A stretch of 64,000 bases of DNA from Bdellovibrio bacteriovorus W. GTDB lineage: Bacteria; Bdellovibrionota; Bdellovibrionia; Bdellovibrionales; Bdellovibrionaceae. Under the pieces are notes generated by a model. That model did no database searches, had not been told where the DNA came from, and saw only the letters and a program-made list of their open reading frames with translations. The stretch spans positions 868,001 through 932,000 of the forward strand of contig CP002190.1 in the NCBI GenBank assembly GCA_000525675.1, read 5' to 3'. This document shows, piece after piece, positions 1-64,000 of the stretch. The position numbers and the translations under genes are program-made. Within the stretch, counting starts at the first letter, position 1; every line of letters starts with the position of its first letter.

Positions 1-304
1 ATAAAAACACAGACCCTCTTGACGAGTCATTGAAGTTTAATGGGGCTAAGGGATTTTTTAGGGAAATCATTGGATCTGACAGAGAGCTTGGTTCCTTTCG
101 GGACGGCGGCCCTACGAAAGGCTGAAAAATTGCGGCGCATTATGGGGCCTAAGCCTTGCTCAAAGCAGACTATCTCACTATCACTAAAGGGAAAATTGCA
201 CTATAAGTGAAATCAGCTCAATCGGAAGTTGAAGTTGACCGATAGGGCCCTTTTGTCGTTTTAGTGGCAAAGCATACTGGAAACTTGTTTTTAAGGAGAC
301 CACC
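1..304. other. Non-coding leader upstream of acyl-CoA dehydrogenase
   Basis: No convincing gene is present. The clearest structure is an imperfect hairpin at about 94-121, with arms CCTTTCG and CGAAAGG around a GGG/CCC inner stem. A short stem (TCGG/CCGA) lies near 224-244. A TATAAG box near 202 has no good -35 partner. The segment could be the 5' leader of the downstream gene or the end of a gene outside the window. I recognise no riboswitch. Confidence 0.4.
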
Positions 305-1513
305 ATGTCTTTCGACTGGAAAGCATTTGATCTTTACAATCCCACACCTGAGCACTCAATGCTGCGTGAAACTGTTCAAGCTTTCACACAGGCGGAGGTC
401 GAACCCCAAGCCCATGAGTTTGATCGCAAAGAGCAGTTCAATCTTGAGCTCTTTAAAAAAGTCGGAGAGTTAGGACTTTTGGGAATTACAGTTCCTGAAG
501 AGTACGGTGGAGCAGGTATGGACCCAACAGCTGCGGTTATTGTCCATGAAGAACTTTCTGCTTCAGATCCAGGATTTGCTTTGGCTTATTTAGCGCACTC
601 TATGCTTTGCGTGAACAACATTGCCGTCAATGGCAGTGAAGAACAAAAAATGCGAGTGCTTCCAAAACTTTGCTCTGGCGAGTGGATTGGCTCCATGGCA
701 ATGTCAGAACCCGCCGTAGGAACCGATGTTCTAGGTATGCAATCAACTGCAGTAAAAAAAGGTGACCACTATATTCTCAATGGTCGTAAAATGTGGATCA
801 CAAACGGAACGATCGATGAGAAAAACACCCCTTGTGATTTGACGTTGGTCTATGCAAAAACTGGCGAGAAAAACGGTCGTTCATTGGTATCTACGTTTCT
901 TGTTGAAAAAGATCACAAAGGATTCTCTGTAGGACAAAAAATCAAAGACAAGTTGGGAATGCGTGCTTCAAACACGGCTGAGCTAGTTTATCAAGATTGT
1001 GAAGTGCCAGTATCAGCTCTTGTCGGTGCAGAAGGCGACTCTATGTTGCATATGATGCGCAATCTTGAAATCGAAAGATTAACTCTTGCAGCAATGAGCT
1101 TAGGGATTGCAAGACGCTCTATCGAAATTATGAATCGCTACGCAACCGAGCGTGAGGCTTTCGGAAAGTCGCTGAACTTCTTCGGTCAAATGCAGCGCTA
1201 CATTGCTGATAGTTATGCTGAATACAAATCAGCACGTGCTTATGTTTACGAAACAGCTCGTCGCATGGATTTGAATGCGGAAGGCAATCGTCTAGATTCT
1301 GATGGTGTGAAACTTGTGGCAACGACTATGGCGAAAAATGTTGCTGATAGAGCTATTCAAGTTCTAGGCGGTTACGGTTATGTCGGAGAGTACGTCGTTG
1401 AAAGACTATGGAGAGATGCAAAGCTTCTTGAAATTGGTGGCGGTACTCTTGAAGCTCACCAAAAAAATATCACTCGTGATTTAGCAAAAAATCCAGGGTC
1501 GCTTTATAAATAA
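305..1513 (+). CDS. Acyl-CoA dehydrogenase, isovaleryl-CoA dehydrogenase-like
   Basis: This is a flavin-dependent acyl-CoA dehydrogenase of 402 aa, the usual family length. It should oxidise an acyl-CoA at the alpha-beta bond and pass electrons to ETF in the cytoplasm. Visible signatures are the FAD/substrate segment AMSEPAVGTDV (about 131-141), WITNG (about 164-168) and the C-terminal GGYGYVGEYVVERLWRDAK stretch. Most short/medium-chain members carry the base in a C-terminal EGT motif. Here that site reads EIGGGT, while a Glu sits in LEIERL (E257), the position used by isovaleryl-CoA dehydrogenase. A branched-chain or related substrate is therefore more likely than a straight-chain one (inference). 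The start is chosen by the SD AAGGAG. TrmH follows after 24 nt. Confidence 0.9.
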   Translation: MSFDWKAFDLYNPTPEHSMLRETVQAFTQAEVEPQAHEFDRKEQFNLELFKKVGELGLLGITVPEEYGGAGMDPTAAVIVHEELSASDPGFALAYLAHSMLCVNNIAVNGSEEQKMRVLPKLCSGEWIGSMAMSEPAVGTDVLGMQSTAVKKGDHYILNGRKMWITNGTIDEKNTPCDLTLVYAKTGEKNGRSLVSTFLVEKDHKGFSVGQKIKDKLGMRASNTAELVYQDCEVPVSALVGAEGDSMLHMMRNLEIERLTLAAMSLGIARRSIEIMNRYATEREAFGKSLNFFGQMQRYIADSYAEYKSARAYVYETARRMDLNAEGNRLDSDGVKLVATTMAKNVADRAIQVLGGYGYVGEYVVERLWRDAKLLEIGGGTLEAHQKNITRDLAKNPGSLYK

Positions 1514-1537
1514 GCGACTCTTTGTAAAAGGTTATCT

Positions 1538-2254
1538 ATGTTCCCACACGGCCCATCGATTGAGTTATCTTCTAAGTTATCCGTGTCTTATAAAGACGTC
1601 CTTGAGCACATCGGTCCTTTGTTGACCGATGAACGCAAAGTTAAAATCGACAGAGTCGTGGCCGAAAGAAATTTCGACACGGCTGTGGTTTTAGAGAGCA
1701 TCTATGACCGTGGAAATGTATCGGCGGTCATGCGCAGTGCTGAGGGCATGGGCTTTGGGAACTTTCATGTTATCGAGACTCAAGAAAAGTTTAAAGAATC
1801 TCAACGTGTGACCCAAGGTGCTGACAAGTGGGTTGAAGTTAAAAAATGGAAGCAGACGGCTGAGTGCGTGAAAGATCTTAAAGCCAAGGGTTATAAGATC
1901 TATGTAACTCATTTAGATGCTAATGCGAAGCCTCTACACGAAATGGACTTTTCTGGAAAAACCGCGCTTGTTCTTGGAAACGAAAAAAGCGGTGTCAGTG
2001 CAGAGATGATTGCTGCGGCTGATGCGACGGTTATTATTCCCATGACAGGCTTTGTTCAAAGCTTCAATATATCTGTTGCAGGTGCATTAAGTCTTTATCA
2101 TATCTCTGAAGATCGCAGAACTCGTCTGGGGACGAATGCTTCTTTGACTCCAGAAGAAAAAGATATCTTAACGGCTTATTACTATCTGCGCACACAGGAT
2201 TCCGCTGTCTCTTATCTTGAAGAGATGAAAGCAAGAGGTCAGTTGAAAGGATGA
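1538..2254 (+). CDS. trmH: SpoU/TrmH family tRNA (guanosine-2'-O-)-methyltransferase
   Basis: A SPOUT-class RNA 2'-O-ribose methyltransferase of 238 aa, cytoplasmic. All three SpoU motifs are visible: the Asn/Arg motif RGNVSAVMRSAEGMGFGN (about 58-75), LVLGNEKSGVS in the middle, and IPMTGFVQSFNISVAGAL, which forms the knotted SAM pocket. The N- and C-terminal extensions resemble TrmH (Gm18 of tRNA) more than RlmB. The exact target is inferred from overall similarity. An AAAGG stretch precedes the ATG. The stop overlaps the start of the next gene in an ATGA arrangement, so the two are probably translationally coupled. Confidence 0.87.
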   Translation: MFPHGPSIELSSKLSVSYKDVLEHIGPLLTDERKVKIDRVVAERNFDTAVVLESIYDRGNVSAVMRSAEGMGFGNFHVIETQEKFKESQRVTQGADKWVEVKKWKQTAECVKDLKAKGYKIYVTHLDANAKPLHEMDFSGKTALVLGNEKSGVSAEMIAAADATVIIPMTGFVQSFNISVAGALSLYHISEDRRTRLGTNASLTPEEKDILTAYYYLRTQDSAVSYLEEMKARGQLKG

Positions 2255-3144
2255 GGATGAATTTTTTAGTTACGTTATTGGCAAGTTTGGTTTTTGTAAT
2301 TTCTTGTGCAGAGAAGAAACGATCTGCTTCTGAAAACGGAAATCCTCCACCAGTGAGGTATTCTAAAGATATGACTCGTCCGGCGGTGAGTGAGCCTCAG
2401 GAAGCGGTTTTTGAAAAAGAGGCCAATTCATCAAAACCTCTTCGTTATCGTAAGATTGATGATCTAAGAGTTTCTGCAAGTGGAGCTTTTAGTCAAAAAG
2501 CTCTGCGCGATATTCGCCAGCCCTCTAAGAAGATTAAATTTGATCTGATCATTTTCGATTTGCGCCAAGAGCCTCATGGTTTGGTCAATGATCAACCTAT
2601 TGCTTGGATGGCACCGAATAATTTTGGCAGTGTGGATTTAACGCTCGACGAAGCCATTCGCAGAGAACGACGCCTTTTAGGCGATCTTCAGATCGGCGAA
2701 AAGATTTTAAATACGACAATTAAAAGTATTGAAACTGAAGAGTCGATGATCAGAACCAGTGGGCATCAGTACTTGCGCTTTGCTGTGACGGAGCATCTTC
2801 GTCCGGTAGATAGTGAAGTCGATCGCTTTGTTGAGAAAATGGCGACGTTGCCAGAAAAGACCTGGGTGCATCTGCATGATCGAACAGGGGAAGGTCGTTC
2901 CTCTATGTTTATGCTGATGTATGACTTCTTGGTTTCTGCACGTTATCTAAGTTTTGAAGAGATTCTAGAAAAACACCGTAAGCTTGGCTCTGTGGATTTG
3001 ATGAAGGTGGGTGTTGATACAGATTGGAATCATACCTTTAAAAAAGAGCGGGCAGATTTTATTCGTGAGTTTTATAAGTACGCAAAAGAAAATCCACGCG
3101 GAGAGACACTAACTTGGTCTCAGTGGTTAAAAAAGCATCCTTAA
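2251..3144 (+). CDS. Lipoprotein with PTP-like phytase fold, catalytic Cys replaced by Asp
   Basis: A 297-aa protein with a lipoprotein signal (lipobox VISC, residues about 16-19), so probably membrane-anchored in the envelope. The body matches PTP-like inositol-phosphate phosphatases (PTP-type phytases): IIFDLRQEPHG (about 98-108), WMAPNNFG, and LPEKTWVHLHDRTGEGRSS before MFMLMYDFL. In the active family the P-loop is HCxxGxGR(T/S). Here it is H209-D210-R-T-G-E-G-R216-S217, and codon 210 is plainly GAT. Without the nucleophile, normal PTP chemistry should be lost, so a binding or regulatory role is more likely (inference). It overlaps trmH by 4 nt. An alternative start is M3. A bidirectional terminator follows. 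Confidence 0.75.
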   Translation: MRMNFLVTLLASLVFVISCAEKKRSASENGNPPPVRYSKDMTRPAVSEPQEAVFEKEANSSKPLRYRKIDDLRVSASGAFSQKALRDIRQPSKKIKFDLIIFDLRQEPHGLVNDQPIAWMAPNNFGSVDLTLDEAIRRERRLLGDLQIGEKILNTTIKSIETEESMIRTSGHQYLRFAVTEHLRPVDSEVDRFVEKMATLPEKTWVHLHDRTGEGRSSMFMLMYDFLVSARYLSFEEILEKHRKLGSVDLMKVGVDTDWNHTFKKERADFIREFYKYAKENPRGETLTWSQWLKKHP

Positions 3145-3148
3145 AGTA

Positions 3149-3176
3149 AAAAGGCTTCCACCTGGAAGCCTTTTTG
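3149..3176. terminator. Bidirectional Rho-independent terminator
   Basis: A perfect 10-bp stem (AAGGCTTCCA / TGGAAGCCTT) has a 2-nt loop. A T-rich run follows on the plus strand and an A-rich run precedes it. It sits between convergent genes and can serve both. Confidence 0.8.
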
Positions 3177-3179
3177 TTT

Positions 3180-4781
3180 CTAATTCTTTCGAATGATAAT
3201 GGATTTCATCAAAGGATCTTGATCGGGAAGTTCGAAGTCCAGACCTTGTAAAGGAGCATCGAGAACTTTGAACGAGAAATCTTTTTTGAGTTTGTTCAAA
3301 CGTAAATGCAAATCTCCCGTGGTCCATTTCTCGTAGTTTGTACAGAAAAGCAGAAGGCCATTTTTTTCAAGACAGTAAAGACAATTTAAAACGAGCTCGT
3401 CGAAGTTTTTGCTGATCGAAAAGGTTCCGTTTTTAGATCTGCCAAAAGAAGGCGGGTCGCAGACGATGAGTCCGTACTTACGTTTGCGGCGATAAGCGCC
3501 TTTTAAAAACAAGAGGCAATCTTGAACCCAGAATTCGTACTTTTCATCTTCTGGATCTAAACCATTGATTTCAAAATTGCGTTTGCTCCATTCAATGAAG
3601 TTCGCGGAGACATCCACGGTACAAACATCGCGAGCCCCCGCAAGCGCTGAAACGACACTGAAGCCACTCGTGTAAGAAAAAAGATTAAGAACAGAGCGCC
3701 CTTCGGCTTGGCTTGCGACCCACATACGATTTTCTCTTTGATCCAAAAAGAGTCCTGGAGAAAGTCCTGAGTCACTGCGCAGTTCAAAGCTCACTTGGTT
3801 TTCTTTAGCTTGCCAGCGAGTTTCTGGATTGCGTGCCGTCCACATAATCTGTGCATTCGGGTTATCGCCTCGATTAAGCATTTTACGGACGTAGAGTTTC
3901 TTATCTAATTTTTCTGCGATCTCTTCAAAGCGCATTATATCAGCATCAGTAGGGTCTGACTCTTTATACCAGTAGACCCAGATATGATCTCCGTATTGAT
4001 CAATTCGATAGGTATCGATATCGCGATGGGAAAGTCGCAGACACTGTTCATTAGAATCTTTGCGACCAAAAAGTCTTTCACGCCGTTGGAGAGCTTCATA
4101 AAGAGCTAAGGTCTCTTCATCGTGAGAGATTCCCTCACTGGCCCAAGCTGGTAAAGCCGTTTGAAAGAAATAGTCTTTGCCATTTACTTTAAAGCGACTT
4201 GAAAGGGAATGTAGGCAGAGTCTGAAGAAGGGTTTCCCGTTATGATCTTTATCGCCCAGCACGGGGATGCCGTTAGCTTCGGCATGCAAGCGGATCTGAT
4301 GAGGTTTGCCTGTAAGAGGTTGTGCCTCCCAAAGATAATATTCTCCACGCGAACCTAGAAACTTAAATCGAGTGTGTGCATTGGGTTCTTTGTCAGTCTC
4401 GCTGACAAAGGCATTCTTTTCTTTATGGATGAAGCTTTTGTAATCAAACTCTGTTTTTGCAGATTTTTGATGAGTTAAAAATAGATATTTCTTTTCAACT
4501 TCTTGATTTTCTAAAAGCTGAGTTAAAGAAGCCGCCATCTCAGGAGTCGTGGCAAACATCATGGCTCCTGAGGTGCCCTTGTCTAAACGCTGGACGACAA
4601 AGAGTTTCTTGTCTAAGGCGTCTTCATAAATTTCCACGCAGCCTCTTTGTCCAAAGGCAGGGGTGTGGGTATTGATGCCAGAAATTTTATCGATAAAGAT
4701 AAGATCTGGCATTTCGGTGTACTGTAGATTAATAGCGCGTGTCATCACTGTGATTATAAGCCGGTTTTGATTGAGGGTCAT
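3180..4781 (-). CDS. Fused RluA-type pseudouridine synthase and RlmI-like methyltransferase
   Basis: A 533-aa protein with two RNA-modification modules. The N-terminal part (about 24-220) is an RluA-family pseudouridine synthase with the catalytic motif RLDKGTSG (Asp67) and the GKPHQIRLH segment. The C-terminal half (about 230-533) is a class I SAM methyltransferase like RlmI: LFLDQRENR, the SAM-binding LNLFSYTSGFSV segment, and motif IV DPPSFGRSK (Asp442). A FCTN segment lies where RlmI-type enzymes have a C-terminal Cys motif. rRNA is the likely substrate, with the two activities possibly acting on neighbouring bases (inference). The start is uncertain: no SD precedes M1, M13 or M24, and a TATAAT box lies within the first 12 codons, so M24 (MPDLIF) is possible. 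Confidence 0.8.
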   Translation of the reverse strand: MTLNQNRLIITVMTRAINLQYTEMPDLIFIDKISGINTHTPAFGQRGCVEIYEDALDKKLFVVQRLDKGTSGAMMFATTPEMAASLTQLLENQEVEKKYLFLTHQKSAKTEFDYKSFIHKEKNAFVSETDKEPNAHTRFKFLGSRGEYYLWEAQPLTGKPHQIRLHAEANGIPVLGDKDHNGKPFFRLCLHSLSSRFKVNGKDYFFQTALPAWASEGISHDEETLALYEALQRRERLFGRKDSNEQCLRLSHRDIDTYRIDQYGDHIWVYWYKESDPTDADIMRFEEIAEKLDKKLYVRKMLNRGDNPNAQIMWTARNPETRWQAKENQVSFELRSDSGLSPGLFLDQRENRMWVASQAEGRSVLNLFSYTSGFSVVSALAGARDVCTVDVSANFIEWSKRNFEINGLDPEDEKYEFWVQDCLLFLKGAYRRKRKYGLIVCDPPSFGRSKNGTFSISKNFDELVLNCLYCLEKNGLLLFCTNYEKWTTGDLHLRLNKLKKDFSFKVLDAPLQGLDFELPDQDPLMKSIIIRKN

Positions 4782-4840
4782 CGGGATATTCGTTAGAAAT
4801 AGAAGCTAGACAAAGGAGAAGCACAACAAGGAGGCACTCC

Positions 4841-5428
4841 ATGAAAAGAACCATCGTTGGCTTAGTTCTATCACTGTTTTTCTTAACAGGTTGTGGAATT
4901 CAATCTCTTCCTCAGGGAAAGAATGCGACAGAAGCAGCACTTGCAGAAGTTAATAACCAATACAAACGTCGTGCTGATTTGATTCCAAATCTTGTAAACG
5001 TGGTTAAGGGCTATGCAAAACATGAGCAAGAAACTCTGACGGCTGTGACCGAGGCGCGCGCAAAGGCGACTTCAACTCAGATTGATCCTTCAAAGGTGAC
5101 TCCTGAAAAACTAGCTGAGTTTCAACAGGCGCAATCAGGTTTATCGCAAGCTTTGGGACGCTTGATGGTCGTTACTGAAAAATATCCAGACTTAAAAGCC
5201 GATCAGAACTTCCGTGATCTTCAAGCACAACTTGAAGGCACAGAGAATAGAATTACGATTGCTCGTCAACGTTACATTGAAACTATTCGTTCATTTAATA
5301 ATTTGATCACAGTGCCACCAACAAGTTTTACAAACTCTTTGGTTTATCATTATGAAAAGATGCCTCAGTGGGACATGACTCCAGAAGAAAAAGCTTCTGC
5401 GGAAAAAGCTCCAGAGGTTAAGTTTTAA
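4841..5428 (+). CDS. LemA family lipoprotein
   Basis: A 195-aa LemA-family protein. An N-terminal hydrophobic segment ends in lipobox LTGC, followed by the family hallmark NQYKRRADLIPNLVNVVKGYA and a long helical region. LemA proteins are membrane-associated helical-bundle proteins of unclear biochemical role. They are often encoded beside TPM-domain proteins, as here. AAGGAGG precedes the start. Only 3 nt separate it from the next gene, so it is the first gene of a three-gene operon. Confidence 0.88.
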   Translation: MKRTIVGLVLSLFFLTGCGIQSLPQGKNATEAALAEVNNQYKRRADLIPNLVNVVKGYAKHEQETLTAVTEARAKATSTQIDPSKVTPEKLAEFQQAQSGLSQALGRLMVVTEKYPDLKADQNFRDLQAQLEGTENRITIARQRYIETIRSFNNLITVPPTSFTNSLVYHYEKMPQWDMTPEEKASAEKAPEVKF

Positions 5429-5431
5429 TCA

Positions 5432-6160
5432 ATGAGAATAGCTTTAAGCTTCCTCATTTTATTTCTTGCGACACCATTCGCGTGGTCGCAAGAAGGATTT
5501 AAAATCCCACCTTTGACGGGCCCAGTTATTGATGAGGTGGGATATCTGAATCGTTCCGATCGCCAAGAGCTGATGCAGCTTCTTTACGACTTCAATCGTC
5601 GTGGCAAGGCCCAAATCCAAGTACTTATAGTCAAAGATCTTCAGGGCATTCCAATTGAGCAGGCCTCTATTCAAATCACCGACAAGTGGAAGCTTGGTGA
5701 TGAAAAGAAAGACAATGGGATTCTGTTTTTAATCTCTGCCAAAGAACGTGCTATGCGCATCGAAGTAGGACAGGGTTTAGAGGGCGCAATTCCTGATATC
5801 TATGCCAAACGAATCATCAGTGATCAGGTCATTCCTTTGTTCCGTGCTCAACGCTATTCCAGTGGAGTCGTGGTGGGGGTGCATGAGATTATGCGCCTTG
5901 CAGATAAAGAGTTCGCAGACGAAAACAATGTAGCCTCTGATGAAGGTGGCGACATTCCTGTAGGGCTTATTATTTTAGTTTTAATCATCATTTCTTTACT
6001 GGGAAGATTCGGTGGAGGACGTGGACGTCATTACCGTGGTGGCTGGGGCGGTGGCTTTGGCGGCGGCGGTTATGGTGGTGGTGGATTCGGCGGCGGTGGC
6101 GGCGGCTGGTCCGGTGGTGGCGGTGGCTTTAGTGGCGGCGGCGCCTCTGGGAACTGGTAA
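5432..6160 (+). CDS. TPM-domain (YgcG-type) membrane protein with glycine-rich tail
   Basis: A 242-aa protein with an N-terminal signal peptide (cleavage probably after FAWS), then a TPM domain (about 30-150; VIDEVGYLNRSDRQ, NGILFLISAKERAMRIEVGQGLEG). One membrane segment follows (about 175-192), and the last 45 residues are almost only Gly with Trp, Tyr, Phe and Ser. The architecture is the common TPM-TM-Gly-rich type, with TPM facing the periplasm. The family has been linked to phosphatase or photosystem/envelope repair roles, but function here is unknown. The pairing with LemA is the usual one. The gene lies between lemA (3 nt) and a second TPM gene (9 nt). Confidence 0.85.
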   Translation: MRIALSFLILFLATPFAWSQEGFKIPPLTGPVIDEVGYLNRSDRQELMQLLYDFNRRGKAQIQVLIVKDLQGIPIEQASIQITDKWKLGDEKKDNGILFLISAKERAMRIEVGQGLEGAIPDIYAKRIISDQVIPLFRAQRYSSGVVVGVHEIMRLADKEFADENNVASDEGGDIPVGLIILVLIIISLLGRFGGGRGRHYRGGWGGGFGGGGYGGGGFGGGGGGWSGGGGGFSGGGASGNW

Positions 6161-6169
6161 GGAGAACCC

Positions 6170-6814
6170 ATGTCTTGGATCGAAAAGTATCTTTCAGCAA
6201 AAGACCTTGAGCAGATCGAAAAAACCATTGATCGAGTGGAAGAGCAAACTCACGGGGAAATCGTTCCGGTGATTGTTAGAAAGTCTTCCACGGTCGGGCA
6301 TGTACCTTTGACTTTGACATTGTTATTAACTCTGATCGTCGTGATGATCGAGTTCCCCTATAGTGATTGGTTATGGGTCACTCCATGGGTGTATCTGTGG
6401 CCATTTTTGATTTTGGCCTTGTTCGGGATTTCTCATTTTCTTGCAAAGATTCCGTGGATTCAAAAAATCTTAGTCCCAGAAAAAGATGAAGTTGAACAAG
6501 TTCAGCAAAGGGCTCACTTAGAGTTCTACATGAACCGCGTTCATCGTACAGAGGCGGGGACAGGGGTTTTGATATTCGTATCTGTGATGGAGAAAAAAGC
6601 GGTGGTGCTTGCTGATGAGGGGATTGCGCAAAAACTTCCTTCGGCAACATGGGATGGCGTTTTAGAAAAACTTCGCAAGAGTCTTCATGATGGTCAGTGG
6701 GGACAAGGTTTTGTACAGGCTATCGAAGAGTGTGGAGAGCATCTTAAGACGCACTTCCCCATTGAGAATCGCTCTGCAAACCAGCTTAAAAATCACCTCG
6801 TGATTAAAGATTAG
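6170..6814 (+). CDS. Second TPM-domain membrane protein
   Basis: A 214-aa protein with a split TPM domain. The N-terminal part (about 1-42, THGEIVPVIVRKSS) is separated from the rest (about 110-190, EAGTGVLIFVSVMEKKAVVLADEGIAQ) by a hairpin of two hydrophobic segments (about 45-65 and 73-93). This differs from the preceding gene, where TPM comes before the single TM. It is third in the LemA-TPM-TPM operon and has SD AAGGAG. The tRNA promoter begins almost directly after the stop. A partner role with the other two proteins is inferred only from linkage. Confidence 0.82.
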   Translation: MSWIEKYLSAKDLEQIEKTIDRVEEQTHGEIVPVIVRKSSTVGHVPLTLTLLLTLIVVMIEFPYSDWLWVTPWVYLWPFLILALFGISHFLAKIPWIQKILVPEKDEVEQVQQRAHLEFYMNRVHRTEAGTGVLIFVSVMEKKAVVLADEGIAQKLPSATWDGVLEKLRKSLHDGQWGQGFVQAIEECGEHLKTHFPIENRSANQLKNHLVIKD

Positions 6815-6818
6815 GTTC

Positions 6819-6846
6819 TTGCTTTTTAAGCACAATCATTCATACT
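6819..6846 (+). promoter_or_regulatory. Putative sigma70-type promoter of tRNA-Arg
   Basis: TTGCTT, a 16-nt spacer and CATACT lie 12 nt upstream of the mature tRNA 5' end. Position and spacing fit a tRNA promoter. Confidence 0.45.
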
Positions 6847-6858
6847 CAAAATCAATGT

Positions 6859-6935
6859 GCGGCCGTAGTTCAGCTGGATAGAGCACCTGGCTTCGAACCA
6901 GGGAGTCGGGAGTTCGAATCTCTCCGGCCGCACCA
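6859..6935 (+). tRNA. tRNA-Arg(TCG)
   Basis: A 77-nt cloverleaf. The acceptor stem GCGGCCG pairs perfectly with CGGCCGC, with discriminator A and an encoded CCA. The D-arm contains AGTTCAGCTGGAT. The anticodon stem CCTGG/CCAGG has loop CTTCGAA, giving anticodon TCG (codon CGA, Arg). The T-arm is GGGAG-TTCGAAT-CTCTCC. It stands alone, with no other tRNA nearby. Confidence 0.96.
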
Positions 6936-6990
6936 AATCTTTCTAAAGACCGAATCAAACCCATTAAAAGAGTTCTGACGAAGGTTCCCG

Positions 6991-7275
6991 ATGTACACAC
7001 TCCTGCAATCTAAATACGTTCGATGTCGGAATTGTCAGCATGTCGGGAAGTCTAAGATAAATAATTATTATCGCGCTTTATTCCTTTTTTTAGCGCTGAT
7101 CATTTTACCTCTCACAATATACTTTTTAATTCATAAGACGATGTGGGGGCTGCAAAATCTCACTGTTGCCGTCATAACGATGGTGGGAGTGGTGGGTGTC
7201 TTTATATCACCCAATGCTCACTCCTGTGAAAAGTGTGGCTCTACCTATTTGCGAGAAATTAAAGATGACGAGTAG
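6991..7275 (+). CDS. Small membrane protein with split zinc ribbon
   Basis: A 94-aa protein not assigned to a family. An N-terminal CRNC pair (about 12-15) and a C-terminal CEKCGSTYL pair (about 79-87) could form one zinc ribbon, bracketing two membrane segments (about 28-46 and 53-71). That places both Cys pairs on the same, probably cytoplasmic, side. SD-like GAAGG precedes the ATG. It lies downstream of the tRNA on the same strand and may share its transcript. Confidence 0.7.
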   Translation: MYTLLQSKYVRCRNCQHVGKSKINNYYRALFLFLALIILPLTIYFLIHKTMWGLQNLTVAVITMVGVVGVFISPNAHSCEKCGSTYLREIKDDE

Positions 7276-7503
7276 GTCGTTTGCCCGAAGGATCGACTCA
7301 CGCACAATGCGAAGAATTCTTATTTAATCTTACTCAAATAATGAAAAGTTAGTCGAAAAAACCAACGTAAAAAAGCGAATCTTGACACGACAAGCGGAGA
7401 TCTTTCCCTTAAAGACTTCTTTAAAACGAAATCTTTGCTTTTAGCTTTCCCATAAAACTTATTGGTGAAGCCGAAAGGTAGAGCGCTTTAAAAAGGAAGT
7501 TTT

Positions 7504-7818
7504 ATGAAAAAAGTAACTTTGCTTGCTGTATTTTTAATGAGTGTATTGCCGGTATCAGCCCATGCTTGTGAAATGCTTCAAGCTCTTTTCTCTGCAAAAG
7601 TTCAAGCGGTAGAACCACTTCAAGGGGAGCAGTGTCGGGTAATAGTATCTTGGGAAGGTCATTGGACCTACAGTCCTGCTTACAGTTGTCCTTTGGATAT
7701 TGATGAAGTGAGTTCTTTTGGGGTGATTACAACTTGTGATTTTCAAGTCGGAGAGAGTGTTTCTGGAATGGCTTATCGCTCAAACAATGCGACACCTCAG
7801 TTTATCTATCTTTATTAA
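7504..7818 (+). CDS. Small secreted Cys-containing protein, unknown
   Basis: A 104-aa protein with a clear signal peptide (MKKVTLLAVFLMSVLPVSAHA). The mature part of about 83 aa has four Cys (CEML, EQCRV, YSCPL, TTCDF), compatible with two disulfides in the periplasm or outside. No family is recognised. SD AAGGAAG lies 5-6 nt before the ATG. About 230 bp upstream contain no gene. It is monocistronic by position. Confidence 0.7.
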   Translation: MKKVTLLAVFLMSVLPVSAHACEMLQALFSAKVQAVEPLQGEQCRVIVSWEGHWTYSPAYSCPLDIDEVSSFGVITTCDFQVGESVSGMAYRSNNATPQFIYLY

Positions 7819-7908
7819 AAGTGTTGTATTTCCAAACTTGATTTTCAATTAGTAGCTTTAGAGAAGTCATAGATTCATGTTAGTATTCCTTTCGGAGGCG
7901 CTGAATCT

Positions 7909-8289
7909 ATGATTACACCTATTGATAAATTTATAATAACTCAGGGTGGAGAATGTTCTTAAGAACTTGGGAACAACCTTCGTCTCTTGCGCCAATTATT
8001 TTACTGCATGATTCTTTAGGGTCCGTGGATCTATGGAGAAGCTTTCCTTTAATTCTTTCTGAAATCACGGGTCGTTCAGTGATCGCCTATGATCGCTTGG
8101 GATTTGGTCGATCATCGACAAGAGTGGGGCTTCCAAGTATGGCGTTTATCGCAGAGGAAGCAGAGAATACTTTCCGTCACTGAAAAAAGAACTCGGCATA
8201 TCTTGCAAAAAATGGCATTGCTTAAAAGGAAAAGGTCTTCACTTGGCGAATGAAGTCGCTTGAAGGTGAAAACTGGTAAAAGGAAAATA
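7909..8289 (+). pseudogene. Decayed alpha/beta-hydrolase gene
   Basis: Remains of an alpha/beta-hydrolase. A strong SD (CGGAGGCG) precedes ATG 7909, whose frame gives MITPIDKFIITQGGE and then stops. The natural continuation MFLRTWEQPSSLAPIILLHDSLGS is in another frame from 7953, so there is a frameshift near 7950. That frame carries IILLHD and YDRLGFGRSS, typical of the N-terminal third of the fold, and ends at 8183. Shifting frame again gives FPSLKKELGI, a plausible continuation. The catalytic Ser elbow, Asp and His regions are missing: about 125 codons remain of the usual 250-280. Point frameshifts plus an internal deletion explain this. A short functional ORF from 7953 cannot be excluded, since GGTGGAG precedes it. 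Confidence 0.65.
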
Positions 8290-8634
8290 ATGGTTGTTGC
8301 TTGGGTATTTCTTATTTTGGCTGTGGTTACTGAGGTGGCCGGTACTTTAACCATGAATGCTTCTGGACAGAGCGGGAACTTATGGATGTATGCACTCATG
8401 TGCATTTTTATTTCAGCTTCTTACACCTTCCTCTCCTTTGCTTTAAAAAAGATTGCAGTCGGAGTCGCTATTGCGATCTGGGAAGGCTTAGGCGTGACCT
8501 TGATCTCGTTGATTTCATTTTTTCTTCTTGATCAAAGTTTGTCTATGCAAAAGATCGCAGGGCTTGTACTGGCGGTGACGGGAATTATTCTTTTAAATTT
8601 TGGAGAGGTAAAGGAGGCGCAAGATGAGCAGTAA
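8290..8634 (+). CDS. mdtJ: SMR family efflux subunit, MdtJ-like
   Basis: A 114-aa four-helix small multidrug resistance protein. It resembles MdtJ, the subunit that works with MdtI in spermidine export: VVTEVAGTLTM with the essential membrane Glu (E15), ISASYTFLSFALKKIAVGVA, and AIWEGLGV. It acts in the inner membrane as a proton-coupled exporter, probably as a heterodimer with the next gene. The ATG at 8290 is chosen because AAAAGG lies 6-7 nt upstream. A TTG start 30 nt earlier lacks an SD and lies in the hydrolase remnant. It overlaps mdtI by 11 nt. Confidence 0.85.
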   Translation: MVVAWVFLILAVVTEVAGTLTMNASGQSGNLWMYALMCIFISASYTFLSFALKKIAVGVAIAIWEGLGVTLISLISFFLLDQSLSMQKIAGLVLAVTGIILLNFGEVKEAQDEQ

Positions 8635-8947
8635 TTTTGCATTTCTTCTTATAGCCTTATCCGCAGTTTTAGATATTTTTGCCAACTTGATGATGAAGAA
8701 GTCAGATGGATTTAAGCATAAGCTTTATGGTGTCGGAGGAATTGCACTCGTTTGTCTAGCTTTTGTCTTACTGTCCTTTGTTTCACAGGTGATGGACTTA
8801 GCCATCGCCTATGCACTCTGGGGTGCGTTGGCTATTTTCGGCACGGCGATGTCGGCAAGAGTTATATTTGGACAAAAAATAAATAAAATTGGATGGCTAG
8901 GGATCGCGATGATTTTAGCATCTGTGTACCTATTAAAGACGCCCTAG
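8624..8947 (+). CDS. mdtI: SMR family efflux subunit, MdtI-like
   Basis: A 107-aa four-helix SMR protein and partner of the upstream subunit. It matches MdtI in KKSDGFKHKLYG, AIAYALWGALAIFGT, IFGQKINKIGWLG and the short C-terminal tail. The conserved helix-1 Glu of SMR proteins (LEIxAN in MdtI) is Asp here (LDIFAN, D17). The acidic group is kept but the side chain is shorter. SD AAAGGAGG lies inside the mdtJ coding end. Substrate assignment to polyamines is inferred from the pair similarity only. Confidence 0.83.
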   Translation: MSSNFAFLLIALSAVLDIFANLMMKKSDGFKHKLYGVGGIALVCLAFVLLSFVSQVMDLAIAYALWGALAIFGTAMSARVIFGQKINKIGWLGIAMILASVYLLKTP

Positions 8948-8965
8948 AATAAAAGTTTCTAGGGC
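8941..8965. terminator. Inverted repeat at the end of mdtI
   Basis: A perfect 9-bp stem (GCCCTAGAA / TTCTAGGGC) with a 7-nt loop includes the mdtI stop codon. No T run follows on either strand, so it may act only as a 3'-end hairpin between convergent genes. Confidence 0.4.
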
Positions 8966-8980
8966 GAAGCCAAAGACAGA

Positions 8981-9148
8981 TTATTTACAGGATAGCTTTT
9001 GATAGGCGTAGGCAGCGTGTACGGGGCAGATTCCATTTCGACAGAGCTCTTTAAGAGTTACCTGCGGAATTTGCCGAAGCAAGTCGGAGAGCTTCTCGAC
9101 AAGGCGTTGATGGGAAGAATGGATGTCTGTGTTGCGAATCACTTTCAT
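8981..9148 (-). CDS. Small 55-aa protein, unknown
   Basis: A short reading frame with an unusually strong ribosome-binding site (AGGAGGGGG, 4-5 nt before ATG). The product is basic, about 55 aa, with a predicted N-terminal helix (RLVEKLSDLLRQI) and a C-terminal part with three Cys (ELCRNGICPVH and LSC). No signal peptide or TM segment is visible. A possible promoter on the same strand is TTGTCA (9188-9193), 16 nt, TATCCT (9166-9171), which would give a very short leader. It faces mdtI and shares its 3' hairpin. It could be a DNA-, metal- or protein-binding small protein, but function is unknown. Confidence 0.6.
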   Translation of the reverse strand: MKVIRNTDIHSSHQRLVEKLSDLLRQIPQVTLKELCRNGICPVHAAYAYQKLSCK

Positions 9149-9302
9149 AGAACCCCCTCCTAAATAGGATAGTTTTTCTTAAAAGAATGACAACGAATCT
9201 TGGTAAGTAGCGCATCATTGAAAGTGAATTGATGATGCAAGCGAAATGATATTGAGAGAGTCAATATTTTGGCTTCTTGGGGGAAACTGATAGCTTAAGA
9301 TC

Positions 9303-9980
9303 ATGAAAAAATTTGATCAGAATGAAGCAGATCTCTATGACCAAAGTATTGTTAAAAAAGTTCCTGGTTATTTAGATGTTCTCAGTGAAGTTGCGCAAAG
9401 AGCCTCCATAGAGATTCCGCAGCAGGGAAGAGTTTTAGTTTTAGGGGCTGGAACAGGAACCGAGATTTTTTTATTGGGCGAGTTGCGACCCGATATATCT
9501 TTTGTAGCAGTGGATATCTCCGAAGAAATGCTCAGTAAAATGATGATTAAGAATCAGGCCCGAACAATTCCTTTAAAGATAAAAACACACTGTGTATCTC
9601 TTCATGATTTTATTCCCGAAGAAAATTTTGACGGAGCTCTCTGTTTGCTCACACTTCATTTTATAGAACTTAATCAGAAGGCGGATGTTTTAAGAATGAT
9701 CCGTAATTGTTTACGAGAAGGTGGAACTCTATGGACCTACGATTTGATGAACTTTGAGGGCAATTCAAAGAATCTTGAAGAGGATCAATTTTTAAAGTGG
9801 TGCCGTTCTGAAAAGATAGCTGACCTAAAAAAAGAGCAATTGCTTAAAGGATTAGCGACAAAGTTTTCTCCGATAGCAGAAGAAGAGTTCGAATCCATAG
9901 CTCTTGAGATTTTAGGCTTTCGTTCCGTGACTCGATACGCTTCTCATCCTCGATTCAGAGGGTATGAGTTAAAGAGATAA
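9303..9980 (+). CDS. Class I SAM-dependent methyltransferase
   Basis: A 225-aa methyltransferase of the Methyltransf_11/25 type. Motif I is VLVLGAGTGTE (about 44-54), the acidic residue after beta-2 is VAVDISEEML (about 71-80), motif IV is FDGALCLLTLHFIE, and post-motif LREGGTLWTYDLM is present. The substrate is unknown; small molecules are typical for this subgroup. There is no SD. It stands alone, with about 320 bp upstream that also hold the divergent 55-aa gene. Confidence 0.8.
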   Translation: MKKFDQNEADLYDQSIVKKVPGYLDVLSEVAQRASIEIPQQGRVLVLGAGTGTEIFLLGELRPDISFVAVDISEEMLSKMMIKNQARTIPLKIKTHCVSLHDFIPEENFDGALCLLTLHFIELNQKADVLRMIRNCLREGGTLWTYDLMNFEGNSKNLEEDQFLKWCRSEKIADLKKEQLLKGLATKFSPIAEEEFESIALEILGFRSVTRYASHPRFRGYELKR

Positions 9981-10175
9981 GTAAATTCTGAGGATAGTTT
10001 ATTTTATGTAATCAAACTATGGCTGAAATTTTCAATCACATCTTGCGGCTCTTTTGTTCTAGATCTAAACTATTCAGTGGAAGCCACTTGTCTATGGCAA
10101 AGTTTTTCTTTGCTCGCCCTTGCGACTTCTGAATTTTGAGAAGGGTTCTCTAGAACTCTAGCTTGGAGGTCGACA

Positions 10176-11111
10176 ATGATAGCCCGAATGCTTATTCCCG
10201 TTCTTGCAGTTTTAGCTTTGACCCCTTGGGTGTCTTCGGCTCAGGCACTCATTGCGGGGGTGATCGTTGCAGTAGCTTTTGGTAATCCCTATTTAGAGCA
10301 GACTCGAAAAATCACCTCCACACTTTTGGGACTGTCGGTCGCTGGTATGGGGGCGGGGATGGACTTAGCTGTCGTGGGTAAAGTCGGATTTCAAGGTGTC
10401 GGTTATACAATCGCGGGAATCAGTATTACTTTAGTTTTAGGGACTTTATTGGGAAAGCTTTTTAAAGTTCAAAAAGACACCTCTATTCTGGTTACGGTGG
10501 GGACGGCCATTTGTGGCGGAAGTGCGATTGCGGCTGTGGCCCCCGTGATTCGAGCTAAGAACGAAGAGGTCTCAGTAGCTCTTGGAACAGTATTCCTTTT
10601 AAATGCGCTGGCTCTTTTTATTTTTCCCCCGTTAGGGCATTTCTTCGGTTTAACGCAAAATCAATTTGGATTATGGAGTGCCTTGGCGATTCATGACACA
10701 AGTTCCGTCGTCGGAGCCAGTATGCAGTACGGTGCGGAGGCTCTTCAAGTTGGAACAACTGTGAAGCTAGCGCGCGCCCTGTGGATCATTCCAGTGGCGT
10801 TCCTCATTGGAACTCTTTATAAGAAAAACTCAGAGGGGCCTGCGGTTAAGGCGAAGCGTCCTTGGTTTATTTTATGGTTTATTCTGGCAGCGGCTTTGGT
10901 GACTTTCGTACCGTCTTTGCAGCCAGCAGGCCATATCGTGAGTGATGTTGCGAAACGTTTTTTAGTACTGACTTTGTTTCTAATTGGCTTGAGTTTATCT
11001 AAAGAGACCTTGAAAAAAGTAGGAGTGAAGCCATTTTTACAAGGGGCAGGTCTATGGATCATTGTCTCTAGTGCAACACTGGCGGCATTGCACTGGGGTT
11101 GGATTCAATAG
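10176..11111 (+). CDS. YeiH/UPF0324-type putative sulfate exporter
   Basis: A 311-aa integral membrane protein with about nine to ten hydrophobic segments. It matches the YeiH (UPF0324) family, annotated as putative sulfate exporters: GLSVAGMGAGMDL, TVGTAICGGSAIAAVAPVIRAKNEEVSVALGT and LAIHDTSSVVGASMQYG. Transport direction and substrate are unproven for most of the family. SD TTGGAGG lies 6 nt upstream. No transcriptional regulator is adjacent, unlike the LysR partner often seen elsewhere. Confidence 0.85.
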   Translation: MIARMLIPVLAVLALTPWVSSAQALIAGVIVAVAFGNPYLEQTRKITSTLLGLSVAGMGAGMDLAVVGKVGFQGVGYTIAGISITLVLGTLLGKLFKVQKDTSILVTVGTAICGGSAIAAVAPVIRAKNEEVSVALGTVFLLNALALFIFPPLGHFFGLTQNQFGLWSALAIHDTSSVVGASMQYGAEALQVGTTVKLARALWIIPVAFLIGTLYKKNSEGPAVKAKRPWFILWFILAAALVTFVPSLQPAGHIVSDVAKRFLVLTLFLIGLSLSKETLKKVGVKPFLQGAGLWIIVSSATLAALHWGWIQ

Positions 11112-11121
11112 CTTAGATTGA

Positions 11122-11141
11122 AGCGCGCTTTAAGGCGCGCT
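11122..11141. terminator. Hairpin between convergent genes
   Basis: A perfect 7-bp GC stem (AGCGCGC/GCGCGCT) with a 6-nt loop overlaps the stop codon of the minus-strand gene. No T run is present, so function as a terminator is uncertain. Confidence 0.35.
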
Positions 11142-11486
11142 AGAATACTTATCGAAATTCTTTTTATTTTCAAAATAGACAACACTGCCGTCGGCTTTTG
11201 CGCCAATCACGGCCGATGCTTTATCGATACTTTTCTTACTGATCGGATCTATCGCCATGCGTGAAGAGGCTTGGGTCGCCAGTGTGGTTTTGCACATTTC
11301 ACAACAGCCGTAATAGGTTTTTCCGGCAAAGTTGACAGGTATTTGGGGGCGATTGAAGTGAATATCGTTCACCATGCAGACTTCCACATTTGGCACCGGA
11401 GTCAGTTTCTGGGTTTGGCTTTGCGCCAAAGGCAGAAAAGAAATGAAAAGCGTAAGGATCACTGAAAGAAATTTTAGACTGCGCAT
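11130..11486 (-). CDS. Secreted TRASH-like metal-binding protein
   Basis: A 118-aa protein with a signal peptide (cleavage near LAQSQ). The mature part contains VCMVND, then GKTYYGCCEMC, and later RMAIDPISKKSIDKASAVIGA and GSVVYFENKKNFDKY. This Cys arrangement resembles TRASH-type heavy-metal binding modules, sometimes annotated YHS-like, with Cys and possibly the first Met as ligands. A periplasmic metal-handling role is inferred. It converges with the YeiH-type gene. The rightward gene at 11730 is divergent from it. Confidence 0.65.
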   Translation of the reverse strand: MRSLKFLSVILTLFISFLPLAQSQTQKLTPVPNVEVCMVNDIHFNRPQIPVNFAGKTYYGCCEMCKTTLATQASSRMAIDPISKKSIDKASAVIGAKADGSVVYFENKKNFDKYSSAP

Positions 11487-11729
11487 GGCCGCTCCTTTTA
11501 GCTGTTATAGGGGATTGGCAGATCTTTTGTGACATCTTTGTGGAGTTTTTTATTTAAATCGGAGGAAGGCTCACTAAGAATACCCTTGCTGAGGGATAAA
11601 AATTACAGGATTTGGGAGCTCGAATTGTTAGGATTTATTCAATCTTTTAAAAGCAAGGGGCCATCTATTGCAAATGACGGGCGTTATGACTATAAAGCCA
11701 ACCTAAATCACTTCTACCAAAGAGGACCC

Positions 11730-12041
11730 ATGAAGAAATTAATTTTGGCGTTTGTATTGTTGTGTGCGGCACCTGCGTTTGCTGGAAAAATGAAAGAAAT
11801 CTACATCATGACTCAAGAAAGCGTGATGGATCATCTTGGCTTTGATGAATCAGTTATCCAGATCGAAGGAATGGGTTTTGTAAAAGTAGAAGGTGCTGAT
11901 CTTGCAGTAGAAACAATCGCTAGAAGCTTCTATAGCAGACAAGCTCCAGCGCCATATTTCAAATGCATCACTACTTATAGAAAAAATGCGAACGACAGAT
12001 TCTCTGTTGTAAACACGAAGTGTGAAGAAATTTATAAGTAA
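11730..12041 (+). CDS. Small secreted protein, unknown
   Basis: A 103-aa protein with a textbook signal peptide (MKKLILAFVLLCAAPAFA). Mature residues include FKCITTYRKNANDRFSVVNTKCEEIYK with two Cys that may pair. The reading frame is open 200 nt further upstream, but that extension lacks an SD and would hide the signal peptide. AGAGGACC before ATG 11730 supports this start. No family is recognised. A strong terminator follows. Confidence 0.75.
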   Translation: MKKLILAFVLLCAAPAFAGKMKEIYIMTQESVMDHLGFDESVIQIEGMGFVKVEGADLAVETIARSFYSRQAPAPYFKCITTYRKNANDRFSVVNTKCEEIYK

Positions 12042-12063
12042 TTTTAATTTATAAATTGAAATG

Positions 12064-12095
12064 AAAAAGGAGATGTTCACCATCTCCTTTTTTTT
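12064..12095 (+). terminator. Rho-independent terminator
   Basis: Stem AAAGGAGATG / CATCTCCTTT with a 5-nt loop followed by eight T. It ends the transcript of the 103-aa secreted protein and lies just beyond the convergent gene. Confidence 0.85.
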
Positions 12096-12100
12096 ATCTG

Positions 12101-12685
12101 CTATTTGCAGGCAGTCATATCAGAGAATCTCAAGATCTCTGGATAGTACAGAAGTCCGACACGAGCTTCTACACTTCTATTATCAAATACCTTTTTAATT
12201 CTAAGTTTTGTACCGGCGCGAATTGGGCCACGCTGAGCATTGATTCTGTTTTTTGCGCACAGGGTATCGCCCTCATGGATTCCCTCAAATGAAGAGATGC
12301 GCGCTCCAAGAAGACCTGCACCGATTCTAACGTCCTTCATGTTGAAAGCTCTGCCAACGGCCTTCGTCGAAAGGAAGACCATCTGATTAGGGAAGATATG
12401 AGTGATCTTAGAGCCTTCCATAAAACGTTCTTTTTCGTTGTAGTACGTTACTTCCGTTCCCTGTTTTAAGCGGCCGAGAGATTCGATAGATGGGATGAGT
12501 TGATTTTCTTGCCTTTGAAGAGGTTTGAAGCCCTCTTCGTTGGTGGTAATGTATATGATTCCTTTATGCACGCCAGAGACACGATAGGCCCAGTTCGTAA
12601 CGAGGTCATAGACTATTTGTCCTTTTTCAATGGCCATTGCCTGGGAAGCCATAAAAAGACTCATAACGACTAAAAGTTTTTTCAT
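12101..12685 (-). CDS. Secreted protein, unknown
   Basis: A 194-aa protein with a signal peptide (MKKLLVVMSLFMASQAMA). The mature part looks beta-rich, with repeated small-domain style segments (KGQIVYDLVTNWAYRVSGVHKG and REGTEV-like stretches), and two Cys (LCAKNR and the terminal TACK) that could form a disulfide. No family is recognised. It is 18 nt downstream of the M23 peptidase gene on the same strand, so probably co-transcribed with it. An envelope role alongside the peptidase is only an inference. Confidence 0.7.
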   Translation of the reverse strand: MKKLLVVMSLFMASQAMAIEKGQIVYDLVTNWAYRVSGVHKGIIYITTNEEGFKPLQRQENQLIPSIESLGRLKQGTEVTYYNEKERFMEGSKITHIFPNQMVFLSTKAVGRAFNMKDVRIGAGLLGARISSFEGIHEGDTLCAKNRINAQRGPIRAGTKLRIKKVFDNRSVEARVGLLYYPEILRFSDMTACK

Positions 12686-12703
12686 TTTAAATGCTCCATT
12701 AGA

Positions 12704-13786
12704 CTAAGCCCTCAGGCTGAAAAAATTAATAATTTGTGTCACGGTTTCGAGGACTGCTGTTAAAAAGGTGCGTGGGTCCACAGCTTTATAGCCACCTTTG
12801 TTTGCTACGTGGGTTTCAAAGTGCAGATGTGGGCCGGTCCCAACGCCACTGTTTCCGCTGAGGGCGATGAGATCGCCTGCTTTCACACTAGCACCTTGTT
12901 TAATCTTAAACTGCGATAAGTGAGCGTATAGTGTTTCCATGCGACTTTCTGGATGGGAAACAATCACGTAATGACCATAGCCGACAATTTTTTTAGATCT
13001 TGCGTTGCGCTCGGTTCTTACAGCTAAAACTTTTCCAGGCAGTGCCGTTGATACTTCAGTTCCGATGCTGGCGCGGAAGTCGATGCCTTTATGTAGAATA
13101 CGGCGTTTGTGTACTGGATGGTATCTTGAGCCATACTCACTGGTCACTGTAAGGCACGATTGAGTACAACCTTTTAAAGGACTGGAGAGCGGAGCTGAGA
13201 AGCCAGTTTTAGCAACGACACCTGATGACTCTAGACGAATTCGCTCCATGGCAACAGAAGATGCAACTTGCGTGATGTAAGCCGAGTTTTTAGATTCCGC
13301 GTATCTTTGGAAGGCATCCTGAATCTCTTCACCGTTGCTTTCCAGGGAAGTGGCTTCGCGAAGGGTATCAAGTTCCATACAGAAGTCTGTTCTGTCGAGA
13401 AGTGTATTGTCGCGCACTTCTTCGGAGGTGGCATCGACGACGCGAAAGCCGCAAAGAAAGCCATCATTGGATTGACGAGGGCGATCATCCCCTTTGCGCA
13501 TAAAGGGATAATTTGTTTTCGAAGGATCTCGTTCTTGATTTTCAAGAACTTGAGCTAAGCGATTTGTATCAACGGCAATTATAGACTCACCCGGTAATAC
13601 GATATGCGGGTAAAGTGCACGCTCGTTGTTCTTTAAGATAGTCGGCAGATAAATGGGTGTGTTGTCGGGCACGCTGAGATACACCGTAGAGTTATTCGCA
13701 ATAAAATTTTCAGGCGAATTGTCCCCTAAAGATGGCATAGACCATAAAGCTAGTCCTATTAAAGTTAAAAGATTTGAAGTTTTCAT
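12704..13786 (-). CDS. Exported M23 family metallopeptidase
   Basis: A 360-aa protein with a signal peptide (cleavage near PSLG). The C-terminal half (about 210-345) is an M23/LytM zinc endopeptidase domain. It contains the first zinc motif H232-KGI-D236, the YAH site (H289) and GPHLHFE (H320, H322). All expected catalytic ligands are present, so it is probably active on peptidoglycan cross-links in the periplasm or in prey walls. The N-terminal region (about 22-200) has Cys but no known domain. SD AGGAGG precedes the ATG. A second secreted protein follows in the same operon. Confidence 0.87.
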   Translation of the reverse strand: MKTSNLLTLIGLALWSMPSLGDNSPENFIANNSTVYLSVPDNTPIYLPTILKNNERALYPHIVLPGESIIAVDTNRLAQVLENQERDPSKTNYPFMRKGDDRPRQSNDGFLCGFRVVDATSEEVRDNTLLDRTDFCMELDTLREATSLESNGEEIQDAFQRYAESKNSAYITQVASSVAMERIRLESSGVVAKTGFSAPLSSPLKGCTQSCLTVTSEYGSRYHPVHKRRILHKGIDFRASIGTEVSTALPGKVLAVRTERNARSKKIVGYGHYVIVSHPESRMETLYAHLSQFKIKQGASVKAGDLIALSGNSGVGTGPHLHFETHVANKGGYKAVDPRTFLTAVLETVTQIINFFSLRA

Positions 13787-13914
13787 ATGCCTCCTTTCAC
13801 ACCGAGACTTTTTCTGGTTGCGAAAGGAAGGCCAATGCGATTTTCAGTCACATGGCCGCAGGATCGTTTTGAGACAGTGTAAGTGTCTAGGTCTTAGACT
13901 CCGAACAATAATTG

Positions 13915-14796
13915 TCAGTCGTGGGGGAGAGGGATGATATCTGTTTCACCAGGGACTTGCGGAAAGAGACCTGAGCGCCAAGCTTCTTTAGCTTGTTCAA
14001 TTTTGTCTTTTGATGAAGAAACAAAATTCCAATATATATGTCGCGGCTCTTTAAAGGGCTCGCCACCGAGTACAATTAAGCGACTCTTTTTGGTAGCGGT
14101 GACTTCAAGTTGGGAGCCTTGCTCTAGTACAATAAAGTCATCAACACGGAGAGCTTTATCATCCATTAGAACTTCTCCACCAAGAAGGAAGACCGCAAGC
14201 TCTTGGTGTTCAGGGTTGAAGCTAAAGCTTGCTCCCTCGGGGATTTCAACATCCATAAAAAATAATGGCGAATAAGTTTTCACAGGTGAAGATTTTCCAA
14301 AGGCCGAACCTGCGATGAGGCGAACTTCAGATTCATTCACTTGAATAGTAGGAATTGTGTTCTTTGAATGGTGAGTAAAGTTCGGTTCACAATCTTCATG
14401 CTCCAAAGGAAGTGCCACCCAAAATTGAAGCAGTTGTAGGAAGTGGTTTTTATGATCTGCTTCAGGGGGCATGCGTTCAGAATGTGAGATTCCTTTGCCT
14501 GCTGTCATCCAATTGACGTCCCCCGGAAGAAGCAATTGTTTGCTGCCTAAACTGTCGTGGTGAAGGATAGAGCCTTCTAAAAGATAACTCAGAGTTGACA
14601 GGCCGATATGGGGGTGAGGCGCCACATTCAGACCTTCGCCCGCGTGAAACTCAGCCTTTGGAAGGTAATCAAAGAAAATAAAAGGTCCGACCATTCTCTT
14701 TTTTGCATAGGGCATAAGTCGCATCACCGAGGCGCCGCTCAGTTGTGCTGTGCGGGGAGGGATTTCCATAAGGATGCTGTTGTATAAAGTCTGCAT
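13915..14796 (-). CDS. Pirin family bicupin protein
   Basis: A 293-aa pirin, a double cupin. The N-terminal cupin carries the metal-binding APHPHIGLSTLSYLLEG and GDVNWMTAGKGISHSE segments, with the His and Glu ligands intact. The C-terminal cupin (about 175-250) lacks an obvious metal site, as usual. Some bacterial pirins act as quercetinase-like oxygenases or redox sensors, but the substrate here is unknown. SD GAGGAGC precedes the start. It is monocistronic, and the AMP nucleosidase gene starts divergently 76 nt away. Confidence 0.88.
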   Translation of the reverse strand: MQTLYNSILMEIPPRTAQLSGASVMRLMPYAKKRMVGPFIFFDYLPKAEFHAGEGLNVAPHPHIGLSTLSYLLEGSILHHDSLGSKQLLLPGDVNWMTAGKGISHSERMPPEADHKNHFLQLLQFWVALPLEHEDCEPNFTHHSKNTIPTIQVNESEVRLIAGSAFGKSSPVKTYSPLFFMDVEIPEGASFSFNPEHQELAVFLLGGEVLMDDKALRVDDFIVLEQGSQLEVTATKKSRLIVLGGEPFKEPRHIYWNFVSSSKDKIEQAKEAWRSGLFPQVPGETDIIPLPHD

Positions 14797-14872
14797 GAGA
14801 GCTCCTCTTTTATTTTGTCTGAACTTATGGTAATGTAGATCAGTTTTAAATACTATTATTGACAGAGGTTGA

Positions 14873-15646
14873 ATGAAAACAAAAAAAGATATCGTAGAGA
14901 ATTGGTTGCCACGTTACACAGGAGTTCCTCTTAATGAATTTGGCGAATACATTCTTCTTACAAATTTCGGTAACTACGTAAAAATGTTTGCTGAGCGCTT
15001 CAACGTTCCTGTGAATGGTCTTGATAAACCCATGCAATCAGCGACTGCTGAAAATATTACGATTCTAAACTTTGGAATGGGCAGTGCTCTTGCTGCAACT
15101 TGTATGGATCTACTAACAGCTATTCAGCCTAAAGCCGTTTTGTTTTTAGGTAAGTGTGGTGGAATCAAAAAGAAGAACCAACTAGGCGACTTCATTCTTC
15201 CAATCGCTGCGATCCGTGGTGAAGGCACAAGCAATGAGTACATTCCTCAAGAAGTACCGGCTCTTCCTTCTTTCAGTTTGCAAAAAGCTGTTTCAGAGAC
15301 GATCGCTAAGCATCAGTGTGACTACTGGACAGGAACGGTATTCACAACAAACCGTCGCGTCTGGGAACACGATGAGAACTTTAAAGATTATCTCCACCGC
15401 ACTCGCGCCATGGCCGTTGACATGGAAACAGCAACTATCTTCGTGACTGGATTTGTGAACGAGATTCCTCGTGGTGCTCTTTTATTGGTATCAGATAATC
15501 CAATGGTTCCAGAAGGCGTGAAAACAGAAGAGAGCGATAAGAAAGTGACTACTAACTTTGTTGAAAAGCATATCGCAATTGGTATCGATGCACTTCGCGA
15601 GTTGAGAGACTCTGGTTCGTCAGTGAAGCACATGCGCTTTGACTGA
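14873..15646 (+). CDS. amn: AMP nucleosidase, short form
   Basis: A 257-aa enzyme hydrolysing AMP to adenine and ribose-5-phosphate in the cytoplasm. It is nearly a whole-length match to the short AMP nucleosidases known from Bacteroidetes: KDIVENWLPRYTG, LNFGMGSALAAT, FLGKCGGIKKKNQLGDFILP, GEGTSNEY, MAVDMETATIF and SDNPMVPEGVKTEESD. The last two hold the nucleoside-phosphorylase-fold Glu and Asp. The E. coli enzyme is about twice as long. In a predator it could channel prey adenine nucleotides (inference). SD AGAGG is present. It is monocistronic. Confidence 0.9.
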   Translation: MKTKKDIVENWLPRYTGVPLNEFGEYILLTNFGNYVKMFAERFNVPVNGLDKPMQSATAENITILNFGMGSALAATCMDLLTAIQPKAVLFLGKCGGIKKKNQLGDFILPIAAIRGEGTSNEYIPQEVPALPSFSLQKAVSETIAKHQCDYWTGTVFTTNRRVWEHDENFKDYLHRTRAMAVDMETATIFVTGFVNEIPRGALLLVSDNPMVPEGVKTEESDKKVTTNFVEKHIAIGIDALRELRDSGSSVKHMRFD

Positions 15647-15722
15647 TAAATAATAGTATTCGGAAGAAACCTTTCCCAAAGTCATGCAGGTCTATTAGCG
15701 TTTTCTTTTTAAGGAGACCTGC

Positions 15723-16253
15723 ATGAAATTTTCAAAACAAATTCTCGTCGCTTTATTTTCTTCATGTATTTCGTTAGCAGCCCTCTCTCAAGAATCGAGC
15801 GGTCCGCTGCCACTTCCTTTGCCAGATCCTCCACGCGCACCGGAGCCGCGCCCACGGCCAAGACCTCCCGCTCCGACTCCGCCACCTCCAGAGGAGAGAG
15901 TTCCCGCAGAGCCAGAGTATATCGCTTACAGTTTTGGTGTGACGGACTTAGGAGCTTATGGAAGTAAGGCCTATCAATTTATGCTCCATCCATCCATTGG
16001 GCAATTAGTAGAAATCAAACTTCTGGGCACAGAGGACAATGTGGACATTAAAGAAGTGCGAATCTATTCGTCGAATGTTTATCTTGTGAGAAATGTTTCG
16101 AGTCTTGCAGGTAATCTTCGTTACGGAGAAATAAAAACTGCGAAGTTAGAAGGCGCGATGATTTCACGAATAGAGATTGTTGCTTCAGCATCTAGCTTTT
16201 GGAAGCGTCCAGGAAGTTTTCGCTTGGATATCACCACTATGAAAAATAGATAG
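15723..16253 (+). CDS. Secreted protein with proline/arginine-rich linker
   Basis: A 176-aa protein with a signal peptide (cleavage after SLAALS). A low-complexity stretch (about 27-62) rich in Pro, Arg and Glu (PRPRPPAPTPPPP) follows, then a compact domain of about 115 aa (YIAYSFGVTDLGAYGSKAYQF to LDITT) that looks all-beta. The linker could span the periplasm or peptidoglycan. No family is recognised. SD AAGGAG lies 5-6 nt upstream. Confidence 0.72.
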   Translation: MKFSKQILVALFSSCISLAALSQESSGPLPLPLPDPPRAPEPRPRPRPPAPTPPPPEERVPAEPEYIAYSFGVTDLGAYGSKAYQFMLHPSIGQLVEIKLLGTEDNVDIKEVRIYSSNVYLVRNVSSLAGNLRYGEIKTAKLEGAMISRIEIVASASSFWKRPGSFRLDITTMKNR

Positions 16254-16326
16254 GAAAGTGCATGGTGCTTTGACAGCAGTGAAGGAACTCCCTCTGAAAT
16301 TTACTTTTTTTCATGCAATTAACATA

Positions 16327-16355
16327 TTGTGTCATGTGTCTTTATGGGGTATAAC
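16327..16355 (+). promoter_or_regulatory. Putative sigma70-type promoter
   Basis: TTGTGT, exactly 17 nt, TATAAC. It is placed about 60 nt upstream of the TTG start of the acidic protein and oriented toward it. Confidence 0.5.
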
Positions 16356-16416
16356 AGGTCCACTTTTGAAGATACACAAATGATTATTGAATCATGACTA
16401 TTTGGGGAGGCTCGCT

Positions 16417-16962
16417 TTGATCAATCCTGGTAACACGTTCGTTGAAGAAATGATCGACTCTGATTTGGATTCTGAATTAGAAACCGAAAGAGAGATTAAG
16501 AAAACATCTGCATTTGAAGCAGATATGGATGATGATTTAGAAGCTGAAGCTGCCTTGGCTGCTATGCCTGGTAACCTTCTTATGGAAGGTGAAGAAGATG
16601 ATTTCAACCTTGATGATGTTGAGAACATTCTTGAGTTAAACGATGGAACTTATCCAAAGTTCACACTTGCGAAAAACAAAGCTCGCTTCTTAAGAATGGT
16701 GAGCTGGTATCGCGGTAAAGAAGAGTGGATTGAAGTAGCTCCTCTTTCTGGTGTTTCAAAGCTTTTTAAACAACAGACGAAAGAACTTGAAGGCATCCGT
16801 TCTTCTAAGCTTGATTACGAAATGGAGCTTGAGACTGGAACACTAACTCCGTCACAAAGATCTTACCGTCGTGATGAGTTGAAAATGTGCCGTGTTCAAG
16901 AAAAAATGGCAGTTCACTTGATTTCTAAACTACAAGTGAAAATCAAATCTGGCCGTCGCTAA
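16417..16962 (+). CDS. Acidic N-terminal/basic C-terminal cytoplasmic protein, unknown
   Basis: A 181-aa protein. The first about 80 residues are extremely acidic (runs such as DMDDDLEAEAALAA and EGEEDDFNLDDVEN). The rest is basic and helical (RFLRMVSWYRGKEEW, RSYRRDELKMCRVQEKMAVHLISKLQVKIKSGRR). There is no signal or TM segment. The start is a TTG at 16417, because GGGGAGG lies 6 nt before it. An upstream TTG in frame has no SD. The promoter at 16327 and a terminator at 16995 make it a single-gene unit. The charge split suggests an autoinhibited nucleic-acid- or protein-binding role (inference). Confidence 0.75.
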   Translation: MINPGNTFVEEMIDSDLDSELETEREIKKTSAFEADMDDDLEAEAALAAMPGNLLMEGEEDDFNLDDVENILELNDGTYPKFTLAKNKARFLRMVSWYRGKEEWIEVAPLSGVSKLFKQQTKELEGIRSSKLDYEMELETGTLTPSQRSYRRDELKMCRVQEKMAVHLISKLQVKIKSGRR

Positions 16963-16992
16963 GATTTAATAACCACACATTTAGAACCACCA

Positions 16993-17024
16993 AAAGCCGA
17001 GTCTAAACAACTCGGCTTTTTTTA
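16993..17024 (+). terminator. Rho-independent terminator
   Basis: Stem AGCCGAG / CTCGGCT with a 9-nt loop and seven T. It ends the acidic-protein transcript. Confidence 0.85.
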
Positions 17025-17057
17025 TGCGCGGATGGGTAAGGCGAAAGCTCTCGGGCT

Positions 17058-17212
17058 ACGAGCGGGAGGGGGTAACTCTACTCTGGTACTCCGAGCGACG
17101 CGGCATCGTGCCTCGCTGTGGCCTCGGCTTTGCCGAGGTTCGGGCATCCTGCCCCCACAGAGGTCGCTCTCCGACCAGAGTAGAGTTACCCCCTCCCACT
17201 CGCGAACGAGTG
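17058..17212. repeat. GC-rich element with perfect 24-bp inverted repeat
   Basis: Arms 17064-17087 and 17174-17197 are exact reverse complements over 24 bp. Pairing continues outward after one mismatch (CGAG/CTCG) and inward through GAGCGAC/GTCGCTC with a bulge. The centre holds a smaller hairpin (CCTCGGC/GCCGAGG), and an ACTCG/CGAGT hairpin abuts the right end. Base composition is clearly richer in GC than neighbouring genes. Confidence 0.75.
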
Positions 17213-17558
17213 TCTTCTTTCAAGAATGCGATAAAAAAAATGGAGTTCTATATTTCAAGGCGGAGGTGCTTGGAAGGCAGGGATTATCATTTCTATTGAT
17301 AGTTCTATTAGTCTTTTAGACGTGAAGATCTAAATCTCGTATTATACATTTTGATACTTAATTATTCTTTACTCTCTTTATATCGATCTACCTGACATCA
17401 ATGATGCTTGAATTCAAAGTATAGAAAGATCGTTGAAGCATCAGAAGAGAACACGATCACTCATCCAAGTAAGTCGAAGACCATACAAATCCAAACGCAC
17501 ACGAACCAAGAGCCCCCAAGGCAGCGAAGCGGCCCTGAAACACGAAGACTCACTTGAA

Positions 17559-17688
17559 GGGGGAGTTTGGGGGAAGGGCATCTCGGAGTCGGCCTCTGGC
17601 AAGCAGGATGCGTTCCGCCGCAGGCGGATGCCAGGAGAGCTCAGGAAGAGCGTGCCGACGGAGGGAGGGCCTTCCCCCGAAATCCCCC
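17559..17688. repeat. Second GC-rich nested palindrome
   Basis: Outer arms 17559-17579 and 17669-17688 pair over about 19-20 bp with single-base slips. Nested inside are GTCGGC/GCCGAC (17588-17593, 17654-17659), CTCTGGCA/TGCCAGGAG and a central CCGCC-GCA-GGCGG hairpin. It could form a cruciform or a long structured RNA. Confidence 0.65.
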
Positions 17689-17859
17689 GCCAACGGAGGG
17701 CTGCGTTCGAAGACCTGCCCCCGACCTCCGTCAAGCCTTGTTTTTACGAGTTAAAAAGGCTCGTGTTTTTAGATACTTAAAGTGTCTCAAAAAATATTTT
17801 CAACTAGCCCTAAATTCTCACGATGAAACGCCGATAGGTACAAAGTGAGTCAATTATCA

Positions 17860-17875
17860 TTGAAATTTGTTTCAA
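17860..17875. promoter_or_regulatory. Inverted repeat before the Fis-type gene
   Basis: TTGAAA-TTTG-TTTCAA sits 4-5 nt before the SD (GGGGAGGA) of the HTH gene. It is a possible operator, for example for autoregulation, but only position and symmetry support this. Confidence 0.3.
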
Positions 17876-17888
17876 AAGGGGAGGACAG

Positions 17889-18329
17889 ATGTCACGCACA
17901 GTTATGATCGTGGTGAGCGATAACCAGGAAACCATCGAGAACGCAAGGAAGTATTGGGAGAATCACGATGTGACAGTTCAAGCATATTCATCGTCACAAT
18001 GGCGTGAGGGTATGGATAATGCGTTTTTCAGACAACAACTTGTGGCAGGTGTACCTTCATTGGTATCAGGATCAAGTCCAGTAAACTCAGAAGTTAGCGG
18101 TGGTGGAAATGTTATTCAATTCCCAACTGTAACTCCAGCAGCTTCCAACGTACAAAAGATGGAAGAAATCGAAGCTCAAGCTATTGAGAATGCAATTCTT
18201 CAGTACAAAGGTAATCTAACTGAAGCAGCAAAAGCTCTTGGTATTGGTCGTGCGACTCTTTATAGAAAAGTGAAGCAATACCAAATCGATCCTTCAGCGG
18301 CTCGCCGTAAAAAGGTTATCGCAGCTTAA
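17889..18329 (+). CDS. Fis-type HTH DNA-binding protein
   Basis: A 146-aa protein whose C-terminal 45 residues form the Fis/NtrC-type helix-turn-helix (IENAILQYKGNLTEAAKALGIGRATLYRKVKQYQID, about 98-132). The N-terminal about 55 residues (TVMIVVSDNQETIENARKYWENH) may be a degenerate receiver-like fold without the phospho-acceptor context. A Ser/Gly/Pro-rich linker joins the two. There is no AAA+ domain, so it is not a sigma54 activator. It probably acts as a cytoplasmic regulator or nucleoid-associated protein. SD GGGGAGGA is strong. A terminator follows at once. Confidence 0.83.
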   Translation: MSRTVMIVVSDNQETIENARKYWENHDVTVQAYSSSQWREGMDNAFFRQQLVAGVPSLVSGSSPVNSEVSGGGNVIQFPTVTPAASNVQKMEEIEAQAIENAILQYKGNLTEAAKALGIGRATLYRKVKQYQIDPSAARRKKVIAA

Positions 18330-18345
18330 TTCATTTAAGAATATT

Positions 18346-18381
18346 AAAAGAGGTCGGGAAATTCCGGCCTCTTTTTTTTTT
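18346..18381 (+). terminator. Rho-independent terminator
   Basis: AGAGGTCGG / CCGGCCTCT (one G-T type mismatch) with a 6-nt loop and about ten T. It ends the Fis-type gene, and the next gene starts within 5 nt. Confidence 0.85.
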
Positions 18382-18385
18382 ATTG

Positions 18386-19597
18386 ATGAAGAACATTCTT
18401 GCTGCCTTTCTTCTTTTATCTATTATGGTCTTCGTAGGCCTTCGCCTATCGAAACCTTCTGCTCATTTTCAAAATCCATATCCTGTCTTCTGTGACTTTG
18501 TTGCAGAGAAAATTTTTATTTCTGATGAAGAGCTAACGTCCTGGAAGAAAACTTGCCATAGCCGCAGTCGGCTTGTGACAGAGAAGTCTCCGCCGGAGCT
18601 TTTAATCAAAGATATGAATAATGTCCTAGGGATTTTAGGTGTTTCGCACTTAGAGATTTTTGCTCCTCAAGAGGTAAAGTCTATTTGGAAGGGTGAGAAC
18701 TCTGAAACAGGCATTGAAGCACAATTTGTTGATAGTGAGCTGATCGTCTTTAAAGTTCATCCCGCCTCTCCAGCAGCGGATGCTGGAATCAAAAAAGGTG
18801 ACATCGTTCGCTCCATTAACGGGGAGCAACCCAATCCTTGGGATGTGCGCACTCAAACTGGGATTTATGAAGTAGTTCAAGGCGGAGTGCTGACAGATAT
18901 TTATCTCAAAGCTCGCAGTATTGTGCGTGCCGAAGGGATATCTGTTCAAAGGTTTAATGATCAATCGGCGCAGTTGGCAGTTCCCTCTTTTCGTTCTTCT
19001 TATTTTGATGAAAAGAATCTGGATCGTCTGCGCGAGGATTTAAAAAAATATAAAAAGATCGTGGTTGATTTGCGTGGCAATGCCGGCGGAAACTTTGTTG
19101 CAGGCTTGCGTTTCTTAAGTCTCTTTATGTGTGAATCGCAAGAAGTCGGAAAGTTGATTAAACCAAAGTTTCCTGAAGAGGTCTCGGCGGAACTTCCGAA
19201 TACTTTGCAAGACACTGAACAGTTAAAAGTTTTGGATGTCAGTAAAGAGGTTGTCCTAAGAACTTATCAGAACTCAAACTGTTATAAGGGAATTGTACGT
19301 GTACTTGTCGACGGCAGAACGGCTTCTGTGGCGGAGTTGGTGGCGCAAGCATTGAAAGACTATCGTCAAGCCACGGTAGAAGGCGCGCCTAGTCGAGGAC
19401 ATTTGTTGGTTGGAGTGTGGTATCCGATGCCCGAAGTGGGGCAAGGAGTTGAAATCTCGATTCCTGAAGCGGTTTATGAGACGACATTGGGAAGAAGAAT
19501 TGAACATCATGGTGTGGAAGTAGATCGAGTTCTCTATTATGACATAGCGGAAATGCAGGCTGGTATTGACTCTTGGGTGAAAAATGCTCTGGACTAG
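18386..19597 (+). CDS. S41 (C-terminal processing) protease-like protein, catalytic Lys not conserved
   Basis: A 403-aa protein with an N-terminal membrane anchor or signal (about 4-20). A PDZ domain follows (about 110-180; SPAADAGIKKGDIVRSING), then an S41 peptidase domain (VVDLRGNAGGNF; GRTASVAELVAQALKDY). The catalytic Ser is present (S314 in TASVAEL). The segment that carries the catalytic Lys in CtpA/Prc (xTFGKGxxQ) reads APSRGHLLVG, placing His339 at the Lys position. It may be inactive or use another base. ATG 18386 is preferred over the TTG one codon before. No SD is visible, and the start lies directly behind a terminator. Confidence 0.75.
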   Translation: MKNILAAFLLLSIMVFVGLRLSKPSAHFQNPYPVFCDFVAEKIFISDEELTSWKKTCHSRSRLVTEKSPPELLIKDMNNVLGILGVSHLEIFAPQEVKSIWKGENSETGIEAQFVDSELIVFKVHPASPAADAGIKKGDIVRSINGEQPNPWDVRTQTGIYEVVQGGVLTDIYLKARSIVRAEGISVQRFNDQSAQLAVPSFRSSYFDEKNLDRLREDLKKYKKIVVDLRGNAGGNFVAGLRFLSLFMCESQEVGKLIKPKFPEEVSAELPNTLQDTEQLKVLDVSKEVVLRTYQNSNCYKGIVRVLVDGRTASVAELVAQALKDYRQATVEGAPSRGHLLVGVWYPMPEVGQGVEISIPEAVYETTLGRRIEHHGVEVDRVLYYDIAEMQAGIDSWVKNALD

Positions 19598-19790
19598 ACG
19601 TTCGTACTTTGGATTTTTTCGTGTCAAAGTGAGATGATCAAAATGAAACGTCAAACATCTTTTGTTCGGGTGTAAAAGTCTTTAGCACTGGACAAGAATA
19701 GGTTAGACTTAGATGATCGGCACAACCTTCGCAATGCAGTCTTAGTGAAAGTTCATGTAGTTTTTCATTCTGTTTTGCAAGGGGTAAGAA

Positions 19791-20405
19791 ATGAGGAATG
19801 CACAAGTGATTGAGTTTCCAAAAAAACAATCAGCAAGAAAAAGACTTCAAGATAAAGTACAAGAGCAAAAAACACTTGCTGCCTTGTCAATTGCCTCTGT
19901 TCTTATCACATCCGTTTTTTTGAATCAGTATTTAACAAGAGGTTCTGAGGCCCTTGAGACATCTGGGAATCGTGGTGTTGCGAGTATTTCTCCAGCAGCA
20001 TTTGCCGCGGATGTGAAGTGGGAGCAAGATCTTGCGAAACGCTTTTCTAAAGATAATAACTTACAACGAGTTGCGATTGCCGAAAACCCAACGCTTAGAG
20101 ATGAATTAGTATTTGGGTACCTTGAAGGTAAATACGGTATGAAGCTAGCGGCAGGGCAGATTGAAAGCCTTGAGTTTATTGACGCTCAAGCTGGAGAGCT
20201 TCCAATGAAGATCTCGGATCGCTCTCATTTCTTGAAGAAATACGCATCTGCTTTTGGTTTTGATTATAAGCAAGTAAGCCTTGCGCAAAGCGAAGAAGCT
20301 AAAGAAGTATACTCATTGATCAACTCGAATAAAGAAATTGTCGGGCAGGCACTGTTCCAGCTAGACGACCATGGTCGAGTCCAGTCTCTGAAGTTTCATT
20401 TCTAG
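19791..20405 (+). CDS. Single-span membrane protein, unknown
   Basis: A 204-aa protein with a basic cytoplasmic N-terminus (IEFPKKQSARKRLQDK), one membrane span (about 30-46) and a periplasmic domain of about 150 aa (KWEQDLAKRFSKDNN... SLKFHF) without a known family. SD GGGG/AAGG lies near the ATG. The domain repeatedly uses short amphipathic elements. It may be an envelope-assembly accessory protein, but nothing specific supports that. It is followed by RDD and rhomboid genes on the same strand. Confidence 0.72.
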   Translation: MRNAQVIEFPKKQSARKRLQDKVQEQKTLAALSIASVLITSVFLNQYLTRGSEALETSGNRGVASISPAAFAADVKWEQDLAKRFSKDNNLQRVAIAENPTLRDELVFGYLEGKYGMKLAAGQIESLEFIDAQAGELPMKISDRSHFLKKYASAFGFDYKQVSLAQSEEAKEVYSLINSNKEIVGQALFQLDDHGRVQSLKFHF

Positions 20406-20484
20406 TAAAGAGAAACAAGAAATCTAAACTAAAAATCCTCTCTAAAATTCTTTAGAGAAGACCGTCTCAGGCCGATATAGTCAT

Positions 20485-21729
20485 ATGGTATTTCCAGACT
20501 TATCGGCTCCAGAAGCCTACGTAAAATCCGCTCCATCCAAACGCCAACACATTGCTCCTGTGGCAGATCGTGCTGTTGCATTTGTTTTGGATTTTCTAAT
20601 CTTTTCTCCAATCATCAGTTTGTTCATCGCAGGGCTGATGCGACAGAGTAAGACGTACTTTCTAATTAACCCAACATCTAATGAAGGCTTGATCGCACTG
20701 ACATTGAGTGGCGTTCTGATTTTCTTTTTCTCCGTATTTTTGCAAAGTCTGTTTCTCTATTTTTGGCAGGCGACTCCTGGGCAGCTCTTTTTGCAGATGC
20801 GTGTAGTATCTTATCCTGAGTATCAAAGACGATTGAGCTTTAATCAGTGTGTAGTTCGTGCGTTTTTTTGGTGTTTTAACTTTGCCTTATTCGCCATTCC
20901 TTTTATGGAAATTTTAAGCCATCCCAAGAGAAGAGCTTTGCACGAGAGATGCTCCGACACTCTTGTTGTCACGATGAAAGAGGGCGCACATGATGTGCCC
21001 CATGTCTTAGAATCACGCTTTATTTCAAGCTGGGCGAGAATCGCCTTCACAATGCTTCTGGCTATCGGGTTTGTAAGTTTCTTTAAAGTCTATTACGGCT
21101 TACAGGCTGGGGAATTTAAGCAAGATCCAGATGTAAAGGTAGCTGCTTGCGAGAGTCACATGTCCTCTATGGATTCAGCCGTGGCTCTTTACTTGGCAGA
21201 TGGAATTTCAAATAGCTGTTTAAGTGAGAAGGTTGAAGAAGTTCTTTGGAGCGCTCCTAGCGAAGACGTCCCCTATGCCTACTTAGCCCGCTACTTAATG
21301 ACAGAAGGTGATGAGCAAGAGAAGTACTTCGCCAAGGTGTGTGAAGAGGCTTCGAGTATCGTTTGTTCTTTGGCGATGTATATTAAGCACAAAGAAAATG
21401 GCACAGAAAGAATTGAAAATATTTTCGCTGATTCAAAAACGGCCCAGGTTCTTTTAATTGATGAGAAGTTTAATCAGCGCGATTTTATTGGCAGTTTAGA
21501 ACTCATCGAAGCTTTACAAAAAGATGTACCTTTTGAAGTCGCACTTGAGAAGAAATACATCCGTGCGGTTTGGTCTCTCCAAGAGCAAACTGCTGAAGAA
21601 AAAGTTTTGCAGAATCAGTTAGCCGCGCAAGATAGAGGGAACTCTCGTCAGCCCGCAAGTTATGATGTTGAAGACGTCGAAGAGGCAGCTTGGCTTCAAG
21701 ACTTTAAAGAGAGATATGATATTCAATGA
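20485..21729 (+). CDS. RDD family membrane protein with C-terminal soluble domain
   Basis: A 414-aa protein. The N-terminal about 150 residues form an RDD domain: ADRAVAFVLDFLIFSP (first Arg/Asp), GQLFLQMRVV, and RRALHERCSDTLVV (final Asp), with three to four TM segments. A further TM (about 190-210) precedes a hydrophilic C-terminal region of about 200 aa, probably periplasmic, with Cys residues and repeat-like helices (ACESHMSSMDSAVALYLADG; CEEASSIVCSLAMYIK), similar in flavour to Sel1-type repeats but not clearly so. RDD proteins are poorly defined; some are ion exchangers. The stop overlaps the rhomboid start (ATGA). Confidence 0.8.
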   Translation: MVFPDLSAPEAYVKSAPSKRQHIAPVADRAVAFVLDFLIFSPIISLFIAGLMRQSKTYFLINPTSNEGLIALTLSGVLIFFFSVFLQSLFLYFWQATPGQLFLQMRVVSYPEYQRRLSFNQCVVRAFFWCFNFALFAIPFMEILSHPKRRALHERCSDTLVVTMKEGAHDVPHVLESRFISSWARIAFTMLLAIGFVSFFKVYYGLQAGEFKQDPDVKVAACESHMSSMDSAVALYLADGISNSCLSEKVEEVLWSAPSEDVPYAYLARYLMTEGDEQEKYFAKVCEEASSIVCSLAMYIKHKENGTERIENIFADSKTAQVLLIDEKFNQRDFIGSLELIEALQKDVPFEVALEKKYIRAVWSLQEQTAEEKVLQNQLAAQDRGNSRQPASYDVEDVEEAAWLQDFKERYDIQ

Positions 21730-22667
21730 TCATTCCTTATCCCGTTGAACTTAAAGAAATCCATAAGCTTCCAGTGACGACGATGTTAGTCTGTCTGAAT
21801 ATATTCCTATTCGTGATTTACTTTAGCGGACATGACAGTGCTATTTACTCATCGCCATTACTGCAAGCCGATGGCTTAGCTATGACGGGAAGGATGTATC
21901 AACAATACATCCAAGATACTGGTAATGAACGCGAACGCCCCGAGTGGGTGCGAGAAATTCGTAACGAAGATCGAGGTCAGTTGGGGGTCCTTGGAGCCTA
22001 TGCTCTACGCGACAATCAGTTTATTTCGTTAGCGAAGGCTTTTAACTTTGCTGGAGACTCTGTTCGTATCGCCGAATGGAAAGAGAACGTAGAAAAGTAT
22101 CAAGCCGAGTATCAAAAAAGCATTCTTACAAAGTTCGGTCTCAGTGCCCAGTCGAAGGGGCCTTTAGCATGGCTGACGTATCAGTTTTCCCATTCCAACT
22201 GGATGCATCTATTTAGCAACGTGATTTATTTATTATTTATTGGTGCTGCTGTTGAAATGGTCGCAGGAAGTGCAGCCCTTCTGGCGGTCTATGTTCTAGG
22301 CGGAATCGGTGGTGGGATCGCGTATACTTTTGCTGATCCCTATAGCATCACGCCCGTGATTGGGGCCAGTGCCTGTGTGAGTGCCCTGTTGGCATTCTAC
22401 TGTGTTGTAGAGAAGCGCAAGAGGGTTCGCTATTTTTATTTTGTTTTTCCAAGGCCCAATATGTTTGGACCTATTTACCTTCCTACGCTCCTTATCGTTC
22501 CGCTATTTTTGGTGGCTGATTTTGCAAGTCTTTGGAGTTCGCCTGTGGGGTTAGGGGGAGGGATTGCGTACTCGGCTCATATTGGCGGAAGTCTAATAGG
22601 GATTCTTATTGGAATACTTTATCGCATTCGCAGTCATTATCACTCTAATGCAATTAGTTTGAATTGA
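21726..22667 (+). CDS. Rhomboid family intramembrane serine protease
   Basis: A 313-aa rhomboid. The motifs are complete: H156xxxxH161xxxN165 in TM2, GAS with catalytic Ser215, and His285 in AHIGG of the last core helix. Between TM1 and TM2 lies a large insertion (about 35-140) that would be periplasmic or exposed. It should cleave single-span membrane proteins in the inner membrane. It overlaps the RDD gene by 4 nt. Coupling suggests the RDD protein may be an adaptor or partner (inference). Confidence 0.88.
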   Translation: MIIPYPVELKEIHKLPVTTMLVCLNIFLFVIYFSGHDSAIYSSPLLQADGLAMTGRMYQQYIQDTGNERERPEWVREIRNEDRGQLGVLGAYALRDNQFISLAKAFNFAGDSVRIAEWKENVEKYQAEYQKSILTKFGLSAQSKGPLAWLTYQFSHSNWMHLFSNVIYLLFIGAAVEMVAGSAALLAVYVLGGIGGGIAYTFADPYSITPVIGASACVSALLAFYCVVEKRKRVRYFYFVFPRPNMFGPIYLPTLLIVPLFLVADFASLWSSPVGLGGGIAYSAHIGGSLIGILIGILYRIRSHYHSNAISLN

Positions 22668-22769
22668 GCTCTTGTAAAATATTTATGACTATTGACAGTT
22701 TCGGGGTCTCTAGGGGAAATTGCCGTCAGAGGCTGAAGATCACCCCCTTGAAAAGACTGGTGGACCCGA

Positions 22770-23633
22770 ATGAGTTTTGTAAACCTCATTAAGTCAGTGA
22801 TTGTTTTAACACTTTTAATTCCTGTGCTTGGCGAAGCAAATCAATCGCAAAGTGTTCCCTATTACGGGGATGATTTTTATCAAGACTTGAGATCTGGGGC
22901 GAGCAACGTAAAGCTTCGCGAAAGATTGAAAACTATCTTTAACAGCGTTCATCAAGTTCGGGCTAACGGTAACGATGTTATTGCGCCTAAGAACTGCAAA
23001 GGCGAATGCTACCAACACACCCCAACGGGTTACACAGCGGCGCGCGTGTTTCTAATGGGGAACTTCTACTTAGTTAAAAATGGAAAAGAGTATTCTGTTC
23101 ACGATGTTTACTGTGACAGAGATTTATCCCGTGACGATTTTAAAGGAGCTCCACCAGCTCCAGGTCGCATTCCTGACAATCGGGTGATCAACGTAGAGCA
23201 CACATGGCCACAAAGTCGTTTTACAAAAAGATACTCCGATGAAATGCAAAAATCAGATCTTCATCACCTGTTCCCAACGGACTCTCAGTTAAACTCTATC
23301 CGTGGGAATAATATTTTTGGTGAAGTGACTCAAGATTTGATTGATCTAAAATGCCCAGCTTCTCGTTTTGGAGTAGGCTCTGCGGGGACTGAAGAGGTCT
23401 TTGAGCCACCTCAAGACCATAAAGGGAATGTGGCCCGTGCCCTGTTCTACTTTGCAGTGAGATATGAAATGGAAATCGATCAAAAAGAAGAGGCGATTCT
23501 TCGTAAGTGGCACCGTGAGGACCCGATTGATCAAGAGGAGATCGTTCGCAATGAGGCGATCTTTAAGGTTCAGAAGACTCGCAATCCGTTTATTGATTTC
23601 CCAGAACTTGTCGAGAAAATCGCAAACTTCTAA
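22770..23633 (+). CDS. Secreted endonuclease I (EndA/NucM family)
   Basis: A 287-aa protein with a signal peptide (cleavage near GEANQ) and a full endonuclease I domain. It carries the beta-beta-alpha-metal motif NVEHTWPQSRF and DLHHLFPTDSQLNSIRGN, and Cys pairs (NCKGEC, YCDRD) as in periplasmic or secreted family members. It cuts DNA and possibly RNA without sequence specificity. In a predator it fits prey nucleic-acid breakdown (inference). SD GGTGGA is present. A terminator follows directly. Confidence 0.9.
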   Translation: MSFVNLIKSVIVLTLLIPVLGEANQSQSVPYYGDDFYQDLRSGASNVKLRERLKTIFNSVHQVRANGNDVIAPKNCKGECYQHTPTGYTAARVFLMGNFYLVKNGKEYSVHDVYCDRDLSRDDFKGAPPAPGRIPDNRVINVEHTWPQSRFTKRYSDEMQKSDLHHLFPTDSQLNSIRGNNIFGEVTQDLIDLKCPASRFGVGSAGTEEVFEPPQDHKGNVARALFYFAVRYEMEIDQKEEAILRKWHREDPIDQEEIVRNEAIFKVQKTRNPFIDFPELVEKIANF

Positions 23634-23667
23634 AAAAAGAGCTTGGAAATCCATGCTCTTTTTTTGT
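23632..23667 (+). terminator. Rho-independent terminator of the endonuclease gene
   Basis: AGAGCTTGG / CCATGCTCT (one mismatch) with an AAAT loop, preceded by A and followed by seven T. The A and T runs allow it to work for the convergent gene too. Confidence 0.8.
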
Positions 23668-23700
23668 CTTAAAATCGGCCTACTATTCACCGTTAAAATA

Positions 23701-24015
23701 TTAGTCGCCTTCAATAAAGAAGATATCTACGATCTCGCAAGTCTTAGGCTCTACAACCACAGCTTCGATCGTATAGCTATTGTGAACGTCACCGTGCCCG
23801 CTATAGACGTAACAATCAAAATTATAGATGGCGAGTTGTTTATGGCTACGGGGGTGAATAAGAGGAGAGAAGGCAGGAAGAACAACACCCCCATCGCGAA
23901 TGTAGCGATCACGATAGTTGCCATAGGATTTTTTTAAAGCCTCAAGGCATTGGCTTGGTTGAGCAAGGGTTGTAGAAGCAGCGATGAAAACACACAGGGA
24001 TAAAAGATACTTCAT
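23701..24015 (-). CDS. Small secreted protein, unknown
   Basis: A 104-aa protein with a signal peptide (cleavage near TTLAQ). The mature part has three Cys (SQCLEAL, FDCYVY, TCEIV) and a beta-rich middle (LAIYNFDCYVYSGHGDVHNSYTIEAVVVEP). The last residues are acidic. No family is recognised. SD AAGGAGT is present. It converges with the endonuclease gene. Confidence 0.7.
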   Translation of the reverse strand: MKYLLSLCVFIAASTTLAQPSQCLEALKKSYGNYRDRYIRDGGVVLPAFSPLIHPRSHKQLAIYNFDCYVYSGHGDVHNSYTIEAVVVEPKTCEIVDIFFIEGD

Positions 24016-24345
24016 AAAGACTCCTTGGTTTTAGGTGCCTATCTTTTAAACTTATTGTTACGTTGGATGCAATTTAGGATTCTGTTAGGGAAATTAAGAA
24101 ACTGTGCGGCTTAAAAAATAGGCGCAAAGTATCACAGGTACCACTAGCGGCAGTGGTGTTCGATTTAGAATCTTAAAATCTTAAAAAAAGTGAAATAAGA
24201 TGCTTGCATTACCAAAGTCGCTATGCTGGAATCATTTTTACGGGAGGGGTGATACCAAGGAAGGTATAGGGGAGCATGATGTTCTCACCTCTATTTTTAA
24301 AATATTTGAGAACCCACGGTAGAAATACCGTGGGTTTTTTCGTTT
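24016..24345 (+). other. Intergenic region with orphan terminator, possible small RNA
   Basis: Both neighbouring genes are on the minus strand, yet a strong plus-oriented terminator lies at 24311-24340 (AACCCACGGT / ACCGTGGGTT, loop AGAAAT, six T). A stem ACCAC/GTGGT lies near 24140-24157. SD-like GGGAGGGG (24242-24249) and GGGGAG (24269-24274) precede ATG 24276, but that frame of 29 codons runs through the terminator. The layout fits a small plus-strand RNA ending near 24340. No confident promoter was found. Confidence 0.4.
24311..24340 (+). terminator. Strong plus-strand terminator without an assigned gene
   Basis: A perfect 10-bp stem with a 6-nt loop and six T on the plus strand. The minus strand has only a weak T tract after the hairpin. 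It lies 6 bp from the stop of a minus-strand lipoprotein gene. Confidence 0.75.
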
Positions 24346-24732
24346 CTAGGGATTGTCTTTTTTAACTTTGCAGTTGGGGTGGATGGCCTTGCCGCTCCAA
24401 GTGCCATCTACACAGGAAATCGTGTCAGATATACAGATCTCTCCAGGGCCGGCTTCAGGGCTTAAGTATCCCGTGGCAGTGCCGCCATCTGGAATTGTTC
24501 CCAGCGGAGTTTCGCAAGACTTTCTTTCGACTTCTTTCGGGGCAGGGGGCTCACCCAAAGGGCTTCCAGTGATGGAAGGTGGAGCTGCTGCAGGTGCGGA
24601 ATAGATTCGATCTTGCTGAGTGGCAGGGCGAGCTTTGGGCAAAGGAGACTCCATAGAGGTGGTCTTCTTCACGGATTGGGAAGAACAACCCAAGGCGAAT
24701 AGCACTAGCGGTAAACAAATCCAATTCTTCAT
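24346..24732 (-). CDS. Small lipoprotein with Cys-rich C-terminal domain
   Basis: A 128-aa protein with lipobox ALGC (C16). A Pro/Ala/Ser-rich spacer follows (about 25-68), then a compact C-terminal domain with four Cys (KSCETPLGTIPDGG, GEICISDTISCVDGTWSG, HPNCK). The spacing suggests two disulfides. The spacer suits exposure at the outer membrane surface. No family is named. It is a single-gene unit. Confidence 0.72.
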   Translation of the reverse strand: MKNWICLPLVLFALGCSSQSVKKTTSMESPLPKARPATQQDRIYSAPAAAPPSITGSPLGEPPAPKEVERKSCETPLGTIPDGGTATGYLSPEAGPGEICISDTISCVDGTWSGKAIHPNCKVKKDNP

Positions 24733-24824
24733 AGTCTCTATTTTAAAAGGATCAGAGAGTCTTTCAACTCTAATGTCGTACTTCTAGGTTTTGGTCCTTA
24801 GAGTGTTCCAAAGTTGTAATAATC

Positions 24825-24878
24825 AAAAAAAAACCGCCTTGTGATGAGACTCGGTAAAGAGGCTCTGCAAGGCGGTTT
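24825..24878 (-). terminator. Rho-independent terminator of putA
   Basis: Stem AAACCGCCTTG / CAAGGCGGTTT around a 26-nt internal loop. The plus-strand A run at 24825-24833 gives a T run on the minus strand, 35 nt beyond the putA stop. Confidence 0.8.
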
Positions 24879-24912
24879 CAATGGATCTATGTTAAGGAAC
24901 TAGGGCGTTGAA

Positions 24913-27861
24913 TTACTCTTCAACCGGAGCAAAACCTCGGCGCATTGTATTCTCTGTGACGGCAACTGGTTCCATGTATTGTTTCAAGTAATCAGGTCCG
25001 CCAGTTTTAGAGCCAGCACCTGACATTTTGAATCCACCAAATGGATGGCGGTCAACCATCGCACCTGTGATACCACGGTTGATGTACATGTTTCCAACTT
25101 CGAGCTCTTCTTTTACGCGGGCAATATTGCCTGGGCTGCGAGAGAAGATACCACCCGTCAAGGCGTACTCAGTGCTATTCGCAAACTCAAGAGCTTGAGT
25201 TAAATCTTTGGCTTTAATCAGTGCAACCACTGGGCCGAAGATCTCTTTTTGCGCAAGATCAGAGTCTGCTGGAACATTTCCAAAGATTGTTGGCGGAGCA
25301 TAGAAACCATCTGCTGGTACTTGGCCGCTAAATAGTAACTGGTGCTTACCTTCGGCTTCGTTGATCGTATTTAGAATACGCGCATGCGCTTCTTCATCGA
25401 CAACGGGTCCCATGTAAGCTTTTGGATTTTCTGCTGCCAAGACTTCGATAGATTTAGCTGCTTCCACAAGGCGTTCTGCAAAGCGATCGTAGACTTCTTC
25501 AAGAACAATCACGCGGCTTGCCGCAGAACACTTCTGACCACTGAAGCCAAATGCTGAGTAAAGAACTCCACCCACGGCTTCATCTAGATCGGCATCGTTA
25601 TCGATGATGACGGCGTTTTTACCGCCCATTTCGATAATGCAGCGTTTGACGTGTTGTTGGCCTGGGTGAACCACAGAGGCTCTGTTTAAAATATGAAGAC
25701 CGACAGCTTTAGAACCTGTGAATGAAATCACCGCTGTGTGAGGGTGGTTCACGATGTGTTCTCCAACTTCTTCACCGTAACCAGGAAGGAAGTTAATAAC
25801 GCCTTTCGGGAATCCTGCTTCTTGGATCATTTTCATAAGACCCAACGCCACCACGGAAGACTGCTCCGCAGGCTTCATAACAACGGTGTTACCTGTTACA
25901 GCCGCAGCTGCCACCATTCCGCACAGGATTGCTAGAGGGAAGTTCCAAGGAGCGATAACCGCAGTCACACCGCGAGGTTTGTAAAGATAGTGAGAAACCT
26001 CACCAGGAACGCCGCCCACTTTAAGTGGTTTATTCAGTTCACGCATATGAGCTGCGTAGTAACGGCAGAAGTCGATAGCTTCACCGATATCCCCATCGGC
26101 CTCAGCCCATGGCTTACCCACTTCAAGGACTTGAGTCGCAATAAGTTTAAAGCGATCGCGAGACATTAAGTCTGCAAGCTTATCAACAAGAGCGGCTCTT
26201 TCTTCAACGCTTGTTTTTCTCCAAGTCTTAAAGGCTGCGTGAGCCGTTTGCATGGCTTCTTCAGCAAGTTCGATATTTGCCATATGAACTTTGCCGATAA
26301 CTTGCGACTTGTGAGAAGGATTCACGCGTTCAAAGATCTTGTTTGTTTGAGTCTCTTTACCGTTGACGATCACAGGAACTGTTACAGGCAAAGTTTTTTC
26401 AAAGTCAGCAAGAGCTTTCATTAGGTTGTTGCGATTTTCTGCCACGGCAAAATCTAAAAGTGGCTCATTATAGAACTTGCCTGATTTTTTCTCTAAGATG
26501 GCATTTGTTGGAGTTAATCCATGAGCAGGGTCTTTTAGAAGTTCTGCTGTGGATTTTCCATCGGCAAACTTTCCACGCAACCAAGATTCGTTAGAAGTGT
26601 TTTCAAGAAGACGGCGAACAAGGTAAGCCATTCCTGGAATCAACTCACCCACTGGAGCGTATTCACGTAAGCGGTAGCCCATGTCTACGATAGTTTTTTT
26701 GATCGGCTCAGCCATTCCATAAAGCATTTGGAATTCAAGCGCTTCTTTTGGAATGTTTAATTGTTCTGCGTAAAGCATACAAGCTGCTAACGAACGAACG
26801 TTATGAGAAGCAAAAGCAGGGCGGATCACTTTGATGTTTTCTAAAAGATATTTCGCGCAACGCTCAAAGTTGGCATCTGATTCTGCTTTCACTGTGTAAA
26901 CTGGAATTGGCCAGCCACGTTGTTCAGCTTCAATCGTCTCAGAATCCCAGTAAGCACCTTTTACAAGACGAATCCAGAATGGTGTGCCACGTTGTTTTGC
27001 AAACTCTGTTAAAGACTTGATGTCGTCAAAAGAATCACGCAGGTATGTTTGGATTACAAGACCGAAGAATTTATAATTTTTAAATTCTGGCTCATTGATA
27101 AGCTCTGTGAAAACTTCAACTGTTAAGTGCTTAACAGCGTAGTGTTCCATATCTAAATTTACGAAAACGCCTTTTTCCATACCTAAACGGAAAACAGGGC
27201 GAAGACGGTCTTTCAAAATTGTTTTTGAAACATCCCAAGCAGAGTCTTTGATTTGCGAATAAAGCGCTGTCATTTTAACAGACACGTTTACTTTTGGCAG
27301 AGCCCCTTCGTGATCGCGATCAATCTGAGGAACTTCGTCCCATTTCTCAGCATCTTTTGCGAGCCAGTTGATCAACTCAATGTACTTGTTATTGTACTCT
27401 TGGGCTTCTTGTTCAGACAAAGTGGCTTCTCCGAGGATATCTACGGTGAAAGTCATTTTGTTTTTACGTGCTTTCTTTAAAACCGGAAGAGCTTCATCTG
27501 GATTTTCACCAGTGATGAACATCTTAGCCATTCCCGTGACGTTTTTCTTAATGGCTCCTGCCATTAAGCCCGGAGCAAGAGAGCCAAGGCCCAAGCCCAC
27601 GTTGAAAACTGGAGGCAGAGATCCACCGTCTTCAGAGAAGTATTCTTTCAAATGACGAGCAACCTCATCGCCGGAATTCAATGAAGGCAATACGTCCACA
27701 AAACGGAACATATTGGTTTTGAATTTTTCATTTTTCATGCTCCATTCCATCACGGAGCCATACCAAAAATCTTTAGAGAAAATGGAAGCCTTTGATTGGC
27801 TTTCCATACGCTTCAAAATTTCCTCGCCACGCTTGGCGATTTCTAATTGAATGTCATTCAT
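24913..27861 (-). CDS. putA: Bifunctional proline dehydrogenase / P5C dehydrogenase
   Basis: A 982-aa PutA-type enzyme oxidising proline to glutamate in two steps. The N-terminal PRODH part (about 60-450) has KMTALYSQIKDSAWD, LVIQTYLRDS, RLVKGAYWDSE and YAPVGELIPGMAYLVRRLLEN. The C-terminal aldehyde dehydrogenase (about 510-970) has the APWNFPLAILCGM, EMGGKNAVIIDNDAD and SGQKCSA motifs, with catalytic Cys778. There is no N-terminal ribbon-helix-helix domain and no long C-terminal extension, so it is not an autorepressing E. coli-type PutA. SD GAGGG precedes the ATG. It is monocistronic. Amino-acid catabolism of this kind suits growth on prey protein. Confidence 0.93.
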   Translation of the reverse strand: MNDIQLEIAKRGEEILKRMESQSKASIFSKDFWYGSVMEWSMKNEKFKTNMFRFVDVLPSLNSGDEVARHLKEYFSEDGGSLPPVFNVGLGLGSLAPGLMAGAIKKNVTGMAKMFITGENPDEALPVLKKARKNKMTFTVDILGEATLSEQEAQEYNNKYIELINWLAKDAEKWDEVPQIDRDHEGALPKVNVSVKMTALYSQIKDSAWDVSKTILKDRLRPVFRLGMEKGVFVNLDMEHYAVKHLTVEVFTELINEPEFKNYKFFGLVIQTYLRDSFDDIKSLTEFAKQRGTPFWIRLVKGAYWDSETIEAEQRGWPIPVYTVKAESDANFERCAKYLLENIKVIRPAFASHNVRSLAACMLYAEQLNIPKEALEFQMLYGMAEPIKKTIVDMGYRLREYAPVGELIPGMAYLVRRLLENTSNESWLRGKFADGKSTAELLKDPAHGLTPTNAILEKKSGKFYNEPLLDFAVAENRNNLMKALADFEKTLPVTVPVIVNGKETQTNKIFERVNPSHKSQVIGKVHMANIELAEEAMQTAHAAFKTWRKTSVEERAALVDKLADLMSRDRFKLIATQVLEVGKPWAEADGDIGEAIDFCRYYAAHMRELNKPLKVGGVPGEVSHYLYKPRGVTAVIAPWNFPLAILCGMVAAAAVTGNTVVMKPAEQSSVVALGLMKMIQEAGFPKGVINFLPGYGEEVGEHIVNHPHTAVISFTGSKAVGLHILNRASVVHPGQQHVKRCIIEMGGKNAVIIDNDADLDEAVGGVLYSAFGFSGQKCSAASRVIVLEEVYDRFAERLVEAAKSIEVLAAENPKAYMGPVVDEEAHARILNTINEAEGKHQLLFSGQVPADGFYAPPTIFGNVPADSDLAQKEIFGPVVALIKAKDLTQALEFANSTEYALTGGIFSRSPGNIARVKEELEVGNMYINRGITGAMVDRHPFGGFKMSGAGSKTGGPDYLKQYMEPVAVTENTMRRGFAPVEE

Positions 27862-27986
27862 GTTTTTACCCTCAGGTTAGAGGGCCGCATATTCCCTCTC
27901 GGGGGACAAAAACACAAGAACTTTGAATTTGCGGGAGGCTCTGGAGAGTTGAAAACTAGCCCAGAGCGTCGGGCGGAGGAGCCCGT

Positions 27987-28583
27987 TTAGAAGGCTTTCC
28001 AGGTCTTTTTTATTTGGGAGGTTCCGCTGCCTAGGATTTCAGCTTCTAAAACGTCGCCCGGCTTTACGGGGCCTACACCTGCCGGTGTGCCTGTCAGGAG
28101 TAAATCTCCTGGGCAAACAGGGAAGCGTTCTAGAACATATTTGCGCAAAGTTTCAGCGGAAAAGATCATGTCTTGGGTGTTGCCGTCTTGGCGGGTTTCG
28201 CCGTTGACCTTTAAAACCAAACGCAGGTTCTGAATCTCTTCCGGCGTGATGTTAAACCAAGCAGAAAGGGGAGTGGATTGCGTAAAGCTCTTTGCCAGCG
28301 TCCATGGGTGCCCTTTGGTTTTAAGTTCATTTTGGATCGTTCTTTCGGTGAGATCCAAAGCGATGGCGCCGCGCTTGAAGTTGAAATCTGCATCGAACTC
28401 CAAAGCAAGCTCTACTTCATGGTGGATATCATGAGCCCAATTCGGGAGTTTGAATTCCGCGCTGTTTTCGACAGCGGTACTACCAGCTTTTAAAAAGATC
28501 ATAGGCTCTTGAGGGACGGCATTCCCGAGCTCCTTGGCGTGATCAGCGTAGTTACGACCAACTGCCCAAATATTGCGAATCAT
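27987..28583 (-). CDS. FAH family hydrolase, YcgM-like
   Basis: A 198-aa member of the fumarylacetoacetate hydrolase family, close to YcgM/FAHD1-like acylpyruvases. IWAVGRNYADHAKELGN is followed by PMIFLKAGSTAV, IHHEVELALEFD (metal-binding Glu residues), ALDLTERTIQNELKTKGHPWTLAKSF, and LLTGTPAGVGPVKPGD. It probably hydrolyses or decarboxylates a beta-diketo acid such as an acylpyruvate or oxaloacetate. SD GAGAGGA is present. Its start overlaps the stop of the upstream phosphatase gene (ATGA), so the two are coupled. Confidence 0.87.
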   Translation of the reverse strand: MIRNIWAVGRNYADHAKELGNAVPQEPMIFLKAGSTAVENSAEFKLPNWAHDIHHEVELALEFDADFNFKRGAIALDLTERTIQNELKTKGHPWTLAKSFTQSTPLSAWFNITPEEIQNLRLVLKVNGETRQDGNTQDMIFSAETLRKYVLERFPVCPGDLLLTGTPAGVGPVKPGDVLEAEILGSGTSQIKKTWKAF

Positions 28584-29062
28584 ACTGAAATCCTCTCAAA
28601 ACAAAGAAGTTTAAAATCGGGCTCTTGAACATCAAAGCCAATGTATTGGCACGAGTGCCAGTGGGTGAACATTGAAAGATCTTTATCCGCATCAATCAAG
28701 CTCATGAATTCCACGGTGACATCATAGTGGCTGCATAAAAATAAAACTTCTTCGCCGCTGTCCATGGCTTTATTGAGCAGAGCTTGAAGTCGTTGGCGAA
28801 AGGCGGTGGTGTTTTCATGGCTTTGTTGCTCCAAGAGATCCGGAGTGATTTGCAGAGGTATTTGAAGCTCTTCAGACACGGGGAGGAACGTGTTCTGGGC
28901 TCGCTTTTTAGGTGATACCCAAAGAGCTGTGGGCCGAGGAAGTTCACCAGAAAGAACTTTTTTAGCAAGCTCTTGTGCTTGGGCGTGACCTTGGGAATTT
29001 AAATCAGGGTCTCCGGAGAAATCCATGGATTTTTGGGCATGTCTAAATATGAAGATCTTCAT
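28580..29062 (-). CDS. SixA-like histidine phosphatase family protein
   Basis: A 160-aa branch of the histidine phosphatase superfamily, small like SixA phosphohistidine phosphatases. The N-terminal catalytic motif is FRHAQKS (RHA in place of RHG). DPDLNSQGHAQAQELAKKV and SPKKRAQNTF follow, and a second His is in FLCSHYDVTVEF. The start MKIFIFRHAQ is chosen because AAGGAC lies 6 nt before it and family members start there. An in-frame ATG 48 nt upstream would add a non-homologous tail. The target is unknown. It shares an operon with the FAH-family gene. Confidence 0.8.
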   Translation of the reverse strand: MKIFIFRHAQKSMDFSGDPDLNSQGHAQAQELAKKVLSGELPRPTALWVSPKKRAQNTFLPVSEELQIPLQITPDLLEQQSHENTTAFRQRLQALLNKAMDSGEEVLFLCSHYDVTVEFMSLIDADKDLSMFTHWHSCQYIGFDVQEPDFKLLCFERISV

Positions 29063-29220
29063 TTCTAAGTCCTTACCAAGAGAGCTTCGCGGGTTCGATT
29101 TTAGCCACAACTAGGGCTTTTTTGAAGGATTCCGAGATGCTCTTTACTTGTATGCTCTATGCTTGAAATTAAGGAAAGGCTTTGCTACTTTGCCATTTTC
29201 CACATTTCCGGAGAGTTGTC

Positions 29221-30114
29221 ATGAGTAAACAGCGTGTCCATCGCTTTGTATCTAAAGATTTAACGGTACGTATTGCCGCCGTCAACGCCACTGAGGTTGT
29301 TCAACACATGCAGGGTTTACAGAACACTTATCCTTTGGCAACAATTGCAGTGGGAAGAGGCATGGTTGGGGCTCTTTTGATGGCAGCCCAGCTTAAAGAA
29401 GGCCAAACTGTCGGTTTGCTTTTTAAAGGTGACGGGCCTTTGGGAAGTGTTTATGCCGAAGCTTCCTACGAAGGGCACGTGCGCGGTTACACTCCGAATC
29501 CGCAGTATACACCAGAAAACTATGACAAAGGTTTAAATCTTACGGAGGCGATGGGTAAAGGTACTCTGAACGTGACTCGTCATTTGCCATTTCAAAAACA
29601 ACCCTTCCACGGAATGGTTGATTTAGTAACTGGCGAAATCGGGCATGACATTGCTCACTACTTACATCAGTCCCATCAGATTCGCTCGTTGGTTTCTTTA
29701 GGTGTTTATCTTGATCATGACGCTAAAGTTCAAGTCGCTGGCGGCGTTCTGATTGAAGTCATGCCAGGTGTTTCTGAAGAAGTGGTTGATATGATTCAAG
29801 CCAACTACGAAGACTTCCAACCGAACATTTCAAAAATGTTGATGGAAGGGGCGCAGCCTGTGGATCTGGTAAAACCGTTCATGGCGGGAATTGAATTTGA
29901 AGAGATCTCTCACGATCACCTTGTTCGTTACTCGTGCCCTTGTGACCAAGAACGTGTAGTGCGTGCTTTGGAAGCCTTGGGTGTGGCGGAACTTGAAGAC
30001 ATGATCACAAAGTCAGAGCCTGCGGATGTGACTTGCCAAGTTTGCGGTAAGCCTTACACTGTGAACATTGAAGAGCTGAAAGTGATCAAAGATAGAATTT
30101 CTCATCTACACTAA
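29221..30114 (+). CDS. hslO: Redox-regulated chaperone Hsp33
   Basis: A 297-aa Hsp33, a cytoplasmic holdase activated by oxidation. The core has RGMVGALLMAAQLKEGQTVGLLFKGDGPLGSVYAEAS and VAGGVLIEVMPG. The C-terminal zinc switch is complete, with CPC and CQVC separated by about 30 residues. The start MSKQRV is chosen because GGAGAG precedes it. A longer frame from 29182 lacks support. It converges with the HTH-kinase gene, with only 5 nt between the stops. This is the first of several protein-quality-control genes in the window. Confidence 0.93.
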   Translation: MSKQRVHRFVSKDLTVRIAAVNATEVVQHMQGLQNTYPLATIAVGRGMVGALLMAAQLKEGQTVGLLFKGDGPLGSVYAEASYEGHVRGYTPNPQYTPENYDKGLNLTEAMGKGTLNVTRHLPFQKQPFHGMVDLVTGEIGHDIAHYLHQSHQIRSLVSLGVYLDHDAKVQVAGGVLIEVMPGVSEEVVDMIQANYEDFQPNISKMLMEGAQPVDLVKPFMAGIEFEEISHDHLVRYSCPCDQERVVRALEALGVAELEDMITKSEPADVTCQVCGKPYTVNIEELKVIKDRISHLH

Positions 30115-30119
30115 AGATG

Positions 30120-31652
30120 TCACAAATACTGGGGGGAGATGTTTAAGATTTCGAACCCCTGTTTTCTCCAATTGAATTCCGCCTCTAGAGCTGCAAATAA
30201 ATTTATCAAGCTGACATTGACGATGCTGCTACGAAGTAGATTTTTATTAAGGATGATTTTGTTTTTATCCTTAAATGCCTTTCTCTTTAATTCTATATTC
30301 CTAATGTCGTCGAGAGTGATTTTAATGGGCTTGTTTTCTAGATGATGGAATTGTTGTTCTAAGATTAAATCCCAGAAACCATTATAATCAAAGCTTTCTG
30401 GATCTTTGATCATCATAGAATTTTTAAACTGACTTAAAACTGCCTCTTTATCTTTTCGCAAGATTGCGGAGTACATTCGCTTTTCATTTTGTACGTCGGA
30501 AGGGTCTAATTCGATGACTCTGCCGAAGTCCAAGAAAATCACTTGATTGGGTCGGAATAAAAAGTTTCCAGGGTGTGGGTCCGAATGCATTATATTCTTT
30601 TCGAAGATAGAAAAGCTATGAAAGTAAGATATTAATTGGCCAGCTTGATTTCTTTCGCCTGACGATGAGCGGGTCTTAAACGCATCAAAAGAAAGACCTG
30701 GTTCAAGTTGTGAAACTAAAATACTTTCGCGACAAAGATCGTTTAAAACCCGAGGTATCACAATACGGGGTTCGTGCATAAAGTTTTTTCTAAAAATATT
30801 TTGAAAATGAGCTTCGCGTTTGTAGTCTAACTCTAGCATCACCTGAGTTTGGATGTCGTTCAGAACTTCATCTAAAGAACTCCCAAATATTTTCTTTAAA
30901 GTATTTAAGATAGATAGAGTTTTGAACTGCTTTGATAGAACTTCGTTAATTTTAGGATGTCGAATCTTAAGGACCACAGTTTCGCCAGAGAGTGTCGTCG
31001 CAAGGTGAAGCTGCGCAATGCTTGTTACTCGGAAGGGTTCTTTGTTAACCTTAGAAAAGTATTTGGAGTGATCTCCTTCATAGGCCTCGAATAAAATGTT
31101 CTGAATGATCGAAAACGGCAAAGGTTTAACATTAGATAGCAATTCCCCTAAAAGAACGGGTATTTCTGCAGGTAGGCCACCATCGACAAATGCAGCAATC
31201 TGCGCAACCTTGATAGCAAGACCACGTGATCCATCAAAAGATTTTATGATTTGTCGAGCAATAGCTACTTTGAGTTTATCCAAGACAGGATCTGAATTCC
31301 CAGTATTTTTGAAAGAGTGTTTTACCAGATATGAAATGCTGGACATGCTGTCTTTGGAGACAAAGATTCCTTCAGCCTTTAAAGATTGCACAATAGAAGA
31401 GAGCAAATCTCTGGAGTGATCTATGGACTCGGTCGAAATACAGCTTTGCGATCTATTGAGTGTTTGAATATTTGCTTCATAGATTTCAATGAGTTTAATA
31501 ATGGGGCCGGGGACAGGGCGTTTGCCTGATTCCCATTGGGCGATAGCTCCACAAGTGACTTGAAACTCATCCGCAAGATCTCGCTGAGAGTAGTCTAAAT
31601 AATCTCTTAGTTTTTTAAGGCGGATGGCTTCGTTGGATAAACTCATTTCCAT
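30120..31652 (-). CDS. XRE-HTH fused to ABC1/UbiB-type atypical kinase
   Basis: A 510-aa fusion. Residues about 8-60 are a classic XRE/Cro helix-turn-helix (LRDYLDYSQRDLADEFQVTCGAIAQWESGK). Residues about 130-450 are an ABC1 (UbiB/ADCK) protein-kinase-like domain: KVAQ (148-151, KxGQ in most relatives), SIAQLH (211-216, the Ala-rich nucleotide loop), VVLK (K229), ELDYKREA (E274), HSDPHPGN (356-363) and LDFG (374-377). All nucleotide-binding and catalytic elements are kept apart from Gly-to-Ala in KxGQ. There is no C-terminal TM. A DNA-binding regulator controlled by an ATPase/kinase domain is a reasonable inference. Start M1 or M3 is unresolved; no SD stands out. Confidence 0.85.
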   Translation of the reverse strand: MEMSLSNEAIRLKKLRDYLDYSQRDLADEFQVTCGAIAQWESGKRPVPGPIIKLIEIYEANIQTLNRSQSCISTESIDHSRDLLSSIVQSLKAEGIFVSKDSMSSISYLVKHSFKNTGNSDPVLDKLKVAIARQIIKSFDGSRGLAIKVAQIAAFVDGGLPAEIPVLLGELLSNVKPLPFSIIQNILFEAYEGDHSKYFSKVNKEPFRVTSIAQLHLATTLSGETVVLKIRHPKINEVLSKQFKTLSILNTLKKIFGSSLDEVLNDIQTQVMLELDYKREAHFQNIFRKNFMHEPRIVIPRVLNDLCRESILVSQLEPGLSFDAFKTRSSSGERNQAGQLISYFHSFSIFEKNIMHSDPHPGNFLFRPNQVIFLDFGRVIELDPSDVQNEKRMYSAILRKDKEAVLSQFKNSMMIKDPESFDYNGFWDLILEQQFHHLENKPIKITLDDIRNIELKRKAFKDKNKIILNKNLLRSSIVNVSLINLFAALEAEFNWRKQGFEILNISPQYL

Positions 31653-31700
31653 ATGTAATCACAAGTTTTGCAGAATGTAGAAGATATTTTCATTCAAAGA

Positions 31701-31724
31701 AGGCAGAACCGAAAGGTTCTGCCT
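31701..31724. terminator. Hairpin downstream of the 494-aa lipoprotein gene
   Basis: A perfect 10-bp stem (AGGCAGAACC / GGTTCTGCCT) with a GAAA loop. The T tract on the minus strand is weak. It lies between two minus-strand genes and probably ends the 31765-33249 transcript. Confidence 0.55.
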
Positions 31725-31764
31725 TAGTTAAATTCTAAGAGCTGAATTCTTTATCGTAATCTGA

Positions 31765-33249
31765 CTATTTAGAAAGATTAACAAAGATCTTGCGGCCAGA
31801 AAGCTCATCATAAAACCAAGTCGTCGGATCAGTCGCACAGCGAGGATCTTGACCTGGTTTTAAGACAGAGGTGAAGTCTACTTGTAATGTTGCTTTTGAT
31901 TTAGAGACTTGAGTGATCGTAAAGGTGTGTGTGCGAACGATATGGCAGTCTGCTCTATCATCACCTTCGCCCACGTGCCCTGTGTCCTCTTCAGTCTGTG
32001 AGGTTGTTCCCATGTTTCCAGAGATCACAAGTTCCGAGTGAAGGAAGCGTTCCCGTGGATAGAACTCGAGGCCGCACATGCCATCTGTTGCGCAGGCAGA
32101 GCCATCCAGAATAGGAGCTAAATCGTTCGGATAGTCGCGAAGACGATAGTCACACGAAGTTCCAAAATCGAATTGAACATTTTTGTTGCCGCCTGATTTC
32201 AGTGAACTCAGAGTGCAGCTAAGCCCAGCAATTTCTTGCTCTTCAATAGGTACGTTCTGAATCAACTCATAGCAGTTTTTTGCGGCCTTACACTGGGTCT
32301 CGTCGACGCCGTGGCAGTTGTCGTCATTTCCGTATTTGGAGTAAGCGAACTTGGCATTTTTTAGATCATTCTCACTGAGATTGCTAAGATCTAAACTAAA
32401 GGGAGCTCGCTGTCCAGCTTGGGCGGGAGAAAATGTGTAGCCAGCAGCTGCCAAGCCCTCTTTTCCGCCACAGTGATCAAACGCGGATTTAGTTTTCCAA
32501 ACCGTAGAGATGTCTGAAGTGGACTGATCTGCTGTGTTAGTGGCGGTAATCTTTTGATTGAAATAGATTTTTTGCTTCCACTCATTTTTACACGCTGTTA
32601 GCTCAGCAGGATTTAACTCGTCCATATCACAAGGATGAATAAAACCATTTCCGGTGATTGGCGTCGCAGACCATTCTCCCTTCATATCATAGAACTCCAC
32701 TTCCTGGCCTGTGGAGCCATTGTCATTGATATTATCTTTATTGACGATGGCAATACTAAAACCTCCTACTGTAGCGATAGCAATAGTACCTAGCTTCAAG
32801 CTAGTAGAGCCCGGCTTTGGAGCATAACCCAAAAGCTGCTGGGAACCACCGTAGATTGAATCTTTCGCACCAAATGAAATAGGCATAGACGGAATGCCGT
32901 CTACGAAGATCCAGCATCCGAGCGAAGCACCTTCTTCCATGCCTTTCATCTGTAAAGAAAATGCGCCCGTGGTGGCATGTATAGCTCCTTCGCCAGCCAC
33001 TAGAGGGCCTGAGCCAGGGACGCAGCGAACTTTTTTTTCTTCACCTGCAAAACTTGAGAAATCATTGGGACCGAATATTTTCATGCTGAAGCCGGAAGCT
33101 CCTACGCTTGTGTCGATCTGTCCCTCTATGGATAGGTTTTTTGTTTGAATAGGTGGGGAATTCGGAGAGTTTGGTGACTCCGAACAAGCTGTTGCTAGAG
33201 CCACAGCCCCTGCCAGTGTTAAAGATTTCAGTATCCACATACGCCCCAT
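31765..33249 (-). CDS. Large lipoprotein, unknown
   Basis: A 494-aa protein with signal and lipobox ATAC (C22). A Ser/Pro/Asn-rich spacer is followed by a Cys-rich body with about 18 Cys, for example FIHPCDMDEL, TACKNEW, FDHCGGK, DNCHG, TQCKAAKNCYE and ACATDGMCG. This suggests many disulfides and exposure outside the cytoplasm. An early beta-rich region (about 38-170; LSIEGQIDTSVGASGFSMKIFGP) may be a separate domain. No family is recognised. Lipoprotein sorting to the outer membrane surface is plausible. It follows the PLD-like gene on the same strand, with a palindrome between them. Confidence 0.72.
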   Translation of the reverse strand: MGRMWILKSLTLAGAVALATACSESPNSPNSPPIQTKNLSIEGQIDTSVGASGFSMKIFGPNDFSSFAGEEKKVRCVPGSGPLVAGEGAIHATTGAFSLQMKGMEEGASLGCWIFVDGIPSMPISFGAKDSIYGGSQQLLGYAPKPGSTSLKLGTIAIATVGGFSIAIVNKDNINDNGSTGQEVEFYDMKGEWSATPITGNGFIHPCDMDELNPAELTACKNEWKQKIYFNQKITATNTADQSTSDISTVWKTKSAFDHCGGKEGLAAAGYTFSPAQAGQRAPFSLDLSNLSENDLKNAKFAYSKYGNDDNCHGVDETQCKAAKNCYELIQNVPIEEQEIAGLSCTLSSLKSGGNKNVQFDFGTSCDYRLRDYPNDLAPILDGSACATDGMCGLEFYPRERFLHSELVISGNMGTTSQTEEDTGHVGEGDDRADCHIVRTHTFTITQVSKSKATLQVDFTSVLKPGQDPRCATDPTTWFYDELSGRKIFVNLSK

Positions 33250-33382
33250 TTAAGGTCCTCCATAAAGCATTTAATTTGGTTGTGTGAAATCACAACATGA
33301 AAAATGTTCGGATGCCTCTGGGGCAAGTTTAAGTGAAAGTTCTGAGATTTAATGAGTCCGGACTAATTAAACAGGAAAACGA

Positions 33383-33413
33383 ATAAGAGCGCTCACACTG
33401 TGAGCGCTCTTAT
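33383..33413. terminator. 31-bp near-perfect palindrome, probable terminator of the PLD-like gene
   Basis: Arms of 15 nt (ATAAGAGCGCTCACA / TGTGAGCGCTCTTAT) flank a single C. The minus strand continues with CGTTTTCCTGTTT, so it can work as a terminator for the upstream PLD-like gene. The exact symmetry would also suit a dimeric protein site. Confidence 0.6.
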
Positions 33414-33457
33414 AAAGCTGCTGCGGTAAATAAAGAGCGGGAGTTTAACTACAAGAT

Positions 33458-35635
33458 TTAGAACTCATCATCCAACATATAGATGAGGGCTCTTTGCCAG
33501 AACCAGACTTTTTGTTTCTCAGTGATTTGGCGAGATGTCTTGGTATAGGTATTAAAGATTTTTTCCATATGTTTAGCAAAAGAAGGGCTGTAGATAAGAA
33601 CCCCATTTTCCATGTCGTGAACAAAACTTCTTTTATTTAAATTAACAGATCCCAAGAAGCTTAGCTCATCGTCGATCATTACGAGCTTTGAATGCAAGAT
33701 GATTTTAGGTTCCGTATATTCATAAATTTTAACAGTGTCGCGGAAGCGGTTCACACCATCTTTGTTGACGGCACCGAGGATGAAGTCCGCAGTGTCTCCT
33801 TTAAGATCTAAGCGGGTGATTAGAGTGATTTCAACACCTCTTTCAGATGCTTCTAAAAGAGCTTCACCGACCTTTTTTAAAGGGCGGAAGTAAGGCGTAG
33901 AAATTAAGATTTTCCTCTTAGCGCTCTTGATCAAATCGGCATAATAAGTTTCAAGCACTTGGTCGTCTTTAAAGGGGATGGACATATAGTGGCGCGCTAA
34001 AGGTCGGGTGTCCGCATCCTTGAAGTAAGACTCAGAAAGATTCTGAACTGTCGGAGCTTGCGCGGTTGAGGGTTTTACTAAATAAGTCACAGAATCCTGC
34101 ATCCATAGCGCTGCTAATTGTGTGGCAATACGCTCTGCGAATTCTTTAGATTCGACCAAAAATTCGAAATCTCTCCAGTGAACAAAAGACTCTTCGCCAC
34201 CGCCATAATTTACCAGCGACGGGTAGGCTTTATGGTTCGGAGCTTGAGTGAATAAAAAGCCGTCATGCACGTTGCGGCCACCAATCACTGCACGGTTGTG
34301 CTGAGGGTGGGAGTTGGATAAAGTGACAAGGGCCTTCACGTGATTGGTTCGATGTAATTGATGGAACCAGCCGCCACTTTGAGCGCTGCGATTATAGCGA
34401 TAAGTAAGGACCTTGATGTTTCCATTTTCTGAAGACATCAAATCATAGAGTTTTTTGTCTTTCTTGGTGCTGATAACATCAGAAACTAAGATTCTCACCA
34501 TGGCACCACGATTCGCGTGATACTTTAAAAGCTCGGCTATCACGTTGCCGTAATAGTCACTTCTAAAAACGAGATAGCTTACGTAGATGGCATCGAGCTT
34601 AGGAGCTTGTGAGAAATCAAGGGGAGCAAACGGATTATTTTGAGTGAGGTAATTGCTTGGCAGGGGCTTTCCAAGAAGCATTTTTACTTTTTCTTGGAAG
34701 CCATCAATAGGATCTTCAAGTGTTTTTAAAGAGTCCACAGCAAGAGGGCAATTCATAAAAAGATAATCAGTTCTTAAAAAGAATTTCTGGGGTCCTGTAA
34801 GATTACCTGCCATTGGCAGAATACAGCCATCCACATTTTTTGAAAGCTTATCTACGTAAGGATAGCGAGATGCTTCAGTAAAGAGTTGAACGCGGTAGTT
34901 AGTTTTCTTATCAGCAAAGGTATTTACAAAATCAATGGTACAAGATTTAACTTTAGAACTAGGACGGAAGCGTACATTTTGTCCGTTCAGTCGAGAGTCA
35001 TACCAGTTAAACTTTGCTGTCTGCCCAGCGCTATATTTTTTAAATTTAAAGAGAGTGGATTTGAGCTCAAAGTCTGCATCGCAGGTTATTTGTGATTTCA
35101 GGTACTTTTGGGCATCTCGACGGTCTTCGTTGTCACTTGGAAAAGGAGATTGCTCCTTTGAGAAAGTGGCATGCTCTAGCAGAAGCTCATAATTTAAACT
35201 TCGCGAATTCGACATGACAAAGAAAGAATGAGGAGATTTTCCAGTATAGAGATTGAGTTCACCTAGCAAAAACTTCTCAGACTGAGTTCCCCATTTGCTA
35301 TTGTCAGAAGTACTAAATGCTTTTGGCGAGTCGGAGAATGAACTTTTTTGCGATTCTTGGGAATCAATGCGCTGAAGCGTTTGTTGTTGGGCTTTTAAAA
35401 TACGTTCCGTATTTTTTTGACGAATTTCCTCGGCCGATTTGTCATGTTCTTTGATAGCGCGTTTTAAAAGATCTTCTTCTCTTTGTTGTTCAATATTGAG
35501 TTCATGGACTTTCTGAAGATCGAAAGGAAATGCTGCAGACCCACTCGAGTTTGGAGAGCGCAGTGGGATGGATTGACAGGCTGGTAAGATGACGCAGGAA
35601 CCGATGATGAGCTTACGCAATTTCATAGAAGGCAT
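33458..35635 (-). CDS. Exported phospholipase D-like lipoprotein
   Basis: A 725-aa protein with lipobox LPAC near residue 18. A Gln/Glu/Lys-rich helical stretch (about 40-100) and an unassigned region of about 200 aa come next, followed by a cardiolipin-synthase-like PLD domain pair (about 330-700). HKD motif 1 is NHVKALVTLSN... with AVIGGRNVHDG, and motif 2 is LHSKLVMIDDELSFLGSVNLNKRS. It may hydrolyse or transfer phosphatidyl groups, perhaps on prey or its own membranes (inference). The start MPSMKLRK is chosen because GGGAGAA lies about 9 nt upstream. M4 or an upstream ATG are alternatives. Confidence 0.8.
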   Translation of the reverse strand: MPSMKLRKLIIGSCVILPACQSIPLRSPNSSGSAAFPFDLQKVHELNIEQQREEDLLKRAIKEHDKSAEEIRQKNTERILKAQQQTLQRIDSQESQKSSFSDSPKAFSTSDNSKWGTQSEKFLLGELNLYTGKSPHSFFVMSNSRSLNYELLLEHATFSKEQSPFPSDNEDRRDAQKYLKSQITCDADFELKSTLFKFKKYSAGQTAKFNWYDSRLNGQNVRFRPSSKVKSCTIDFVNTFADKKTNYRVQLFTEASRYPYVDKLSKNVDGCILPMAGNLTGPQKFFLRTDYLFMNCPLAVDSLKTLEDPIDGFQEKVKMLLGKPLPSNYLTQNNPFAPLDFSQAPKLDAIYVSYLVFRSDYYGNVIAELLKYHANRGAMVRILVSDVISTKKDKKLYDLMSSENGNIKVLTYRYNRSAQSGGWFHQLHRTNHVKALVTLSNSHPQHNRAVIGGRNVHDGFLFTQAPNHKAYPSLVNYGGGEESFVHWRDFEFLVESKEFAERIATQLAALWMQDSVTYLVKPSTAQAPTVQNLSESYFKDADTRPLARHYMSIPFKDDQVLETYYADLIKSAKRKILISTPYFRPLKKVGEALLEASERGVEITLITRLDLKGDTADFILGAVNKDGVNRFRDTVKIYEYTEPKIILHSKLVMIDDELSFLGSVNLNKRSFVHDMENGVLIYSPSFAKHMEKIFNTYTKTSRQITEKQKVWFWQRALIYMLDDEF

Positions 35636-35766
35636 TGAATGAGTTCTCCCAATGTAGTCACATCGGATTTTTGACACTGCACTTTAGGTCACTGCCTAAA
35701 GATTTGACACTCGTAATACATCTATTGGATTAGAGGGTGGAACTACCTTTGCTTTAATTTTTCTAT

Positions 35767-36945
35767 ATGGAATCAGGGATATCGAAAAAATACCGTTTCA
35801 TTTTAAGACTCAGTGGAGTGCTACTCTACCTGGGACTTTTATTGGGAATCAGTATTTTCTTTGAAAGCAGTAAAGCAAAGACCTTGGTTCATCAGTACAT
35901 GCATATTTGGGAGGATGATATTGCCTCCGCCAAAATATTTAAATCAGATATCAGTCTACAAAACAAAGTTTTAGATCAATTGTTTCAAGTCCATTCAAGT
36001 GTGAGCGATGTTTCGACAGCAAGTTCCTTGCAAAAATGTTGGAGTGAGGTGAGCATCCCTTTGTCTTACAACGCACTTCCGGCGGGACAGGTTCAGGTTT
36101 GTTTTGATGCTGCTAAAACGTCGTTTATAGCAATGAGCTCACCGGTCTTTTTATTGGGCCTTCTATTAGGTATAGTTTTCTGGATGTTATCAGTGCGCAA
36201 AGAAGTGAACAACCAAGTGCGGGCGCAAAGGCTTCAGACCGAATTGCACTTCAATCAAGAAATGGCCAAAATGAGTCGGCAAGTGGCTCACGACATTCGA
36301 GGACCTTTAACAGCCCTTATGACTTTATCTAAACTAGGGCACGATGAAACCAGTGAGAAGCAACAACTCCTACAATTAGCCGCAGAGAGAATTCAAGGGA
36401 TTGCAGATGATTTGCTAAAGCAGGGAACTAAAGAAAAACAGTCTCTAGCGCCCGTGGTAAATGCTACCACGGAGGCGGCAATTTCCCTGAGGGAAGAAAC
36501 TCGAAATATAATTCGAGAATATAGATTTGCTAATAGCCATATTTCTATAGAGTTGCACGAGCATCTCGGTGAGTCGTCGGATCTTGTTAAGTTCGAGAAA
36601 ATCAAATTTCAAAGAATTCTGAGCAATATCTTAAATAATGCGATTGAAGCTTTGCCAGAAGCTGAGCCTAACATCACCATCACTTTAATGGCTAAAAGCA
36701 AAGGTCTGATGCTTTTGGTAATGGATAACGGCTGCGGCATTCCCGAAGAAGAAATCTCCAAAGTTCTTGAGGAAGGTTATTCCTACCAGAAAAAAACGGG
36801 CAGTGGTCTAGGGCTCTATGATGCTGCTAAAACACTCATCGGTATAGGTGGCGATCTGCAAGTAACCTCTCGTCTTGGAATCGGCACGCAGATTCTTTTG
36901 GTGTTTCCCTATGCTGAGTTGTCTTCAGCGACGCGAATTTCCTAA
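35767..36945 (+). CDS. Orphan membrane sensor histidine kinase
   Basis: A 392-aa kinase. TM1 (about 12-30), a periplasmic sensor region of about 90 aa with two Cys (QKCWSEV, QVCFD), and TM2 (about 124-142) come first. HisKA follows with phospho-acceptor H175 in RQVAHDIRGPLTAL. The ATPase domain has the N box (NILNNAIEALPE), G1 (VMDNGCGIPEEE) and G2 (TGSGLGLYDA). No receiver domain and no response regulator gene is adjacent, so the partner is elsewhere. No SD is visible. Its 3' end overlaps the convergent gene by 21 bp, an arrangement where transcripts would be mutually antisense. Confidence 0.88.
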   Translation: MESGISKKYRFILRLSGVLLYLGLLLGISIFFESSKAKTLVHQYMHIWEDDIASAKIFKSDISLQNKVLDQLFQVHSSVSDVSTASSLQKCWSEVSIPLSYNALPAGQVQVCFDAAKTSFIAMSSPVFLLGLLLGIVFWMLSVRKEVNNQVRAQRLQTELHFNQEMAKMSRQVAHDIRGPLTALMTLSKLGHDETSEKQQLLQLAAERIQGIADDLLKQGTKEKQSLAPVVNATTEAAISLREETRNIIREYRFANSHISIELHEHLGESSDLVKFEKIKFQRILSNILNNAIEALPEAEPNITITLMAKSKGLMLLVMDNGCGIPEEEISKVLEEGYSYQKKTGSGLGLYDAAKTLIGIGGDLQVTSRLGIGTQILLVFPYAELSSATRIS

Positions 36946-37797
36946 AACTTTATCAATAAGTAGATCGTAGGAATCTTTTTTATTTCTAATGATTTTCACG
37001 CCGTCTTTAAGATGAAAATCCTTATACGCCAGATATTCCTGCTCATTGCTTTTTAAAACTAAGTCATAGAAAAAGTCGCGACAGCGAATCTTGAGAGGGG
37101 TGTCTTCAGGAAGAGTGCCTTTGAGGACGATTTGCATCTCTGAGGAATGGGGCTGAACTTTGACCTGAGAATGAAGTTCTGATTGAAGGGGGCTTTCAAA
37201 GTCTTCTACCTTGCACGGAAAGTGGAGAGCCAGCGGGCGGTAGAGAATCAAAGGTACTGAAGTAGGGGAAGTGTTTTGCGGGGTAAACTCAGAAGTGGTG
37301 AATTTACCAAATAGAAGTCCCGCCGTATTTTCAAGGGTGCGAGTTGAGCGAATAAGATTCCCAGTTGATTGAAAGAAAACTTTTCTGTTTTCATTTTTAA
37401 GAGTGACCTCGGTGATCGCAGTAAAGCTTTGGTCAGTAGAAAACACCAACTCTATAAGTTTTGCCGAGTAATCTAAAGAACGATCCTTTAAGCGCTCAGC
37501 GACGCGTTCGGTTTCTTCTAAATACGAAGAACGAAGATCTGACGAGAGGAACTTCGCTTGAGAGTGGCGAACTTGCGTGAAGTTCTTATTCGTATAGGTG
37601 AAGTTTCTTTCTAGAAAGTTTTTGGTGAAGTCCGTCAGCTCTTGAGTTTCAAGTAAGAGAGCCGACTCTTGTGAAAGAACGGCTCCTTGATTGAGAAACT
37701 GTTCAGATTTGGTGTATAGATCCCAATAAAGCCAAGTGCTACTAGTGGCCCAGATAAGACAAATAGCCAAGGCTCCTGGAAGAAGATATCTCTTCAC
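36925..37797 (-). CDS. Membrane-anchored periplasmic protein, weakly VirB8/TraE-like
   Basis: A 290-aa protein with one N-terminal TM (about 5-25) and a large periplasmic part. Residues about 45-155 (LTDFTKNFLERNFTYTNKNF, SSDLRSSYLEETERVAERLKD, FTAITEVTLKNENRKVFFQ) have the length and pattern of the VirB8/TraE NTF2-like domain. The rest (about 170-290) is beta-rich with two Cys (HFPCKVED, KIRCRDFF). The family assignment is weak. There are no other secretion or conjugation genes nearby. It is coupled by a 4-nt ATGA overlap to the upstream lipoprotein gene. Confidence 0.6.
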   Translation of the reverse strand: MKRYLLPGALAICLIWATSSTWLYWDLYTKSEQFLNQGAVLSQESALLLETQELTDFTKNFLERNFTYTNKNFTQVRHSQAKFLSSDLRSSYLEETERVAERLKDRSLDYSAKLIELVFSTDQSFTAITEVTLKNENRKVFFQSTGNLIRSTRTLENTAGLLFGKFTTSEFTPQNTSPTSVPLILYRPLALHFPCKVEDFESPLQSELHSQVKVQPHSSEMQIVLKGTLPEDTPLKIRCRDFFYDLVLKSNEQEYLAYKDFHLKDGVKIIRNKKDSYDLLIDKVLGNSRR

Positions 37798-38258
37798 GGG
37801 CGATCCTTGATGGGAGTGATCTCCATCATTTGATCGACGTGCATTTTAGTTTGCTCGTCGTGATCAATCCATTTATCGACTTTATAGACTTTGATATTTA
37901 CTTTTTTAGAGCCTGACTTTACTTCTTGTTCTCGAACACGACTTGTTACAAGTTCTTTGACGGCTCCGCTTTGGAAGATGTCCATCTGAGCTTTGAGCTT
38001 CTCGTTTTCTAAACGGAGAACATCGAGACTGCTTTCATCGCTATAGTAATAATTAGCTGCTAACGCGGCAGCAAGGCCAACAATCGAGCCCCAATACACA
38101 GCATGCATTTCGGGTCTTTCATCACGAGGTGCTGAGGCTGCTCCAATAATGGCGCCTGTGCCAAAACCAACTCCGGTTAAAGCAAGTCGACTCTTTGAAT
38201 TTGTTGCGCATCCCAAAAGGGACAATGAAGTGATAAACAGTGTAAATAGTTTTCTCAT
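37794..38258 (-). CDS. Lipoprotein with glycine-zipper segment
   Basis: A 154-aa protein with lipobox LLGC (about C17). A hydrophobic Gly/Ala-rich pair of segments follows (GVGFGTGAIIGAASAP; YWGSIVGLAAALAANYYYS), resembling glycine-zipper outer-membrane proteins. Next come a short coiled coil (LRLENEKLKAQMDIFQ) and a basic C-terminal region. The start is ATG 38258, two codons after an in-frame GTG. Its stop overlaps the start of the weakly TraE-like gene, so the two probably form an envelope complex (inference). Confidence 0.68.
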   Translation of the reverse strand: MRKLFTLFITSLSLLGCATNSKSRLALTGVGFGTGAIIGAASAPRDERPEMHAVYWGSIVGLAAALAANYYYSDESSLDVLRLENEKLKAQMDIFQSGAVKELVTSRVREQEVKSGSKKVNIKVYKVDKWIDHDEQTKMHVDQMMEITPIKDRP

Positions 38259-38322
38259 GTACACTATTTTATGTTTTTATAGTCAGCGTGGTAAATCAGT
38301 TTTTCTTTAGCTAGATGAACGG

Positions 38323-39045
38323 CTACGTCATTAGATGCGCATAGAGATTGCGATACATATCTCTTTCAGGAGAAACATCAAGGGCTGCGCGGTTTGGATT
38401 CTCGGTGAATTGAACCTTAGCATTTTGAATCATCGCTAAGGGACATTGTTCGGCGGCTTCACCCATTGTAAGAACAGCGCTTGCTGCTAGACTATCGACA
38501 AGGTTTACTTGAGTCATCGCAAGTGGACGGCCAAAGATATCTTTTTCGCCGATTTTATTTTCAATGGGTTCAATGCCTGCATAGGCAAGAGCAACACCCA
38601 CTACACCCATGCGCAGAGGACTTGTGCGAGAATCTGTTAGAAGAATTCCAAGGTTTTTAAGGCCGGTCTTTTCTAGGAGGGCTTTGCGCAGTTCTGTAGC
38701 ACTTTTATAAGGATCTTCTGGGTAAATAATGTAGTGATCATCTTCAGAGTTAGATTCATCAATTCCCGCAGAGGCAATAAGAAGGCCATGCGTAATTGTG
38801 AGTTGGGTGCCGTAGCCAATCTCTCCGAGGTAGTAGTCTGATTCTCTTAGAATAAGTTCTTTTTTAGAGATCTCTGATTTTGCAACCAAGCGGTTCTCAG
38901 CCAGACTTACGATTTTTGAGGTGATCGTTAAAACCATCTCCTCCTGCCAGAAAGCAGAAGGAGTGTTTTTCATTATGAACTCAACCAGATCATCACCTTT
39001 TTTAAAAATATCAGTTTTAATCGGTGTGATGATCAATGGCTTCAT
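38323..39045 (-). CDS. F420-0:gamma-glutamyl ligase-like (CofE family) protein
   Basis: A 240-aa member of the CofE/F420_ligase family, which adds glutamate to coenzyme F420-0 in archaea and actinobacteria. It shows VLTITSKIVSLAENRLV, ILLTDSRTSPLRMGVVGVALAYAGIEP and DIFGRPLAMTQVNLVDSLAASAVLTMGEA. Bdellovibrios are not known to make F420, so the substrate may be another cofactor or a folate-like acceptor (inference). The start MKPLIITPIKTD is chosen because it is 4 nt after the stop of the isocitrate dehydrogenase gene and matches family length. The upstream in-frame ATG lies inside that gene. Confidence 0.75.
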   Translation of the reverse strand: MKPLIITPIKTDIFKKGDDLVEFIMKNTPSAFWQEEMVLTITSKIVSLAENRLVAKSEISKKELILRESDYYLGEIGYGTQLTITHGLLIASAGIDESNSEDDHYIIYPEDPYKSATELRKALLEKTGLKNLGILLTDSRTSPLRMGVVGVALAYAGIEPIENKIGEKDIFGRPLAMTQVNLVDSLAASAVLTMGEAAEQCPLAMIQNAKVQFTENPNRAALDVSPERDMYRNLYAHLMT

Positions 39046-39049
39046 GGGA

Positions 39050-40048
39050 TTAGCCCAACTTTTGGATAATAGCGTCTGTGAAGCTTGAAGTAGAACCTTT
39101 TCCACCCAAGTCGCCAGTGCGTGCGTTTACGTCCGCTAGAGCTGTTAATAGAGCCTTCATGATATGATCCGCTTTTTCATGCTCACCAATGTGCTGAAGC
39201 ATCATGATAGCTGATTGTAGAAGAGCTGTCGGGTTGGCTTTGTTTTGGCCAGCGATGTCTGGAGCTGATCCGTGAACAGCTTCAAAGATAGCTACGTCAG
39301 AACCGATATTAGCTCCTGGAACTACGCCAAGACCGCCAACAAGACCTGCAACAAGGTCACTCAAGATATCACCGTAAAGATTCTCTGTTACGATCACTTG
39401 GAATTGTTGAGGACGAGCCACAAGCTGCATACAAGCGTTGTCGATAATAAGATCTTTCGTAGTGATGCCAGGGTATTGAGAACCCACTTCTTGAGCTACT
39501 TTCAAGAAAAGACCGTCAGAAAGCTTCATGATATTTGCTTTATGAATGATCGTTACAAGATTCTTGTCTGTGTTCTTCGCAAGCTCGTAAGCATAGCGTG
39601 CGATTCTTTCTGAACCTTTGCGAGTGATGCGCTTGATGCTCTCTGCAGTGTTCTCGTCGACCATTCTCTCTTCGCCGATGTATGAACCTTCAGTGTTTTC
39701 ACGCACAATTGTGACGTTCACGTCAGAGCAAATGCACTCAACACCAGGCAATGAACGCACAGGGCGCACGTTGGCGTAAAGATCGAATTTTTGTCTTAAA
39801 GAAACGTTGATAGACTTGTGACCACCACCGATTGGAGTCGCAGTTGGACCTTTGATCGCAAGTTTATTAGCAGTGATAGAGTCTAAAGTCGTTTGAGGTA
39901 AAAGCTCTCCCACTGAATTGAATGCAACTTCCCCGGCTTGGTGTTCATGGTACTCAAAAGGAGCCTGAACATGCTTTAAAATACGAATTACCTGAGTCAT
40001 GATCTCAGGACCAATTCCGTCACCAGGAATCACTGTCAACTTCTTCAT
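39050..40048 (-). CDS. NAD-type isocitrate dehydrogenase
   Basis: A 332-aa decarboxylating dehydrogenase of the isocitrate/isopropylmalate family. VIPGDGIGPEI and GPTATPIGGGHKSINVSLRQKFDLYANVRPVRSLPG contain the phospho-free substrate loop. TIVRENTEGSYIGEE, HKANIMKLSDGLF, NLYGDILSDL and the C-terminal EAVHGSAPDIAG are also present. The Ser/Asn pattern and length match the NAD-dependent mitochondrial-like isocitrate dehydrogenases rather than LeuB. It should run the TCA cycle step to 2-oxoglutarate. The start is at MKKLTVIPGDG with SD AAAGGGA. It is first in an operon with the CofE-like gene. Confidence 0.88.
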   Translation of the reverse strand: MKKLTVIPGDGIGPEIMTQVIRILKHVQAPFEYHEHQAGEVAFNSVGELLPQTTLDSITANKLAIKGPTATPIGGGHKSINVSLRQKFDLYANVRPVRSLPGVECICSDVNVTIVRENTEGSYIGEERMVDENTAESIKRITRKGSERIARYAYELAKNTDKNLVTIIHKANIMKLSDGLFLKVAQEVGSQYPGITTKDLIIDNACMQLVARPQQFQVIVTENLYGDILSDLVAGLVGGLGVVPGANIGSDVAIFEAVHGSAPDIAGQNKANPTALLQSAIMMLQHIGEHEKADHIMKALLTALADVNARTGDLGGKGSTSSFTDAIIQKLG

Positions 40049-40505
40049 TCTATTTTCCCTTTCGTTTTGAGGACTCCCTTGTAGCACGCGCGCGCTGGTA
40101 GGGGGAGCTTTTTTACTCCTTACCAGACTAGGTGAGATAGGGGATGGGAAAGGTGACCCAAGGAACTCCTCGATAGAGGGGAGGGTCGGATTGTCTCAAT
40201 TCGAGACTTGCTTAAGTACTAAAGCAAGGGCCTTGCCAACTTATTCAGAGCCCTTTTGCACCACACTTTGCGGCGAGGGGGTGTTCGTTTTGTGGACACC
40301 TGAAACACTCTATAAAATCAAAGGGTTAAGGACTTTCAGAGGTCCCTGTGAAGAGAATAGACGGCTGAGTGGGCATACGTGAGAAAAGCTTGCGACCGAT
40401 GAGGGGTTAAAAACTTAAAAGAAAATCAAAGACTTAAGGCGTTTAGGGAGCTGCATGCCAAGTGGTCCTTTCTTTGTAATGTAAATGGGAAGAGGAGGAC
40501 TACTC
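40049..40505. other. 457-bp divergent intergenic region with hairpins
   Basis: It separates the minus-strand isocitrate dehydrogenase gene and the plus-strand protease gene. No gene is seen. Hairpins occur at 40193-40207 (GTCTC/GAGAC) and, sharing its last base, at 40207-40228 (CTTGCTT/AAGCAAG), then GCAAGGGC paired with GCCCTTTTGC near 40224-40261. A TGGTA/TACCA-flanked inverted segment lies near 40098-40127. These could be part of a structured leader or a small RNA, but no known class is recognised. Confidence 0.35.
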
Positions 40506-41138
40506 ATGGTGAGATGGTTAGGGGTCATTTCGATCCTATCTATAGCTCTGATCATTCAAGCCTGTGCGCCGAAGTCGCAAACAGACTGCGGATTCGTACA
40601 GAACGTGTATGGTGAGAGAATCTCATGGAAGGGTAACATTCCGGTGGAGATGTATCTTCATTCGTCTGTGCCTGATGAGTTGATTCCAGCAATTGAGTCA
40701 GCGGCTGCATCTTGGAAAAGTTCTTCAGGTCGTCCATTGATTCGTATCAATCGTCAGAAACGTTACGACCTTGCAGGGCAACCTGCGCGTGACGGAAAAA
40801 ACGTTATTTATTTTTTAAATTCTTGGGAAGCTGATCGTTACAACGAGCAAGGGCGCACGAGCGTTTATTGGATCGGCGATCAAATTAAAGAGGCTGACAT
40901 TCGTATCAATGCAAAAGACTTCTCTTTTAGCTGGAGTAAAACAGGCATGACCTCTTTTAGTGCGGCCAATAAGACACACGTGGAGATCGAGTCTTTGATT
41001 CTTCACGAGATGGGTCACGTTTTAGGGCTTAAGCATAACGATGGAGACCCTTCAGTAATGGCCACTTACTTAGCTTCATCTGAAACTAGAACGACTCTGA
41101 CGGTTATGGATTCGAGTTCTTTACAGTGTGAATACTAA
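40506..41138 (+). CDS. Matrixin-like zinc metalloprotease lipoprotein
   Basis: A 210-aa protein with an N-terminal signal and a Cys at residue 20 (IQAC), compatible with a lipoprotein. The C-terminal metzincin domain has HEMGHVLGLKH (H167, E168, H171, H177) and the Met-turn Met185 in PSVMATY, so it should be active. The upstream part (PVEMYLHSSVPDELIPAIESAAASWKSSSG) is the typical matrixin N-lobe. It acts outside the cytoplasm, possibly on prey or surface proteins (inference). The start has SD GAGGAGG 7 nt upstream. Monocistronic. Confidence 0.88.
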   Translation: MVRWLGVISILSIALIIQACAPKSQTDCGFVQNVYGERISWKGNIPVEMYLHSSVPDELIPAIESAAASWKSSSGRPLIRINRQKRYDLAGQPARDGKNVIYFLNSWEADRYNEQGRTSVYWIGDQIKEADIRINAKDFSFSWSKTGMTSFSAANKTHVEIESLILHEMGHVLGLKHNDGDPSVMATYLASSETRTTLTVMDSSSLQCEY

Positions 41139-41256
41139 AGCCAGTTTATGCGCTTAGCATTGTAAAAACTCCATGTAAGATTTTTTAAGTTGTTGGTTAG
41201 GGATCTGGATTAATAGACTTTAAGTTCTGTCGCGATGACAGGGATAGGGAGAAGAC

Positions 41257-41484
41257 ATGAGATTAATCGAACTTGATAAGAGTGCAGAGATGACATCGAC
41301 TTCAGAAGTTGTTGCTGCTGATTCGTCTTTTGTTGCGCAAAAATCCTATCATGAGCTTTCTGATCGCCCTGTTGTTGAGGTAGATGTGCTTGAACAACTT
41401 CACGCCAATATGAATCTCTTAACAGATTTGCAAGGTCGTCTTTCTCATCTAATGAGAGAAGTTCGTTACGTTTTAAAAGCGTAG
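41257..41484 (+). CDS. Small 75-aa protein, unknown
   Basis: A 75-aa cytoplasmic protein without signal or TM. The N-terminal half is acidic and Ser/Val-rich. The C-terminal half (VLEQLHANMNLLTDLQGRLSHLMREVRYVLKA) is a strongly predicted amphipathic helix, probably for oligomerisation or partner binding. SD AGGGAGA lies 5 nt upstream, which supports translation. Its stop is only 2 nt from the stop of the convergent coiled-coil/alpha-crystallin gene. Confidence 0.65.
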   Translation: MRLIELDKSAEMTSTSEVVAADSSFVAQKSYHELSDRPVVEVDVLEQLHANMNLLTDLQGRLSHLMREVRYVLKA

Positions 41485-41486
41485 AT

Positions 41487-42770
41487 TTAGGCTTTACGGT
41501 TAAGACGGGTGGCCATACCTTTTGGTAATGTGAAGGTCACCCAATCTCCCTCGCGCTCACGCTTCATTTCTTTCGTGTTCACAGGTGTCTCCAGAGCAAA
41601 TTCTTCTCTGAAAGTCTGATAGTTGGATGTCGAAACAGACTTATTATCGCTCTCTACTTTATCTTTGAACGAACGCTGACCCGAAACAGTCACTTTGTTT
41701 TCTTGTACGCTCACTCTGACTGTGTCTTTTTCATGTTCAGGGATATAGGCCTTAAAAAAATAATAATCTGGATTCTCGCGCAGCTCACTTCCACGGTCTT
41801 CTACTTTATAGAACGGATCATCTTTGCGATCCGAGTATTTTGCAGCCGCTTTTGCAAAGTCTTTTTTGGTCTCGGCTAAAGAACGAGTGAAGTTCTGCTT
41901 TTGAATATTTAAAGACTCTTGCTGCGCAAGTTCGTTCTTTTGGTAGGTACTTTTAAAACGTTCGTTTTGATTGCGAAGTTGGTTTTCATTGTTAACTTTT
42001 TGTTTCTCAAGGCGCTTTGAATACTGATCAATGAGCGCTTCTTCTTTGGCTTCCCAATAGTTTTGAGCTTGGCCATAGCGCTTTTCGATATTCTCATTAA
42101 AGCGTTCTAGTTTGCCTGCATGAGATTTCTCTGCTTGCTCGATTTTGTCTTCGCCACGATTCCAGGTTTTATCAAACTCTTCTTGGATCTCTTCCTTCAG
42201 CTTTGTTTGCGTGAGTCGGCCTCTCTCAATTTCAGTCTTATTGGCAAGAGCGTTTTGTTCTTTGAGATTTTGTAAGCGTTTCTCACCTAAGCTAATGGCG
42301 GTATGAAGTTGAGAACTATGATGTTGCTTAGCTGCTGCAAGATCATTGGTGCCCTTGGCGTTGACTTGCTCAAGGCGATATTCAGAATCGGCCTGTGCTT
42401 GTTTGACTCGTTGTTGGCCGTAGTTTTTCATCTCTTCAAGATTTTGTTCGTTCTTATTGCGTGTCGATTGCAGTCTCTCATTGTAAGAATTTGAGAGAGA
42501 TTGTGTCGAAGCGCGGTAGTTCTGACCAATGCGCTCGCGCTCTTTGCTTGCAGTTTCGATTTGCTCTTGTTGACGCTGACGAATGTGATTGATCGCTGCA
42601 TCGCCCTCAGTGATCACACTTTCTTTTTTTGCGCCGTAATAGTTTTTAAGAGAATTAATTTCCTGTTCGTTCTTTTGAACAAGTTCTTGGCGCTTACGAG
42701 CATACTCTGCTTGTAAGTCATTGAGTTCGGCCTGCTGTGCTTTTCGTGACGAATTGTCTATCGACGACAT
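41487..42770 (-). CDS. Long coiled-coil protein with C-terminal alpha-crystallin (Hsp20-like) domain
   Basis: A 427-aa protein. Residues about 8-310 form a nearly continuous charged coiled coil (rich in Glu, Gln, Lys, Asn and Arg, with almost no Pro). Residues about 335-422 match the alpha-crystallin domain: YYFFKAYIPEHEKDTVRVSVQENKVTVSGQR, then FREEFALETPV and WVTFTLPKGMA, corresponding to beta-strands 2 to 9 of small heat-shock proteins. There is no signal peptide. Typical Hsp20 proteins are 140-200 aa with a short N-terminal arm, so the long rod is unusual. It may be a filament- or scaffold-bound holdase (inference). Confidence 0.82.
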   Translation of the reverse strand: MSSIDNSSRKAQQAELNDLQAEYARKRQELVQKNEQEINSLKNYYGAKKESVITEGDAAINHIRQRQQEQIETASKERERIGQNYRASTQSLSNSYNERLQSTRNKNEQNLEEMKNYGQQRVKQAQADSEYRLEQVNAKGTNDLAAAKQHHSSQLHTAISLGEKRLQNLKEQNALANKTEIERGRLTQTKLKEEIQEEFDKTWNRGEDKIEQAEKSHAGKLERFNENIEKRYGQAQNYWEAKEEALIDQYSKRLEKQKVNNENQLRNQNERFKSTYQKNELAQQESLNIQKQNFTRSLAETKKDFAKAAAKYSDRKDDPFYKVEDRGSELRENPDYYFFKAYIPEHEKDTVRVSVQENKVTVSGQRSFKDKVESDNKSVSTSNYQTFREEFALETPVNTKEMKREREGDWVTFTLPKGMATRLNRKA

Positions 42771-42802
42771 AAGGACATTGTATCAAAAAGATACATAAGT
42801 CC

Positions 42803-43120
42803 CTAAGGGGAGCTATCGTCCTCGGCCTCATTCTGGCCCTTTGGGTTGGGACAGAAGTTTTTGAATTGGTCCGTTCGACCATAGCAGCGCCAAGTATCGA
42901 TATAGACCACGGCTTCATTGGCGGCGACAGAGTAGTATTGGCGATATTGAATGGGGTCCAAGGTGCTTTCCACCAGACGAAAGTCAGAACCTTCTTCTTC
43001 GCTACTATCGGGCGAACGATTTTCTATCTTATAGATTTTAAGCAAAAAGACTCGGTACTCGGCCGAAGCGGAGCCTGTGTAGAGTATAAATAGAAGAATC
43101 AAAGAGATTCGCGAAAGCAT
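42803..43120 (-). CDS. Small secreted protein, unknown
   Basis: A 105-aa protein with a signal peptide (cleavage near GSASA). The mature region (EYRVFLLKIYKIENR, VESTLDPIQYRQYYSVAANEAVVYIDTWRCYGRTDQFKNFCPNP) has two Cys and a conserved-looking aromatic stretch. The C-terminus is acidic. No family is recognised. It is located between two minus-strand hypothetical genes and may share transcription with the upstream 104-aa gene. Confidence 0.65.
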   Translation of the reverse strand: MLSRISLILLFILYTGSASAEYRVFLLKIYKIENRSPDSSEEEGSDFRLVESTLDPIQYRQYYSVAANEAVVYIDTWRCYGRTDQFKNFCPNPKGQNEAEDDSSP

Positions 43121-43156
43121 GCTCCCTTATCGGCCAAGCCTAAAAGGGACTTAATT

Positions 43157-43471
43157 TTAATGTTTTTCGTTATTGGCGCGAACGGTATTTTCAACGATAT
43201 GAAAGTAAGCTCTCACAAGCATGTGGTAAGCTTCGGGCTCTAAAGCTTGCAGATAGGCCATTTTCTCAAAATAGGTCTTTTTAGTGATGAGTTCTGTCAT
43301 GACGTCTTGGACCTTCTTCATTTTGTCGAAACTGTAAAAGTCCGTGTCATCCTTCACTTCGCGCAAGGCTTCGGCGATAGAATCGTTGTCAAAAAGGACG
43401 TGAACACCCATGGCTGAATGTGAAAGCAGGGCTTCCATTCTCTCCAGATTTGTCTCATCGATATTGACCAC
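43157..43471 (-). CDS. Small helical cytoplasmic protein, unknown
   Basis: A 104-aa protein, acidic, without signal or TM. It is mostly helical in appearance (NLERMEALLSHSAMGVHVLFDNDSIAEALREV; KVQDVMTELITKKTYFEKMAYLQALEPEAYHMLVRAYFHIVENTV). SD AGGAGG lies 6 nt before the ATG, which supports expression. It starts divergently from the gene at 43633, with about 160 bp between them. No family is recognised. Confidence 0.7.
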   Translation of the reverse strand: MVNIDETNLERMEALLSHSAMGVHVLFDNDSIAEALREVKDDTDFYSFDKMKKVQDVMTELITKKTYFEKMAYLQALEPEAYHMLVRAYFHIVENTVRANNEKH

Positions 43472-43632
43472 GCAATGCCTCCTGGTTTTGCACTGTACAC
43501 TTAAATGTTCAGTAATAAACTCGGGCGTTGCAAGTCATAATATAACATATTGATAAGGGGCGTCGTGCACTCTTTTTTCTAGTTGTTTGCTTTCATGGTA
43601 TCCTTCGATAATGAAGTATGAAGGAATTAGGC

Positions 43633-44496
43633 ATGGCAAAAACACAATCTCGCGCAAAATCAAAAAAAACCGCTCCTGATGAGAAAGAATATATCTTAGT
43701 TGATGAAGCTGCTGGTCTTATCTTTGCCTCAGAACAAGATATGTTTGGTTATTTTGAAAATGCCATCCAGAAGCTGGAAGGTGAGTACCAATCTCTTCGT
43801 TCGGCCGAAGACTTTTCTGACGAAGATCAAATCAATTTAGAACACTATCTTGAAGCAACTCTCGATGATCCAGATGAAGTTTGGGAAGATGAAAAAGTTG
43901 CTGATGAGTTTCCAGTTTATCACTTCATTCGTGAGTTTGAAGAAGGCAATGAGCGCTTTCATTATGTTGCTACAGCCTATGTTTCCAAAGAAGAAGAGTA
44001 CCCAACATTTGTGTTCATTCATTTCCCGACAAAGATTGAATCACTTCTGCACAACTATCAGCGCGGCGAGCAGGTCTTTGACCGCGAATACGAAGAGTTA
44101 GTCGGTGGATCTATCGAAGGCGATGCACTCGGCGAAGGGGATCCACTTGCAATGGGGCTTTACAGTGCGATGTTAAAAGTTCGCGGTGATAAAGATATTC
44201 CTCAAGAAAACTTTCAAGAGTTTGCAGAGATTCGTGAAGAGACCATTGAGAGCGCTGATGAAATCTGGAGAAAAAATGATCTAGATGGAAACATCCTTGT
44301 GAGTTTCATCAAAGAGTTTCCTGATCATGATGAATACACAGATCTCACTTATATCGCTGTGACTCAAGAAGATGAAGGAAGCAATGTGCACTCTCTTCTA
44401 TTCTCATTCCCGACGACGGACCGCTCTTTAGCGGATCGTTATCGTCAGGGTGAGAATCTGCAGGCAGACGAAGTATCCCAAGAATCAGCCCATTGA
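43633..44496 (+). CDS. Acidic protein with two tandem copies of one domain
   Basis: A 287-aa cytoplasmic protein. After a basic N-terminus (KTQSRAKSKK), two regions, about 45-155 and 175-275, align with each other. DDPDEVWEDE and FPVYHFIREFEEG correspond to SADEIWRKND and ILVSFIKEFPDHD. YVATAYVSKEEE corresponds to YIAVTQEDEG, and FIHFPTKIESLLHNYQRGEQV to LFSFPTTDRSLADRYRQGEN. The pattern (x-D-E-V/I-W, then two beta-strands, then F-P-T) is somewhat like small nuclease-fold domains of the PBECR type, but that is weak. The start at MAKTQ is preferred over ATG 43618 because of AAGGA spacing. The terminator is at 44655. Confidence 0.75.
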   Translation: MAKTQSRAKSKKTAPDEKEYILVDEAAGLIFASEQDMFGYFENAIQKLEGEYQSLRSAEDFSDEDQINLEHYLEATLDDPDEVWEDEKVADEFPVYHFIREFEEGNERFHYVATAYVSKEEEYPTFVFIHFPTKIESLLHNYQRGEQVFDREYEELVGGSIEGDALGEGDPLAMGLYSAMLKVRGDKDIPQENFQEFAEIREETIESADEIWRKNDLDGNILVSFIKEFPDHDEYTDLTYIAVTQEDEGSNVHSLLFSFPTTDRSLADRYRQGENLQADEVSQESAH

Positions 44497-44500
44497 GGTC

Positions 44501-44622
44501 GGTTGCTGAAAAAGGCCCATCTGACTGCGTTGTCGGCCTTTGGCTTCACTCCAGCGTACATTAAGTACGCTTGCGTTCCAGGCAAAAGCCTCCGCCTTGC
44601 ATCTGAACCTTTTTGAGCAACC
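44501..44622. repeat. 122-bp imperfect palindromic element
   Basis: Terminal inverted repeats GGTTGCTGAAAAAGG and CCTTTTTGAGCAACC differ at one base. Complementarity continues inward (CATCTG/CAGATG-type, GGCTTTTGCC-type segments) to a central GCGTAC-ATTAA-GTACGC. The whole could fold into one long hairpin. Short open frames inside are a by-product. From memory, palindromes with these ends occur in other proteobacterial genomes, which would make it a dispersed REP-like or mobile element. That has not been checked. Confidence 0.75.
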
Positions 44623-44654
44623 TCAGAGCACGGCAAGAGATTTTTAAAAAGCGA

Positions 44655-44684
44655 AAGCCCAACTTTTTGGAGTTGGGCTTTTTT
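44655..44684 (+). terminator. Rho-independent terminator
   Basis: Stem AAGCCCAACT / AGTTGGGCTT with a 6-nt loop and six T. It lies 160 bp beyond the 287-aa gene, past the palindromic element, which suggests that element was inserted between gene and terminator. Confidence 0.8.
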
Positions 44685-44725
44685 GTTCTCCTTTTAACAG
44701 GGGGAGGAGATCGCTTTTTCTTTTA

Positions 44726-45463
44726 TTAGTTTAGGCAGTATGAGTTAGCGATAGAGCGGAAGTCTGTTGCTGTGCTCATGCTTTTGAACGGGTGCAGGTT
44801 TTGAAGGATTGAAGCGCGTTGAGCACCGTAGTTATCAACTGCATAGTGAGCAGGGTTTGCGTGGAACGGTGGTAGTAAGCTATCAACTTGTGAAAGTGTT
44901 ACGTTTGAAGTGCTGTAAAGAGAAACCTTCAAAGCATCATAGTCACCTTGCACGTCGCGTAGATTTACTAGGATATTAACGTTGTTAAAGAAAGCAGAAG
45001 CATCGTTATAACCATAAGAAGTCGCTACAGAAGAAACATCACTCCAGCGAAGTGTTGTTTTCCAATCAGTCAAAACTTGACCGTTTGAGCGAAGAGTTAA
45101 GCGGAATGAAAGTGGAGTTTGATCTAAGCTTGACTGACCTGAAGCATTTGCCATCCATCTCCACATAGCGATGTAGCTGTCATTAGCTGTAAAGCTTGAT
45201 GGAAGTTGCGTGATGCGAGCAAAAACATAGTCCATGCGAACAGTGTTGTTCTCTGTATAGCTTTGCGTGCGCACAGTGATCGAAGAGTTAGAAGCTTGGT
45301 TGCAATACGCAATGGCTCTATTAGAGTCTACAATTTGGTCTACTGGAAGGCGGCTAGAGAAGTCAGTGCCCTGTGGTTGATTGTTGGAACCACACGCTGT
45401 TAATAGAGCCACTGTAGAAAGTGTAAGAGCTGATTTTAAGATGTTTAAAGTTAGCTTGTTCAT
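44726..45463 (-). CDS. Lipoprotein, unknown
   Basis: A 245-aa protein with lipobox LTAC (about C24) and a signal MNKLTLNILKSALTLSTVALL. The mature part is beta-rich with Ser/Thr/Asn-rich strands (SSITVRTQSYTENNTVRMDYVFARI; LSFRLTLRSNGQVLTDWKTTLRWSD) and two distal Cys (AYCNQAS, SYCLN) that may join the ends. The start is at MNKL, since AGGGGG lies 8 nt upstream; an earlier ATG lacks both SD and signal. No family is recognised. Confidence 0.75.
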   Translation of the reverse strand: MNKLTLNILKSALTLSTVALLTACGSNNQPQGTDFSSRLPVDQIVDSNRAIAYCNQASNSSITVRTQSYTENNTVRMDYVFARITQLPSSFTANDSYIAMWRWMANASGQSSLDQTPLSFRLTLRSNGQVLTDWKTTLRWSDVSSVATSYGYNDASAFFNNVNILVNLRDVQGDYDALKVSLYSTSNVTLSQVDSLLPPFHANPAHYAVDNYGAQRASILQNLHPFKSMSTATDFRSIANSYCLN

Positions 45464-45570
45464 TTGGAACCCCCTGTTGCCTTTATACTTAAGCAACTGG
45501 GGTGCCATATTTCACTCTGAAACACCTGTAAAACATATTTAATTACATATACTTACGGTGTTTTTAAAAT

Positions 45571-45639
45571 CTCACCTTGAGTCGATCTCAAGGTGAGTCG
45601 TCGAACCATGTGCTCGGTGACATGAATTGCTGTCACCGA
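45571..45639. terminator. Two tandem perfect hairpins between mutS2 and the lipoprotein gene
   Basis: CTCACCTTGAG/CTCAAGGTGAG (11 bp, 5-nt loop, 45571-45597) and TCGGTGACA/TGTCACCGA (9 bp, 45614-45639). The first is followed on the minus strand by ATTTTAAAAA, so it can terminate mutS2. The second may be an upstream pause or a processing hairpin. Confidence 0.55.
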
Positions 45640-45655
45640 AAGTGTCACTGTGTTT

Positions 45656-47989
45656 TTATGAGTCACCAAGTTCAGCCCAAGTAATTCCATCACCGCCACC
45701 ATCGCGAGCGCCAGCTTTCCATTTCTTCACGTAGATAGAGCGAGAAAGGTAAGTGCGCACAGCCTTCTTCAGAGCTTCAGTTCCATGACCGTGAATAATT
45801 TTGATACGGTCTTCGCGATTGTTGGCGGCTTTATCCAAAGCGACCTCTAACTCTGACAAGGCTTCGTCCACGGTTTTACCACGGAGATCCAACGCTTTTT
45901 CCTCGTCAGAAAGAGAAACGCTAAACCCGCTACCGCTTTGACGAATAATTTGTGCCGTTGGATTAAAAGGTTTTCCAGGAGGGCGCAAGTCTTGCCAGTG
46001 CAATTGAAGGCGAACCGAACCGGAAAGAATAGAGACTAAGCCCTTTGACGATGGAGTGCTTTGTACGATGCCATCTTGATTCAAAGAGGAAACAAAAACC
46101 TTAGATCCCGATGGGAATTTTTTTGCAAACTCCTCTGCAGACTCAGGAGCGCCAGCTTGAGTAATTGGTTTTGCTTTTACGATTTCTGGCAGCTTGTGTT
46201 TGATCTCTTGCAGTGCTTGGTGTCGTTTGAAAGTGTCAGCAACTTTTGCATGAGCAATCGCTTCTTCGACTTTCTTCTCGGCCTTGCGCACAGTCTTTTG
46301 CAACCAGGCTTCTTTTTCTTTATTAAAATCATTCAAAAGGTTTTCGTACTTGCTCTTTGTCTCTTGAGCTTTGCGAGTCTCTTTGCGCAAGTGTTCTTGT
46401 AAAGAACTGATGTCGCTCTTTAATTGTTCAATCTGTTCTAGACCTTCAAGGCGCGCACGCGTTGCCGGTGCAAGAACTTCAAGAGCTCTTTCAACGATTT
46501 CCTTTGCAACACCAACACGCTTCGCAGTTTGAATGGCTAGCGAATCCCCAGGGATGCCTGCGATGAATTGATAGGTCGGGCGACCTGTGCGTGAATCATA
46601 CTCAAGACTTCCATTAAGGATTCTTGAATCCTCATCCCAACCGGACTTTAAAGGGCCTAAGTGTGAAGTGATCACAGCAAAGACATCTTGCTTTGAATAA
46701 GTTTCGATAAAGGAGCGAGCTAAAGCTGCGCCTTCTTCAGGGTCTGTCGATCCACAAATTTCGTCGAGCAAAATTAAGTTTTGGCGACCTTTTAAGGTTG
46801 CTGCTTTGCCAAGAATTTTTAAGTGCGCTGCAAAGGTACTAAGTTCTTCATCAACACTCTGTGCATCGCCGATACCAATAAGAATCTCTTTGAAGAAAGG
46901 AATCTTTGAAGAAGGGGCTGCGCATACTAAAAGTCCACAGCGCGCCATTTGTGCGGCAAGGCCCATGGATTTCAAAAGGACCGTCTTACCACCAGCGTTG
47001 GGACCGCTGAGAAGTAAAATGCTTTTGTGGTCCTCAAGATGAACCGTGTTTGCGACGACAGGTTTGCCAGATAGTTGTAAAAGCGGGTGGCGAACATCGT
47101 TCAGTTCAAACGTGTCATCAGAAAAGTCGATGGCATTTGCTTTGATAAGAGTTGCAAATTGAGCTTGTGAAAAACGAATATCACAGGACTCCATGAGATC
47201 GCGTGCCATCGCAAAGTTGTCATTCTGAGAAGCTAGGTAATGAGAAAGCTCCGTTAAAAGTCTTTCAATCTCTTCTTCGATATCAACTTCAATTTGGCGC
47301 AGGCGATTGTTATTCGGAATGACTGATTCAGGTTCGATGAAGACCGTTTGTTTTGTGTGAGAGGCTGCGTGAATCACTCCAGGGAGTTGATGTTGCATTC
47401 CACTGCGCACTGGAAGAACCCAGCGGCCTTCGCGAGTTGTTACGTACTTATCTTGAAGAACGTTTTCCATTTGGTGTGCTTTAACCAAACGATCGAGTGT
47501 GTTTTGAACTTCACGTGCAAGGCGCTCTTTTTCACGAAAGAGTTTGTAAAGAGTTTCGCTGGCATCGGCACGAATTTCTCCACCCGGAGTCAGAATCTGA
47601 TCAATCGCGGAAAGTGGTTCTTCCGCATTGAAGATTGTGGAGGCAATAGAAAGAGCCCAATCGTTTTCAACTCCTTGGCAGGCCTCGCGCAAAGCAAGGG
47701 CCTCAAGACAGAAGCTCCGAACATCTTTAATTTCTAAGTTTTTAAGTACGGCTTTCTTGCGTAGGCGAGCAATCCAGTTTGCATAGAGATCAAGGCTTTC
47801 CATATAGGGGCGAATTCCGCCTCCAAGGATTGCCGCAGCGTCGTGAGTTTCTGAAAAACTCTGATAAGCTTCGCGCTCAGAGTTTAATGGGCCCAGTTTT
47901 AATATCTTTTCGCGAGCAACTGCGCTGGTGGCGAAGTTGCGAATACGTTCAAGAACCTCTTGCCAATCAAGCATCACGAGATTTTGCAT
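45656..47989 (-). CDS. mutS2: MutS2 (Smr-domain ATPase)
   Basis: A 777-aa MutS2. The core and clamp helices come first. The ATPase has Walker A GPNAGGKT (about 327-337), Walker B LILLDEICGSTDP, and a long coiled coil (about 510-600, LSKEL-type EQLKSDISSLQEHLRK). The C-terminal Smr domain (about 700-777) has DLRG and IIHGHG. No MutS1 mismatch-binding domain is present. MutS2 proteins suppress recombination or rescue collided ribosomes. SD GAGGAG is present. The start overlaps the end of lnt by 23 nt, so it is the second gene of an operon. Confidence 0.93.
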   Translation of the reverse strand: MQNLVMLDWQEVLERIRNFATSAVAREKILKLGPLNSEREAYQSFSETHDAAAILGGGIRPYMESLDLYANWIARLRKKAVLKNLEIKDVRSFCLEALALREACQGVENDWALSIASTIFNAEEPLSAIDQILTPGGEIRADASETLYKLFREKERLAREVQNTLDRLVKAHQMENVLQDKYVTTREGRWVLPVRSGMQHQLPGVIHAASHTKQTVFIEPESVIPNNNRLRQIEVDIEEEIERLLTELSHYLASQNDNFAMARDLMESCDIRFSQAQFATLIKANAIDFSDDTFELNDVRHPLLQLSGKPVVANTVHLEDHKSILLLSGPNAGGKTVLLKSMGLAAQMARCGLLVCAAPSSKIPFFKEILIGIGDAQSVDEELSTFAAHLKILGKAATLKGRQNLILLDEICGSTDPEEGAALARSFIETYSKQDVFAVITSHLGPLKSGWDEDSRILNGSLEYDSRTGRPTYQFIAGIPGDSLAIQTAKRVGVAKEIVERALEVLAPATRARLEGLEQIEQLKSDISSLQEHLRKETRKAQETKSKYENLLNDFNKEKEAWLQKTVRKAEKKVEEAIAHAKVADTFKRHQALQEIKHKLPEIVKAKPITQAGAPESAEEFAKKFPSGSKVFVSSLNQDGIVQSTPSSKGLVSILSGSVRLQLHWQDLRPPGKPFNPTAQIIRQSGSGFSVSLSDEEKALDLRGKTVDEALSELEVALDKAANNREDRIKIIHGHGTEALKKAVRTYLSRSIYVKKWKAGARDGGGDGITWAELGDS

Positions 47990-49580
47990 TACGAACTCCT
48001 CTAACTAGGATAGCAATAAGAACAAGAATCCAAAGGATCCAATCGAAATTCCCAAACAACACGTAAAGAGTTTGGGGAGCACGCTCTAAGTAAGGCACAG
48101 TGTGTTGTCCCACCCATTCTTCGTGCAGGGGAGACTGTTGTAAAACATCTCCATTGGCTAAAATCACAGTACTAATTCCGGTATTTGTTGAGCGCACCAG
48201 CGGACGGCGAGTTTCAATAGTACGGGCCAATGTCATGTAGAGATGTTGATGGGGTTCAAAGGTTTTTCCGAACCATGAATCATTGGTAACGTTCACAAGG
48301 ATGTTGGCTTTCTTTTTAGAAAGCTGTCTAGAAAATCCTGGGTAAAGACCCTCGTAACAAATTTGTCCACCCCAAAGCAATTGGTCATCATTCGATACAT
48401 TCCATTCTAAAACTTCAGGTCCTTGGCCTCTGCCAAAGTTTGACACGAAGGGAAGCCACTTCAAAAGAATTGGAAAGGTGTCGCTGAGTGGAAGGTACTC
48501 ACCAAAAGCCAAAAGCTCTGTTTTGCGATAAGGCTTATCTAGATTTCTTCCATCCGGGGAAAGCAAGAACAAGGCGTTGTAGGAATTACGATCCTTATTC
48601 TCATCCGTGCGTGGATCTTTTGAGTAAGCTCCTGTGATCAGTGGAATTTGATGTTTCGAAAGACCCGAAACCAAATGCTGATAGTTCGGGCTGTTTGAAT
48701 AGTGCTCATCCAAGTAGTCAGGGTAAGCAGACTCGGGCCAAATTAAAACTTGAGTGTCAGGGTGGCGGGCCATGAGTTCGTCAGTCAGAGACAAGAACTT
48801 AGCAATGATCGTATCTTGATAACCGCGCCCTTGTTCGGCATAAATTTTTTCTAAGTTGCCAATATTGGCCTGAACTATGCCGATTTTCACGCTGGCATCG
48901 GAACGATTCCAATACTTCCCATGGAAGTATCCAGCAAAGTTAAGAACCAAAAACACAAAGACGATCGCGCTTAGGCGCAGAGCTCTTTTTTTACTATCCT
49001 TGTGGTCGATCCAAATTTTCCCAACAAAGGCATTGGAAAGAAGAAGCAGGGCCGAGAGGCCTAAAAATCCAAGAACGTCTGCAAAGTGGTAAACGGGTAG
49101 TTTCTGCCAAAGCAGTGTATAGCCCAAATTCCAATCAAAGATGACGGGCCAAACGCGTTCAAGAAGGGAGTGTAAGATCGCAATGACAAATAGCGTACTC
49201 GTTGCAGAGAGTTGAAACTTCTTTTGTAACCATTTTCCCAAAGTTACTGCGGCAGGAATATAGAGATGCATGAATGCGCAAAAGAGAAGCAGAGCAAGGA
49301 TTGAAACTGACCATGGGAGCTGACCGAATTCATGGGCTGTATACGCAATCCAGTGAAAGCCAATCAGCGTAAGTACGAACTGAGTCAGCCACCCTTTGGC
49401 AAAAGTTGTTCGCAAGTTCTCGGTGTTTTTGACGACATCAATCCAAAGAGGCGCCAAGCAAAACAGCACCGCCCAAGGAGGAAAAGGGATGTAGCTTGTA
49501 CCGATGAGAATTCCTGAGAGAAGCGCCCAACGAAATTCGTAGGCTTTGTACTTGAAAAATTGCAACGTCTTTATCATCAT
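47967..49580 (-). CDS. lnt: Apolipoprotein N-acyltransferase
   Basis: A 537-aa inner-membrane enzyme that adds the third acyl chain to lipoproteins. About seven hydrophobic segments precede a nitrilase-fold periplasmic domain (about 230-490), and a final TM follows near 510-530. The catalytic triad residues are visible: Glu in IWPESAYP, Lys in YRKTELLAFGEYLP, and Cys in GGQICYEGLYP. The many lipoproteins in this window fit the enzyme. No SD is clear; M1 or M2 could be the start. It overlaps mutS2. The zinc-ribbon gene diverges 40 nt upstream. Confidence 0.92.
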   Translation of the reverse strand: MMIKTLQFFKYKAYEFRWALLSGILIGTSYIPFPPWAVLFCLAPLWIDVVKNTENLRTTFAKGWLTQFVLTLIGFHWIAYTAHEFGQLPWSVSILALLLFCAFMHLYIPAAVTLGKWLQKKFQLSATSTLFVIAILHSLLERVWPVIFDWNLGYTLLWQKLPVYHFADVLGFLGLSALLLLSNAFVGKIWIDHKDSKKRALRLSAIVFVFLVLNFAGYFHGKYWNRSDASVKIGIVQANIGNLEKIYAEQGRGYQDTIIAKFLSLTDELMARHPDTQVLIWPESAYPDYLDEHYSNSPNYQHLVSGLSKHQIPLITGAYSKDPRTDENKDRNSYNALFLLSPDGRNLDKPYRKTELLAFGEYLPLSDTFPILLKWLPFVSNFGRGQGPEVLEWNVSNDDQLLWGGQICYEGLYPGFSRQLSKKKANILVNVTNDSWFGKTFEPHQHLYMTLARTIETRRPLVRSTNTGISTVILANGDVLQQSPLHEEWVGQHTVPYLERAPQTLYVLFGNFDWILWILVLIAILVRGVRNAKSRDA

Positions 49581-49620
49581 GGTATTAGTAACACAAAGAG
49601 TGAGTGAGTCTATAGTGAAA

Positions 49621-50412
49621 ATGAAGATCCGTTGTCCACATTGCGCGAAATTATATGAAGTTCAGAGTGAAGATGTTCAGTCGGAAACTCCGCTATTTCA
49701 GTGTATTTCTTGCGAGACTCGTTTTTCATTTATCAACCCTCCAGCGGATCTTCAAAATGTCGTTTGTTTTATAGTGGAAACGGCGAAGACAGAGGTTTCT
49801 GAGGCGGTAGAAGGTGACGCTCATCAGCAACTTTCTACGGATGAAGAGCTTCATGGCGGAACAAAATCCTGCCCAAAATGTGGTGCTCTGAATGGCCGTA
49901 GTTCTAAAGAGTGCTATTCCTGCCACGTGATTTTTGAAAAGTTGGAAGGTCTTCCGACAGATCCCACGCTTCGGGCTCAGCCTTCTTTGGTGAGAAAGTG
50001 GCGCCATCTTCTCGATAATTTTGAAAAAGAGACGCTCCACGATGACTTTATTAAGTCATGCTACGAGTTGGACGCTTTACGCTTTGCATTGATGAAGTAC
50101 TCGGATCTGAAAGAGGCTCAAGGCGGGGACCCGCAGTGTGACCGTATGATCGCACGAATCAATGCGCTGACAGTTGTTGGGCTTTCAGGAAAAAATAAGC
50201 CAGTTTTTGATTCTGCGAAGGAGGCTCGTCCTTCATGGCAAAAGTACCTTTACTGGGCACCATTTGTGGCAAGTTTTATTTTAATCACAATGGGAATGAT
50301 CAATCTAGGTCATCGTAACTTGATCGGCGTCGGAGTGGCTCTTGCTTTCATGGCAGCAGGGCTGATCGTTATGGTGAGAGGGAAGATCTCCCTCTCTGAC
50401 TTCATTAAATAA
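49621..50412 (+). CDS. Zinc-ribbon membrane protein (MJ0042-type N-terminus)
   Basis: A 263-aa protein. The N-terminal CPHCAKLYEV...FQCISCETRF is an MJ0042-type zinc ribbon (about 4-36). A second ribbon follows at about 88-110 (CPKCGALNGRSSKECYSC). A helical segment and two C-terminal TM helices (about 213-230 and 234-252) come next. It is similar in layout to bacterial zinc-ribbon/TM proteins of unknown role. ATG 49621 is chosen because the ribbon begins directly there; a GTG two codons before is possible. Its promoter must lie within or against the lnt start. Confidence 0.8.
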   Translation: MKIRCPHCAKLYEVQSEDVQSETPLFQCISCETRFSFINPPADLQNVVCFIVETAKTEVSEAVEGDAHQQLSTDEELHGGTKSCPKCGALNGRSSKECYSCHVIFEKLEGLPTDPTLRAQPSLVRKWRHLLDNFEKETLHDDFIKSCYELDALRFALMKYSDLKEAQGGDPQCDRMIARINALTVVGLSGKNKPVFDSAKEARPSWQKYLYWAPFVASFILITMGMINLGHRNLIGVGVALAFMAAGLIVMVRGKISLSDFIK

Positions 50413-50417
50413 ATTTC

Positions 50418-51800
50418 TTAAAGACTGTCGTTGCCTTGTTGCGTGCCGATTTTGCTAGGTGCGCGCGTTCGTGTGCCCATGGCATCAATCAGTGATCTAC
50501 CAAAATGACTCATTTGTTTTGCGTTCACATCAATGCCGTCATCGATGGAAGTGCTTTGAGCTTCATTCGGGTCGACGGTGAACTTTAAGTTTTGCGGATT
50601 TAATGCAACTCCACCTGAAGAAGAAACACCCTCATCAAGAATCGTCAGTGCTTTATATAAGTTAAGCTGACGAGACGTTCGTGTTTTTGAAGCCAATTGC
50701 GTCTGAGCATCTCCGGTTGAGAGAATGTACTTTTTCACATCCACAGCCTTAAAAGACTGCTTATGAGCCATGACTAGGGCCGCGGCACCAGAAACAAAAG
50801 CCGTGGCTTGAGAAGTTCCTGTCATATAACCGTAAGAATTATTTGGAAGACATGAAAGAATGTTTTGTCCAGGAGCCGCGATATGTACAGTTTCAACCCC
50901 GTAGTTGGATGATGCTAAAACTTCTGTAGATGGATCAATCGCCGTCACAGAAATAATATTATCGAGCTTATAGTCAGCGGGATAGTAGTGAAACTGATCT
51001 GAGTTTGAACGCTCATTTCCAGCGGCTGCTACAAAAAGAATTCCTTTGCGCTGAGCTTCGGCAATGACGTCATGCTCTTCTTGAGAGTACTCCGTACCAC
51101 CACCCGAGTAGTTGATGATATGTGCACCCATTTTTACAGCATAGCGAATAGAGGCAATGGTGTTCTTTAAGTTGTCTGTGCCAGCAACTTTTGGATCATA
51201 GTATTTTAAAATCATAAGACTGACTTCGGGAGCAATACCAGTGATCCCTTTTCCATTTCCAGCTTCAGCTCCAATAATACCTGCGATATGAGTGCCGTGG
51301 CCGTGGTTATCGTCGAGGCGATTGTTGTTGCTAACGAAATTCCAACCATAGACGTCATCGACAAAGCCATTGCCATCATCGTCGATGCCGTTAGTGGCTT
51401 TATCTCTTCCATTAGAGTCTTTACCTGACTCACCAGGATTGCGCCAAAGGTTCTGAGCTAAGTCTTCGTGTTTAACATCGATACCCGTATCAATAACAGC
51501 CACGATAATATCACGACTGCCTTTCGTGACAGACCACGCACGGGCAGCGTCTGATTTTTTCAAGCCCCAAGCTTGATTAATTGCAGGGTCATTAAAGAGA
51601 GCACTTGGCTCATCTTCAACTTTGTCGGTCTTTGAAGTTACGAAGGAGTGTTCGAGGGCACGCGTTCCATCCTTTTTGGTGGAGCTTTGCGTGCGACCTT
51701 GTCGAGGAGACTCTTCAAGAGAATATAAATAGGCTCCTAAGCCTGTAAAGACTGCGATGCCGATACCAATAGCTGAAATCCACAACTTCCTTGAAAGCAT
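50418..51800 (-). CDS. Exported subtilisin-like serine protease (S8)
   Basis: A 460-aa subtilase. An N-terminal signal anchor (about 8-26), a propeptide-like region (about 30-95) and the S8 catalytic domain (about 96-375) are seen. The triad is intact: D104 in VIDTGID, H168 in NHGHGTHIAG, and S330 in GTSQATAFVSGAA, with oxyanion Asn262 in AAAGNE. A Ca-binding-like loop NGIDDDGNGFVDDVYGWNF is present. The C-terminal about 85 residues are unassigned. It is probably secreted and may attack prey protein (inference). SD AAGGAG is strong. It converges with the zinc-ribbon gene, with 5 nt between the stops. Confidence 0.92.
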   Translation of the reverse strand: MLSRKLWISAIGIGIAVFTGLGAYLYSLEESPRQGRTQSSTKKDGTRALEHSFVTSKTDKVEDEPSALFNDPAINQAWGLKKSDAARAWSVTKGSRDIIVAVIDTGIDVKHEDLAQNLWRNPGESGKDSNGRDKATNGIDDDGNGFVDDVYGWNFVSNNNRLDDNHGHGTHIAGIIGAEAGNGKGITGIAPEVSLMILKYYDPKVAGTDNLKNTIASIRYAVKMGAHIINYSGGGTEYSQEEHDVIAEAQRKGILFVAAAGNERSNSDQFHYYPADYKLDNIISVTAIDPSTEVLASSNYGVETVHIAAPGQNILSCLPNNSYGYMTGTSQATAFVSGAAALVMAHKQSFKAVDVKKYILSTGDAQTQLASKTRTSRQLNLYKALTILDEGVSSSGGVALNPQNLKFTVDPNEAQSTSIDDGIDVNAKQMSHFGRSLIDAMGTRTRAPSKIGTQQGNDSL

Positions 51801-51970
51801 GAGTTTCTCCTTCCCAAGAAGTTATCGGAATATTACAGACCTTCATGAGAAATACTGTGCCTTTTGAAAAAATCTGGGAGTGATTAAAAAAAGTCTATGC
51901 TTGGTGGGGAGTATGAATGTCTCAAGTTGAAACAGACTTGCAAAAAAATAGAGGAGAGCTCTTAAGTGTT

Positions 51971-54900
51971 TTAATTTTTTAAGCAAAGCTTTGCTTTAGG
52001 ATTCGATTCGCAAATAGCTTCTCGCAAAAGACGATTTTCTTCTTTGAGACTTGCGATTTCACGACTTTGTTTTTCTAGTTCTGCACTTGTATGAGTGATC
52101 TCACTGTAAAGTTCTTTGATTGCTTCGACGATGGGGCCTATTAATTTTGTATAGGCCACCGATTTGAAGCTTTGTTTGTCCGTAGAAACAGCTTCAGGAA
52201 AAACCTTTTCGACGTCTTGGGCTATGAGGCCCATATCTGTGTCATCACTAAATGAAATATCAGTACGAACATCATGTCTCCAATTGAAGGTGACCCCATT
52301 TAGTTGAAGAAGTTTTTCCAAAGAATCCGGAATGAGTTGAATATTTTTTTTCAATCGAGCATCAGAAGTATTCGCCCAAGCTGCGGTTCCACCTGCAGAC
52401 CCGTTGACAAAAAAGTCATAAGGATTATTTCCTGATGTGTTAATGCCAACCTTTCCATTGGCATCAATCATCATGCGAGTGACTCCTTTTTGTGTCAGAT
52501 AAAAGTGGCATGTGGATGATGTTGTAGAGTCGCAGATATGCATATAGGCGTCTCCACGGCCACTGCCACCCACAGCATTTCCAAGGCGAAAGGATTCTCC
52601 ACTAAATCCATTATCAATAGAAAGTGGGGAATCGTTGAAAAGATATCCTGTACTTTTGATTTCAAAGAGAGTTTTAGGAGCTGTTGATGAAACCCCGATA
52701 TTTCCGTTTGAATGGAAGCGAAGCTTTTCTTTCATCGCTCCATTGGTCATCGTGCTAATAACGAGGTTGCTTGTTTTAGTTTCACTTGCAAAGTTGGCCG
52801 CTGAAGTCGCTGCGATATTGGCAGTGGAGACGTAACTTGTTCCATCGTAAGCTCTGAAGGATAAAAATCCTAAGGAGTCTCCAGTTTGAACTGCTGCAGG
52901 ATTTTTGCTGGCATCTTCTCGTGCGCGTGCGACAATCAAAGAGCCTTCTCCAGTGGAGTTTCCTTGAGACTCGATAAATAAATCATCATCAACACCGCCG
53001 GTGCCTTTCATGTGAAGGCCACGCAGAGGATTGGTTAGAGTTTTTCCAATCCCAATGGCGGCAGGAACCGCAAGTTTTACCGTCTGATCATCTTTCCATT
53101 CACCATTAGCATTGGCACTGCCAATGCGGACTGTATTATTTGCTGGTTTGCTAATGGGGCCGATTCCCCAATATCCTGAGCTGTCCCAGTTACCTACGAA
53201 CTGTGCTTGGCCCTGAGTGTTGTGATAGGAGCCGACAAAAACTGCGTTATAGTTTGCAGTGTCGTTCCATTCTCCCACTTGAAGTCTTGCACCTGGATCA
53301 TAGGCGTCGATCCCTACGCGACCATCGGAGGTGAATCTCACCTTCTCAGAATTATTGGTTTCAAAGATAATATGCCCATCGACGCCGTTTGCAAGATGAA
53401 GGTCCAGGGTATTATTTTCTGTATAACCAAAAGAGCCGAGCCATGCATAGTCTCTCTGAAAGTCCATTTGTGAGCGACCAGCTGCCGGCGAATTTAGAAT
53501 GAGGCTCGATTTATTAACTCCTGGAGATAAAATGCTAAGAGATGCATTTGTATCAGGTCCTTGAGCGATACCAATGGTGCCTGTTTTTCCAATGGTCATT
53601 CTTGTCGTGTTGTTGGTAAGGAACTCGAAGTTATAGTTATCAATCGTTCCTATTTTTGCGAGCTTGTTAAAGCTATTACCGCCGTTGCCATAATAATTTA
53701 GTGGAGTGCATCCAGCGATTCCACTTACATTGAAAGTGAGGGCTTCATTGATATTGCATTTAAACGAAGTAAATGCAGATCCAGAGGAGTTTGTTGTCAC
53801 TAACTGATTTGCCGCAAAAACAGAGGCACCAGTTCCACCATTATTTATGGGTAGAATTCCTGTAGTTTCGGTATCAAGCTGAATAGCTCCAGAACTCGAA
53901 GCTGATGAGATCCTTCCTTGAGAATCAACCTTGATATTTGCCCGCGTATAGTTTCCAGCGACCACACCAGTGTCTGTTAAAGAAATTTCTCCAGTTGTGG
54001 TAATGGGACCGCCCATCAGTCCATTTCCAGTGGTGATACTTTTTACAGTTCCACCCGAGTCAGAGTCATTATCCGGAGCGGCTTTCCATTCGTTGCCATC
54101 AAATTTTAAAACATCACCGGATGTGGGTGCTGAAGCGCTGACTGCAATGCCTCTAATTTTTTGTACGGAGGTTGCTCCTATGGCTCCGCTGACATCGCCC
54201 GCTAAAGAAACGTTGATGGCTCGGCATTGAAAGCCACCGACTACATTCCAATACATGGTTTCATTAGCGGCGCATTGAGCATCCGCAATATACGTACTGA
54301 ATTCGTCCTTCGAAATAAAACTATTTAAAGAAGTGGACAGTCCACTGATATCACTAGCTTGAATCAGTGAAGACCCCCAAGAGGTTCCATCAAATTTTAG
54401 AAAATGCTGAGTCGTTGGGGGAGTGGCAGAGACATTCACTCCTTGAATTTTGATGACTTTAGGAGAAGGATAATCACCACTCAAGTCTCCGGAAGCAGCC
54501 CCTAGTGGAGGACGCGAATCGCTAAAGCGCGGATCATCGCCAGCAGCCAGCGTGTTTGCAGAATTTCCGACGCTGATGCTTAGAATGGGGTTGGTGCTGC
54601 CATCCGATACAGTCAGATACGTAGAATTAGAGCTGACGGACTTAACGGTTCCTTCTGAAGCCGCAGGAATGGTTTTGCAGACAATATTATTACCAATTTT
54701 GGTGAGGTATGAATCCCCGATACACGTCGGGACATCACTTCTTAAAACAAAGTCAGAAGCAGATTTAGTTCCTAATAACTCTGAAGAGTAAGAGTAAGCA
54801 GCGTAGGGGACGCTGCGAATCTCACTGGAAGGTGAGATCGCTTTCCATCCGCTGCCATCATGAAACTGAACTTTTAAAACTCGAATATCGCCGGCTTTTG

Positions 54901-55243
54901 CTTCGTATTCTGAATCTCCGTAGCATTTATGGATTTGACTGTTATTAAATGAATCAATCAGTGTGAAAAGGGGATCGCTAGGGAACATTTTAATTCCTGA
55001 GCCGATGGGAACGTCAAAAATCCCGTTGGAATTTAAGAGATTTACACCATTTTTTTGTTCGCGATAAATGACACAAGAACCATTTGGGTTGGTAATTTCA
55101 AAAAGGAAACTGACGTTGTTCTTGTTAAGTCCCTGACCGTGCTCATCAATAATTCGGCCTTGATAGGTCAGGGTTGCAGGGCTAGCAAAGCCCTGGTTAC
55201 AAAGGAGAATGAAAATACCTAACAAGAACACACCGATTTTCAT
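51971..55243 (-). CDS. Exported trimeric fibre with S74 intramolecular chaperone
   Basis: A 1090-aa protein. Signal peptide (MKIGVFLLGIFILLCNQGFA) and N-terminal beta-domain (about 22-150, TYQGRIIDEHGQGLNKNNVSFLFEI) come first. A long Gly/Ser/Thr/Asn-rich repetitive shaft follows, with recurring motifs (SGDLSGDYPSP, SGLSTSLNSF, FDGNEWKA, GTVKSITTGNGL). The C-terminal peptidase-S74 chaperone (about 955-1060) has SDARLKKNIQ with predicted self-cleavage at Ser960, MGLIAQDVEKVFPEAV, and a terminal coiled coil (EITHTSAELEKQSREIASLKEENRLLREAI). This fits the mosaic adhesive trimer fibres described in Bdellovibrio. Prey recognition is therefore likely by analogy. No phage genes surround it. Confidence 0.87.
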   Translation of the reverse strand: MKIGVFLLGIFILLCNQGFASPATLTYQGRIIDEHGQGLNKNNVSFLFEITNPNGSCVIYREQKNGVNLLNSNGIFDVPIGSGIKMFPSDPLFTLIDSFNNSQIHKCYGDSEYEAKAGDIRVLKVQFHDGSGWKAISPSSEIRSVPYAAYSYSSELLGTKSASDFVLRSDVPTCIGDSYLTKIGNNIVCKTIPAASEGTVKSVSSNSTYLTVSDGSTNPILSISVGNSANTLAAGDDPRFSDSRPPLGAASGDLSGDYPSPKVIKIQGVNVSATPPTTQHFLKFDGTSWGSSLIQASDISGLSTSLNSFISKDEFSTYIADAQCAANETMYWNVVGGFQCRAINVSLAGDVSGAIGATSVQKIRGIAVSASAPTSGDVLKFDGNEWKAAPDNDSDSGGTVKSITTGNGLMGGPITTTGEISLTDTGVVAGNYTRANIKVDSQGRISSASSSGAIQLDTETTGILPINNGGTGASVFAANQLVTTNSSGSAFTSFKCNINEALTFNVSGIAGCTPLNYYGNGGNSFNKLAKIGTIDNYNFEFLTNNTTRMTIGKTGTIGIAQGPDTNASLSILSPGVNKSSLILNSPAAGRSQMDFQRDYAWLGSFGYTENNTLDLHLANGVDGHIIFETNNSEKVRFTSDGRVGIDAYDPGARLQVGEWNDTANYNAVFVGSYHNTQGQAQFVGNWDSSGYWGIGPISKPANNTVRIGSANANGEWKDDQTVKLAVPAAIGIGKTLTNPLRGLHMKGTGGVDDDLFIESQGNSTGEGSLIVARAREDASKNPAAVQTGDSLGFLSFRAYDGTSYVSTANIAATSAANFASETKTSNLVISTMTNGAMKEKLRFHSNGNIGVSSTAPKTLFEIKSTGYLFNDSPLSIDNGFSGESFRLGNAVGGSGRGDAYMHICDSTTSSTCHFYLTQKGVTRMMIDANGKVGINTSGNNPYDFFVNGSAGGTAAWANTSDARLKKNIQLIPDSLEKLLQLNGVTFNWRHDVRTDISFSDDTDMGLIAQDVEKVFPEAVSTDKQSFKSVAYTKLIGPIVEAIKELYSEITHTSAELEKQSREIASLKEENRLLREAICESNPKAKLCLKN

Positions 55244-55327
55244 GTAGAACTTATCGGCAGGCGGAGTAAAAGTCGAAAGGTCTAAAAAATTACATCTACA
55301 AGTAAGTGTCTCATTATGATGCTAAAT

Positions 55328-57490
55328 TTAAAGAGGAGAGAGCTTTAAAAGATCTTCAGGAAACTGAATCGACTCTTGAGTGCGAAGTCTTTTATAAAAA
55401 ACATAGTTGCGCATCACGAGTTTGATGTAGGCACGGGTCTCTTCATAAGGAACTTCTTCGATAAACTCGACCGAGTCTTCACGATAGCGAGTTTTGAGCC
55501 AGCCACGAATGGCGTTATGATTGGCGTTGTAGCCAGAGACTGCTAAAATAAATTGATTATTATAGCGCTTCATCAAGTTCTTAAGTTCAAAAGCCCCTAG
55601 AGGAACGTTGATCTCGGGAATAAATAAATCACTGGCTTCGGCGTATTCGAGTTTGTTTTCTTTTGCGAGTTGCTTTGCCACGCTCGGAAGAAGTTGCATT
55701 AAACCAAATGCATCAGCAGGGCTGCGCGCTTCAGGGTTGAATGCGGACTCTTGACGAATGATCGACAAGATAAACTCAGACGGAGTCCCACTTTTTTGCG
55801 AGGCATCTGCGACAATGTCTTTAAATGCTAGCGGGAATAAAAGATCTGGATGGTCTTTTAAGAGTTTATCTTTTACTTCAGGTTGAAGGGCGCCAATGGC
55901 TGCAAAGAGCGGTAAGTAAAGACCACTGCGCGCAAAGCCCGAAGACATGGCTAGCCAAGTTTCTTCTGAGGTGACTTTGTTTTGGCGGAGAGACTCCGCC
56001 ATTTTTGAAATGATCTGCTCAGCAAAAGCTTTTTCTTTCACGGCAATAAGCCACTCGGCCACAAGTCGATTCTGCGCAGGGATCTCAGAGACACCTAAAA
56101 GGCTTAATTTTTCAAGATCTTGAGCTTCATCTCTTAAAGGAGGGTAGTTCTGCTTGAGCTCGCGAATGGCTAAGACGCCGTAATAACCCATAGGGTCTTC
56201 GGTTTTTAAAACTTCGAGTTCTTGAGTGGCATCCTGTGGAAGGTTGAGCTTCTGATAAGTACGCGACAACCAGAATCTAGCGCGAGCTTTGTCGGAAGGG
56301 TCCTTCACAGAGTCGCGCATCTCAGTGAAACTATCTTTAGCTTCGTTCCACTTTTCAAGTTTGTAGTAGTTCCAAGATTTTAGCCACGCGATTTTATCAC
56401 GCAATCCCGTCATGCTCACCGGTTGGTTATAGCTAAGCTCAAAGTGAGTGATCGCCTCTTCAAAACGTCCTTTTTCTTCTTCAATTCTGCCAAGGATGAA
56501 GTAAACCTCATCTAGAGGGTAGAAGCCTTTTAAATCTTTAAGGGCTCTTTGTAGGTTCTGCACAGCTTTGGTGACTTGGCTCTCAGTCCATAGAGCTTTT
56601 GCATTCAACATCAGCGCATCGTGGTAACGAGCTGTTGCGCGACGATCTTTTTTGTTTTTGCGAAAATTCTTGGCTGTCCACTCAACAAGATCATCGGTCG
56701 CTTTGATGTATTCAGTTTTTCTTTGTGCCACCTTGTAAGTCTGGCGAAGGCTGCGCAAGGCTTGAAACTTATCATTGTCATTACTGCCTTTGGCTTTCAG
56801 AATTTTCTCGTAGGCAGCAACAGCACTGTCAAAGTCACGATGAAAGCGGTAGTCCATAGCCACAGCGCTAAGATCTTTTAGTGCGGGCTGGGGATCTAGG
56901 CGCGGTGAGTTTTTGTAAAGGGCCGCTTGAACTTCCGCGATCTTTTCTTGGGAGTTCAACTTTTGCGCTGTCATCAGAGCCTTAAGATAATACTCTTCTT
57001 TGATTTTTTTATTGGTCTCTTTGCGCGCCTTTAATACAAAGGCTTCGACGTCGTCATTAAGATCTTCAGACTCCAGGGCTTCTTTGAGTTGGATTTCCAC
57101 AAAGAGATCATTGTACCAAGGGGCAATCGCACTTGGTAATTGTTTAAGACCCTTTTCGTCGCTACAAATCTCATAGGCTCTTAATAAAGACAAATCATTC
57201 AGAGGGAATTCTTCCTCGTTAGAGAGATCTTTATAGAGCGAGCAGGATTGAGTGGCATCCGTCGTGCGCAGCTTGCTTGCTAGAGTGTAGTTCTTCCACC
57301 AGCGAATGTTTTGCTCATTAGCTCCCACGGCAAGGTTTGAAAGCTCTTGTGTCGTGGCATTCTTGTATCGAGTTAAAAAAGTAGAAGCGGGGGGAGTGAG
57401 TTTTCTATCAATTTTGGTATCAAGCCTCGATAGAGTCGAGCATCCGAGCATAACTGATAAAAATGAAAGTGCGACGATGGATCTAGGCAT
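55328..57490 (-). CDS. Lytic transglycosylase, Slt70-like, lipoprotein
   Basis: A 720-aa protein with lipobox MLGC near residue 17. A long helical superhelix of TPR-like units (about 60-530) precedes the C-terminal SLT domain (about 560-700). The catalytic Glu581 lies in RQESAFNPEARSPADAFGLMQLLP, and the AVSGYNANHNAIRGW motif follows. It cleaves the glycan MurNAc-GlcNAc bond and forms anhydro ends, in the periplasm. As a predator it can act on its own or prey wall. The start at the first ATG is uncertain because no strong SD is seen. It lies upstream of the fibre gene on the same strand, separated by about 85 bp. Confidence 0.9.
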   Translation of the reverse strand: MPRSIVALSFLSVMLGCSTLSRLDTKIDRKLTPPASTFLTRYKNATTQELSNLAVGANEQNIRWWKNYTLASKLRTTDATQSCSLYKDLSNEEEFPLNDLSLLRAYEICSDEKGLKQLPSAIAPWYNDLFVEIQLKEALESEDLNDDVEAFVLKARKETNKKIKEEYYLKALMTAQKLNSQEKIAEVQAALYKNSPRLDPQPALKDLSAVAMDYRFHRDFDSAVAAYEKILKAKGSNDNDKFQALRSLRQTYKVAQRKTEYIKATDDLVEWTAKNFRKNKKDRRATARYHDALMLNAKALWTESQVTKAVQNLQRALKDLKGFYPLDEVYFILGRIEEEKGRFEEAITHFELSYNQPVSMTGLRDKIAWLKSWNYYKLEKWNEAKDSFTEMRDSVKDPSDKARARFWLSRTYQKLNLPQDATQELEVLKTEDPMGYYGVLAIRELKQNYPPLRDEAQDLEKLSLLGVSEIPAQNRLVAEWLIAVKEKAFAEQIISKMAESLRQNKVTSEETWLAMSSGFARSGLYLPLFAAIGALQPEVKDKLLKDHPDLLFPLAFKDIVADASQKSGTPSEFILSIIRQESAFNPEARSPADAFGLMQLLPSVAKQLAKENKLEYAEASDLFIPEINVPLGAFELKNLMKRYNNQFILAVSGYNANHNAIRGWLKTRYREDSVEFIEEVPYEETRAYIKLVMRNYVFYKRLRTQESIQFPEDLLKLSPL

Positions 57491-57548
57491 ACATTAAGGC
57501 TACGTTGTTTGCAGAGCAGACACAACTGGCTATCGGCTAGAATGCAAA

Positions 57549-57577
57549 AAAAAAAAGCCGCTTATACGCGGCTTCCT
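57549..57577 (-). terminator. Rho-independent terminator inside the htpX 3' end
   Basis: On the minus strand GAAGCCGC-GTATAA-GCGGCTT is followed by about ten T. The loop includes the htpX stop codon, so coding end and terminator overlap. Confidence 0.85.
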
Positions 57578-58461
57578 CTTTGTAGAACTTGGATTCTCTC
57601 ATCAAGTGGTGGGTGAGTCATAAACAGTCTAGAGATTCCACCTTTGTCGCGGTTAGAAATCATCAACGTCGCTGTCTGACCTTCCTCTGGAGGAATCGGC
57701 AAGTCATAGACCGATTTTAGTCTTGCTAGGGCAGCAATCATATTCTCACGTGAAGAATACTTGGCGCCGCCAGCGTCTGCGCGGAACTCGCGTTTGCGCG
57801 AGAAGTAATTCACAACAATAGAACCTAAAAGTGTAAATGCAATGTCGCCGAGGATGATCACGCCAAAACGTGCGATTTCGCGGAAGCGCTCGTCCACATT
57901 TGATGCCACTAGGTTTGCAAGAATTCTAGAGAAGAACATTGCAAAGGCATTCACGATACCTTGGATCAGTGTCATAGTTACCATGTCACCGTTGGCGATA
58001 TGCGCCACTTCGTGGGCAAGAACGCCTTCAAGTTCTTTTTCATTCATGCGCTGAAGTAAACCTGTAGAAACTGCAACTAGAGACTTGTTTTTAGTTGGTC
58101 CTGTAGCAAAAGCATTGATGTCAACGCTCTCATAAACACCTACTTCTGGCATTTTAGAAATTTGCGCACGACGAGACATTTCGTGAACTTTAGTGACGAG
58201 GTGGCGAAGTTGTGGATCTTGAGTTTGTGGATCGATAACTTTAACGCCATGGAACATCTTCGCCATCCATTTAGACATGAATAGAGAGATGAAGGCTCCG
58301 CCCATACCCCAAACAGCACAGAAGGCCATTAAGAACGGAATTTGCGAGTTAAGACCAGCAAGGCCAAGAAAGCGACTGACGATAGACCAAACAATGCCAA
58401 TCGTAACAATCACTAAAAGATTCGTCAGAAGAAAAAGACCAATACGCTTAAAAAATGCCAT
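57562..58461 (-). CDS. htpX: HtpX M48 membrane metalloprotease
   Basis: A 299-aa inner-membrane protease for misfolded membrane proteins. Two N-terminal TM segments (about 8-28 and 38-58), the zinc motif HEVAH in VLAHEVAHIANGDM, two further TM segments, and the third zinc-ligand region (FSRKREFRADAGGAKYSS, with Glu) are present. The C-terminal MTHPPLDERIQVLQ is typical. SD AAAGGAG is 6-7 nt upstream. It fits with ClpA/S and DnaJ in this region as stress or quality control. Heat-shock regulation is expected, but no clear site was found. Confidence 0.93.
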   Translation of the reverse strand: MAFFKRIGLFLLTNLLVIVTIGIVWSIVSRFLGLAGLNSQIPFLMAFCAVWGMGGAFISLFMSKWMAKMFHGVKVIDPQTQDPQLRHLVTKVHEMSRRAQISKMPEVGVYESVDINAFATGPTKNKSLVAVSTGLLQRMNEKELEGVLAHEVAHIANGDMVTMTLIQGIVNAFAMFFSRILANLVASNVDERFREIARFGVIILGDIAFTLLGSIVVNYFSRKREFRADAGGAKYSSRENMIAALARLKSVYDLPIPPEEGQTATLMISNRDKGGISRLFMTHPPLDERIQVLQRGSRV

Positions 58462-58593
58462 GAAACTATACTCCTTTTAGAGTCATCACTTGTACGCTGT
58501 TAGTTAAATTTTTTCCGAGATTGATTTGAAAAAGCTTAACTAACAGCACACTAAGATAATGATAACTCTAAAAGGAATGTCAATACTATCACA

Positions 58594-60915
58594 TCACGTC
58601 GTAACCGGATGTTTTACGTTTTTATGTCCAGTGCCATTTGAGGTGGTGCTAAAATGGAACTTCAAGATGCTGTTTTCGAGTTCCACACTGACACGTCCTC
58701 CGTCGACAAGGCGGCCAAAAAGAAGTTCGTCCACCAAGGCTTTCTTAAGATGCTCATCCACACAGCGGGCCAGTGGGCGGGCGCCATAAACTCGATCGTA
58801 ACCTTTTTTGACCAACCATTTTAAGACATCTTGGGTGACATTCAGTTCCACGTTTTTTGCCAGAAGTGCCATCTTAAGTTCATCCACAAACTTCTGAGTG
58901 ATTCTAAGAATCATCTCCTCAGAAAGATCATTGAACGCGACAACGGCATCCAAACGGTTGATAAACTCTGGAGAGAAAGCCTTTTTAATAGCATCCATCG
59001 AAATAGAGCTGCGGTTTTCTTCCACCATGCCAATCGTTCCACGCGAGGCCTCAAGGGCACCAGCGTTGGAGGTCATCACAAGGATCACATTCTTAAAGTC
59101 TGCCACTCTTCCATTGCTATCTGTGAGGCGTCCAGCATCCATCACTTGCAGAAGCACGTTGTAAATATCCGGATGAGCTTTTTCAATCTCATCTAATAAG
59201 AGAACGGCATAAGGATGTTTATTCACGGCCTCTGTCAATAAACCACCTTCTTCGTACCCCACGTATCCCGGAGGGGCGCCGACAAGGCGGGCGACAGCGT
59301 GTTTCTCCATGTATTCACTCATGTCGAATCTTTCAAAGTGAACACCAAGAATTTGCGCAAGCTGTTTGCAGACCTCTGTTTTACCCACTCCTGTAGGACC
59401 GGTGAAAAGAAAGCTGCCAATCGGTTTGTTCGCGCGGCCCAAGCCACTGCGCGAGTATTTGATACTTGCAACAAGGCGATCAATGGATTCGTCTTGCCCA
59501 AAGATCAAGGCTTTGAGTTTTCGATCAAGTTCGCGCAACTGAGTTTTTTCAGAAGAAGAAATCGCCGCGATCGGAAGACCCGTCATCTTAGCAATGACCT
59601 CTTCGATCTTTTCAGCGTTGATTTCTAGTTCTTCGGAGTCATCATCGCGCAGACGGAAGTAAGCCCCAGCTTCGTCCATCACGTCGATGGCTTTATCAGG
59701 TAGAAGTTTTCCATGAATGTGTTTTTGCGAAAGCTCAACTGCTGCCGTGATGGCATCGTCGGTAAATAGAACATCATGAAAAGACTCATAGCTCGGGCGC
59801 AGCCCCTTAAGGATCGCAATGCAATCTTCCATGCTTGGTTCTTTGACGTCAATTTTTTGAAAGCGACGGTTGAGCGCACGGTCTTTTTCAAAATACTGGC
59901 GGTATTCTGAATGTGTCGTAGAGCCAATGCAGCTGATATCACCGTTGGCAAGGGCGGGTTTTAGCAAGTTCGACGCATCCATCGAACCTCCACTCGTTGC
60001 GCCAGCCCCAACAATGGTATGAATCTCATCAATGAAGAGTACGGAGCCAGGGCGTTTTTCGATCTCTTTGATAATCGCTTTGAGGCGTCCTTCAAAGTCT
60101 CCGCGGAACTTAGTTCCAGCGAGCAGGCCCCCAAGGTCTAGAGCATAGATCACCGTGTTTTTTAGTTTTTCTGGCACTTCACCCAAAATGATTTTATAGG
60201 CTAAGCCCTCGGCGATCGCCGTTTTGCCCACGCCGGGTTCGCCAATCAGCAGGGGATTGTTCTTCGTGCGACGGCAAAGGATTTGAACTGTGCGATCAAT
60301 AACATCTTCTCTGCCAATGAGAGGATCTGTTTTACCAAGCTTTGCTTTTTCGTTTAAATTTACACAAAAGCTATCCAGTGGAGAGCTTTTGGTTTCATCA
60401 AAAGTCTCCATGGACTCGGTTCCGCGAGGGGAGCCAGCAGGTGGGATATCGCCTTTTCCTTCTTTGGTAATTCCATGGGAAATAAAGTTGATAATATCAA
60501 ACTGTGTAAGGCCTTGTTTAGAAAGGGCATAGGCCGCATGGGAGTCATTTTCATAGAACAGTGAAACCAAGAGGCTGCCTTCGCTGATTTGATTGCGGCC
60601 AGCACTTTTCATTTGAATTGCAGCTCTTTGAATCAGACGGTGACAAGCCAGAGTGAACTCCGGTGTCCAGGAATCAAAACCACCGTAAGACTCAAGCTGT
60701 TCTTGAGTGATTTTCGGAATGCCCGCTTTAAAAAAATCTCTTAAATCTTGCTTTAGTTTTTGTACATTTACAGAACAAGCTTCAAGTATCTCAGTCATTG
60801 CAGGAGATTCTGTAAACACCAGGAGTACATGTTCTAGGGTAACGAATTCATGTTGGTGGCGTTTCGCGAGTTCTGTGGCTTCTGCGAGCTTGCGCTCAAG
60901 TTCACGACTCATCAT
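58594..60915 (-). CDS. clpA: ClpA, AAA+ unfoldase of ClpAP
   Basis: A 773-aa ClpA. The N-domain has two Clp_N repeats (about 1-150). The first AAA+ module has Walker [16 protein letters not shown] and Walker [10 protein letters not shown]. The second module has [26 protein letters not shown] and the sensor-2 region GARPLAR. There is no M-domain between them, so it is ClpA and not ClpB or ClpC. It unfolds substrates for ClpP. SD GGAGGAGG is strong. It begins within the clpS stop (TAATG), a coupled pair. The C-terminal tail after PLARC is unremarkable. Confidence 0.95.
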
Positions 60916-61256
60916 TATTCCTCCTCCAGAGTGCTCTTTAAGGGAAACTGATTGAGCTGAGAGAATTGATTCACTTGCATGACTTTCATCTCTGCAATCT
61001 CAAGGCTGTAAACCCCTGCGACTCCTGAACCTTTCTTATGAACATCTAACATTATTTTTGTGGCATCTTCTTCTGTTTTTCCGAAAAAGCGACGCAATAC
61101 AAGGACGACGAAGTCCATCGGCGTGTAATCATCATTAAGAATAATTACTTTGTACATTTTCGGAATGTTTACTTTTGGGACAATTTGTACGCCAACATCG
61201 CCCTCGGTGTGTACATATGGAACATTGGAATTATTTTTATTGTTGTTATCGCTCAT
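60915..61256 (-). CDS. clpS: ClpS adaptor of ClpAP
   Basis: A 113-aa ClpS, delivering N-degron substrates to ClpA. The core YKVIILNDDYTPMDFVVLVLRRFF, the His of IMLDVHKKGSGVAGVYSLEIAEMKV and the acidic pocket residues are visible. The N-terminal about 30 residues are flexible and Asn-rich (SDNNNKNNSN), as usual. It shares 1 nt with clpA (TAATG). No SD stands out in front of the ATG. Confidence 0.94.
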   Translation of the reverse strand: MSDNNNKNNSNVPYVHTEGDVGVQIVPKVNIPKMYKVIILNDDYTPMDFVVLVLRRFFGKTEEDATKIMLDVHKKGSGVAGVYSLEIAEMKVMQVNQFSQLNQFPLKSTLEEE

Positions 61257-61452
61257 ATTTCAAGAATACCTCAACCTACAAGGTGAGCACTTTATTGTTA
61301 GATGCAAGTCTAGGCAAAAGAGAAAAGCTGTAGAAAAGTCGGAGGAGTGCCGATAAGAAAACAACCTGTCCTTATCCAGCGGTTATTCAGCAGTACGTAG
61401 GTTGGGGAAAGAAGAGTTTAATAAAAGTCTTACTTACATATATGAACTTGAT

Positions 61453-61481
61453 TTGATCTATCAGATTTGACACACTTATGT
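61453..61481 (+). promoter_or_regulatory. Putative sigma70-type promoter of the pilin gene
   Basis: TTGATC, 17 nt, TTATGT, about 37 nt upstream of the pilin ATG. No convincing sigma54-type -24/-12 site was seen in the same region. Confidence 0.3.
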
Positions 61482-61517
61482 GGGTAAACAAAAAAAGAAA
61501 ACCACGGAGGTTTTAGA

Positions 61518-62117
61518 ATGTTCTCGAAGAATAATAAACAGGCGGGTTTCTCGCTCGTAGAACTTATGGTCGTCGTTGCGATCATCGGTATCTTGGCATC
61601 CATTGCGATTCCATCTGTAAATAAATATATAGCCAAAGCTCGTCAATCAGAGGCGAAGACAAATCTTTCTTCTTTGTATACTTCTGAAAAGGCATTTTAT
61701 TCTGAGTATAATACTTACGATGGACGCTTTGTGGTTGTGGGATTTACGCCAGAAGGAAGCTTAAGGTATAATATTGGTTTTTCGGCCACAGGCCAGGTGG
61801 CGGGTGTTGAACATGGATATAATACTGCTCCTACCAACGTTACTTTTCAAGCTGGTGGTGCCGGTGGATACTGTGGGCAAAACGGAGTGTTCCAAAATGG
61901 TTGTACAATGCTTAGAGGAGCAACCAACGCAGCTCCTCCTGTAATTACAAATACATTCTGCCCAGCTTCAACAAGTGCTGTTCCGGCGAATTGCACGACC
62001 CGCGCTGATAACTTTCAAGCAGGGGCAGTTGCGGTTATTCAAAATGGCGGCGGTAACGATGCGTGGGCTATAGATAGCTCGAAGGTCTTGCGGAATACAA
62101 TAAACGGGATTCAATAA
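61518..62117 (+). CDS. pilA: Type IV pilin (PilA-like)
   Basis: A 199-aa prepilin. A short 10-aa leader ends in Gly before the mature start FSLVE (cleavage G/F, conserved Glu5), followed by the hydrophobic helix [18 protein letters not shown]. The globular part has four Cys (YCGQNG, NGCTML, FCPAST, NCTTRA), giving probable disulfides in the D-region, and is Gly/Ala/Asn-rich. Type IV pili are used by Bdellovibrio for prey entry. SD GGAGG lies 7-8 nt before the ATG. A TPR membrane protein follows after 11 nt, probably in the same transcript. Confidence 0.9.
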
Positions 62118-62128
62118 GCTTTAAATCA

Positions 62129-62821
62129 ATGATTTCAAAGTATTTAGTAAAAGTCCCAAGTATATTGCTTGGGACTTTTGCATTCATAATCATAATTGTA
62201 ACCCAAGTACACCAGGTGGAGAGTCTTCGAGTGGATCGCAGACTGATACATCCTCCAGTTCATATTGAAAAACTTGTATTTGGGTTCAATGAAATTATTG
62301 CTGATTCTTTGTGGATTCGTGCAGTTCAGGATTTTGACTATTGTGAGCAGAAAAGTTTAGAAAATACCTGTATAAATAACTCTTGGTTATTCGTAATGCT
62401 TGATGCGATTACTAATTTATCACCCTATTTCAGAGTTGCTTACTCCGCTGGTTCCCTAGCGTTGACAGTTATTATATCAGATATTGATGGTGCGACTCAA
62501 CTTTTTGAGAAAGCTCTTAAATATTTCCCGAACGACTGGGTTATTAACTACCGCGCGGGTTATCACTACATTTACGAAGTGAAAGATAAGAAGCGTGCGG
62601 CTGTACTTCTAGAAACGGCGGCAAAAAATGGCGGACCGCCTTGGCTCTACAGTTTGGCGGGAGGCTTGTATTCTGAATCAGGATCTCAGCAAGCAGCGCA
62701 AACTCTTTTGAAGTATATGATTCAGACTGAGCAGGATACGTCGATTATAAAACGACTTCAAGAAAAGTTGGCCAAGAGTTCAGAGACTTTAGGCTCTCAA
62801 GGCCCAGCAAAGGGGCAATAG
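62129..62821 (+). CDS. TPR-like membrane protein co-encoded with the pilin
   Basis: A 230-aa protein with one N-terminal TM (about 9-28). A periplasmic or cytoplasmic region follows, with two Cys (YCEQKSLENTC) and helices that look like two or three TPR units (DGATQLFEKALKYFPNDWVINYRAGYHYIYE; KKRAAVLLETAAKNGGPPWLYSLAGGLYSESG). The C-terminus is Ser/Gly-rich. There is no SD. Proximity to pilA suggests a pilus-related or fitness-accessory role (inference); it is not a known Pil protein. Confidence 0.75.
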   Translation: MISKYLVKVPSILLGTFAFIIIIVTQVHQVESLRVDRRLIHPPVHIEKLVFGFNEIIADSLWIRAVQDFDYCEQKSLENTCINNSWLFVMLDAITNLSPYFRVAYSAGSLALTVIISDIDGATQLFEKALKYFPNDWVINYRAGYHYIYEVKDKKRAAVLLETAAKNGGPPWLYSLAGGLYSESGSQQAAQTLLKYMIQTEQDTSIIKRLQEKLAKSSETLGSQGPAKGQ

Positions 62822-62896
62822 CTGGCTTTTCGCTCCACGAAGCGATGCGCAAAAACCGCTTCCAAAGCCCGATCTTACTTAATTTCCGATCAAACA

Positions 62897-62924
62897 TTGA
62901 CCTTCCCTGATCAGTGCCCATATT
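62897..62924 (+). promoter_or_regulatory. Candidate heat-shock-like promoter of dnaJ
   Basis: TTGACC and CCCATATT are separated by 14 nt. The second element resembles the CCCCATNT box of sigma32-type promoters more than TATAAT. A sigma70 reading (TTGACC, 16 nt, CATATT) is also possible. Confidence 0.35.
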
Positions 62925-62929
62925 TTGAG

Positions 62930-62943
62930 TTGAATCGATTCAA
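62930..62943. promoter_or_regulatory. Perfect 14-bp palindrome in the dnaJ leader
   Basis: TTGAATCGATTCAA lies just downstream of the candidate promoter and 21 nt before the ATG. It is not a CIRCE element. Position fits an operator. Confidence 0.35.
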
Positions 62944-62964
62944 AATAAAGGTACCAGCAAAGAT

Positions 62965-64000
62965 ATGGCTCAAAGAGACTATTACGAAATTTTGGGTGTC
63001 GGCCGTGACGCAAGCGCCGATGTCATTAAAAAAGCATATCGCAAACTTGCAATGCAACACCATCCAGATCGCAATCCTGGAGATAAAGAAGCTGAAGAAA
63101 AATTCAAAGAGGCGGCTGCAGCCTATGAAGTTCTAAGTGATGCAGATAAACGCGCAAAATATGATCGTTTCGGTCACGACGCCTTCTCCGGGCGTGGCGG
63201 TGGAGCAGGATTCTCTGACGTTGAGGATATCTTCTCTCATTTTGGTGATATCTTCGGAGACATCTTCGGCGGTGGAATGGGTGGCGGAGGACAACGTCGA
63301 CGCAGCAATCGCAACGAGCCTCGTCGTGGCTCTGATCTTCGTTACGTGACAGAGATCACTTTAAAAGATGTTATAACTGGCATTGAAAAAGAAATTGAAT
63401 TTGATACCGATAAAAACTGCGGAGAGTGTAACGGTTCTGGGGCTGAAAAAGGCTCTCAACCTATTACTTGTCCAACTTGTGGTGGTTCGGGCCAAGTTGT
63501 TCGCTCTCAAGGTTTTTTTGCGATGGCCTCTACGTGCCCTCAGTGTCACGGGGAAGGGCAGATCGTTAAGAATCCATGTAAGGGTTGTAAAGGCTCTGGC
63601 AGACAAAGTGAACATCGCAAGATTCGCCTGAATATTCCTGCCGGAGTTGATAACGGCACGCGCTTGCGTGTGGCGACGGAAGGCGAAGGTGGATATCGCG
63701 GAGGCCCTCCGGGAGATCTCTTCGTTGAGATTCGTGTGAAGCAGCATAAGGTGTTTGAACGCAATGGTGATGATTTATTCGCAGAACTCTCTGTGCCTTA
63801 CATTCAAATGATTTTGGGGGCCGAAGTGGACGCTCCTACTGTTACGGGGCAAACCACTGTTGAAATTCCTAAAGGTATCCAAGACGGAGATAAGGTAAAA
63901 CTATCAGGGGAAGGAATTCCTTCTTTGAGAGGCAGCCGTCGCGGAGATATCTATTACCAAGTTAAAGTAGAGCTGCCTGAAAAGCCGAATAAAGACGAAG
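62965..64000 (+). CDS. dnaJ: DnaJ chaperone, 3' end outside the window
   Basis: 345 complete codons of DnaJ; the family usually has about 370-380, so some 25-30 residues are cut off. The J-domain (about 1-70) has the HPD motif in QHHPDRN. A Gly/Phe-rich region follows (about 75-115). The zinc domain has all four CxxCxGxG motifs: [24 protein letters not shown] and CKGCKGSG. The C-terminal substrate-binding domain begins with [16 protein letters not shown]. It is the co-chaperone of DnaK. No dnaK is in the window. The ATG is chosen by homology ([12 protein letters not shown]); the SD is weak. Confidence 0.96.

Follow-up and report, generated by a model that had tools for sequence, protein, structure and literature searches.

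The window analysed here, a stretch of 64,000 nucleotides from Bdellovibrio bacteriovorus W, contains a gene that joins an N-terminal XRE helix-turn-helix (HTH) to an ABC1/UbiB-type atypical kinase, and this XRE-ABC1 fusion is probably a real, previously undescribed kind of gene regulator. A preliminary description, made from the sequence alone, had proposed that an intact XRE HTH and a complete ABC1 core were joined in one 510-aa frame, and both the open reading frame and Pfam analysis bore this out. The gene and the parts of its product are located in the window as follows:

30120..31652, minus strand: XRE-ABC1 fusion gene, 510 aa, ATG start (ORF, Pfam and homologue alignments)
31464..31625, minus strand: XRE helix-turn-helix, residues ~10-63 (Pfam HTH_3, AlphaFold2 helices and conservation)
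31293..31463, minus strand: variable helical linker of low model confidence, residues 64-120 (pLDDT and conservation)
31185..31220, minus strand: KxGQ-equivalent segment, residues 145-156, with KVAQ at 148-151 (family alignment)
30432..31142, minus strand: ABC1/UbiB atypical kinase core, residues 171-407 (Pfam PF03109, PDB sequence matches and Foldseek)
30123..30431, minus strand: C-terminal helical part, residues 408-510 (hydropathy and AlphaFold2 model)

Pfam analysis of the window protein placed HTH_3 at residues 12-55, barely over threshold (23.6 bits, cut-off 23), and HTH_19 under its cut-off (25.1 bits, cut-off 30.2). In agreement with an HTH of the XRE type, HTH_3 and ABC1 were both matched at E <= 0.01 in 11/11 family members aligned and scanned. 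MqsA-type antitoxin HTH models matched 5/11 of these members, and the RIO1 model weakly matched 3/11. The ABC1 domain (PF03109) was recognised at residues 171-407 with 161.5 bits (cut-off 22.9). The UbiB equivalog TIGR01982 (NCBIfam) scored 129.3 bits, so far under its cut-off of 487.55 that the window protein is to be regarded as a member of the ABC1 superfamily and not as UbiB itself. By sequence, the closest solved structures in the PDB were Rv3197, MSMEG_1954 and COQ8A. No hydrophobic stretch of transmembrane strength was detected in the fusion (highest 19-residue Kyte-Doolittle mean, 1.34), and the C-terminal membrane helices of the UbiB type were not seen: the C-terminus modelled by AlphaFold2 is helical and has no hydrophobic span. 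The genome coding for the fusion contains two other ABC1 genes, one for a 575-aa protein with hydrophobic segments at its end and one for a 465-aa protein.

The AlphaFold2 model of the window fusion (mean pLDDT 78.9, pTM 0.73) was fairly confident for the HTH, of low confidence for the helical linker and very confident for the kinase core. The HTH helices were modelled at residues 7-19, 23-30, 34-42 and 49-63, with block pLDDT values of 79-87 over residues 11-60. In the linker (residues 64-120), which is poorly conserved and varies in length among family members, block pLDDT fell to 45-60, and with this low-confidence linker the model gives no interface for judging the coupling between HTH and kinase. 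Foldseek searches with the model returned 4ped (COQ8A) as the top match, TM-scores normalised by target length being 0.69-0.83 against ABC1-family structures, and RIO kinases came next after the ABC1 proteins.

The kinase motifs of the preliminary description were in large part confirmed by alignments: KVAQ, SIAQLH (211-216), K229, HSDPHPGN (356-363) and LDFG (374-377) stood, but E274, listed with them, is the glutamate of UbiB's ExD motif (E274-L-D276), the αC partner in the Lys-Glu pair being E280. The kinase residues of the window fusion are K229, E274/D276, E280, D358, N363 and D375, and K229, E280, D358, N363 and D375 are invariant across the alignment of the fusion family. It had also been suggested that the Gly-to-Ala replacement in KxGQ was a notable feature. 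This did not hold, because the third residue varies within the family (Ala in 4/13 fusions, Ile in 3/13 and Gly in 6/13) around an invariant Lys and Gln; Ala occupies this position in 2/21 of the non-fusion ABC1 proteins examined as well. The related argument, that an equivalent change in ADCK3 alters nucleotide preference, referred to the wrong site: the ADCK3 substitution A339G, which reverses the preference for ADP and permits autophosphorylation (PMC4718504, PMC7877690, PMC7263595), sits in the Ala-rich loop, and removing the KxGQ part merely enhances the effect of A339G (PMC4718504). The Ala-rich loop itself (AAAS) is retained in several fusions and reads VTS in the three members from the genus and GVGS in three others; in our own alignment, the position equivalent to A339 is Thr in the three fusions of the genus. 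The fusions at L022, L023 and L045 were observed to have Gly at the position aligned with COQ8A A339, the replacement by which ADCK3 comes to favour ATP and autophosphorylation.

The architecture is not confined to the window. Full-length orthologues with 49-52% identity are coded by two genomes of the same genus (G016 and G019), the fusion being missing from the remaining 21 genomes of the genus. A profile built from these three members detected more full-length fusions across the phylum; in all, ten genomes besides the three in the genus contain the fusion. Conservation of the fusion across genomes, which the preliminary description had put forward for checking, was thus verified: 13/369 Bdellovibrionota genomes, from several families, carry it. 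With an eleven-member profile these 13 genomes scored at least 464 bits and the next one 316, a gap that arises partly by construction, as the profile includes most of the 13 members. No fusion was found in 398 sampled Pseudomonadota genomes, a sample lacking any positive control. A scan of GTDB contigs with one narrow HTH pattern revealed fusions in records assigned to Bdellovibrionales, Bdellovibrio, Oligoflexia and Bacteriovoracaceae and in one Deltaproteobacteria-titled contig (compare G357), together with a stand-alone HTH gene (L047).

The HTH signature of the family (SQRxLAxEFxV..GAIxxWExGxRxIPGPVxKLI) is conserved across deep divergence. When 34 ABC1 domains were placed in a tree, one cluster with 98/99 support took in each of the 13 fusions included; strict monophyly of the fusions was not shown, two long-branch ABC1 proteins without an HTH being nested among them. 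The fusions of G227 and G314 are cut off by contig ends, and in G271 a frameshift together with a stop codon disrupts the HTH frame (L020:1420-1600) with the ABC1 part still open, which may reflect decay or an assembly error. A frame or assembly artefact as the origin of the window gene was ruled out by the full-length orthologues in the genus and the occurrence of the fusion in ten further genomes. A mobile origin was likewise rejected: the best plasmid and phage matches spanned the kinase part only, with no match to the HTH, and viral contigs gave only weak matches to the HTH part.

Inspection of the regions upstream of the fusion genes revealed recurrent palindromes with a 1-bp centre, and alignment of the sites gave a consensus of about TGCTYACAnTGTRAGCA. 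The ACAnTGT core is present within 250 bp upstream of 9/13 fusion genes, against an expectation of 0.67 on average (maximum 4) over 1000 dinucleotide shuffles, 8/166 neighbouring genes at the same loci and 0/21 non-fusion ABC1 genes; these counts are not formal probabilities, because inspection preceded the definition of the motif and G306, G314 and G316, which supply three of the nine, are close relatives. Several copies lie near the start codon, on its upstream side, and have no T-run. In the window, G019 and G261, the 250 bp ahead of the fusion gene gave no copy. The stand-alone HTH gene at L047, which has no ABC1 part and was found through HTH similarity alone (60% identity), carries the palindrome twice in its divergent promoter region (TGCTTACAATGTATGCA and TGCTTACAATGTAAGTA), indicating that the site is tied to this type of HTH and not to the kinase. 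Recognition of palindromic DNA by the XRE domain is, as a prediction from these sequences, well supported, and the recurrence of the palindrome both with the fusions and at L047 favours the earlier proposal of a transcription factor regulated through a kinase-like domain. At L047:2078-5195 the HTH gene is flanked by a reverse transcriptase gene and by a gene with a weak match to nucleoside deoxyribosyltransferases, a neighbourhood resembling a mobile or defence-type region.

In the window, the fusion gene is preceded by a gene for a putative lipoprotein, and the copy of the palindrome is located upstream of the latter:

31765..33249, minus strand: lipoprotein gene with a lipobox-like LATAC, candidate target and partner (no Pfam match)
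33391..33405, no strand assigned: operator-like palindrome GCTCACACTGTGAGC, intergenic, upstream of the lipoprotein gene (same type of palindrome as at fusion genes elsewhere)
31700..31725, minus strand: perfect inverted repeat AAGGCAGAACCTTTCGGTTCTGCCTT between the lipoprotein and fusion genes

The AAGGCAGAACCTTTCGGTTCTGCCTT repeat, presumably the terminator of the lipoprotein gene, was not among the sites returned by a consensus terminator scan. The sequence CGCTCACACTGTGAGCG at 33390-33406 is the sole near-perfect ACAnTGT palindrome within the 64-kb window, and GCTCACACTGTGAGC is matched exactly nowhere else in the genome (3.0 Mb). The palindrome sits within a longer inverted repeat (33383-33413) that forms a 14-pair hairpin with a terminator-like score in the terminator scan; this hairpin may serve the upstream PLD gene as its terminator. 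The fusion of G019 adjoins a convergently oriented gene for a homologous lipoprotein (34-38% identity), and upstream of this lipoprotein gene GCTTACAGTGTAAGC comes directly after a separate terminator-like hairpin with a T-run. Among 24 genomes of the genus, matches to the lipoprotein at E <= 1e-8 were restricted to the window's genome and G019, and no comparable palindrome was found at distant homologues detected by profile search in genomes without the fusion.

Comparison with G023 delimited this locus: there, the stop codon of the PLD gene follows that of hslO by 2 bp, whereas in the window the lipoprotein gene, the fusion gene and the palindrome all lie between hslO and the PLD gene. By this comparison of gene order, the lipoprotein-fusion pair behaves as an accessory unit that would have been gained in the window's genome or lost in G023. 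A conserved operon was rejected after an all-against-all comparison of neighbouring genes: leaving aside the closely related pair G306 and G316 and two isolated matches at a distance from the fusion, the lipoprotein common to the window and G019 was the only shared neighbour. A regulon within the window's own genome was also discarded: in a search allowing <=3 mismatches, most of the sites inspected were inside genes. One further intergenic candidate, GATCACATTGTGAGC, with one mismatch (G000:C1:1750120-1750134; L129:1501-1515), occurs at about chance level and is a possible second target or a chance match. On either side of this site are divergent genes whose products are apparently secreted, one of them with a BON domain.

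The reading that we favour, and hold to be somewhat better than even, is that the fusion is a soluble, mostly autogenous one-component regulator in which the ABC1 domain serves as a nucleotide or ligand module. The computations establish the domains, that their fusion and the catalytic residues are conserved, and that the site recurs with the HTH type; dimerisation, repression rather than activation, control by nucleotide or ligand and the identity of the ligand are inferred. The XRE domain, probably as a dimer, would bind a palindrome of ~15-17 bp (TGCTYACAnTGTRAGCA). In most lineages the predicted site is upstream of the fusion's own gene, which would result in autogenous control, and in the window and G019 it instead precedes the neighbouring lipoprotein gene, which accompanies the fusion. 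Nucleotide, and probably also a small hydrophobic compound, would bind to the ABC1 domain, whose state would alter DNA binding. Analogues of quinone intermediates stimulate the ATPase activity of COQ8 and UbiB (PMC7263595); it is thus plausible that the ABC1 domain binds a ligand, and a hydrophobic one is suggested. Counting against this reading are the hairpin around the window's palindrome, the lack of a copy upstream of the fusion genes in the window, G019 and G261, the recognition of the motif only after inspection, the relatedness of three of the nine loci, the marginal HTH_3 score of the window protein and the low-confidence linker. A more specific version, according to which this is an undescribed family whose XRE domain is switched by a UbiB-type kinase sensing nucleotide and a lipid or quinone, controlling itself and, in the genus, an accessory lipoprotein, is advanced tentatively and at rather less than even chances.

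Of the other explanations considered, one has the fusion act as an ABC1 enzyme (an ATPase or a small-molecule kinase) whose HTH merely sets its own expression, in the manner of trigger enzymes such as PutA or BirA, so that the product and not sensing would be the point. The full retention of the catalytic residues, the location of the site in the gene's own upstream region in most genomes and the lack of any gene family recurring beside the fusion across lineages all agree with it; the site at the lipoprotein gene in two Bdellovibrio-group genomes does not, nor does any pathway neighbour hint at a substrate, and we regard it as unlikely, though it is the strongest of the alternatives. It is far less probable that the palindromes are terminators or chance occurrences and the fusion a relic without regulatory function. 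The fusion is certainly rare and in one case frame-broken, and the window copy of the palindrome is a strong hairpin, but the frequency of the palindrome is far over that in shuffled sequences and neighbouring genes, several copies close upstream of a start codon have no T-run, the copy in G019 comes after a separate terminator, and the HTH residues have been conserved over deep divergence.

Recruitment of the HTH to RNA or a ribonucleoprotein, as with the winged HTH of RIO2 kinases, and with ABC1 as an ATPase switch on the particle, would be in line with RIO kinases being the next structural matches in Foldseek and with the weak RIO1 matches in three of eleven members; we give it very little credence, as the recurrent palindrome, with copies also at the stand-alone HTH gene, speaks for binding to double-stranded DNA. 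An equally faint prospect is a fused toxin-antitoxin-like unit, similar to HipBA with its XRE antitoxin and kinase-like toxin, or a defence gene. An XRE domain joined to a kinase-like fold, the MqsA-type matches in five members, the reverse transcriptase gene near the relative at L047 and the patchy distribution would fit such a unit; against it, the kinase part is ABC1 and not HipA, no partner gene recurs, and defence models gave weak matches to the HTH part only. A defence system as such was discarded, no specific match to defence models having been obtained.

No report of the XRE-ABC1 architecture was found in the open-licence literature, and we know of no UbiB-family protein that acts on DNA. 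To our knowledge, a one-component regulator with an ABC1 effector domain is new, and this role has not been described before. It has long been asked what the proteins of the UbiB family respond to, and a member with a built-in DNA-binding domain and an operator predicted for it would offer a direct transcriptional read-out for ligands and for mutants of the nucleotide site.

Other unusual ABC1 arrangements were seen in the course of this analysis. In G057 (L007:85-2649), from the same family of bacteria, an ABC1 domain is located behind an AMP-binding domain of the acyl-CoA synthetase type, and G029 contains a 1068-aa ABC1 frame of similar length. A 745-aa protein of G276 (L025:454-2691) has about 400 unrecognised residues ahead of its ABC1 domain. 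Several Moraxella phage records (KR093633 and others) contain ABC1-like genes, hypothetical or unannotated, near the record ends, which are possibly host flank.

Compared with known systems, the fusion shares with the ABC1/AarF/UbiB family (COQ8A/ADCK3, Rv3197/MABP-1 and MSMEG_1954) the KxGQ Lys and Gln, the ExD, HxDxHxGN and DFG motifs and the fold, but it adds an N-terminal XRE domain, shows no UbiB-type C-terminal transmembrane helices, has Ala or Ile for the Gly of KxGQ in 7/13 cases and has VTS in place of the Ala-rich loop in the three members from the genus. It differs from HipBA in having neither the HipA kinase fold nor a recurring partner gene. RIO2 kinases combine a winged HTH with an atypical kinase and act on pre-ribosomes. 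The fusion resembles them in its N-terminal HTH on an atypical kinase, RIO being the nearest fold after ABC1, but its HTH is of the XRE type and is associated with a DNA palindrome. PutA and BirA are enzymes with a DNA-binding domain that exert autogenous control. The likeness to them lies in a DNA-binding domain on an enzyme-like module and a predicted site at its own promoter, whereas the folds differ, the enzyme is unrelated and the regulation by the fusion is a prediction. With XRE/HTH_3 one-component regulators (DicA- and MqsA-like) it has in common the HTH_3 domain and an operator-like palindrome upstream of its own gene; in the fusion, however, the effector is an ABC1 atypical kinase instead of a known sensor domain.
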